The notes beneath the pieces were generated by a model. It ran no database searches and was not told where the DNA came from. It saw only the letters and a program-made list of their open reading frames with translations. Made by a program: the position numbers and the translations under genes. From a virus, in IMG/VR virus record IMGVR_UViG_3300008469_000011, positions 1-34,039 of that record: DNA of 34,039 bases. The stretch is one strand, 5' to 3'. Positions within the stretch are counted from its first letter, which is position 1, and every line of letters begins with the position of its first letter. Below, piece after piece: positions 1 to 34,039 of the stretch.

Positions 1-1
1 A

Positions 2-916
2 ATGTCAAAAAAGAAAACAACGGAAGAATTTATAGCTGACTCTATAAAGGCTCATGGTACTAGGTACGAGTATAGTAAAGTAGATTATAAAAATAACAGA
101 ACAAAAGTTTGTATTATTTGCAAAGAACATGGGGTGTTCTGGCAACGACCATCAGAACATATAGGTGGGCAAGGATGCCCCTACTGTTCTGGTAATGCTA
201 AATTGAGCACTGAAGCTTTTATAAAGAAATCGAAAGCTATTCATGGGGATTTGTATGATTACTCAAAGGTTAAGTACGTAAATAGTCATACTGACGTTAC
301 AATAGGTTGTTCCCAGCATGGTTGGTTCAATCAGTCTCCTAATAACCATTTACAGGGTAAAATGTGTGGTAAGTGTTCTGGTAATGTTAAATATACAACT
401 TCTGATTTTATAGAAAAGGCTACTAAGGTTCATAATGGTTTTTACTCTTATGAAAAGGTTGATTACAAAGGTGCTCATACGGATGTAGTTATAACCTGTC
501 CTAAGCACGGTGAGTTTAAACAAACACCAACAAACCATTTGAGGAACAAAGGATGTCCAGTTTGCGGTCAGCTTAAATGTGCTACCAGTTACTATAATAT
601 ACCTACAATTTTGTATTTTATAAAGTTCACTAGAAACAACCAAAAGTTTCTAAAGATTGGCATAACAACCAAAACAGTAAAAGAAAGATTTGCAAGAGAG
701 CATTTATCTATTCAAACTCTACATACCATCCAGTTTGAAACAGGGAAACCAGCATTTACCTGCGAACAATATTTACTAAATAAATATAAACAGCATAAGA
801 CAAAGGAAGAGCCTCTATACGGTGGTAACTCAGAAGTCTTAACACATTCCAAAGAGTTAGAACAAGAAATAAAATCCATATTAAAGGACATACATGTACG
901 TGACGAAAAGAACTGA
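2..916 (+). CDS. Free-standing homing-type endonuclease: three DUF723-like zinc repeats plus a GIY-YIG/MUG113-like domain
   Basis: The 304-residue protein has three tandem repeats of about 60 residues (roughly 8-62, 71-127, 134-190). Each begins with a Phe-Ile...His-Gly...Tyr-Asp/Glu-Tyr-Ser/Glu-Lys-Val pattern and continues with C-x2-C or a single Cys, then (E/Q/K)HG.F.Q.P..H, then CP.C or C..C. This is the pattern of DUF723 zinc-ribbon DNA-binding repeats. Residues about 200-290 contain LYFIKF...FLKIGITT followed by a downstream Arg and Glu, resembling the T5orf172/MUG113 branch of the GIY-YIG nuclease fold. Such proteins are usually mobile, site-specific phage nucleases. The ATG is at the window edge, so its ribosome binding site is not visible, but the length and the MSKKKTTEEF opening look complete. 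The end overlaps the next gene by 23 bases. Placement just before connector genes suggests a parasitic insertion between structural genes. The nuclease activity is inferred. Confidence 0.75.
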   Translation: MSKKKTTEEFIADSIKAHGTRYEYSKVDYKNNRTKVCIICKEHGVFWQRPSEHIGGQGCPYCSGNAKLSTEAFIKKSKAIHGDLYDYSKVKYVNSHTDVTIGCSQHGWFNQSPNNHLQGKMCGKCSGNVKYTTSDFIEKATKVHNGFYSYEKVDYKGAHTDVVITCPKHGEFKQTPTNHLRNKGCPVCGQLKCATSYYNIPTILYFIKFTRNNQKFLKIGITTKTVKERFAREHLSIQTLHTIQFETGKPAFTCEQYLLNKYKQHKTKEEPLYGGNSEVLTHSKELEQEIKSILKDIHVRDEKN

Positions 917-1100
917 AGGTTCTATAAAAATTAAAGACAAACTATTCGTAGAAGGTGAAAGACACGCAATATCTACGCAAGACTTCGCATACTTAAAGAA
1001 AACATTCCCAAACCTGTTTGACTTTGAGGGTACACCACCACCTAAAGAAACCACGAAACCAAAAGCTACTAAAAGAGCACCTAAGAAATCTGAAGGATAA
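894..1100 (+). CDS. Small basic protein before the head-tail connector, unknown function
   Basis: The 68-residue protein has a compact N-terminal half (residues 1-44) that fits a small folded domain with a DFAYLKKTFPNLF segment, followed by a Pro/Lys/Thr-rich tail (about 46-68), probably disordered and nucleic-acid or protein binding. The start is supported by AAAGGA at 884-889, four bases before the ATG and inside the upstream nuclease gene. It is two bases upstream of the connector gene. Small proteins with a short globular part and a basic tail are common between the major capsid gene and the gp6-type connector in HK97-like phages. I do not recognise a named family, so the virion role is inferred from position only. 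Confidence 0.6.
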   Translation: MYVTKRTEGSIKIKDKLFVEGERHAISTQDFAYLKKTFPNLFDFEGTPPPKETTKPKATKRAPKKSEG

Positions 1101-1102
1101 TT

Positions 1103-1648
1103 ATGTCACATAGACTGCTTTCAGATTTTAAGAATTTTATAGAATATGGTAATTCAGACACAGAATATGATGAGATATTTTCCTTAGTTCTAGAGTCGGC
1201 TGAGAGTTTTATTGAAAATCTATGTAACATGAAAATTGAACAAGAAAGCTTGACTTACACGTTCAATGGTGATGGCACAGACACTATAAGACTACCATAT
1301 ACACCAATAGCTTCTATTGACACCATAGTTGTATCAAATGATACAAAAGATGTGTCAGACTATTATACCAATGGTAGTTTCTTAGTAGATATGGTGAATA
1401 CCTTTACAACAGGTACACAAAACGTAGTAATTACGTATACCGTTGGGTATCTTGATGCGGATATACCAGCACCCATTAAAACTTCAATGTTTAGAATAGC
1501 TGATAAAATTTATAAAGATATGTCACAAAATAGAGATGGTGTAGCCAGCTTTGATAGTCAAACTAAGGTGGGTGTCGATTTTGTAAAACAGGATTTACCA
1601 GAAGGTGTCTTACTGTTCTTACAGCCATATAGAAATATAGTAGTTTAA
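1103..1648 (+). CDS. Head-tail connector protein, HK97 gp6-like
   Basis: The 181-residue protein has the layout of gp6-like adaptors that form a ring under the portal. An N-terminal helical part (residues about 1-45, SLVLESAESFIENLCNMKI) is followed by a beta-rich middle ending in a TYTVGY motif (about 112-118). A helix then begins with IPAPIKTSMFRIADKIYKD, typical of the 'P..i..a.l..a...y' helix of the family, and the chain ends with LLFLQPYRNIVV. The length is slightly above the roughly 100-170 residues usual for the family. It starts two bases after the previous stop with AAGGA at 1094-1098 and is followed after one base by the gp10-like gene. Gene order (connector, gp10-like, terminator, tube) is the standard siphovirus neck order and supports the call. 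Confidence 0.75.
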   Translation: MSHRLLSDFKNFIEYGNSDTEYDEIFSLVLESAESFIENLCNMKIEQESLTYTFNGDGTDTIRLPYTPIASIDTIVVSNDTKDVSDYYTNGSFLVDMVNTFTTGTQNVVITYTVGYLDADIPAPIKTSMFRIADKIYKDMSQNRDGVASFDSQTKVGVDFVKQDLPEGVLLFLQPYRNIVV

Positions 1649-1649
1649 T

Positions 1650-2120
1650 ATGTTTGCTGTAGACGTTAATTTAAACACAAAGAGCTTTTATACTACCATA
1701 GATAAGTATATAGCTGGTGTGTTTGACGATGTTGAACAATTAGCATATGCAGAACTATCAGATTGGGAACAGTCACTTATAGATGCCTTGAGTGACTACC
1801 TACCCAGAACACAATGGCATAAACTTAGAGAGCCTAGAGATAGAGCTTTTCCTTATATGAACTCAGGTGAACTAAAAGATTCTGTAAATTTTGATGTTTC
1901 TAATAGACGTACAAAAACCCGTATGTACTTGAATTTAGAAGCAAATATTTCTAGCGTTCATGGTATATTCACCAACGAGGGTGTACGTAATCCAAAAGAG
2001 GCAGACACTGGTGGTTGGGTAGGTTGGATGGATGATGTTCTATTTGGTACAGGTAGACGAAATGTTCGCAGTGCTAGAAGCATCTTTAACGATGTAGCAG
2101 AGATTAGAAGAGGTAGGTAA
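1650..2120 (+). CDS. Neck/tail completion protein, HK97 gp10-like (tentative)
   Basis: The 156-residue protein lies between the gp6-like connector and the tail-terminator candidate, the usual place of the gp10 family tail completion protein. The N-terminal part contains a long amphipathic helix (VFDDVEQLAYAELSDWEQSLIDAL, split here by position at about residues 25-48). The middle has the 'Y.nSGeLkdSv' pattern at about residues 69-77 and an alternating beta segment TRMYLNLEANISSVHGIFTNEG, both reminiscent of gp10-like proteins, where a helix is followed by a short antiparallel sheet. There is no clear Shine-Dalgarno sequence; the ATG lies one base after the previous stop, suggesting translational coupling. 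The sequence is divergent, so the call rests largely on order. Confidence 0.5.
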   Translation: MFAVDVNLNTKSFYTTIDKYIAGVFDDVEQLAYAELSDWEQSLIDALSDYLPRTQWHKLREPRDRAFPYMNSGELKDSVNFDVSNRRTKTRMYLNLEANISSVHGIFTNEGVRNPKEADTGGWVGWMDDVLFGTGRRNVRSARSIFNDVAEIRRGR

Positions 2121-2533
2121 TGGTAACAACACGAGAATTACAAGATAGAATACATACAGTTATTAAAAACATAAACGGGATAGAATCGGTTTATAACGGT
2201 TCTGTGCCACCCCATACAAGTGTTCGTAAATTTCCTGCCATTTCTATAGATTATGCAGAACAACAAAGACAACGAAGCCAACTATCAGGTAACGTATTTG
2301 ATATTCAGGAAGAGGTAGACCTTTACTTGTATATCAAAGTAAAAAGAAACGAGGAGGATAGTGAGACAGCTGATTTTATTGACAGTATCAACAAGTCACT
2401 TATGGAAGATGAAGTACTTGGGGATATGACAATAGACCACTACATTAACTATGTGAATAGAGATGGTGGAATATTAGCACCTTACTACTTAACAAGACTC
2501 ACATTGTTCTTGCAATATAGAGCAATGTGTTAA
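2120..2533 (+). CDS. Tail terminator-like protein
   Basis: The 137-residue protein is encoded by a gene overlapping the previous stop by one base (TAATG), with GAAGAGGTAGG just upstream as ribosome binding site. Its predicted alternation of an N-terminal helix (residues 4-18), a central strand pair (KFPAISIDYAEQ, EEVDLYLYIKVKR), a second helix (about 90-104) and C-terminal strands ending in LTLFLQYRA matches the alpha/beta fold of tail terminator proteins, which cap the growing tail tube and join it to the neck. It directly precedes the major tail protein, exactly where terminators sit in siphovirus genomes. No single diagnostic motif exists in this family, so the call is by order and secondary-structure pattern. 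Confidence 0.55.
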   Translation: MVTTRELQDRIHTVIKNINGIESVYNGSVPPHTSVRKFPAISIDYAEQQRQRSQLSGNVFDIQEEVDLYLYIKVKRNEEDSETADFIDSINKSLMEDEVLGDMTIDHYINYVNRDGGILAPYYLTRLTLFLQYRAMC

Positions 2534-2557
2534 TTAAATTTACAAAAGGATATAAAC

Positions 2558-3583
2558 ATGGCAATTCGTTCAAAAAGTAAGCTGGTTGCAGCTAAAATTG
2601 AAAGCACTTTTAACGTAGCAGAGACATTAACAGACACTGAGGCACTTGAAGTTGCAATGAGTACTAGCATTTCAGCTACACTAGACACAATCGACAGAGA
2701 TGTTATTCGTGATTCACTAATTGGTCTTGCACCAATTCCTGTACGTGAGAATGTAAGTGGTAACGTAGATTTTGAGTTGATTCCTTCAGGAACTGACAGT
2801 GATTTAAATGGTGATGCTTTCTGGGAAGCAGCTATGGGTAAGAAATCACCACTTGGTAGTGATACTGGTGCTTTTATTGGTTTTTCTGATGCTGGTACAA
2901 CTCCTGCAAAAGCTATCTATATGGCAGCTGGTGGTGAAACAGGTACAGCAACAGCGTACACTCTTTCAGGAACTACAGACGCTACTAAGTCTTTAACTAT
3001 TAAAGAGTTTATGGGTGCTGATAAGTCACTTTTAACAACTGGTAACGTCATTGAGTCACTTTCAATTGATTTGCCAACTGCTGGTGTATGTACAGCAAAA
3101 TTTAACTTTGGTGGTTGTGGTTTTGAAACTAACAACTCTGACACAAAACTTAATGGTTCTTGTGTAAATGAAATCCCTTTTGTTGGTAAATCAGCAACTT
3201 TTACAGTTAATGATGTGACATATGATGCCACAGATGTAAATATTACTGTTAATAACGAGATTTACAACTTGGAGACTCTAGCTACTGATGGTTACGCTGA
3301 GAAAGTTGTTACTGGTAAGACTGTAACGGGTTCTTTCAAAATTCTTTTTGATGACTTCTCTGAACTTACAGCATTCCAGAATAGCACAGATGGTGCTTTG
3401 TATATTGAGATTGCTCAAGGTACTGATAAGTTCGCTGTATACGTCCCAACTATGCGTAGAACGAGCGTATCAACCCAAGACAACTCAGGAATTATTGAGC
3501 AGAGCATCGAGTTCCAAGTTGTTGAGTCATGTGGTGGAGCTGCAACAGAAGCTATCATCGTTGCTTGTGAAAACAACGCATAA
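2558..3583 (+). CDS. Major tail protein (tail tube subunit)
   Basis: The 341-residue protein opens with MAIRSKSKLVAAKIESTFN and has the acidic, Thr/Ser/Gly-rich, beta-strand-rich composition of major tail proteins. Early segments such as 'R..iRdsL.....i.vre.vsG..dfEl.p.G' (residues about 45-75) recur in tube proteins of Gram-negative siphophages. About 75-130 residues in the middle look like an inserted surface domain rich in Gly/Thr, followed by the return strand 'G.v.k..FNFGGCGFETN'. The start has AAAAGGA at 2543-2549. Strong ribosome binding, codon composition and a perfect 10-bp hairpin just after the stop (3585-3609) fit a highly expressed virion gene. It sits between the terminator candidate and the chaperones, as expected. 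Confidence 0.72.
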   Translation: MAIRSKSKLVAAKIESTFNVAETLTDTEALEVAMSTSISATLDTIDRDVIRDSLIGLAPIPVRENVSGNVDFELIPSGTDSDLNGDAFWEAAMGKKSPLGSDTGAFIGFSDAGTTPAKAIYMAAGGETGTATAYTLSGTTDATKSLTIKEFMGADKSLLTTGNVIESLSIDLPTAGVCTAKFNFGGCGFETNNSDTKLNGSCVNEIPFVGKSATFTVNDVTYDATDVNITVNNEIYNLETLATDGYAEKVVTGKTVTGSFKILFDDFSELTAFQNSTDGALYIEIAQGTDKFAVYVPTMRRTSVSTQDNSGIIEQSIEFQVVESCGGAATEAIIVACENNA

Positions 3584-3584
3584 C

Positions 3585-3609
3585 TAATAGAACCTTCAGG
3601 GTTCTATTA
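3585..3609 (+). terminator. Perfect 10-bp hairpin after the tail tube gene
   Basis: Bases 3585-3594 (TAATAGAACC) and 3600-3609 (GGTTCTATTA) are perfect reverse complements around a five-base loop TTCAG. The hairpin starts two bases after the tail tube stop codon. There is no run of T after it, so it may be a weak terminator, a processing site, or a 3' stabilising structure for the abundant tube mRNA rather than a full intrinsic terminator. Confidence 0.55.
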
Positions 3610-3632
3610 ACCATCTATTAACTTAATTTAGA

Positions 3633-3638
3633 TATAAT
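3633..3638 (+). promoter_or_regulatory. Candidate -10 box (TATAAT) for the chaperone/tape-measure operon
   Basis: A perfect TATAAT lies in the only sizeable gap of the left structural block, 10 bases before the long stem-loop at 3648-3723, so transcripts would start at about 3645. No good TTGACA is visible at the usual 16-18 base distance; the upstream stretch is AT-rich. An isolated -10 box in AT-rich DNA can occur by chance, so this is a candidate only. Confidence 0.4.
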
Positions 3639-3647
3639 CATCCAAAG

Positions 3648-3723
3648 AAGATTTAGTAGCGTGGGTGTAGACAGCCTCCTCTCTCCCATGCGTGTGTTTA
3701 TCACACCCATTCTACTAAGTCTT
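3648..3723 (+). promoter_or_regulatory. Long stem-loop with anti-Shine-Dalgarno loop in the leader of the chaperone gene
   Basis: Bases 3648-3668 pair with 3703-3723 over 21 positions: 18 Watson-Crick pairs, two G-U pairs and one C/T mismatch (3660/3711). The 34-base loop (3669-3702) contains GCCTCC at 3674-3679, followed by a further pyrimidine run. This hexamer is the exact complement of GGAGGC at 3750-3755, the ribosome binding site of the gene starting at 3764. A TATAAT box 10 bases upstream would put this element at the very 5' end of the transcript. It could therefore be a leader RNA that controls translation by pairing loop and ribosome binding site, or a 5' stabiliser. An alternative small hairpin (3692-3696 with 3702-3706) overlaps the 3' arm and could compete. 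There is no T-run, so a simple terminator is unlikely. Confidence 0.6.
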
Positions 3724-3763
3724 AGACTTAAAAATTTTAAATACCTTATGGAGGCACATACCA

Positions 3764-4186
3764 ATGGCACTTATTGTAACAACAGGAACACCAAAAGATG
3801 TATACACATATACACCAATTGCAGAACGAGAAGAAGAAAAACCTTTTAGCGTTGAATTTAGAAAGCTAACATTACGCCAACTAGCAAAGCTAGATGACTC
3901 TTTAGTTAGTGTAACTAGCCAAAACCAAGCTATGAGTTTTTCTCAAAAAACAAATGAGTTGGATATGCTAAAAGCAACAATTACTGATTGGGATAATGTA
4001 GAAGACGCTGATGGTAAAAACGTCAAGCTTAAAAAAAGTAAAGATGGTAACCTAACAGATGAATCTTTGCTTATGTTTGCACCATATCACACTGAAATTG
4101 CAAATGTGATTGCAAATGTTAGTAGAGACCCTTTCAATGCCGCACAGCATTTAGGGGAAGATGACCAAGAAGAGGTCACTGAATAA
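3764..4186 (+). CDS. Tail assembly chaperone, lambda gpG-like, first of two paralogues
   Basis: The 140-residue protein is small and acidic at the C-terminus (GEDDQEEVTE) and sits between the tube and tape measure genes, the place of lambda gpG-type chaperones that bind the tape measure before tube polymerisation. It resembles residues 20-125 of the next gene's product in the same order of landmarks: 'f.VEfR.Lt...L..L', then 'a.i..W.nved.DGk' (here DWDNVEDADGKN; there YWNIQDKDGND), then a helix ending in I..VS or I.RNS. The start is well supported by GGAGG at 3750-3754, nine bases before the ATG. That ribosome binding site is complementary to the loop of the upstream stem-loop. No slippery heptamer was seen near its end. 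Confidence 0.65.
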   Translation: MALIVTTGTPKDVYTYTPIAEREEEKPFSVEFRKLTLRQLAKLDDSLVSVTSQNQAMSFSQKTNELDMLKATITDWDNVEDADGKNVKLKKSKDGNLTDESLLMFAPYHTEIANVIANVSRDPFNAAQHLGEDDQEEVTE

Positions 4187-4206
4187 CTTAGTTTAGGGGG
4201 TTACTA

Positions 4207-4923
4207 ATGGACGTGGAGGCAACCCAACGGACATCTACTGTTTATAAAAACACTTACTTATTTACCCCAAAAGAAGATACAGGTTCTTTAACTCAATTTA
4301 CGGTTGAGTACAGAGCCTTATCCTACAAAGAGTTACTTTTTTTACGAAATAATTTTTTTAGTAAAAATATGCAACACTCAGCCAAACCATTTATCATAGA
4401 ATATGCAACCATAAGATACTGGAATATTCAAGATAAGGATGGCAACGATATAACCACAACCACAAAACTATTAGAAGTATTACCACAGGACTATGTAAAT
4501 TTGTTAGTTGAAGATATTTTAAGGAACTCTGTATTACCAGAAGGGTTCGGATATCAAGCCACTACAGGATTAGACCTAGCTATGGATGATAAATTTCAAT
4601 CAGATGATTGGGATTGCACAGAATGTCAACTAAGAAATTTACATAAGCAACGTAACTGCGGATACGTTGATAAAAAAGAATGGAGTGATAAATTTATGTT
4701 GGTAGTAGGTACTGAGACATTCTACGAGTGTCCTATGTACAGCTTAGACCACCAAATTATATCCGATATGTTTAAGACATACTCTATGTCAGAATTAGGT
4801 AATTTACCAGATACTGGAGGACTTTACGACCAAACAGAGTTTTTTGTTACTTCTGCTACTTTAGTACGGAATAAAGTAAAAGCTATGGAGAAAGAGGCAC
4901 ACGAAGAGATGACTAAAAAGTAG
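4207..4923 (+). CDS. Tail assembly chaperone with G-like N-terminus and T-like cysteine C-terminus
   Basis: The 238-residue protein repeats the fold-pattern of the preceding chaperone in residues about 20-125 (TQFTVEYRALSYKEL, YWNIQDKDGND, LVEDILRNS). It continues with a C-terminal domain absent from the first protein: DDWDCTECQLRNLHKQRNCG (about residues 137-156), a Cys-x2-Cys...Cys motif typical of T-type extensions, then a helical tail. This is the composition of a lambda gpGT fusion, but encoded as an independent gene with its own strong ribosome binding site (AGGGGG at 4195-4200) 20 bases after the first chaperone's stop. It probably binds the tape measure and tube subunits during tail assembly. 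A short hairpin overlaps its stop codon. Confidence 0.65.
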   Translation: MDVEATQRTSTVYKNTYLFTPKEDTGSLTQFTVEYRALSYKELLFLRNNFFSKNMQHSAKPFIIEYATIRYWNIQDKDGNDITTTTKLLEVLPQDYVNLLVEDILRNSVLPEGFGYQATTGLDLAMDDKFQSDDWDCTECQLRNLHKQRNCGYVDKKEWSDKFMLVVGTETFYECPMYSLDHQIISDMFKTYSMSELGNLPDTGGLYDQTEFFVTSATLVRNKVKAMEKEAHEEMTKK

Positions 4924-4927
4924 TCAT
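4909..4927 (+). repeat. Short hairpin overlapping the chaperone stop codon
   Basis: ATGACTA (4909-4915) and TAGTCAT (4921-4927) form a perfect 7-bp stem with a five-base loop; the TAG stop codon of the chaperone is in the 3' arm. A TATAAT follows at 4927-4932, so the region before the tape measure start (4955) may also carry a weak promoter. The structure is small and could be coincidental. Confidence 0.3.
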
Positions 4928-4954
4928 ATAATAATTAGACTTGGGAGATATAAT

Positions 4955-7900
4955 ATGGCAATTAAAAACATGAACTCTACAGCTACCATAAAGTTTGTAG
5001 CAGATACTAACGAGTACAAAAAAGCTACAGAGAAGGCATTTACTGGCACTACAGCTATGGCTTCTGATGTTACAGATGCTCAAAAAAATGCCGCCCAAGC
5101 AACACAGATAATCTATGGAAAAAGCCTAGAGTTACAAAAAGCTATAGCATCTGCTACAGGTGATGTTAAAAAACAGATGCAACAAGCTCACAACGCCATG
5201 ATAGAGCTGTTGAAAGATTTAGAAGCTGTAGGAAAAAGTGATGGTGCTGAGAATGGGACAGAGATGACCATTACCGATATAAATAAAGCTCTCTTACAAG
5301 CAACCGAAACAACTAGACTATTCCATAGAGAAATAGCGGCAGCTTCAAAAGCTAGTAGTGGGTTTGATGTTAAGATTAACTACCCTAAAATGCAAAAAGA
5401 CCTAAGTGGTTTTAAGAAGCAAATGCAGTCTATTTCAGATATAGAATTAATAGACCCTAAAAATGTTAAAACTTTTCAGGCTATATCTGGTGAGATGGTA
5501 ACACTAGAAAATCGGTATGAACAACTTATCAACCTACATAGTAAAACCACAGACAAAACAATATTAGTTCAAATTGAAGACCAACTATCTATAACTGACG
5601 CAAGAATGCGACAGAACATAAATACTGCCGCAGCTTTAAAAAGTAGCTATACACAAGCTTTAAATGTTAGTAAAGACTCTAACACTATTGACAGGGTATT
5701 AGCGAAAACGAACCTAACTATTGATGAGTATGTAACTAAAGCTGGTACAGCTAAAAAACAACTAGCATCATTTATGAGTTCTTTTGATAATAAAGCACTT
5801 TCTAACCATATTAAAGAAATTAGAAGTTACAAAACACAGCTTGAAAACTTACAGAAAGTTGCAGTTCCTAAAGGTGACGTTGGTTACGCAGAGTACAAGA
5901 AAGAACTTGACCGCTTAACTCAGCTTATAGAGACAAAAGTAACTGCTTATAATAAAGAGTTATCACATATAGGTGATGTTAAAACCAGCAAATTAAAGTC
6001 TATTGCTGATGACCTATCTTTAGAAAAAGCAACTCATGAAGTTGAGAAGTTACAGAAAGAAATTGTTAAATTAAATGGCCTTCCTCTCATAGACCCTACT
6101 GGGGCTACAAATATGCAGTCAAGACTGGCAGAAGAGAACAATGACTTAATACAACTTAGTCAAACATTAGAGAAATTAACCTCTAAGTATGCGGCACTAA
6201 AACAGCAACAAAAGCAAGGCATTAACGTAGATAAAGACCTAGCAGAAACCAATGCTTTACTACAAAAAACTGCTGGTCTGATTGGGACTACTAAAAAAAG
6301 ATATGTAGAGTATGCAAAAACTGTAAGTAATGCAGAGGGGCTTATTAAGAAAGCCCACACTGATACTCGAGTTGAGTTTGAGGGTATAATCCATAGTCAA
6401 AGTAAAGCCACTGAAAGCTTACGACAGTTTATCAATACACGCTCTAAGTTGGCAAATGATGATGCAATAGCTGCTGCTAATAAATCCATCCTTAAGTATG
6501 AAGCAAGTATAGATAACCTAAATATAACTGCCAAAGAACAACAGGATATAATAAATGCAACTGGTGCTGCAATTGATAAATTAAAACAGAAGTACCAACA
6601 GCAGATGCTAGCAAATAAAGCTGCTGGTAACTCTGATATCAAACTTCAAAAAGAGATGGCTGCTACATTAGCACAAGTTCGTGAGGAAGAAGCAAAGTTA
6701 ACTAAACAGCTTGCACGTAAGAACTCTATTTTAAGACAGTCTAGGACTGATACTAAACGGTACTCTCAGGAGATTTCAAAGCTAAAAGCTAACCTTGCAG
6801 AGACTTCTGGGTTGAAGAGATTTGCTGATATTATAAAGCGTACTGCTATGTATATTACTGGTGGGTCAATGGTTTTTGCTGCTATTGCTACTGCCAGAGC
6901 TATAACAGAGTTTACTGAAGAAGCTGATAAGGCTGCTAGAACACTGTCAGCAGTACTTGATATTCAAGGTGATGTTAACCAGAGGTTCACTCAAGCAACT
7001 ATGATTGAAGAGAACTTGATTAATTTAACCAAGAGATATGGTGGTACTTTAGAAGATGTTAATTCAGCTGCCTTAGAGCTAGGACGTGCAGGTATTCCTG
7101 TTGATAAGCTATCAGCTGCTACAGAGGCAGTTATTAAGATGGCAAAATTAACTGGGGACACAGTTGCAACCTCTGCATCAGCTATGGTAACCTACACATC
7201 AGTTTTTAACCATCTTGATGTTGATGTTTTGGGTGATAAGTTAGCCTACGTTGCTAATCAATCACGTATGTCTACTCAAGATATTGGTACATTCTCTAAC
7301 TACGCTCTAGCAACTGCTAAGACTGTGGGATTAACTATAGATGCTATTAACGGTATGGCAATTGCTTTTAGTAATGCTGGTTTCAATGCATCTACTTCTG
7401 GTACTCAGATTCGTAAGTTTGCAAACATTCTTAATGATACGTCAACCGACACCAGAAAATTCTTTATGGAGATGGGAACTAACCAAAGTATGTTAGCCTT
7501 TAACATAGCTAAGGGTGGAAAAGAGTCCAATCAGGCATTTATAGAATTTATTAGAAACTTACAAACAAAAACCAGACCAGCTTTTAATAAGGCAGTAGCT
7601 GGTATGGATATTCTGGTTAAAAATGTCCTTTCTGGTTTGTATGAAAATGGTGATGATGTTATCAACAAGCTAAATGGAAGTATTAATAATTCTGTAGGTG
7701 AGCTTGATAAAGCACTTATTGTTACAGAGTCATACACAGCAACTTGGGAAAAACTTAAAGTTGTTTTAGAAGACTTTGGTTCTAAGGCTATTACTCCTGT
7801 TTTTGATGTAATGCAAGGAATCGCTAATGTTATTATAGATAATAAAGACAGTATAACAGCTTTAATCAAAGCAGTAGCTTTATTAACTGTAACTTACGCA

Positions 7901-10900
7901 TCATTTAAGGTTGCCGTACTAGCTACCAATAAAGTTATGTCACTACATAATGTATATTTGGCTACATCCTTTGCGAGGGCTGTAGCCCTTTCGTCAGTAA
8001 TGAAAGTACTATCCGTTAGACTAGCTGCTGTATGGACTGCTATGTTAGCAAACCCTTTAGGTGTTGCAGTTGCTGGTATAGCTGCTATGACTGCTGGTGT
8101 CTACTTGTTAACTGAGGCTTTTGACGGACAACTTGAAACACTGGCAGATGTTCGTGATGCCTATGGTGATATTCAAGAATATCTAGATACTGCTCAGAAT
8201 AACAAAGGTATCTTTACAGCAGACCAACTAGGTGCTAGAATTAACAAGTTAGAAGAATACAAAAAGGTAGCTAAAGAAATTGTAGAAGATGAGCGAGGGT
8301 CTTACGCTGATAAGGTAGCTGCTCGTAAAGAGCTTAAAGCACTTACAGAACAGATAGATGCTACAAAGGTAAGTTTCACAAAACTTCAAGAAGAAGCTAG
8401 ACGTAATGAACTTGCTGCATCATTTAGTAAACAACAAAAACAAATTACAGACACAATTAAAGCACTTAATACACAAAAAGACTCCGCACTCTCTATTAAC
8501 CCAAGATTTGATAGTACAAAGCTAGATGCTATTATATCACAACTAAAAGCTAAACTTGCTGGTCTTAAAAAAGAACTAACAAACTCTTTAAATAACGCTC
8601 CTATAATAACCTCTAAAGATGATGTAGATGCTATGAAGGCATTTACTACAACATTGAATAACATAGCAAATAGTACCAGCTCAAGCTATGAAGCGGCTAT
8701 GCAGAAGTTTGACAGTGTAATGGAAGCTTTTAAAAGTAAATCTGAAGTTTTGTCTAAGGAACTACAACCAAGATTTAACAAGTTTACTGAGTTGTTAAAA
8801 GATACTAAATTTGACACAGCTTTAAAAGATAACCTTGAGGGGTTATTTGATTCCTTTAAATCTAATGATTTAGGTAAAATTGGCTTACAAGTAAGTGCCC
8901 TTAAGAAAGAGATAGAAGATTTAGCAAAAGCTAACCCCGAATGGAATCCTGATGCTGCTAACGGTGTAGTAAAGGCTATTGAGGAGCTACAAGCTGTCTA
9001 TGGTAACTTAGGTGCTACAGAAGCTGCTGTGAAGAAGAAAGCAGATTCCACTACTAAAGCTTATATTAAGGGTATTGCTGATAGAATAAAGCTCACTAAT
9101 GATTTAGCAGCAGCTAAGGCGTTAGCTGAAGGAAAAGACTATAAAGTTTCTACAGGTATCAAAGCACAACTTGATGCTTCCAGCCAAATTCTTAAGGACT
9201 TAAAAGAGAAGAAAGTTTCCCAAGATATTATAGATGCAGAACAGCTAAAAAACTATAAATTACAACACAGTTATGAGGTTGCTAAAACTTCAGAGAAAGA
9301 AAAGCAAGAAAATTTAGATAGAAGTATCAAGGTTTTACAAGACCAACTTACAGGCAAGACCAGCACCTCTGTTGAGTTAGCTAAAGTAAAACAGGAAACA
9401 ACCTCTAAGCAACTAAAAGGTATGCTAGACCTTAAAGATGCTTCATTAAGTGTACTTCAGATTTCTGAAATGGATAAAGATGAACTACTTTCAAAAATAA
9501 AAAGTGGTAACTCTTATCAAAAAGTCCTGAATATGATTAAGGATGCTTTAGCTGCTGAATTAGCTACCAATAAAGCTATAACCTCTGAGCAATCTAAATA
9601 TGCTGCATTAGACCAAAAACGCATTGAGCAACATACAGCTTATGTGGCGGCACAACAACAGTCGTTACAGGCTACTAAAGACCAGTATCAACAACTGCTT
9701 GCATTTTCAGAGGTAGAAAAACAACGTACAGATGCTCAAGTTGCTTATAGTAAAGCGGTTACAAAAGCAGCAACTGAACGTGATAAAGAGTTAGCTCGAA
9801 TAAAACAGAGAGAAGATGCAGTTGCGAAAAGTAATGCTGATGCAGAAGATAAAAATAAGTCCCTTGTAGAACTTACAAAACAGAAAAAAGAAGCCCAAGC
9901 ATTATATAATAAGCAATTGGCTGCATCTAGAAAGTTACTAGGTGAGAACCTAGCACGTGCTGATGAATTTTATAAACTTATGGAAACTGGGGCAGATTCA
10001 TTAACTAATGGTCTTGTTGATTTCTTTGATATTGGTTCAGCTGGTTGGATGGACTTTGGAAGTCTTGCTAAATCCACTATAGCGGATATATCCAAAGAAC
10101 TAATTAAGCTCAGTGTTACTGACCCTCTTAATAGTGCTATAAAAGGTCTTATTAGTGGAAACTCTACTATTTCTAACTTAGACCAAGCTGTAGCTGGTAA
10201 AGAATATACCAATAATGGTGATGGTACGTGGACTACAACCTCCAGTGTGCCCAATCTTGGCACTGGAGGTTCAGCAGCCTTAATTGGGGGTCTTAGTGCT
10301 GCTGGTTCTTACATGAACAACGGTAACGCTGGTCAAGCAATAGGAAGTGGTATCGGGACTGGTATAAGTACTTATGGAGCTATGTTATCAATGATAAATC
10401 CAGCTGTTGGTATTCCTATGGCTATTGGTGGTTCTTTGCTTGGTGGAGTGCTTGGTGATGCACTTGGTGGAAGCAAGGACACTACAACCCAAGACCAACT
10501 AAAAGCATTAAATGAGAAGGCAGATGCTCGTAACAAATACTTAGAAGCTGCTCAAACATTTTATGATGCTGCTGGTAAATTAGGTAGCTCATTTGTAACC
10601 GCATTCCAATCTTCAAAAGATGCGTTCAATACCACAATGCAAGCGTCCTTGATAGATAATGAAGCTCGCAGAATCAATGCAACTACAGGTGTGATGGAGG
10701 GAGAAAGATTAAACCCTGTTGACTTTGGAAGTGTAAGTAATGCTGTAAACTTTTTTATAGAAGGGTTACAAAGAACTTTAGATGGTGCTGATAGAGACTT
10801 TGCAAAAGTAACCTATAGCGTAAGTGAACTAGATCATGCTGTAACCGCATCTTCTGACTCAAGCAGAGAATTTGTATTAGCTTGGGAAGACCTTGATTCA

Positions 10901-13900
10901 TCAGGTAACCGCTCATTAAAAACACTAGGTGATGCAATTATAGAGCTTGGTTCTAATGCATATAAGACAACTTCTCAATTAATGGGAGTTATTGAAGATT
11001 ATCAAGGGATGTACGAGAAACTTTCTGGTGAAACAACATTTAGTGATAAAAAAGTTGTTGCTGCTAGAGATACTCTTGAAAGTAACGGTGTTATTGACTT
11101 CGGCTCTGCTAGTTCAGAGGCAAAACAACTAAGTGATATTCTGTATAGTATAGGTAATGCAGCTGATGCAAGTGGTGTAAATCTTGGAGAGCTATCTGAT
11201 AGGATTGAAGATAATTTAGATGCTGCTATAGCTGCAAACCCAGAGTTAAAAGACCTAGCGTATAACCAAGATGGTGCTGCCAAATCAATAGAGATACTTA
11301 GAGAAAAAGGTTTTGTTGGGTTAGCTAAAGACGTTTCCTTGCTGCAAACAGTAATGGGACAAACCATAGATACTACGGGCATGACATTTGAGGAGATATT
11401 AAACTTAAACTCTGAAATGAAAACTATGTCTGAGGTATATGCTACATCAAGAAAAAATGTAAAAGCATGGAATGAAGGGTTAAAATCATCAGATGACCTA
11501 ATGCTTGAAACAGCATCTCACTTAGGAGTATACGGAAGAACATCAGATGAAGCATTTCAACTACTAAAAGGTGGTGTAGATGGACTTACCGATGCAGAGT
11601 ACGATTACCTAGTTCAGCTGAAAGCAAGAGAAGATGCATCCAAAGCTAATATTAAAGCTTGGGAAGATAGGTTTAAATCACAAGATGATATATTAGCTGA
11701 TTCAGCAGATACTTTTGGTGTAGTAGGTAAAACATCATCAGAAGCATTTGACTTATTAAAAGGTGGTGTTGATGGACTTACAGATGCTGAGTATAATTAC
11801 CTAGATGCACTCAAAGTACATGAAGAGGTAGTAGCATCAGCAACAGCCTCATTTCTTGATTATGCAGAACAGATGAAAGGAACAGACTCTTATAACAGTT
11901 ATGTTAAAGACCAGCAAGCACAACTATATATTAACAAAATGGAATCAGCTGGTTATGAGATAGGTTCGGTTGCAGATGTTATTTCGGACTTCTCAAGCAT
12001 TAATGCAGAAGGATTATCAAAAATAGCATCTACTCTTGCTGAAGTTGGGTTAAGCCCTGAAGACATATCAGCACTACTACCTACTTTAAATGATACTGCA
12101 TCAAACACAGCAGATACAGTAAAAGCGGTATACGATACTTCTACGAACTGGAGTAACTACAGTTCAAACACAGCAAGTAATATCTCATCATACCGAGTAG
12201 ATTATGAGATGCAGAAAGAATTCAATGATAACATCAAAAAAGCATCTGAAAAACTTGGAATATCTATCGAAGATATGTCAAAAATGGACGCTAAATGGAT
12301 AGAAGAACTAAACACTGTATTTAAAGCTGTTGTTGATATACCTCAAAGTGTAGCAAACCAGATGAATCAAGGCATCACTTGGTATGACAATTCAGGCATA
12401 CTAAATGACTTTCTTAAAGACTTTAACTACACAAATTCATTATCAGGACTTCAAGAATATAGCCAAAAAGATTTTATGGATAAGTTCATAAAACAGATAA
12501 GTATGGGCTATGATAATAATGGTGCTGAGGAAGTAAGATACAAACTTAATACAGACGCATTTAATGAATGGCTAAAAAGTCTTAATCTTTCAATAGACCA
12601 ATTCGGAATAGATGGAGTACATAGCCTAGAAGACCTAAAAACACTCGGCAATGTTATTGGTTTAGATTTTAGTAGTTTATTAGATAAAACTACGGAGTCA
12701 GTAGATAAAACAAGTAAATCAATCTATGACTTTATGGTTACACAAGATGAAGCAAAAGATGCGTGGAAGGAATTAGGTTTAACAGGGGAAATTAGCACTT
12801 CTAAATTAGATGCACTCAAATCATCACTAGACGGTATTGAAGTGGATAGTGCAGAATATGATAAAGTAACTTCAGCAATATCAGAAATTGAAAAATACTT
12901 AGGTGGTATAGTTGATTTAACAGATAATTGGTTAAGCAGAAACGATACTACTTCTCAGTCAATAGATAAAATGGGCAATGACTTGGAGATAGAATCGGCA
13001 AGTAAGTTAAGTCTTGCACAACTTGAAGCTATAACACTTACTGACGGTTTAACACAAGCTGAGTATGATTTACTTTCCGCTAGAGAGGAACAAATAAAAG
13101 CATCTGAAAGTAACAAGAAGGCTTGGGAAGATACTATAAATCCTGAAGGTAGCTTTGGTAGATTGTTAGAATCTGTAGTTTCTGAAATGGCCGCTAATAG
13201 TGCTGGTGATACGGGGGGGTTATCTGAATATAGTGCGAATATGTCACTTGATGATTTATATAACTTACTAACTGCTGATGGAGAACTTACAGATGCTGAA
13301 TTAGCATTATTGAACGCTAGAAAAGAGCAAATAGATAAAACTAAAGAACTTCAAGATAAATTAGACATAGCTAAGTTGATGGATGATGAAGAAGGTATTT
13401 TAGCCGAGACTAGAAAACAAGCTTTAAAAGGATTGACTGAAGAACAAGCAGCTAAGCAAACAGAAATCTGGAAGTATCAAGATGCTTTAAAGGTTTTAAA
13501 TGAAAAGAAAGGCCTTCAAGACCAATTAAACAAATTAACACTTTCAGAGTCCGAGCTAAGAAAGATACAATTAGATAAGTTAGACGAGTCAAATAGAGAA
13601 ATTCAAACAAATATCTGGTTAGAAGAAGATAGACAAAAATCTCTTTCTAATATAAATTCTTGGTTAGACACTATAGATTTTGGAGGGTATGAAGGCTCTT
13701 TTAAAAGATTAGCTCAATCGTTAAACATGGGAGATGTTTCACCAAATATGTCACTAGATGACATGTATAAGGACTTTATGTCTGATGGAAAATTAACAGA
13801 TGCTGAACTTGCTTTACTAAAAGCTAGAAAACAACAGGTAGACGTAACTCAAGGACTTCAAGACCAACTAGACATAGCTAAGTTGATGGATGATGAAGAA

Positions 13901-16306
13901 GGTATTTTAGCCGAGACTAGAAAACAAGCTTTAAAAGGGCTGACTAAAGAGCAAGCAGCTAAGCAAACAGAAATCTGGAAGTATCAAGATGCTTTAAAGG
14001 TTTTAAATGAGAAAAAAGGATTACAAGACCAAGTAAACAAATTAACACTTACAGAATCTCAACTAAGAGATATTCAATTAGCTAAGTTAGATAAAACAAA
14101 TCAAGCTATTCAAAAAAATATTTGGGCTGAGGAAGATAGACAAAAATCTATTTCTAATATAAATTCTTGGTTAGACACTATAGATTTTGATGGGTATGAA
14201 GGTTCTTTCTACCGACTAGCTCAATCGTTAGATATGGCTGAAGTATCAGCTAATATGTCTAGTGACGCTATGTTTAATATGTTTATGAAAGATGGTAAAC
14301 TTTCTGAAGCAGAGCTAAAATTATTAAACGCTAGAAAGCAACAAGAAGACATCACAGCTGATTTAGCCAAACAAGAAGAAGATAAAACTAAAGGCTTATT
14401 AGACCAACTTGATATAGCTAGAATGATGGGTGATGAAGATGGAATATTAGCTTTAAATAGACAAAAAGAATTATCAACACTTACTGAAGAGCAGAAATCA
14501 ATTCAACGACAAATCTGGGCTTATGAAGACGCTACAAAAGCAAGAGATGAACACACTGCATATATGGAAACATCTTGGGATTCTTACTATGATAGACTAA
14601 TAAGAGAAGCAGATAAAGCTCATCAGTCAGTTATAGATGGGTATAACGATGAGATTAATGCCTACCAAGATACTATAGACAAAAAACAAGACATGCTTGA
14701 TGACTTAAACGATTCATTGAGCGATATTACAGACAATATAAACACTCTTGATAGTATCATAAGCTCTATAGAAGATACAGTTAAGACACTAAGAGGTGAA
14801 GATAAGGGTCTTAAACAACTAGATAGTTTTAGCGTTTACATAAGAGAAGCAATGAGGCTTTCTGGTTCATCTAACTACGATGCTTTATCTAAGGCTGTTG
14901 AGAACGCAGTAAGTGCTTCAAGTGCCTTACTCGACAGTAGTAACTTCCAATCTTATGAAGATATGATGTATCAACAAAGTGTAGCCGCTAACCAATTTGA
15001 TAGCCTAGACGTTACCCTTGAGTCAGAGAGAGATATTCTTAAAGAGATTGAAGAAAACACTAGGATGCAAATTGCAGCAATAGAAGGAAGTATTGCAAGC
15101 CTAAGAGGTGCTATATCAGATTTAAGTGACTCAATAGACATCAAAGAGCAAGAGGCAACTACATCTGAGATGGTCTCAGAACTTACTCAAGAATTTGCTG
15201 ATATGAAAGCACAAAGAGAGATAATAAAACAAGCCAATGGGTTGTCTTTCCTTTCACCTGCTGAGATAGAAAAATATACTGATGCGAATACTGCTAAGTG
15301 GTTTAGAGATAAATTTGACGAGATAAATAGTCTTGCTGAAAAATTAATTCCAACTTTAGGTGGTTCATTTAGTATAAAAACAGATGCTGGAGATGTTCGT
15401 ACTTTAGAAAAGTTAGCTCACAATCTTGGTATATCAACTTCTGAATCAAGACTAACTACCGATAAGAGAGTTGAAAACCTCAAAGATGATTTTCTTGAAA
15501 TGAAATCACTTAGAGACCTTATAGCATCAAACAACGACTTAACTTTTCTCTCGCCATCTGAGATAGAAAAATACTCCGATAAGGCTACAGCTGACTGGTT
15601 TAAAAATATGTTTGCTAGCATTAACCAACAAGCAGAGAGCCTGATACCAGAACTTGGTTCAGAATTTGCCATAAATACCATATATGGTGAAAAACTATTA
15701 GAAAATCTAGCACATAAATTAGGTACATCCACAAGCCCATCAGTTCCTGTAGAAGAACCTATAAATGTAGAGGCGTTAATAGGCGAACTTACTCATCAGT
15801 TTTCAGTAATGAAAAATAAAAGAGAAGAGATTAAAAGAATCAATGAATTGTCATTCTTATCTCCAGCAGAAATAGCTAAATATAGTGATGAAACAACTGC
15901 AAAATGGTTTAAAGATATATTCAATGAAATAAATGGATTAGCAAAAAAACTTATACCAGAAGTCGGTGATAATTTTACTATTTTAGGTCCAGATGGGCTA
16001 CCACGTACTTTAAATGCATTAGCATATCAAGCAGGTAAAAGCACAGCGGCTTCTTTCGATACTGGTGGTTACACAGGGAATATCCCAGCAAATAGTGTCG
16101 CTGGTATTGTTCATGGACAAGAGTATGTACTTAATGCACAAACAACAAAAGCTATGGGTCTTAATAACGCAGGCTCTAACGTATTTATAGAGATACGAGA
16201 CGCTTTAAGAGATATAAAACAGATGCAAATTAGACAAACTGCTAACTCAAATAAAGCACTTGATACAAGTAGAGCTAGCCTATCACTACAGCTAAAGGAG
16301 GCGTAA
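4955..16306 (+). CDS. Giant tape measure protein (3783 residues)
   Basis: This protein sets tail length and is packed inside the tail tube until DNA ejection. At about 0.15 nm per residue, the length implies a tail near 570 nm. The N-terminal 640 residues are mostly coiled coil. Residues about 650-860 form a TP901-1-type tape measure domain (EEADKAARTL..., then 'Y..TSVFNH', then 'M.IAFSNAGFNASTSGTQIRK'). Two hydrophobic segments follow at about 968-996 and 1031-1056, and a Gly-rich hydrophobic stretch at about 1767-1842. Repeats lie at about 2170 and 2234 (64-residue period), at 2804, 2973 and 3153 (near-identical first two copies), and at 3430, 3529 and 3632. A coiled coil occupies about 3220-3330. 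The C-terminus has GGYTGNIPANSVAGIVHGQE, the usual 'GGYTG...AGIVH..E.V.n' end of tape measures. GGGAGATA precedes the ATG. No peptidoglycan hydrolase domain is evident. Confidence 0.93.
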   Translation: MAIKNMNSTATIKFVADTNEYKKATEKAFTGTTAMASDVTDAQKNAAQATQIIYGKSLELQKAIASATGDVKKQMQQAHNAMIELLKDLEAVGKSDGAENGTEMTITDINKALLQATETTRLFHREIAAASKASSGFDVKINYPKMQKDLSGFKKQMQSISDIELIDPKNVKTFQAISGEMVTLENRYEQLINLHSKTTDKTILVQIEDQLSITDARMRQNINTAAALKSSYTQALNVSKDSNTIDRVLAKTNLTIDEYVTKAGTAKKQLASFMSSFDNKALSNHIKEIRSYKTQLENLQKVAVPKGDVGYAEYKKELDRLTQLIETKVTAYNKELSHIGDVKTSKLKSIADDLSLEKATHEVEKLQKEIVKLNGLPLIDPTGATNMQSRLAEENNDLIQLSQTLEKLTSKYAALKQQQKQGINVDKDLAETNALLQKTAGLIGTTKKRYVEYAKTVSNAEGLIKKAHTDTRVEFEGIIHSQSKATESLRQFINTRSKLANDDAIAAANKSILKYEASIDNLNITAKEQQDIINATGAAIDKLKQKYQQQMLANKAAGNSDIKLQKEMAATLAQVREEEAKLTKQLARKNSILRQSRTDTKRYSQEISKLKANLAETSGLKRFADIIKRTAMYITGGSMVFAAIATARAITEFTEEADKAARTLSAVLDIQGDVNQRFTQATMIEENLINLTKRYGGTLEDVNSAALELGRAGIPVDKLSAATEAVIKMAKLTGDTVATSASAMVTYTSVFNHLDVDVLGDKLAYVANQSRMSTQDIGTFSNYALATAKTVGLTIDAINGMAIAFSNAGFNASTSGTQIRKFANILNDTSTDTRKFFMEMGTNQSMLAFNIAKGGKESNQAFIEFIRNLQTKTRPAFNKAVAGMDILVKNVLSGLYENGDDVINKLNGSINNSVGELDKALIVTESYTATWEKLKVVLEDFGSKAITPVFDVMQGIANVIIDNKDSITALIKAVALLTVTYASFKVAVLATNKVMSLHNVYLATSFARAVALSSVMKVLSVRLAAVWTAMLANPLGVAVAGIAAMTAGVYLLTEAFDGQLETLADVRDAYGDIQEYLDTAQNNKGIFTADQLGARINKLEEYKKVAKEIVEDERGSYADKVAARKELKALTEQIDATKVSFTKLQEEARRNELAASFSKQQKQITDTIKALNTQKDSALSINPRFDSTKLDAIISQLKAKLAGLKKELTNSLNNAPIITSKDDVDAMKAFTTTLNNIANSTSSSYEAAMQKFDSVMEAFKSKSEVLSKELQPRFNKFTELLKDTKFDTALKDNLEGLFDSFKSNDLGKIGLQVSALKKEIEDLAKANPEWNPDAANGVVKAIEELQAVYGNLGATEAAVKKKADSTTKAYIKGIADRIKLTNDLAAAKALAEGKDYKVSTGIKAQLDASSQILKDLKEKKVSQDIIDAEQLKNYKLQHSYEVAKTSEKEKQENLDRSIKVLQDQLTGKTSTSVELAKVKQETTSKQLKGMLDLKDASLSVLQISEMDKDELLSKIKSGNSYQKVLNMIKDALAAELATNKAITSEQSKYAALDQKRIEQHTAYVAAQQQSLQATKDQYQQLLAFSEVEKQRTDAQVAYSKAVTKAATERDKELARIKQREDAVAKSNADAEDKNKSLVELTKQKKEAQALYNKQLAASRKLLGENLARADEFYKLMETGADSLTNGLVDFFDIGSAGWMDFGSLAKSTIADISKELIKLSVTDPLNSAIKGLISGNSTISNLDQAVAGKEYTNNGDGTWTTTSSVPNLGTGGSAALIGGLSAAGSYMNNGNAGQAIGSGIGTGISTYGAMLSMINPAVGIPMAIGGSLLGGVLGDALGGSKDTTTQDQLKALNEKADARNKYLEAAQTFYDAAGKLGSSFVTAFQSSKDAFNTTMQASLIDNEARRINATTGVMEGERLNPVDFGSVSNAVNFFIEGLQRTLDGADRDFAKVTYSVSELDHAVTASSDSSREFVLAWEDLDSSGNRSLKTLGDAIIELGSNAYKTTSQLMGVIEDYQGMYEKLSGETTFSDKKVVAARDTLESNGVIDFGSASSEAKQLSDILYSIGNAADASGVNLGELSDRIEDNLDAAIAANPELKDLAYNQDGAAKSIEILREKGFVGLAKDVSLLQTVMGQTIDTTGMTFEEILNLNSEMKTMSEVYATSRKNVKAWNEGLKSSDDLMLETASHLGVYGRTSDEAFQLLKGGVDGLTDAEYDYLVQLKAREDASKANIKAWEDRFKSQDDILADSADTFGVVGKTSSEAFDLLKGGVDGLTDAEYNYLDALKVHEEVVASATASFLDYAEQMKGTDSYNSYVKDQQAQLYINKMESAGYEIGSVADVISDFSSINAEGLSKIASTLAEVGLSPEDISALLPTLNDTASNTADTVKAVYDTSTNWSNYSSNTASNISSYRVDYEMQKEFNDNIKKASEKLGISIEDMSKMDAKWIEELNTVFKAVVDIPQSVANQMNQGITWYDNSGILNDFLKDFNYTNSLSGLQEYSQKDFMDKFIKQISMGYDNNGAEEVRYKLNTDAFNEWLKSLNLSIDQFGIDGVHSLEDLKTLGNVIGLDFSSLLDKTTESVDKTSKSIYDFMVTQDEAKDAWKELGLTGEISTSKLDALKSSLDGIEVDSAEYDKVTSAISEIEKYLGGIVDLTDNWLSRNDTTSQSIDKMGNDLEIESASKLSLAQLEAITLTDGLTQAEYDLLSAREEQIKASESNKKAWEDTINPEGSFGRLLESVVSEMAANSAGDTGGLSEYSANMSLDDLYNLLTADGELTDAELALLNARKEQIDKTKELQDKLDIAKLMDDEEGILAETRKQALKGLTEEQAAKQTEIWKYQDALKVLNEKKGLQDQLNKLTLSESELRKIQLDKLDESNREIQTNIWLEEDRQKSLSNINSWLDTIDFGGYEGSFKRLAQSLNMGDVSPNMSLDDMYKDFMSDGKLTDAELALLKARKQQVDVTQGLQDQLDIAKLMDDEEGILAETRKQALKGLTKEQAAKQTEIWKYQDALKVLNEKKGLQDQVNKLTLTESQLRDIQLAKLDKTNQAIQKNIWAEEDRQKSISNINSWLDTIDFDGYEGSFYRLAQSLDMAEVSANMSSDAMFNMFMKDGKLSEAELKLLNARKQQEDITADLAKQEEDKTKGLLDQLDIARMMGDEDGILALNRQKELSTLTEEQKSIQRQIWAYEDATKARDEHTAYMETSWDSYYDRLIREADKAHQSVIDGYNDEINAYQDTIDKKQDMLDDLNDSLSDITDNINTLDSIISSIEDTVKTLRGEDKGLKQLDSFSVYIREAMRLSGSSNYDALSKAVENAVSASSALLDSSNFQSYEDMMYQQSVAANQFDSLDVTLESERDILKEIEENTRMQIAAIEGSIASLRGAISDLSDSIDIKEQEATTSEMVSELTQEFADMKAQREIIKQANGLSFLSPAEIEKYTDANTAKWFRDKFDEINSLAEKLIPTLGGSFSIKTDAGDVRTLEKLAHNLGISTSESRLTTDKRVENLKDDFLEMKSLRDLIASNNDLTFLSPSEIEKYSDKATADWFKNMFASINQQAESLIPELGSEFAINTIYGEKLLENLAHKLGTSTSPSVPVEEPINVEALIGELTHQFSVMKNKREEIKRINELSFLSPAEIAKYSDETTAKWFKDIFNEINGLAKKLIPEVGDNFTILGPDGLPRTLNALAYQAGKSTAASFDTGGYTGNIPANSVAGIVHGQEYVLNAQTTKAMGLNNAGSNVFIEIRDALRDIKQMQIRQTANSNKALDTSRASLSLQLKEA
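13362..14375 (+). repeat. 507-base tandem duplication inside the tape measure gene
   Basis: Two consecutive 169-codon units begin at 13362 and 13869. The first 70 bases of each are identical, including silent positions, and a further 60-base stretch ending in AAATGA is also identical, as is a stretch near the end encoding NINSWLDTIDF. The units then diverge moderately. A third, degenerate copy of the start lies at about 14411 (540 bases on), and half-units flank the array (the EGSF...LTDAELALL part before the first copy). The high silent identity indicates recent duplication or gene conversion. Confidence 0.85.
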
Positions 16307-16543
16307 ATGACATTTAAACCACTCGGTGCATTAAAAGTAAAAGCTGGTACTGTGTATAGCACTACAAGCCAAGAGAACCCTGTACCAACAGCAACAGCTT
16401 TTTATGCAACAGAGGACTGCTATTTGTCAATCAATGGCTCTATTCAGTTCACCATATTTGCTAAAGATATTAATATTATTGATAACAATTCCAAGTATGT
16501 CTTTAGTAAATCAGTAATTGTAGTTATGGGAGATGTCTCATGA
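16307..16543 (+). CDS. Small protein after the tape measure, unknown function
   Basis: The 78-residue protein starts directly after the tape measure stop with an excellent ribosome binding site (AAGGAGG at 16296-16302). It ends in a four-base ATGA overlap with the next gene, so the three are translated together. The sequence is short, beta-rich and has no signal peptide or membrane segment (for example CYLSINGSIQFTIFAKD, then SKSVIVVMGDV). This resembles a single small beta-sandwich. Small proteins of this kind between tape measure and distal tail genes are probably tail-tip components, but I do not recognise a family. Confidence 0.6.
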   Translation: MTFKPLGALKVKAGTVYSTTSQENPVPTATAFYATEDCYLSINGSIQFTIFAKDINIIDNNSKYVFSKSVIVVMGDVS

Positions 16544-17466
16544 ATTTCTTAAAGCAAGAGATAGATGAAATATTAGAGACTGATATGACTGAAACATATA
16601 ACGTGTGGTCAAGCAGTGCTACCTATAACATACAAGAAGATGACACACTCCTTGATAGTACAAATGTAGCCCGGGACGGTAATTATTACTATAGAACAAC
16701 CATAGACTCAAACATAAATCATAGACCTTCATTAAATGAAAACCTATACTGGACTGTTCATGCACCATCAAACAGGTATGCGATGCTAGATGCTTCAGCA
16801 AATACAGCTACAGAGATAGAAGGTTCAGGTTTTTATATAACCATATCAAGAGGCAACATAGAACAGCTAGCTATAGGAAATGTTGTTGCAAACTCAATCG
16901 TAATAGAGAATATCGACTCAAATGATAATGTGATAAACACACAGACGGTTAATACCAATGCAACCAATGAAGACGTTTCTGATTATTGGACTTATATATA
17001 CTCACCTTACAACTACGGTATCTCTAGGGGGTTTTTAGTATCCATAGCACCCGTTGGTGTGAAACTAAAGATTACATTTAACAAAAACACCATTGAGAAT
17101 AAAACAAAATGCGGCTATTTAGTAGGAGGACAGCAGATAACATTTGGTAAAACACTCTATGCTCCAAACTTCAAATACAACATCATAGGAGACAGTGGTT
17201 TTGATGAATGGGGTCGTCCTTTAACAAGTAGTATATTGCCTCAGAATATGGTTGATTTTGAAACCATTATAGATACTGACTTATTTGTAAACACAAGGAG
17301 AAAATTGAAATCAATATATGGTGAAATAGGTGTGTTTATAGTAGACGAGTCTGATGACAGTATTCACGAAAACCTACTGACACTAGGTAAGGTAATGGAT
17401 TCATCTCAAGTCTTGTCAAATCCAGCTAAATCTACAATCTCATGGTCAGTAGCTGAAGTAATTTAA
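16540..17466 (+). CDS. Distal/minor tail protein with CBM-like N-terminus
   Basis: The 308-residue protein follows the tape measure block, the usual site of the distal tail or tail-tip ring protein. Residues about 20-80 have the pattern 'W.....Y......l.......gnYYYR...dsN.nhrP......yW', like small carbohydrate-binding modules of the CBM5/12 type, then 'sNRYAMLDASA'. The middle is a beta-sandwich (about 90-190). The C-terminal part contains FGKTLYAPNFKYNIIGDSG and DEWGRPL, then a long strand/helix segment with 'v.trrkLksIyGeigvfivDES', similar in layout to minor tail proteins of Gram-negative siphophages that bridge tube and fibre. The start overlaps the previous stop (ATGA). The exact ring position is inferred. 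Confidence 0.55.
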   Translation: MNFLKQEIDEILETDMTETYNVWSSSATYNIQEDDTLLDSTNVARDGNYYYRTTIDSNINHRPSLNENLYWTVHAPSNRYAMLDASANTATEIEGSGFYITISRGNIEQLAIGNVVANSIVIENIDSNDNVINTQTVNTNATNEDVSDYWTYIYSPYNYGISRGFLVSIAPVGVKLKITFNKNTIENKTKCGYLVGGQQITFGKTLYAPNFKYNIIGDSGFDEWGRPLTSSILPQNMVDFETIIDTDLFVNTRRKLKSIYGEIGVFIVDESDDSIHENLLTLGKVMDSSQVLSNPAKSTISWSVAEVI

Positions 17467-17476
17467 AGGAAAAATA

Positions 17477-19063
17477 ATGGGAATAACTCAAAGTATAAGT
17501 ACGATACCTGAAGCGGGAAGACGTGGTACACAAAGCAGAGATGATTTTGTTGTAGCACAAGAGGCTTTTCAAGACCACTTAGTTGATAATACGGTTGATG
17601 AATTAAATACATTTGCAACTCAGGCAAATGAATTAAAGAGTGATGTTAATAATTATAAAAATGATGCACAGTCAGCGGCTTCATCTGCACAAGATGCTAA
17701 AGGTGATGCAGAATTAGCAGCAATACAAGCTCAAGGAAGTGCTAACTTTAAAGGTGATTGGAATTCAAATACATCTTACTCAGTAGGTCAAAGTGTTTAC
17801 TATAACAATAACTTTTATGTATGTAAAGTAGAAAATAGCGACTCATCTTTTGATGATAGTAAGTGGGTTGTAAATATACCATCTGGTGCTATAGGAAACA
17901 TAAACTCACCACTATTAGATATGCCATTACAAAACAGTCTAACAATGAATAAGGGTACAGGTAGTGTTACATTCACTAGAAGTACAACTGCTACTTATGT
18001 AGATAGATATGGTGTACTACAATATGCTGCTATTGATGAACCTAGATTCGAGAAAGATGGGCTATTGATTGAGGGTGCTAGTACAAACATTCTTACTTAT
18101 AGTAATGATTTTACTAATGGTACATGGACAAATAATTCAGCTGTAACAGCAAATAATGCTGTATCACCAGATGGTACAACAACTGCTGATACTATAGATT
18201 TTTCATCAATAGCAACAGTATTTCAAGAAGTGCCAATTAATCAAGATACAGAATATACATTGTCATTATTTGTAAAACAAGTTGCTTCTGATGATGCTAA
18301 ATTGCAAGGTTTTGCAAGTGGTGGAACTATAGATAAAGATGGGTATGTTGAATATAATTTTTCCACAGACACTCTTACTGCAACAGGAGGATATCCATTA
18401 ACAAATATTAAAAGAGAGATACTATCTAATGGATGGGTAAGAATAAGTGGAACTCAGACAGTAACAGATGATACTGTTATGAGATTATCCATAAATACAG
18501 TATCAGGAAATGGTGGGATAAAAGTATGGGGAGCTCAGCTAGAAGAGATTAAATTAGCATCAAGTTATATTCCTACAACTGATACTGCTGTTACTAAGAC
18601 AAAAGATAACTGTCAGTTAGACTATGTTGGTAATGTACCTCAGAGAAATGTAGCTTATACACAAATGTGTGATTATAAACTTCTGAGAACTACTATATCA
18701 GATAACGCATCTGTTTGGAGTGTTATTGATACAAGTACAGGGTCTAGTGTTTTTGTAGCTGGTGTAAATAACTATAATATTGCAGTAAACTATAGTGAAA
18801 GTTATGATGTATTTGGTACTTCAACACCTAACACAAATACAAATATAGCTGTATCAGTTGATGGCACTAATCAGGTAGTCTATAAAGATGGATTGAGTAT
18901 ATCAAACACTACTCAAACTTTTAGTGGAATTGTAGAGAATGGTACAGTTATGAGAATTGGCGATACAGGCACAAACAGTCCTTTATGGGGTCATATAAAA
19001 AATATGAAAATTTATGACCAAGCTCTCACAGCAACTGAAGTTTACTTACTAGGAGGCAAATAA
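17477..19063 (+). CDS. Tail fibre / receptor-binding protein
   Basis: The 528-residue protein begins with MGITQSISTIPEAGRRGTQS followed by an F...A..F..hL segment, the N-terminal attachment pattern seen in many siphophage tail-tip fibres. An alpha-helical, Ala/Asp-rich coiled coil follows (about 40-88), then a CBM5/12-like chitin/glycan module (about 92-135: FKGDWNSNTSYSVGQSVYY). The next part has the 'fTRsTTATYVdryGvlq....dePRFe..GLLIEgaStNiltyS' motif common in phage virion adhesins (about 165-215), then beta-sandwich. The chain ends with a LamG-like fold containing VSVDGTNQVVYKDG and GHIKNMKIYDQALTATEV. It probably binds a surface polysaccharide. AAAGGA lies 10 bases before the ATG. The gene overlaps the next by one base. 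Confidence 0.7.
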   Translation: MGITQSISTIPEAGRRGTQSRDDFVVAQEAFQDHLVDNTVDELNTFATQANELKSDVNNYKNDAQSAASSAQDAKGDAELAAIQAQGSANFKGDWNSNTSYSVGQSVYYNNNFYVCKVENSDSSFDDSKWVVNIPSGAIGNINSPLLDMPLQNSLTMNKGTGSVTFTRSTTATYVDRYGVLQYAAIDEPRFEKDGLLIEGASTNILTYSNDFTNGTWTNNSAVTANNAVSPDGTTTADTIDFSSIATVFQEVPINQDTEYTLSLFVKQVASDDAKLQGFASGGTIDKDGYVEYNFSTDTLTATGGYPLTNIKREILSNGWVRISGTQTVTDDTVMRLSINTVSGNGGIKVWGAQLEEIKLASSYIPTTDTAVTKTKDNCQLDYVGNVPQRNVAYTQMCDYKLLRTTISDNASVWSVIDTSTGSSVFVAGVNNYNIAVNYSESYDVFGTSTPNTNTNIAVSVDGTNQVVYKDGLSISNTTQTFSGIVENGTVMRIGDTGTNSPLWGHIKNMKIYDQALTATEVYLLGGK

Positions 19064-19734
19064 TGAAAGATGAGTTAATCTATTGCTCTGACTTAGAGCA
19101 ACTAAAACAAGAGCTAAAAGATAATGGTATGGTAGATAGTGAAGGTAACTACACTCATGGTAATACTATGTCCCCTATCAAGACTAATGACTCTGGTGCT
19201 AGCTTGTATCTTGTAAGAGATAATAAGCTTGATATGAGTCTGTTTCCATCACTCACAAGTCTAGGGAGCTATGAAGAGATGTTTTCTGATGAGACTAAAC
19301 ATAACTTATACAAGAGCGTATATCCCTATGATGTACCTGTAGAATACACAGATGAAAATGGTGACATTCAAACATATATGAGACCTCAGAAATTTGCTGA
19401 GTTTTCACCTATTCCAAGAGAATATAAAAAGAAAAAGGTGCGTGAAGCTATACGAGAGTTTAAAGACATTGAGGATGACTTAACAGACTTAAAAAAAGTG
19501 GTTCAGTTTATGGCTAGAGGTTTTGCTGGTATTTGGGCTACAACTCCTCAAGAGATGAAAGATGCAAACCCATACAAAGATAACTTTGACCTGTTTACTC
19601 AATCTATTCTCAATACACAAATGAGACTAGATTTAGAAGTAGACCAAACAGCCAAGATAGCTAAGATACTCAATGATGAGAAGTTTATAGCTCAAATTCT
19701 TGTGGATACTGGGTATACACCTGAGGTAGTGTGA
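19063..19734 (+). CDS. Unknown protein coupled to the receptor-binding gene
   Basis: The 223-residue protein is encoded directly after the fibre gene (TAATG overlap, AGGAGG at 19052-19057), a position often held by fibre assembly factors or secondary fibres. The N-terminal half is mixed alpha/beta with EYTDENGDIQTYMRPQKFA at about residues 95-113. The C-terminal half is helical and highly charged (PREYKKKKVREAIREFKDIE, then a long helix with DLTDLKKVVQFMARGFAG, and a final helix near residues 195-215). No signal peptide, membrane span or catalytic motif is seen. I do not recognise a family; a chaperone for the fibre is only a guess from context. Confidence 0.6.
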   Translation: MKDELIYCSDLEQLKQELKDNGMVDSEGNYTHGNTMSPIKTNDSGASLYLVRDNKLDMSLFPSLTSLGSYEEMFSDETKHNLYKSVYPYDVPVEYTDENGDIQTYMRPQKFAEFSPIPREYKKKKVREAIREFKDIEDDLTDLKKVVQFMARGFAGIWATTPQEMKDANPYKDNFDLFTQSILNTQMRLDLEVDQTAKIAKILNDEKFIAQILVDTGYTPEVV

Positions 19735-20375
19735 TGAAGCTCATTAAAGATTTAGGAGTTATCAAATTTCCTGAAAATGGAAAAACAAGATGCAGGGTAG
19801 GTATCTACGAATGTCCTGATTGCAATAGTCATATTAAAGTACGGACTGCTCATGTAAAAGCAGGAAATACTAAAAAATGTAGGTCATGTAGTACGAAAAA
19901 ACATGGACAATATGGCACTCGCTTATACAATATATGGGATCAGATGAAACAACGGTGTCTTAACAGTAATAAGCCTGAATATGGTTACTATGGAGCAAAA
20001 GGGGTCACTGTTGCAGATGAATGGATAGATTTTGTAGGCTTCCAAGAATGGGCTTTAAATTCTGGATATACAGATGAATTAACTATCGATAGGATTGATA
20101 GTGATAAAGGTTATTCGCCTGATAATTGTAGATGGGCGGATTTGTATACGCAAGCCGCCAACAAATCTATAAAAAGTAATAATACATCTGGGAACACAGG
20201 AGTTTACTATAAAGAAGATAAAGAAAAATGGGAGTCAAGAGTTGGTTGGAAAAATAAAATAAATATTTTAGGACATTTTGACACCAAAGAAGATGCAATA
20301 CTGGCTAGAGACAAGTTTATACATATTTATAACATGCCTCATCCTATTGTATATCAAGATAGATTTGGAGCATAA
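19734..20375 (+). CDS. HNH homing endonuclease with zinc ribbon and AP2 domain
   Basis: The protein (213 residues from this ATG; a GTG one codon earlier, at 19731, is also possible) has three recognisable parts. An N-terminal zinc ribbon has CPDC at about residues 27-30 and CRSC at about 49-52. The HNH nuclease core is 'W..MkqRClN......YYGAKGVTVADEW..F..F..WALNSGY....TIDRID.DKGYSPDNCRWAD....A.NK', the classic phage HNH pattern with its DRID..KGYSPDNCRW signature at about 112-130. A C-terminal AP2-like DNA-binding segment has TGVYYKEDKEKWESRV and a following 'lG.FdTkEdAilArdkf'. Genes of this type are free-standing mobile elements that cut cognate intronless or empty sites. It overlaps the upstream gene's stop (TGATG) and lies two bases before the DUF1353 gene, so it is inserted cleanly between host phage genes. 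Confidence 0.85.
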   Translation: MKLIKDLGVIKFPENGKTRCRVGIYECPDCNSHIKVRTAHVKAGNTKKCRSCSTKKHGQYGTRLYNIWDQMKQRCLNSNKPEYGYYGAKGVTVADEWIDFVGFQEWALNSGYTDELTIDRIDSDKGYSPDNCRWADLYTQAANKSIKSNNTSGNTGVYYKEDKEKWESRVGWKNKINILGHFDTKEDAILARDKFIHIYNMPHPIVYQDRFGA

Positions 20376-20377
20376 AA

Positions 20378-20812
20378 ATGGTAAGAGGAAATGTAAAAAT
20401 TGAACAAATCGGTGATATGAAATTTCAAATATTAGAAAGTGATTTAGTTTTTGCAAATGATGAGGTTATGATTGAAGTTCACAGTGGTTGGTACACAGAT
20501 GGTGGTTCTGTCCCTAGACTACTTTGGAATATCTTGCCACCATTTGGGACTAAAGAGTTTAAAGCATATATTTTACATGACTCCCTCTGGGAAATGAGAT
20601 GTAAGTTTAAAGGTATGTATAGCATGGAGTTCACTAATGCAGTGCTGGAACAAGCTAACAAAGAATGTGGTGTCTCATGGTGGAGACGAAAACTTATTCA
20701 GCTAGGTGTCTCTAAATGGACTTACTTTGCATGGAAAAAATGGAACAACCCAAGTAAGGAAGTTAGAGACTGGCATAAAGACATAATTACAATAAAATGG
20801 AGTAAACAATGA
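20378..20812 (+). CDS. DUF1353 family protein
   Basis: The 144-residue protein shows the DUF1353 landmarks: 'G.yTDGGSVPRllWnilPPFG...kAyilHDslw' at about residues 37-72, with the conserved DGGSVPR and HD motifs, followed by a helical part ending in aromatic residues (WWRRKLIQLGVSKWTYFAWKK). DUF1353 proteins occur widely in phages, often near lysis or tail genes. The HD and preceding Asp suggest a peptidase or metal-dependent hydrolase fold, but no reaction is established. The ATG is two bases after the homing nuclease stop and has no strong ribosome binding site, so translation is probably coupled. It overlaps the lipoprotein gene by four bases (ATGA). Confidence 0.75.
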   Translation: MVRGNVKIEQIGDMKFQILESDLVFANDEVMIEVHSGWYTDGGSVPRLLWNILPPFGTKEFKAYILHDSLWEMRCKFKGMYSMEFTNAVLEQANKECGVSWWRRKLIQLGVSKWTYFAWKKWNNPSKEVRDWHKDIITIKWSKQ

Positions 20813-21324
20813 AAAGATTACTATTCGCAGTCGTTAGTATTGCAGTATTAAGCGGATGTGGCACAGACTCAAGTACAAAAGTAGAGTTAGAGTCTGGCTC
20901 AAAGGTAAATGTTCCACTTGATGGAACAAACAGCGTCTACTTTGAAGATGCAAACAGCACAAGTATAGGAGCTGTACCCGATGGTTATGAATTTTCACTA
21001 GGAGAAAACGGAGATGCTATTTTACGTCCTACTCAAGAGCAAGCGAGTACGCAAACTTCTGGCAGTGATAATCAAGTCATTACGGTCTCATGCGACTACG
21101 GCAGCTGTCCTATTGACATTGATATTGACGCTTCAGATAGCACTCATAATCCTGTTGTGGTCGAACAGCCTAAACCTGTTGTAGTAGAACAGCCAACGCC
21201 TATTATCGTAGAACAACCTACTCCGATAGTTACCGATAACAATTACACGTCCATCAAAGAGACTAATAATACTGTTACTACTAATAGTAATAGTACAACT
21301 ACAAGCGAGGTAAACGCATCATGA
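20809..21324 (+). CDS. Predicted outer-membrane lipoprotein with VVVEQP repeats
   Basis: The 171-residue protein has a textbook lipoprotein signal: MKRLLFAVVSIAVLSGC, lipobox LSGC with Cys17 as lipidation site. The following Gly is not the inner-membrane retention Asp, so it should go to the outer membrane. The mature part is acidic and Ser/Thr/Asn-rich. It contains four tandem copies of a short valine-rich EQP[KT]P element at about residues 119-143, likely an extended linker that could span the periplasm, followed by an Asn/Thr-rich tail. Position in front of a second lipoprotein, holin candidate and lysozyme suggests a lysis (spanin-like) role. An alternative is a superinfection-exclusion lipoprotein. 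It has no coiled coil typical of spanins. Confidence 0.65.
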   Translation: MKRLLFAVVSIAVLSGCGTDSSTKVELESGSKVNVPLDGTNSVYFEDANSTSIGAVPDGYEFSLGENGDAILRPTQEQASTQTSGSDNQVITVSCDYGSCPIDIDIDASDSTHNPVVVEQPKPVVVEQPTPIIVEQPTPIVTDNNYTSIKETNNTVTTNSNSTTTSEVNAS

Positions 21325-21611
21325 ACAAGTATATAGTAACACTATTGGCAATAGTAAGCGTGTGCATCATCACAGGATGCAGTCAGTTAAAAAGTGAGCT
21401 AGACCCGACTGGAAAAAAGTCTACGACTATGTATATGACAACTGGAGTGGAGAAGTGTGCAGAACATTTTGTAGAAATGGATGCTACACACGTATACAGT
21501 GGTGCTGGCATAGTAACAGACTTAGTAACGACTTGTATCTCAGTCACAGAAGACAACGTATCATGCCCTGAGCATAACATTTTATGCATCAAGAAAAATA
21601 TAATTAAGTAG
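21321..21611 (+). CDS. Second small lipoprotein, possible o-spanin or exclusion protein
   Basis: The 96-residue protein begins MNKYIVTLLAIVSVCIITGC with lipobox ITGC and lipidation Cys20. The next residue is Ser, predicting outer-membrane sorting. The mature part is about 76 residues with four further Cys, which could form disulfides in the periplasm. There is no second membrane segment, so it is not a u-spanin. Rz1-type o-spanins are usually Pro-rich, which this is not. The start overlaps the preceding lipoprotein by four bases (ATGA) and the next start is six bases after the stop. The tandem pair of lipoproteins in the lysis block may act together. Function is inferred from location only. 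Confidence 0.6.
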   Translation: MNKYIVTLLAIVSVCIITGCSQLKSELDPTGKKSTTMYMTTGVEKCAEHFVEMDATHVYSGAGIVTDLVTTCISVTEDNVSCPEHNILCIKKNIIK

Positions 21612-21617
21612 GACAGT

Positions 21618-22004
21618 ATGGAGCAACGACTAAGTAAAGTAGAGCGTGATGTTGATAAGCTGTGGAATGAACATAAGCACTATGCAGAAATATCTGCTGG
21701 TTTGAAACAAGACGTTAGAGTTATTCATGATAAGCTATATGCTATGAGTCAGACTGAGACTGTAAAAGCTGTTGAAAGACAAAAAATGATGGATACTCTT
21801 TGTAATGTAGATGACAACTTAGAGACACTAAATGGTAAATTTGAAGACCATGTGGTGGACGAGATGGCAGCCTACGACAAAATGCGTAAAGTTGTAGGTG
21901 TAATAGGGGCAGTTTTAGTAGCTGTGGTTGTTGATAATCAGGCTGGAACACATTTAGTTAGCTCAATATGGGCTTGGGCTATTCATACAGTAACAGGAAT
22001 GTAA
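21618..22004 (+). CDS. XhlA-like membrane protein, holin candidate
   Basis: The 128-residue protein has a charged, heptad-like N-terminal region of about 85 residues (MEQRLSKVERDVDKLWNEHK and onward) and a hydrophobic segment at about 92-105 (VVGVIGAVLVAVVV). A second weakly hydrophobic aromatic tail follows (HLVSSIWAWAIHTVTGM). This is the architecture of hemolysin XhlA-like phage proteins that act with a lysozyme. It ends one base before the lysozyme start, strongly suggesting a holin or holin partner that lets the endolysin cross the inner membrane. It has only one clear transmembrane segment, so a separate canonical holin is not seen in the window. AGGACAGT precedes the ATG. Confidence 0.6.
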   Translation: MEQRLSKVERDVDKLWNEHKHYAEISAGLKQDVRVIHDKLYAMSQTETVKAVERQKMMDTLCNVDDNLETLNGKFEDHVVDEMAAYDKMRKVVGVIGAVLVAVVVDNQAGTHLVSSIWAWAIHTVTGM

Positions 22005-22005
22005 A

Positions 22006-22413
22006 ATGCTTAACATACTAGATGATTTAAAACGTGAAGAGGGGTTTTCAAGCACCCCTTATGAAGATACCAACGGTTTTCTAACGGTAGGTTACGGTAC
22101 TAAAATAGATAAGATTAGCTACGGGCTAGCTGAGTGTATGCTTGAGTATATGCTGAATGAAAAAAGAGAAGAATTACTTAAACGTAGACCTATTATGGAG
22201 ATGATGCCAGATGAAGTACAAAATATTTTATTTCAAATGGCGTACCAGATGGGTGTAGAAGGTTTATTAGGCTTTAAGTATATGTGGAAAGCTCTGGCAC
22301 TTGGAGATTACGAAGAAGCTTCTGATGAAATGCTGGACTCCAAATGGGCTAAACATGACTCCCCCAGTCGAGCTAAGAGATTAGCTGAACGTATGAAAGA
22401 CGTAAATAGATAG
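22006..22413 (+). CDS. Endolysin, T4-type lysozyme (GH24)
   Basis: The 135-residue protein aligns with T4 lysozyme at the active site. The segment KREEGFSSTPYEDTNGFLTV contains Glu12, Asp21 and Thr27, matching the T4 catalytic Glu11-Asp20-Thr26 with the same spacing, followed by GYGT where T4 has GIGH. Later landmarks include 'lfQMAYQMGveGLlgFkymwkAL..gdyeeAsdEMLdSkWAk..sPSRAkRLaerm', which corresponds to the C-terminal lobe with its 'tP.RA.r...r' motif. It hydrolyses peptidoglycan between MurNAc and GlcNAc. At 135 residues it is shorter than T4 lysozyme (164). There is no signal sequence, so release depends on a holin, probably the product of the adjacent upstream gene. Confidence 0.9.
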   Translation: MLNILDDLKREEGFSSTPYEDTNGFLTVGYGTKIDKISYGLAECMLEYMLNEKREELLKRRPIMEMMPDEVQNILFQMAYQMGVEGLLGFKYMWKALALGDYEEASDEMLDSKWAKHDSPSRAKRLAERMKDVNR

Positions 22414-22423
22414 ATTTAAGGTA
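22414..22423 (+). repeat. Copy 1 of the intergenic decamer ATTTAAGGTA
   Basis: The sequence begins immediately after the lysozyme stop codon and 40 bases before the next gene. Identical or nearly identical copies are found at 26927-26936 and 28488-28497, each in one of the few intergenic gaps of the right-hand late region. It could be a promoter or regulatory element. No shared -10 box at fixed spacing was found. Confidence 0.35.
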
Positions 22424-22462
22424 GTTTTGCAATAGCCTAGATACAAAGTTAAAGGATACAAT

Positions 22463-23719
22463 GTGGCGTATAGTGACGATATATTAACATTAGCACCAGA
22501 CCATAGATGGAAGTTTGATGGTGACTCCATAGATGATGTAGGTGCTCTAGCTAGTACTGACACATCAGTAGATTTCACTGGAACACCATTATGTGAAGAC
22601 ACTACTAACTCTATGTTTACCAATGCAGATGGTGACCAATGTACAAGTACTACCAGTAATGATACGAGTTACGCTACAAATGACATATTATACGCTGGAT
22701 GGTTTATGACTAATAAAATACAGCAGCCTCCCTGTAGACTAATGGGAGATGGTGGTACTACCCAGTCGATGGCTATATATCTTGGGTTTGGTAACTCACT
22801 AATATTTGAAGTAGACTATGGAGATACATTAACATTGCAAATTTATGGTTCAACCCCTTTAGAAGCAAATAGAAAATACCATCTAGCTATTGGATATACT
22901 TCAAGCAATATAATAGTCGCATATTTAGATGGAGTACTACAAACGGAAACAACAAACACATCTGGAAATGCTTTAGCTACAACTAGAGGCACTATTAAAT
23001 TTGGAGGGAGTACAGCTACTTCGGATTTTGCAACTGGTGGTGCTCCACTCAAACTTGTATCTGCTAAAAGTGGCTACTACAATCAATGGGCTACATTTAA
23101 TGCTGGCATACCGACCCAGACTCAAATTAGAGAGGTACTTTTTGAGAAAGGGGCTTTAGCAGATATTTACTTAGGCTCAGGGACTGAGGCAAGCATGCAA
23201 AGTGATGTTGAAACTTACATTGATGGGAATACCTATGGGAACGCACCGCTTACACTAGATATACAAGATGTGGCTGGTGGGGGAGACCTTAACCTAACAT
23301 TTAGTAATGTGACCTTTGATAGTAAAACTTCAATACATGTGAGATGGTTGGGTGCAGGCACACTGACCCTTACTAACAATAATTCTAATACTTCTATTGT
23401 GGCAGCTACAAATGGTGGTACTGTTAATATTATTAACCCTACTGCTTTAACTATTGCTAGTGACCCAGTAGGTTATCTTAATGGTGCTGAAATCAGAATA
23501 TATGATGATGAAGTTTCTTCCAACAGTAATTATGACACTGAGCTGTCAGGAGTAGAAACTCATAATGGGGATACATATGTATATAGTCATAATGGGGATA
23601 CAAACGATATTATAATTCAAGTACTTAAAAGTGGTTATGAAGAATTAATATTACCACATACCTTAACTTCAAGTGATGAAACAGTTACTGTGTTTCCAGT
23701 AATAGAGGAGAATGCATAA
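22463..23719 (+). CDS. LamG-like adhesin / virion surface protein, first of two paralogues
   Basis: The 418-residue protein starts at GTG (22463) with AAAGGA six bases upstream; an overlapping ATG at 22461 leads to an early stop in another frame. The first about 240 residues resemble a concanavalin/LamG jelly roll: 'l.pdhrWkFDGds.DdvG' near residue 13, central AYLDGVLQTETTN, and IREVLFEKGALADIYLGSG. The last about 150 residues are a second beta module (PLTLDIQDVAGGGDLNLTF, EIRIYDDEV). The whole C-terminal pair of modules recurs in the next protein (EIYDNEV, IRVDLFEKGA, LPLKVSKTGGDLRLELDN). Likely a trimeric fibre or decoration protein that binds glycans. It lies right after the endolysin gene and overlaps the next gene by one base. 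Confidence 0.6.
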   Translation: MAYSDDILTLAPDHRWKFDGDSIDDVGALASTDTSVDFTGTPLCEDTTNSMFTNADGDQCTSTTSNDTSYATNDILYAGWFMTNKIQQPPCRLMGDGGTTQSMAIYLGFGNSLIFEVDYGDTLTLQIYGSTPLEANRKYHLAIGYTSSNIIVAYLDGVLQTETTNTSGNALATTRGTIKFGGSTATSDFATGGAPLKLVSAKSGYYNQWATFNAGIPTQTQIREVLFEKGALADIYLGSGTEASMQSDVETYIDGNTYGNAPLTLDIQDVAGGGDLNLTFSNVTFDSKTSIHVRWLGAGTLTLTNNNSNTSIVAATNGGTVNIINPTALTIASDPVGYLNGAEIRIYDDEVSSNSNYDTELSGVETHNGDTYVYSHNGDTNDIIIQVLKSGYEELILPHTLTSSDETVTVFPVIEENA

Positions 23720-26616
23720 TGGCAATAGGTGATTTTTTAGTAAGGACTAACTCAGCTGATACTGCTGTATTACCTAACACTGGTACTAACCTAGATACGT
23801 TGTGGGACACAACCGAAAAAAGTTATGGTTCTAGTATTACTTATGGTGCTGGCACATTTACACTACCTACTGGTATGTATCTTATCATGTACTCAGATGA
23901 GTTCTACACATCGGATTCTACTAATAACGAACGTATTACAGCGACAGGCGAGGTAGTAGTTAATGATGTAGCCACTGGTGGCTACTCTGGGGATTACATA
24001 AGAAAGGCATCTGGACAGCAGTCAATGATACTAAGCGGTGCTATGTTCCACGAAGTTACTGGTGCATCTGATGACATCAAAATTAGATTTTATAGAACTG
24101 ATAATAGTACAACTGGGGCAGTAAAAAGGGTTACAGGAACTGGTGGCGTTCAGATAATTAACTTAGATAATACTCACAAATTTGCTACTTACCAAACTAC
24201 TGCTGATGAATCTACAAGTGGTTCAACTGTAAGAACACTAAATTTATCTAGTAATCTTAGACAAGATACAGGATTTAATAGAAGTGGTTCAACTGTAACT
24301 GTATCAACTGCTGGTAGGTATTTAGTTACTTACTCAATGAAGGTGTCTGAAACAGCCACAGGTCGTGAGGACATTGTAGGTTACCTAAGAAGAAACGGTG
24401 CTACTGCTGTAGTGGGTTCATATTCTTACTGTTACTTACGTGGTTCAGATGCTTCACAGGCTGGAGCTATAACATGGACAGGTTTAGTAGATGTAGCTGC
24501 AAATGACACATTTGATATACAATGGTCTTGCCCTACAAGTGCTACAATAACTGGTGCTAGTGGAGCTACATTACAGTTCTGGCAGATACCTAGTGCTAGT
24601 AAAGAGATACTACTTGAAGCTACTGATGGTAGCTATAATGATAATGCATCATTTATTTGGGATACAATATCTCATAATGACTCTTCACTGTATAGTCATA
24701 CAGCTGGGACATCTGATATTACCATACAGGATAATGACTACACTTTAGCCTTTGCTACATTACATCAAGATGCACCTGACAGTCCTCAAAGAGCATACCC
24801 TACTGGACAGTTTAGAGTAGATGGTGTTATCGATAATACGGCAGCCAGTGCAGCGTACCACAGAAATAGTGGTGGTTCTGGGCATATAGCAATAACGACA
24901 TCATCAATTTTAACTACCCTACAATCCTCTGTAGTAGATTTTTACACGTCTACAGGGGCTGCTACTGGTACACTAACTAATGATAGTGGACAGTTGGGTT
25001 TAATATCTTTATCACAGGTGTTTGGTGTAACATATGCATTCCCTCCAGTAGTAACTTCGGTAAACCCACAAATTGACTTGGGAGACACTGGGATAGTTGC
25101 TGAGGGGGCTAATTTTGGAACGAATCAAGGTACTGGGAAGGTAGAAATAGGGGATAGTCCTATTTATGCTTCTGCTACTTTAGTTCAACAAACAGTAACT
25201 AGTTGGGGAGATACATCCATAGTATTTGATGCTGTACTTACAGGATTTACTGAAGGTAGTGTTTGGGTATTTGTTACTAGTGATTCTGGGTTAACAAGCT
25301 CAGAGGTGAAGACTAACTATGGTGTCCCTGCTTATAAAGATATAGTTAAAAGTCTTAATCCCGATATCTTACATTTATTAGATAACACCTATGTCGATGA
25401 AATGGGTAATGATGATGCTGATAATTTACAAGCAGGTAGTGTAGGATTTAATCAAAGACCTTTATGTAGAGGTGCAGTGTACTCTTGGGCAGCTAATAAC
25501 ACTGCTAGTAGAACAAAACCAGCCGATAGTCCCTATACGAATATAACAAATAAACATAAAATGAGATATGTTGGTGGGTGGGTTCAACTTGGTCAAGTAT
25601 ACTTAGTTCCTAGTGGATTCTATGAAGAAGGGGGTGGAGTTAATAATATCTACATGGTTGTTGGATTTGGTAATATCCTCCTAGGTAATATTGCAGATTC
25701 GTCTAAGAACTTTAAAATTCAAGCATATAGTGACTTTAAATTAAGTGTAAATAGACCTTATCATGTTATGGTATTTTTTGAGGATGCTAATACTCTTGGT
25801 GAGTTTGGTATGTATGTTGATGGTGTTAAAGTCTCTAAGACAGATGGCAATCCATTAACATCTACTGATGGTATGAGTACACACTCTGGTGACTGGTCTT
25901 ATGGTCAACCAGATGGTACACTCGATACTGGTGGTACAGATATCCAATATCCATCAGCACCAAACCTTGACATAAACTACTTTGGTACTTGGTCTGCTTT
26001 AGGTGGTGGTGCTCCGTTGAGTGCTGAAACTATCAGAGTTGATTTATTTGAGAAGGGTGCAATAGAAACTGATTTAATCACATCTGGTACTGAATCAGAC
26101 ATGCAGCTACAAGTTGATGCTTTAGCTAATACTGGTTATATAGATAAACCATTACCATTAAAAGTATCAAAGACTGGTGGGGATTTAAGACTTGAATTAG
26201 ATAACATTACTTTTGACAGTAGGTGCTCAATGCACATACAGTGGATGGGAACTACAGGACAAACACTTACAGTAGTGAATAATGGAACTTCTAATTGTGA
26301 TTTATCTTTTTGCTCAACACCATACAACGGAAGCATTTTAGTAGAGAACCCTGTTACGTTCACTGTGTATGGTCTTATTACTGGTTCAATATTTGAGATA
26401 TATGACAATGAAGTGGTTAATTTAGAAAACCATGATACTAAATTATCCTATACCAATAATTCAGGAACTTCATTTCAGTATAGTCACAATGGTATCAATA
26501 ATGATATATTTGTAAAAATGTTTGCTGATGGATATAAAGAAGTTATAGTCCCATTTACATTAGTAGGACAAGACCAAACTTTAACATTAACACCAGAAAA
26601 GGAGATAAATGCTTGA
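23719..26616 (+). CDS. Large multi-domain adhesin/fibre: three jelly-roll modules, IPT/TIG, LamG-like C-terminus
   Basis: The 965-residue protein has three N-terminal beta modules of about 140 residues each (about 1-150, 155-295, 296-435). They share 'G.y.l.ys..f' and 'r.....ga..vv' patterns like C1q/TNF-type jelly rolls (for example ATGREDIVGYLRRNGATAVV). An IPT/TIG-type immunoglobulin domain follows at about 441-535 (FPPVVTSVNPQIDLGDTGI, then NFGTNQGTGKVEIGD). Next is a LamG-like domain at about 540-790 and a beta C-terminal module at about 800-965, both related to the previous protein. This is the make-up of a long, surface-exposed fibre or head/tail decoration that binds host or environmental glycans. 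The start overlaps the previous stop (TAATG), and the end overlaps the next start by eight bases. Confidence 0.65.
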   Translation: MAIGDFLVRTNSADTAVLPNTGTNLDTLWDTTEKSYGSSITYGAGTFTLPTGMYLIMYSDEFYTSDSTNNERITATGEVVVNDVATGGYSGDYIRKASGQQSMILSGAMFHEVTGASDDIKIRFYRTDNSTTGAVKRVTGTGGVQIINLDNTHKFATYQTTADESTSGSTVRTLNLSSNLRQDTGFNRSGSTVTVSTAGRYLVTYSMKVSETATGREDIVGYLRRNGATAVVGSYSYCYLRGSDASQAGAITWTGLVDVAANDTFDIQWSCPTSATITGASGATLQFWQIPSASKEILLEATDGSYNDNASFIWDTISHNDSSLYSHTAGTSDITIQDNDYTLAFATLHQDAPDSPQRAYPTGQFRVDGVIDNTAASAAYHRNSGGSGHIAITTSSILTTLQSSVVDFYTSTGAATGTLTNDSGQLGLISLSQVFGVTYAFPPVVTSVNPQIDLGDTGIVAEGANFGTNQGTGKVEIGDSPIYASATLVQQTVTSWGDTSIVFDAVLTGFTEGSVWVFVTSDSGLTSSEVKTNYGVPAYKDIVKSLNPDILHLLDNTYVDEMGNDDADNLQAGSVGFNQRPLCRGAVYSWAANNTASRTKPADSPYTNITNKHKMRYVGGWVQLGQVYLVPSGFYEEGGGVNNIYMVVGFGNILLGNIADSSKNFKIQAYSDFKLSVNRPYHVMVFFEDANTLGEFGMYVDGVKVSKTDGNPLTSTDGMSTHSGDWSYGQPDGTLDTGGTDIQYPSAPNLDINYFGTWSALGGGAPLSAETIRVDLFEKGAIETDLITSGTESDMQLQVDALANTGYIDKPLPLKVSKTGGDLRLELDNITFDSRCSMHIQWMGTTGQTLTVVNNGTSNCDLSFCSTPYNGSILVENPVTFTVYGLITGSIFEIYDNEVVNLENHDTKLSYTNNSGTSFQYSHNGINNDIFVKMFADGYKEVIVPFTLVGQDQTLTLTPEKEINA

Positions 26617-26932
26617 TATAACAAGAGCTGGAATGACCCAATTAACTGACAGTCAAGGAGTTAAAGGTGACTGGATAGTAACTTTAGACAAGGAGGAGTT
26701 ATTCAAGTTGTCTAAAGATTACAACGTGGAACAGGTATTTGAGATTAGAGATGTCATTAAGAAAATGATGGACTACGCTCATAAAGAAGGAGCAAACGAG
26801 GCTAATACCCTTGCAAAGGTAAGGCTAGATACGGTAATTACTCAAGGTGATTCAAAGCTAGATATCCTAAAAGCTGAAAATGAAAGATTAGCGGTAGCTC
26901 TACAAAAGCATATATTAGGTGAGGAGATTTAA
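26609..26932 (+). CDS. Small coiled-coil protein, unknown function
   Basis: The 107-residue protein has an N-terminal segment of about 30 residues with strand pattern (GVKGDWIVTLDKEELFKLSK), a central helix (VFEIRDVIKKMMDYAHKEGA) and a C-terminal heptad-like helix (LDILKAENERLAVALQKHIL), so it is probably an oligomer or chaperone. AAAGGAG at 26598-26604 serves as ribosome binding site, and the start overlaps the fibre gene by eight bases. The stop codon is inside the repeated decamer at 26927-26936. Position after a fibre suggests an assembly factor, but no family is recognised. Confidence 0.6.
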   Translation: MLDITRAGMTQLTDSQGVKGDWIVTLDKEELFKLSKDYNVEQVFEIRDVIKKMMDYAHKEGANEANTLAKVRLDTVITQGDSKLDILKAENERLAVALQKHILGEEI

Positions 26933-26936
26933 GGTA
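26927..26936 (+). repeat. Copy 2 of the intergenic decamer ATTTAAGGTA
   Basis: Identical to the copy at 22414-22423. It overlaps the TAA stop codon of the small coiled-coil gene and lies 92 bases before the next gene's start. Confidence 0.35.
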
Positions 26937-26957
26937 AGTTGGTTATAGAAAAAGAGG

Positions 26958-26999
26958 TGTTAAGTTCCATACTTAATTAACAACTAATTACTGTTAAGT
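26958..26999 (+). promoter_or_regulatory. Alternating inverted repeats in the leader of the 482-residue structural gene
   Basis: In the 95-base gap 26933-27027 the hexamer ACTTAA at 26971-26976 can pair with TTAAGT on either side (26960-26965 with a five-base loop, or 26994-26999). A further perfect stem ATTACT/AGTAAT with loop GTTA overlaps the right-hand copy. The two pairings exclude each other, as in attenuators or riboswitch-like leaders. The stems are short and AT-rich, so chance is possible. Confidence 0.3.
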
Positions 27000-27027
27000 A
27001 ATAATCACAATAATATAAAGGATTACA

Positions 27028-28476
27028 ATGGCAACTATAGATTTAAGTAATTACTCTACTGGTTTATTCCAAGCTACCTCTAATACATTTAACGATGGTA
27101 ATGTATTTTTTGACAAAGCAGCTGGTACAATTGAGTTTGGGGATGCAACCGACTATCCAACGCTAGATTTATCTGGGCATGGTGGTGGAGCATCAGATGC
27201 TAACCCACTAGTTAGATTAGATGGTTTAAAGTTTGAGGCAATATATGCCTTTGAAAACCAAGAAAGAAAGGTTGATGAAGACCTAAGAAAGTATAACAGA
27301 TGGACTTCTGGTACATTTAAATTTGGTGGGTCTTATAACTTTATCAATGGTCGTGTACCAGCAAATGATGCTACTAGAGCACTAATTCGTGGTTCTGGTT
27401 GGAATGAGATTGATGCTAGTGGTGCAACTACTCGTATCTACTTCGGTGTAAAAGGATTGGGTGCTATTGAGGCAAGCTCTGCTCCATACTATCAGGCATC
27501 ACAATATGCAACTTCTGCTGACTTTGTTAAAGGTGGAAACATTGATGAAGCCACACAGGTGTTTGGTGATGCATCTAATGGTGACTTTGACAACACGGCT
27601 AACTCTATGTATATGAGTATTCGTACTTACGGTAAAAACTACGACAGAGTTAACACAGCTGGTACATTAGGTATCGCTGAACTTGGTGGGTACTCAACGG
27701 GTGCTGCATTGAACGAAAGTGACCACCTTACAACTGTGCCAGCGACATACCCACTAGCTGACGTATATACATCACCTACTGGAAACTTTGTAGGCCTAGA
27801 ATTAGAGAAGTTAGCTGTAGCTCAAACTGAGTCTGGCTTTGCTGGTGCGGATGCCGATTTCACATGGGTTCTACATAACCCTAGTGGTGCTACCCTAGAC
27901 CAGTGTGTTGCATATCTTGATGCTATTGCACAGGCAAATGCTATAGTTACAACAGGGGAAGCTTTGTTGAATGGTAAAGACTATGATACATGGTATGAGT
28001 ATACTGCAACTGGTAAAATTAGACCTGTTACTGGGGCTAATGATGGACTTGGTGTATTTATTGAGAACCTACCTGTAGCAGATAGAACAAGTATTGAGTT
28101 TAAAGATGACTCCGAGACTACTGCTGTTTATCCTGTTTATACTTCTGTATCTGTTGAGATTGGTCAAGGTGCTATAGATGACCCCGAAGCATGGTTTCAT
28201 GTGTTTCTAGCTACTGGTTATAACTCTGCTGGTGCTACAACGTATACGGATGCCTCTAGTGCACCAGTTAAAGGAGATGCTGATAATACATCTGCATTCA
28301 TTACTGGGGCTGATACGTTATTCACATTCTCTCATGACTTTACAACTAATGGTACAACTAATGTTGTTGCACTGTGTGAGGGTGATGGTGGTGTAACTCA
28401 AGCGAAAACTGCATTTACAATTGCTGATGCTGCGGTATCACAATCTTGTTCACCGTCCACCGAGACAAATGTTTAA
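27028..28476 (+). CDS. Probable abundant virion structural protein, unknown family
   Basis: The 482-residue protein is Gly/Ala/Thr/Asp-rich and beta-strand-rich, without signal peptide, membrane span or catalytic motif. Landmarks are MATIDLSNYSTGLFQAT, a conserved-looking acidic/aromatic stretch with RLDGLKFEAIYAFEN and KYNRWTSGTFKFGGSYNF at about residues 66-115, and C-terminal SVEIGQGAIDDPEAWFHV and FTFSHDFTTNGTTNVVAL, which resembles an Ig-like end domain. It has a strong ribosome binding site (AAAGGA at 27017-27022), and both flanks are the largest gaps in this region, suggesting separately regulated high expression. It may be a decoration, fibre shaft or whisker protein. I cannot assign a family. 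Confidence 0.55.
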   Translation: MATIDLSNYSTGLFQATSNTFNDGNVFFDKAAGTIEFGDATDYPTLDLSGHGGGASDANPLVRLDGLKFEAIYAFENQERKVDEDLRKYNRWTSGTFKFGGSYNFINGRVPANDATRALIRGSGWNEIDASGATTRIYFGVKGLGAIEASSAPYYQASQYATSADFVKGGNIDEATQVFGDASNGDFDNTANSMYMSIRTYGKNYDRVNTAGTLGIAELGGYSTGAALNESDHLTTVPATYPLADVYTSPTGNFVGLELEKLAVAQTESGFAGADADFTWVLHNPSGATLDQCVAYLDAIAQANAIVTTGEALLNGKDYDTWYEYTATGKIRPVTGANDGLGVFIENLPVADRTSIEFKDDSETTAVYPVYTSVSVEIGQGAIDDPEAWFHVFLATGYNSAGATTYTDASSAPVKGDADNTSAFITGADTLFTFSHDFTTNGTTNVVALCEGDGGVTQAKTAFTIADAAVSQSCSPSTETNV

Positions 28477-28487
28477 GTTTATCATCT

Positions 28488-28497
28488 GTTTAAGGTA
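28488..28497 (+). repeat. Copy 3 of the intergenic decamer (GTTTAAGGTA)
   Basis: It matches nine of ten bases of the copies at 22414 and 26927 and lies 21 bases upstream of a TATAAT. A partial duplicate, GTTTAAG, is at 28471-28477 across the preceding stop codon. Confidence 0.35.
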
Positions 28498-28517
28498 AAA
28501 TACTGCTTGTAGTAGTG

Positions 28518-28523
28518 TATAAT
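28518..28523 (+). promoter_or_regulatory. Candidate -10 box (TATAAT) before the 28583-30249 gene block
   Basis: A perfect TATAAT, with TG directly before it, lies in the 106-base gap 28477-28582. No good -35 hexamer is seen at normal spacing; the repeated decamer ends 20 bases upstream. A start near 28530 would put the UUCG hairpin (28537-28556) at the 5' end of the transcript, the same order as at 3633-3723. Confidence 0.4.
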
Positions 28524-28536
28524 GCAGAAATTTATA

Positions 28537-28556
28537 AGGCTCTCTTCGGAGGGTCT
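28537..28556 (+). terminator. Hairpin with UUCG tetraloop
   Basis: Bases 28537-28544 (AGGCTCTC) pair with 28549-28556 (GAGGGTCT) around TTCG, closed by a C-G pair, the extra-stable cUUCGg loop. There are six Watson-Crick and two G-U pairs. It may terminate transcription of the 482-residue gene, although the following TACTTAAATTTAA is only weakly T-rich, or it may stabilise a leader RNA started at the TATAAT just upstream. Confidence 0.5.
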
Positions 28557-28582
28557 ACTTAAATTTAATAAAGGAGTAGTAT

Positions 28583-28897
28583 ATGTTAATTAAATATAGA
28601 GCATCGAAGATAACTATAGAGATACCAAAACCTCAATCAGAGCCTTGGGTTCATATAGTTATAAATAAAATGGAAGTTGATGAAGAAACTAATAATGTAT
28701 TGAATGCTTACCCACAGTTTGAATATATATCAAACCCTTTATCTAGGGTTGGAACAGATATACTTAGGTTTGGTGACCCAGTGTCACAAGAGCTAGTTAG
28801 TATAAGTGGTTATGGTATAGCATCTGCACTTACTGCGTACGTAAAGCAAGTTGTTAATGATAAATACGGGGAGGATGCCTTATATGCCAGTAGTTAG
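28583..28897 (+). CDS. Hypothetical 104-residue phage protein
   Basis: The protein has a beta-rich N-terminal half (MLIKYRASKITIEIPKPQSE, then WVHIVINKMEVDEE) and a C-terminal part with ILRFGDPVSQELVSISGYGI and a final helix (SALTAYVKQVVNDKYG). No signal peptide or membrane span is seen. AAAGGAG at 28571-28577 is an excellent ribosome binding site six bases before the ATG. It is the first gene after the promoter-like gap and hairpin, and it overlaps the next gene by 14 bases when the preferred start of that gene is used. It heads a four-gene tightly overlapping block that probably makes tail-tip or fibre parts. The function is unknown. Confidence 0.6.
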   Translation: MLIKYRASKITIEIPKPQSEPWVHIVINKMEVDEETNNVLNAYPQFEYISNPLSRVGTDILRFGDPVSQELVSISGYGIASALTAYVKQVVNDKYGEDALYASS

Positions 28898-29732
28898 TAG
28901 TATAGATGGGGAGAACCGTTTAATTTATTTACATTCTGATACTGTAAATGCTTCTGTACATCCTTTAGAGATATATAAAGATGTCAGAAGATTACGTAAA
29001 GAACAGGAAGAATTACGAAAGTATACTAATTTTATGAAGGGGGATGGTAATATCTCTAAAGGTGGTGGTAAGTATACCGAAAGATACTTCACGTTACTGG
29101 AGGGTGCTAGGATAGTGCCCTATGATATAAGCCACGTTTTATCTATTACAGGTACTATTATTACAGATGATGGTAAAGAGGGTGTGTATTGTTTCAACAG
29201 AGCACCATTAACCGCTGGGGTACAGGTAGATATTCAATACATCCCACCACAGGTAGAGGTGATAGTTGCTGAAAGTAGTTACGGTGGTGGTACTACAGCA
29301 CAGGCTATTTGGGAGTACCAAGATAGAACCTTGTCCAATAATGTAACTATTGATAACGATATGATACACGATGCTCTTAATACTTATGATAGTAAAGATG
29401 AGTGGAAAGCAGATACTACAGGTCTTGCCACCTCTAATGATATTATGCAAGTAACTATTGAAGACAGCACAATACATCAAGCTCTTAATACTTACGACAG
29501 TAAAGATGAGTGGAAGGCAGATATCACGGGTCTTGCCACAGGTGACCAAGTGACACAAGCAGTCACTGATATTAACCAAAGTATAACAGATGCCCAATTA
29601 GGTAATTGGGAACTTATAGGTAATCAGTTAATCATTAAAGGTACTAATGACCAAGAAATAGCTAGGTTTAACTTATTTGATGCTGCTGGTAATCCTACCA
29701 TGAGAGCTGTGTACAAAAGGGAGAGAGTATGA
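28884..29732 (+). CDS. Probable structural/fibre protein with a 36-residue tandem repeat
   Basis: I place the start at ATG 28884 because GGGGAGG (28868-28874) lies nine bases upstream; the in-frame ATGs at 28851 and 28875 are poorly spaced from it. The product is 282 residues. The N-terminal part has PVVSSIDGENRLIYLHSD and a helix, 'VRRLRKEQEELRKYTNFM', followed by a beta domain with ISHVLSITGTIITDDG and VQVDIQYIPPQVEV. Two 36-residue repeats follow, each with ALNTYDSKDEWKAD and TGLAT, then a helix and a C-terminal FNLFDAAGNPTMRAVYKRER motif. This C-terminal pattern ('i.r..L.d..G.pt...v..R') is frequent in phage proteins of unknown role encoded with Ig-like partners. It overlaps the next gene by four bases. 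Confidence 0.6.
   Translation: MPVVSSIDGENRLIYLHSDTVNASVHPLEIYKDVRRLRKEQEELRKYTNFMKGDGNISKGGGKYTERYFTLLEGARIVPYDISHVLSITGTIITDDGKEGVYCFNRAPLTAGVQVDIQYIPPQVEVIVAESSYGGGTTAQAIWEYQDRTLSNNVTIDNDMIHDALNTYDSKDEWKADTTGLATSNDIMQVTIEDSTIHQALNTYDSKDEWKADITGLATGDQVTQAVTDINQSITDAQLGNWELIGNQLIIKGTNDQEIARFNLFDAAGNPTMRAVYKRERV
29371..29545 (+). repeat. 108-base tandem repeat within the structural gene
   Basis: Units of 36 codons begin near 29374 and 29482. Both encode ALNTYDSKDEWKAD...TGLAT, and their DNA differs mostly at silent positions, for example TATGATAGT versus TACGACAGT. Confidence 0.7.
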
Positions 29733-29938
29733 GTTTTATAACTATGGGTATGGGGGATGATGGTCTAGCAGACTCTGTGGTGATTAATATAGAGAATGAT
29801 AGTGTTTTAGAAGTGACAATGGATAAACAAACTATACAGACGAAAACAGAGGTGTCTCCTATCGAGGTAGATATCCAAGAGTTCACTATAGGCATCTCTG
29901 TTGACACAGACAACATACAAACACAAGGAGTTAGCTGA
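29729..29938 (+). CDS. Small 69-residue phage protein, unknown
   Basis: The protein is acidic and strand-rich, with an alternating pattern across its length (SVVINIENDSVLEVTMDKQ, SPIEVDIQEFTIGISVD). It may be a small beta-prism or fibre-associated protein. It has no signal or membrane segment. Translation appears coupled on both sides: the ATG overlaps the previous stop (ATGA), with AAAGGGAGAG upstream, and the TGA overlaps the next ATG. It is unlikely to be spurious because it fits exactly between two overlapping genes, but I do not recognise a family. Confidence 0.6.
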   Translation: MSFITMGMGDDGLADSVVINIENDSVLEVTMDKQTIQTKTEVSPIEVDIQEFTIGISVDTDNIQTQGVS

Positions 29939-30249
29939 TGGAACTATTACAGGTCACAAAATTACAAGGTCAAATTATTTACCCAGAGGAAAGTATATCT
30001 TTTAAGGTAACTAAAAAAGATGGTAGTCAATTCTCAGATACTGCAACTATGGATGTTGAGATTAGAAACTACAAAGGTGAAAAGATAGATACTAAAAGTT
30101 TCTTATTAAGTCAAGATAAGGTCTACTTTGATATTGCATACACTGATACAGCATCTTGGGAACGAGGTAAAGAATACACTATGTGGTGTAGATATTTAGA
30201 TGGTGACGTAAATAATGTTGTTACTGATATAACCATGAAAGTACAGTAG
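29938..30249 (+). CDS. Ig-like/beta-sandwich phage protein, possible baseplate or fibre-tip part
   Basis: The 103-residue protein consists of a single predicted beta-sandwich: 'i.ype.sisFkVtkkDGsqfsD.at.dVeIrnykGekid', 'dkvyFdIaytdTasWergkeYtmwcRyldGdv..vvtditmkVQ'. This order resembles the N-terminal domain of BppU-type baseplate proteins and other phage Ig-like modules in which a DG turn follows the second strand and a T..l..G.Y motif precedes the last strands. It is the last clear gene of the plus-strand late block, overlapping the previous gene by one base, before the bidirectional hairpin. Its role in the virion is inferred. Confidence 0.55.
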   Translation: MELLQVTKLQGQIIYPEESISFKVTKKDGSQFSDTATMDVEIRNYKGEKIDTKSFLLSQDKVYFDIAYTDTASWERGKEYTMWCRYLDGDVNNVVTDITMKVQ

Positions 30250-30250
30250 T

Positions 30251-30313
30251 ATGCAAGAGTCTTATGGGCAACAATTCATAAACCATTGGATTGCTACACA
30301 ACAGAATAAATAG
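30251..30313 (+). CDS. Possible 20-residue peptide ORF before the convergent terminator
   Basis: An ATG one base after the preceding stop opens a 20-codon frame (MQESYGQQFINHWIATQQNK) ending at TAG 30311-30313, three bases before the hairpin. It has no visible ribosome binding site of its own and could only be made by coupling. It may be chance. Confidence 0.25.
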   Translation: MQESYGQQFINHWIATQQNK

Positions 30314-30315
30314 AC

Positions 30316-30335
30316 GAAGACCTCTAGGGGTCTTC
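30316..30335. terminator. Bidirectional terminator between convergent late and early gene blocks
   Basis: GAAGACC (30316-30322) and GGTCTTC (30329-30335) form a perfect 7-bp stem, extendable by one T-G pair, around CTAG. It lies between the ends of the plus-strand gene at 30249 and the minus-strand gene at 30342. The flanks on both sides are AT-rich (CTACTATTTA to the right, TCTATTTATT on the minus strand), so it can act in both directions. Confidence 0.65.
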
Positions 30336-30341
30336 TACTAT

Positions 30342-31595
30342 TTACTCGTTAAGATTAACGAATTTAACGTCCTCTATATCACCATTGGTATTAACCATGA
30401 ATATAGTTTGGATAGCATCTATTGAACGCATACCAGAGTTTAAACCATACTCATTAGAACCAACCATAGTTCCATTTTGGATACTTAAACCACCATACTG
30501 ATTTGATGCAAGCATAGCCTGATGCTGATGACCATTAACGGAGTGTTTATAACTATCACCAAACACTTGACCACATAAGTCTTGTACATGTGAACGAGCA
30601 GTTGCTGAATGTACTTTAAATGACCGTACAGTATCTCCATGAAACGCTAAGATATTGGCAGAGTTTATGTCTATTAAATGATACCCAGAGTCTGTAGTGT
30701 GTATAGTAACATTATCAACACCAGCAGAGTCTAGTAGCATCATTAAGAGTTCATCTATCATCCTAGAGTAGTCTGCTTCTTTGTTACGCATTACTGGTTT
30801 TTCATAAATCCTAGAGTGATTATCTCCCGTAGAGTAAACGTCTATGTGTGTATAAACTTGTGATAAAGTGGTGAAAAACTTTAATTGTATTTGCACAGCT
30901 CTACGAATAGACTCTACAAATGATGTTTCACTTTCAATTATACCATTATGTATAATACCTCTAAGTGTATCTTTTAAATCTATAATTGTTAGGTTGTCTG
31001 ATTGCAACTGATAGTTCATAATACTATCACAAAATCTATCTAATCTTGCTTCAGCAATATCGTAGTTGTAGGTATTATTAGGTACTGAGTTCTCTGTAAC
31101 AACTTCACCGAAGTGCATGTCCCCTATGGTAGCTACAAGACCATCTTCAGATACTCTTTCAATCCCCTCAACCTCAATAACAGTAGGTAACTCCAAGTCC
31201 CAACCATCAAGTGCACTATTTAAAGTTTCTTCTAGGGTCTCAAAGTATTTATCTTCTCTTGCACTCTCTCTGACACTTTTACGTAGCACAAGTAGCTCAT
31301 CTCTTGCGTGTTGTAAGCTTTTGGATAGTTTGGTGACCTTACGCTGTAGCACGTCATTAGTATCTGCATCAACGTCTTTAGATTCCATTCTGCTACGTAG
31401 GACAGCTAAGTCTGAAGCTCTGTACTTATTAGCTAATCTTAGGTTCAGTTGGCTACACGTAGTTCTTACGGTGGTTGTAGTACAATCTAGCTGCTTTGCA
31501 ATACTTCTTGTATTAACACCATCTTCATACAACTCTATAAGTCGTGACACATCAATGTTTTTATCTCTATGTATTCTGTTAATTACTTCCATCAT
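30342..31595 (-). CDS. Helix-turn-helix / calcineurin-like metallophosphoesterase fusion
   Basis: The 417-residue protein has an N-terminal resolvase-like helix-turn-helix (residues about 15-50: LIELYEDGVNTRSIAKQLDC, then TTTTVRTTCSQL) and a coiled coil (about 80-115). A metallophosphoesterase domain follows from about 152: GDMHFG at 158-163 (motif I, D159 and H161), KDTLRG at 208-213 in place of the usual GD..DRG, GDNH at 257-260 (motif III, with N259-H260), HGD at 319-321 and GHQH at 355-358. The metal ligands of a two-metal phosphoesterase are therefore mostly present. The likely activity is nuclease or phosphodiesterase on nucleic acids or nucleotides. The helix-turn-helix suggests DNA targeting. 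It overlaps the upstream gene by four bases (ATGA) and is last in the minus-strand operon. Confidence 0.75.
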   Translation of the reverse strand: MMEVINRIHRDKNIDVSRLIELYEDGVNTRSIAKQLDCTTTTVRTTCSQLNLRLANKYRASDLAVLRSRMESKDVDADTNDVLQRKVTKLSKSLQHARDELLVLRKSVRESAREDKYFETLEETLNSALDGWDLELPTVIEVEGIERVSEDGLVATIGDMHFGEVVTENSVPNNTYNYDIAEARLDRFCDSIMNYQLQSDNLTIIDLKDTLRGIIHNGIIESETSFVESIRRAVQIQLKFFTTLSQVYTHIDVYSTGDNHSRIYEKPVMRNKEADYSRMIDELLMMLLDSAGVDNVTIHTTDSGYHLIDINSANILAFHGDTVRSFKVHSATARSHVQDLCGQVFGDSYKHSVNGHQHQAMLASNQYGGLSIQNGTMVGSNEYGLNSGMRSIDAIQTIFMVNTNGDIEDVKFVNLNE

Positions 31596-31873
31596 AATAT
31601 TTGTCTATCACCTTTCTTTCGTTTTATACAAATACCTCTAACTTTAAAGTCTTTGTATTCTTCTACAGGTCTTATAATGTACCCATATTTCCATACATCT
31701 TTCAATGTACCCATTTTAACATCTCTTATGTTTAGATTGCCTCCAAACTTTTGGTTCACATCATTCCATGAACCATCTGCGTAGGCTTCCAACCAAGAGT
31801 CCTCTTTAATAGCCACCCACACCATAGTGGTAGGTACTATTATCAGAGCATCTTTTAATTCAGTTAAGTACAT
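31592..31873 (-). CDS. Small unknown protein of the early operon
   Basis: I prefer the second of two adjacent ATGs (31873) because GGGGA lies at a normal distance from it; the first ATG is at 31876. The product is about 93 residues, with a short strand-rich N-terminus (TELKDALIIVPTTMVWVAIK), an acidic/aromatic segment (SWLEAYADGSWNDVNQKFGG) and a basic C-terminus (DFKVRGICIKRKKGDRQ). There is no signal peptide, membrane span or zinc motif. It overlaps the GIY-YIG-like gene upstream by 14 bases and the metallophosphoesterase gene downstream by four bases, so all are translated together. The function is unknown. Confidence 0.6.
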   Translation of the reverse strand: MYLTELKDALIIVPTTMVWVAIKEDSWLEAYADGSWNDVNQKFGGNLNIRDVKMGTLKDVWKYGYIIRPVEEYKDFKVRGICIKRKKGDRQIL

Positions 31874-32270
31874 CATCTTCCCCGTAGCATTTATAAAATT
31901 TACCTAAAATATTTAAGTTTAAAGCTAATGGATTACACAGTACATCATGTAATATCATTTCCTTTAATTCTAACCATGTAGCTACTCCTTTGGCTTTACA
32001 TAAGTGTAGTATTTGCATACTAGCTACAGGTTCACCATCGTTTATCTTTTGGTTAACCAAGTCACTGCTTGATGTGTAGGTTCTCCAATCTGATTCTTTA
32101 GTAACTACTCTCTTCCGTTTCTTACCTTTTAGTGGTGGTAACCTCCTTGTGCTATATAGGTTCTTTTTACCAATATAGTATTCACCTGATGCAAATACAA
32201 TTTTGTAAACAAATGCCTCCGCACCATCTGGTATCTCCGTGAAACTTTCACCTTTATATGTCCAACTCAT
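31860..32270 (-). CDS. GIY-YIG-like phage endonuclease
   Basis: The 136-residue protein has VYKIVFASGEYYIGKKNLYS at about residues 21-40, matching the first two strands of the GIY-YIG fold (here VYK...YIG), followed by a basic loop (RRLPPLKGKKRKRV). Then comes 'sdWrtYtsSSdlV...I..gepvasmqIlhlCkaKG.atwlElkEMilhdVL.nplaLN.nilGKFY', the layout of small SegE-like phage proteins with a conserved Glu in the LELKEM helix as the catalytic candidate. It may be a free homing nuclease, a repair/recombination factor or a host-DNA nuclease. It overlaps the replication gene by four bases (ATGA) and so looks like a stable operon member rather than a recent insertion. Confidence 0.65.
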   Translation of the reverse strand: MSWTYKGESFTEIPDGAEAFVYKIVFASGEYYIGKKNLYSTRRLPPLKGKKRKRVVTKESDWRTYTSSSDLVNQKINDGEPVASMQILHLCKAKGVATWLELKEMILHDVLCNPLALNLNILGKFYKCYGEDDVLN

Positions 32271-33193
32271 AGTGCTTGCTCTATGTCATCTCTGTATCTA
32301 CTAATAGTAGACTGTGAGACACCACACATACTAGCAACTGCTTTGCCAGACATAAATTTAATACTGGATACTTTATAAGACTTTAGCTTAGCTAGTATCT
32401 TGGTAATAGTTTTGTTATGCTTCTGTTTAGCCACACGTTGGTTATGCTCTATCTGTTCTTTTTTGTTTAGTGCAATACCATCGTAGTTATTGTCAACAAA
32501 TTTACAAATACTTTTAACAATACCTTCTACCCTACTAATAGATATTGGGTGAGGCATAAGGGCATTTACTCTCTGTGCTTCATTAAAAAGGGCATCGTGA
32601 CACTGTAAGTTGTATCCCTCGTACCTAAGATAATGAAACAATGTTTGGTGTCGTTCTCCTCTCTCCACTTTAGTAAAATCGACACTCACTCGTCTACCAT
32701 TTGATTTTTTACCAACTAAAAACCCTAATTCTTCTTTAACAGAAGCTTTAACAGCTTTAAAGTCTGATAATACATACTTACCACCAAACCACTCTGTGTA
32801 GTGCTTAGCTGGGTTTCTGAAGATATGTGGTTTAACCGCTACTGCGTGTTCATCCCCACATAATCGGTAGTTAAGTGCCAGCAGCACCTCTCTAGCCCAT
32901 TGTAGCATATGTACTTTTTTGTAAGATATTGGGTATTTAAGTTCCCAATGTACATGAGCACCGTTATCTGTCTGTACTATATAAGATGGTTGAGGTAACT
33001 GATGTTCTAGTAGTAAATCATCAATCTCCTCTAAAGACTTCCCATCTATATCAACTATAAGCTCAAATAGTGCATGGGCGTTATACTGTATATACTTGTA
33101 CTGTAATGCGGTATCTTTATACTCATACACATACCCACTCTTTTTTGAGTTACTGCACATTATCCGTGAGTTACTAAAAGAGTCCTCTATCAT
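32267..33193 (-). CDS. Replication initiator/primase, ColE2 Rep (AEP) type with PriCT and C-terminal helix-turn-helix
   Basis: The 308-residue protein shows the replicase family pattern: a hydrophobic strand ending in a DID metal-binding motif (LIVDID, residues 45-50), then 'LP.PSYIVQTDNGAHVHWELKYPI' with GAHVHW at 78-83. A helix and 'CGDEHA' follow at about 112-117, then FRNP at 125-128, the equivalent of the KNP motif in ColE2 Rep proteins. A PriCT-like helical segment, 'GeRhqtLFhYLRyeGy', lies at about 179-194. A C-terminal helix-turn-helix (GKAVASMCGVSQSTISRYRD, about 283-302) probably recognises the origin. Such proteins synthesise a primer at a specific site to start replication. The start overlaps the upstream stop (TAATG). 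No iteron cluster was seen in the window. Confidence 0.75.
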   Translation of the reverse strand: MIEDSFSNSRIMCSNSKKSGYVYEYKDTALQYKYIQYNAHALFELIVDIDGKSLEEIDDLLLEHQLPQPSYIVQTDNGAHVHWELKYPISYKKVHMLQWAREVLLALNYRLCGDEHAVAVKPHIFRNPAKHYTEWFGGKYVLSDFKAVKASVKEELGFLVGKKSNGRRVSVDFTKVERGERHQTLFHYLRYEGYNLQCHDALFNEAQRVNALMPHPISISRVEGIVKSICKFVDNNYDGIALNKKEQIEHNQRVAKQKHNKTITKILAKLKSYKVSSIKFMSGKAVASMCGVSQSTISRYRDDIEQAL

Positions 33194-34029
33194 TATTGGT
33201 ACTCCTTAAACTCTATTAACTGTTGTCCTACTCTCTCAAGATGCAGTTGTTGGTCAATCAAATATGCTCTAACTTTTAAATCACCATATTGCAAGTTCCA
33301 CCTTTTTTCATAATCTGAGGTCACATGCTCTGTACAAGTGTTTTTGTACTTCAGCATGTGGGGTATTTTACCAAAACATCGCTTACAAATACCTTCAGTT
33401 TTGTGCTTATTGCTGACAGATTTACAAATTTGACAATGTTTAAATTCTGTATGCCATAACCTCTTCACACCACTAAATGATACCCCTACTATTTTTCCGT
33501 TCACTTCTTGTACTTTAAGTACCACATGTCTATCTTGTAACCCACTGTCTATTAAGTCACCAAAGTTACTTATCATGAACCTATATACTTCACTGTTGTA
33601 GGTTACTACTAGCCCTTGTGGGTTATAGTTATCATCTGTAATCCAATCTACTATATCTGCGACCACATATGATACTTTAGGACTAAGTACAGCAACCCCG
33701 TCAGCTGTTATAACAATGGTACTTTGGTTTTTGGTCACAAGGTTTGATATGTCATCAACTTCAGTTGTGTGTCTGAACTCAACACCATCTAGGTTATCAG
33801 ACTTACCTCTGTAAACCTTTAACAGCTTAGTACTTCCATCAATAAATGCCAACACTTTAAACATTCTTTTCTTGCCAGATTTATAGACTACAAGTATCAT
33901 ACTATACTTCGTGTACTTTAACTTAGCAGTAGCTTTACGCACCACTGATTTAACTTTTAGGTTACTGGTGACAACACCATTATCTTTAGTAATATAGTAA
34001 ACACCTATACCTTTAGTACTCTTTGGCAC
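33193..34029 (-). CDS. Unknown zinc-finger protein, first visible gene of the early operon
   Basis: The 278-residue frame opens at GTG 34029 close to the window edge. Only ten bases lie upstream, with no in-frame stop and no ribosome binding site, so the gene may begin outside the window. The first about 190 residues are strand-rich and basic (KSVVRKATAKLKYTKYSMIL, then FKVLAFIDGSTKLLKVYRGK), with no known motif. A probable zinc finger follows at about residues 199-219: CQIC, then CKRCF after 13 residues, then a helical C-terminus. It overlaps the replication gene by one base. A DNA-binding accessory for replication is possible but not shown. Confidence 0.55.
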   Translation of the reverse strand: MPKSTKGIGVYYITKDNGVVTSNLKVKSVVRKATAKLKYTKYSMILVVYKSGKKRMFKVLAFIDGSTKLLKVYRGKSDNLDGVEFRHTTEVDDISNLVTKNQSTIVITADGVAVLSPKVSYVVADIVDWITDDNYNPQGLVVTYNSEVYRFMISNFGDLIDSGLQDRHVVLKVQEVNGKIVGVSFSGVKRLWHTEFKHCQICKSVSNKHKTEGICKRCFGKIPHMLKYKNTCTEHVTSDYEKRWNLQYGDLKVRAYLIDQQLHLERVGQQLIEFKEYQ

Positions 34030-34039
34030 ATTGTAGCAA

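Follow-up and report, generated by a model that had tools for sequence, protein, structure and literature searches.

Separation of the tail tube gene from the tail chaperone gene by a hairpin or terminator is known. In phage SPP1, a predicted terminator (11,255-11,304) lies between the tube gene 17.1* (stop at 11,279) and the chaperone gene 17.5 (start at 11,363) (PMC6316719). In Corndog, a stem-loop is located to the right of the major tail gene, where a 12-bp stem followed by TTTCT was read as a terminator (PMC4351075). The Listeria phage CKA15, a myophage with mapped transcript ends, has a termination site after the tube gene, and its chaperone gene belongs to a separate unit that has a start and a stop of its own (PMC12282133). 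On the strength of these three reports, it is already known that tube and chaperone are transcribed apart at this boundary. Here we analyzed a linear virus record of 34,039 bases (IMGVR_UViG_3300008469_000011), hereafter the window, which adds another example with an unusually long stem. The window resembles SPP1 in having hairpins between the tube and chaperone genes, but these lack the T-run of the predicted intrinsic terminator (PMC6316719); it resembles Corndog in having a stem-loop just 3' of the tube gene, but without the run of T residues that follows the Corndog stem (PMC4351075). The likeness to CKA15, where the ends are mapped, lies in the separation of tube and chaperone genes at the transcript level, which for the phage of the window is a prediction (PMC12282133). 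We consider it probable that the gap at 3584-3763 is a zone of RNA punctuation acting in cis, which sets the expression of the tube apart from that of the chaperone.

This gap spans 180 nt and is the longest among the + strand genes. Two stable hairpins, H1 and H2, lie within 3585-3723, after the tube stop codon and before the next tail gene (Table 1). H1, a hairpin of 10-11 bp, was overlooked in the initial annotation. Homologues of the 140-aa protein encoded after the gap occupy the same position in the three related records described below (L002, L004 and L007), and an AlphaFold model of the protein is unusable (mean pLDDT 39). A programmed frameshift linking the two genes in chaperone position is unsupported: the second gene's frame contains a stop at 4189. 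HNH-type endonuclease genes are located at 2-916 and 19731-20375, within or beside the tail module.

Table 1. Positions of genes and sequence elements at the tube-chaperone boundary of the window
Feature	Coordinates	Strand	Basis or remark
Tail tube protein gene, 341 aa	2558..3583	+	PF18906 Phage_tube_2, E 8.9e-20; phrog_290
Short hairpin H1, about -12 kcal/mol	3585..3608	+	Predicted fold; directly after tube stop codon
TATAAT, possible -10 element	3633..3638	+	No -35; no predicted promoter here
H2 5' arm	3648..3668	+	Sequence, fold, stem scan
H2 apical part	3669..3702	+	5 more pairs, 3-nt bulge, ~21-nt loop
H2 3' arm	3703..3723	+	No U-tract downstream
GGAGGC, Shine-Dalgarno (SD) of next gene	3750..3755	+	Sequence
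140-aa protein in tail-chaperone position	3764..4186	+	Gene order only; no family match
238-aa second protein between tube and tape measure, Cys pairs	4207..4923	+	Function from gene order only
Tape measure protein gene, 3783 aa	4955..16306	+	PF10145, E 3e-21

The stem of H2 is real and unusually long. Its arms, AAGATTTAGTAGCGTGGGTGT (3648-3668) and ACACCCATTCTACTAAGTCTT (3703-3723), form 18 Watson-Crick pairs, two G-U pairs and one C-U mismatch, exactly the counts given for this 21-position stem in the initial annotation. The 34-base loop described there does contain GCCTCC at 3674-3679, but the predicted fold adds five pairs (3669-3673 with 3695-3699) followed by a 3-nt bulge, which brings the single-stranded part nearer to 21 nt; a pyrimidine run, CCTCCTCTCTCCC (3675-3687), is found inside this loop. 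The minimum free energy of 3648-3723 is -28.6 kcal/mol on the + strand versus -25.9 on the complement, the transcribed strand being the more stable because of the G-U pairs. The earlier judgment that so long a stem is improbable by chance is borne out by simulation: H2 is the top ungapped stem of the window (score 40.0, runner-up 29.0), and an equally good stem was reached in one of 200 simulated 34-kb sequences generated from a first-order Markov model of the whole window. Folding of 3633-3790 has a z-score of -2.5, with two of 200 shuffles equally stable. Lower folding energies do occur in some other 90-nt stretches of the window, many of which lie near 10.2 kb within the tape measure gene, so H2 is exceptional as a single long hairpin and not as the lowest energy. 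That part of the tape measure gene includes a GC-rich 12-bp inverted repeat, AACCTCCAGTGT / GCACTGGAGGTT, at 10237-10271, and it is in the surroundings of this repeat that folding energies reach their minimum for the window. The Rfam 15 covariance models gave no match to 3584-3763 up to E = 5, and no tRNA or tmRNA was detected.

Signals of transcription around the hairpins are partial. The TATAAT proposed as the start of a leader transcript is present upstream of H2, but is accompanied neither by a -35 hexamer at 16-18 nt spacing nor by an extended -10 element, since AGA precedes it and not TGn; the motif occurs 20 times on the + strand of the window. A late phage promoter of another type at this position is possible. 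The sequence GATATAAT, common to the gap of the window and that of L007, was rejected as a conserved promoter: the window has three + strand sites, and its occurrence in the tube-chaperone gap of L007 is too little for a call of conservation. Neither hairpin is followed by a U-tract (AACCATCTATTAAC follows H1 and AGACTTAAAAATTTT follows H2), and no + strand terminator is predicted at either place. Lacking the U-tract, H1 and H2 are by definition not intrinsic (Rho-independent) terminators, and this class is ruled out for both. Elsewhere in the window, the + strand gap at 28477-28582 has elements in the same order as 3584-3763, namely TATAAT (28518), the hairpin GGCTCTC-TTCG-GAGGGTC and an SD, and a strong hairpin between convergent gene blocks at 30304-30347 is a likely two-way terminator.

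Relatives were sought in IMG/VR (with the tube, chaperone and second chaperone proteins), by one profile search of genome contigs, and by tblastn and blastn in INPHARED. The relatives found in these collections were limited to L002 and a nearly identical pair, L004 and L007, at 27-40% protein identity; close relatives were found in none of the three. L004 (JAOZSC010000175.1), a contig of 6 kb assigned to a Desulfobacterales MAG, matches a phage contig of IMG/VR almost completely, and we regard it as phage DNA on that ground. All three records have the gene order of the window, with identities to it of 32-40% in the tube and 35-38% in the chaperone. The tube-chaperone gap of L002 is 25 nt long and has no hairpin. 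In L004 and L007 the gap measures 94 nt, and the tube stop is immediately followed by TGGAGGGGGTTCCCCCTCCA, a different hairpin with a short loop, in which CCTCC is found within the stem and not in the loop. A hairpin homologous to H2 is thus present in none of these distant relatives, and the H2 stem pattern has no match elsewhere in IMG/VR. Pairing between loop and SD, for which the initial annotation proposed a comparison of related phages, is seen neither in L002 nor in L004/L007, all of them distant. Absence from relatives at only 32-40% protein identity is no refutation of a function in the phage of the window.

Hairpins after the tube gene were also surveyed in the phylum of the L004 record, by a search for PF18906 tube genes in 395 genomes of Desulfobacterota. 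We scored the 110 nt following the tube stop at 29 other loci and compared them with 30 in-gene controls, with 100 shuffles each; the window itself was scored over 170 nt, and its gap appears there as 77 nt instead of the true 180 nt because a spurious ORF was called at 3661. At these loci, which are partly related to each other and in a minority of which the gene after the tube is identified, a stem reached by at most five of 100 shuffles is found in 10 of 29 versus 1 of 30 controls, and one reached by at most two of 100 shuffles in 6 of 29 versus 1 of 30. Three of the loci (L014, L017 and L018) have their next same-strand ORF more than 170 nt away and may be operon ends. The hairpin sequences vary between groups and the loops are mostly 3-8 nt long; H2 has a longer stem and a larger loop than the survey hairpins, and none of the 10 loci with a strong stem (at most five of 100 shuffles) has CCTCC in the loop. 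Five related loci (L015, L016, L021, L022 and L025) have alignable hairpins in which, by eye, both partners of some pairs are changed. In Desulfobacterota genomes, strong hairpins are thus found repeatedly just behind tube genes, with sequences that vary.

The initial annotation read the stem-loop as the leader of a transcript starting just upstream, with the CCUCC loop pairing with the chaperone SD and thereby regulating translation. Such pairing would form an H-type pseudoknot and might repress the chaperone. GCCTCC (3674-3679) is indeed a perfect complement of GGAGGC, CCTCC occurs in only 0.5% of transcribed-strand 34-mers, so that a loop with an anti-SD is in itself unusual, and the 26-nt linker between stem and SD would be long enough to span the stem. 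The complement, however, extends over 6 nt only: approximately 7% of transcribed-strand 34-mers match the 19-nt ribosome binding site region over at least 6 nt, and 10% pair with the 57 nt downstream as well as the loop does. Predicted pairing of the loop with its own SD (-13.1 kcal/mol) is surpassed by that with the SDs at 29729 (-19.0), 16540 (-16.5), 29938 (-15.2), 16307 (-14.3) and 19063 (-14.0), and in the nested ensemble the SD of the chaperone-position gene is already partly paired locally, whether the hairpin is present or not. A C-rich loop can be expected to match many SDs in this way. Together with the missing -35 element and the absence of the pairing from L002 and L004/L007, these results make the pseudoknot leader unlikely. 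A stable RNA stem-loop does stand in the gap before the chaperone-position gene, as had been claimed, but control of chaperone translation through its loop does not follow from a match so short and generic, and the timing of tail initiation ascribed to it is likewise unsupported; loop-SD pairing in this phage is possible but unsupported. A comparable arrangement is known from the anti-SD hairpins of Helicobacter aapA toxin mRNAs, in which an anti-SD and the SD of one message are able to pair; there the pairing was shown by mutation and probing, whereas the window offers a 6-nt complement in a loop (PMC6733600).

Action in trans fares worse. A small RNA with the CCUCCU loop as an anti-SD mimic, directed at other phage or host messages, draws on the CCTCCT and CTCCC present in the loop and on its predicted pairing with several SDs of the window (-14 to -19 kcal/mol), but there is no terminator downstream to release such an RNA, the stem pattern is found in no IMG/VR relatives, and C-rich loops would generally show pairing of this kind. 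We regard it as extremely improbable, and the trans role earlier suggested for the loop is unsupported. Very improbable, too, is a combined function in which the loop mimics the 16S anti-Shine-Dalgarno sequence, pairing in cis with the SD of the chaperone and in trans with further GGAGGC-type SDs that the phage carries, so as to set the ratio of tail proteins late in infection. The inverted repeat might instead work as DNA, as a protein-binding or recombination site, its RNA form being incidental. A 21-bp inverted repeat in a non-coding gap would suit such a site, but the two G-U pairs suit only the + strand RNA, and within the window each arm has no match but the other arm. A spacer of 34 nt is also long for an operator, and a DNA site seems quite unlikely.

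Punctuation of the late message in cis accommodates more of these observations. H2 ranks first among the simple stems of the window and is located in its longest + strand gap; hairpins are found at the same position in survey loci, in L004/L007, in SPP1 and in Corndog, and the transcript ends of CKA15 fall at the same boundary. Counting against it are the missing U-tracts, the L002 gap without a hairpin, the kinship and possible operon ends among the survey loci, and the stem length and loop size by which H2 exceeds the survey hairpins. H1 and H2 would act in cis on the late mRNA, and the zone would divide the tube gene from the tail-assembly genes; each virion takes up very many copies of the tube protein, while few are required of the assembly products. 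With its length of about two helical turns, the stem would suit RNase III-type processing or a role as a stability barrier. The 21-25 bp stem of H2 would most likely be such a processing or stability barrier, so that tube and chaperone messages would differ in abundance: it may be an RNase III-like site, or it may guard the 3' end of the tube mRNA or the 5' end of a chaperone mRNA starting near 3645. We infer that H1 and H2 are transcribed, that they undergo processing or protect the message, and that chaperone expression is lowered relative to that of the tube. H2 is most likely a mark of a message boundary rather than a new RNA switch.

Long-tailed phages need many tube subunits and few chaperones from adjacent genes. 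The occurrence of hairpins of unrelated sequence after the tube gene suggests that different phages set the ratio of tube to chaperone in a similar way, and the window provides one strong and testable case of a hairpin at this boundary. Pairing between the H2 loop and the SD, if true, would add translational control to the tube-chaperone boundary.
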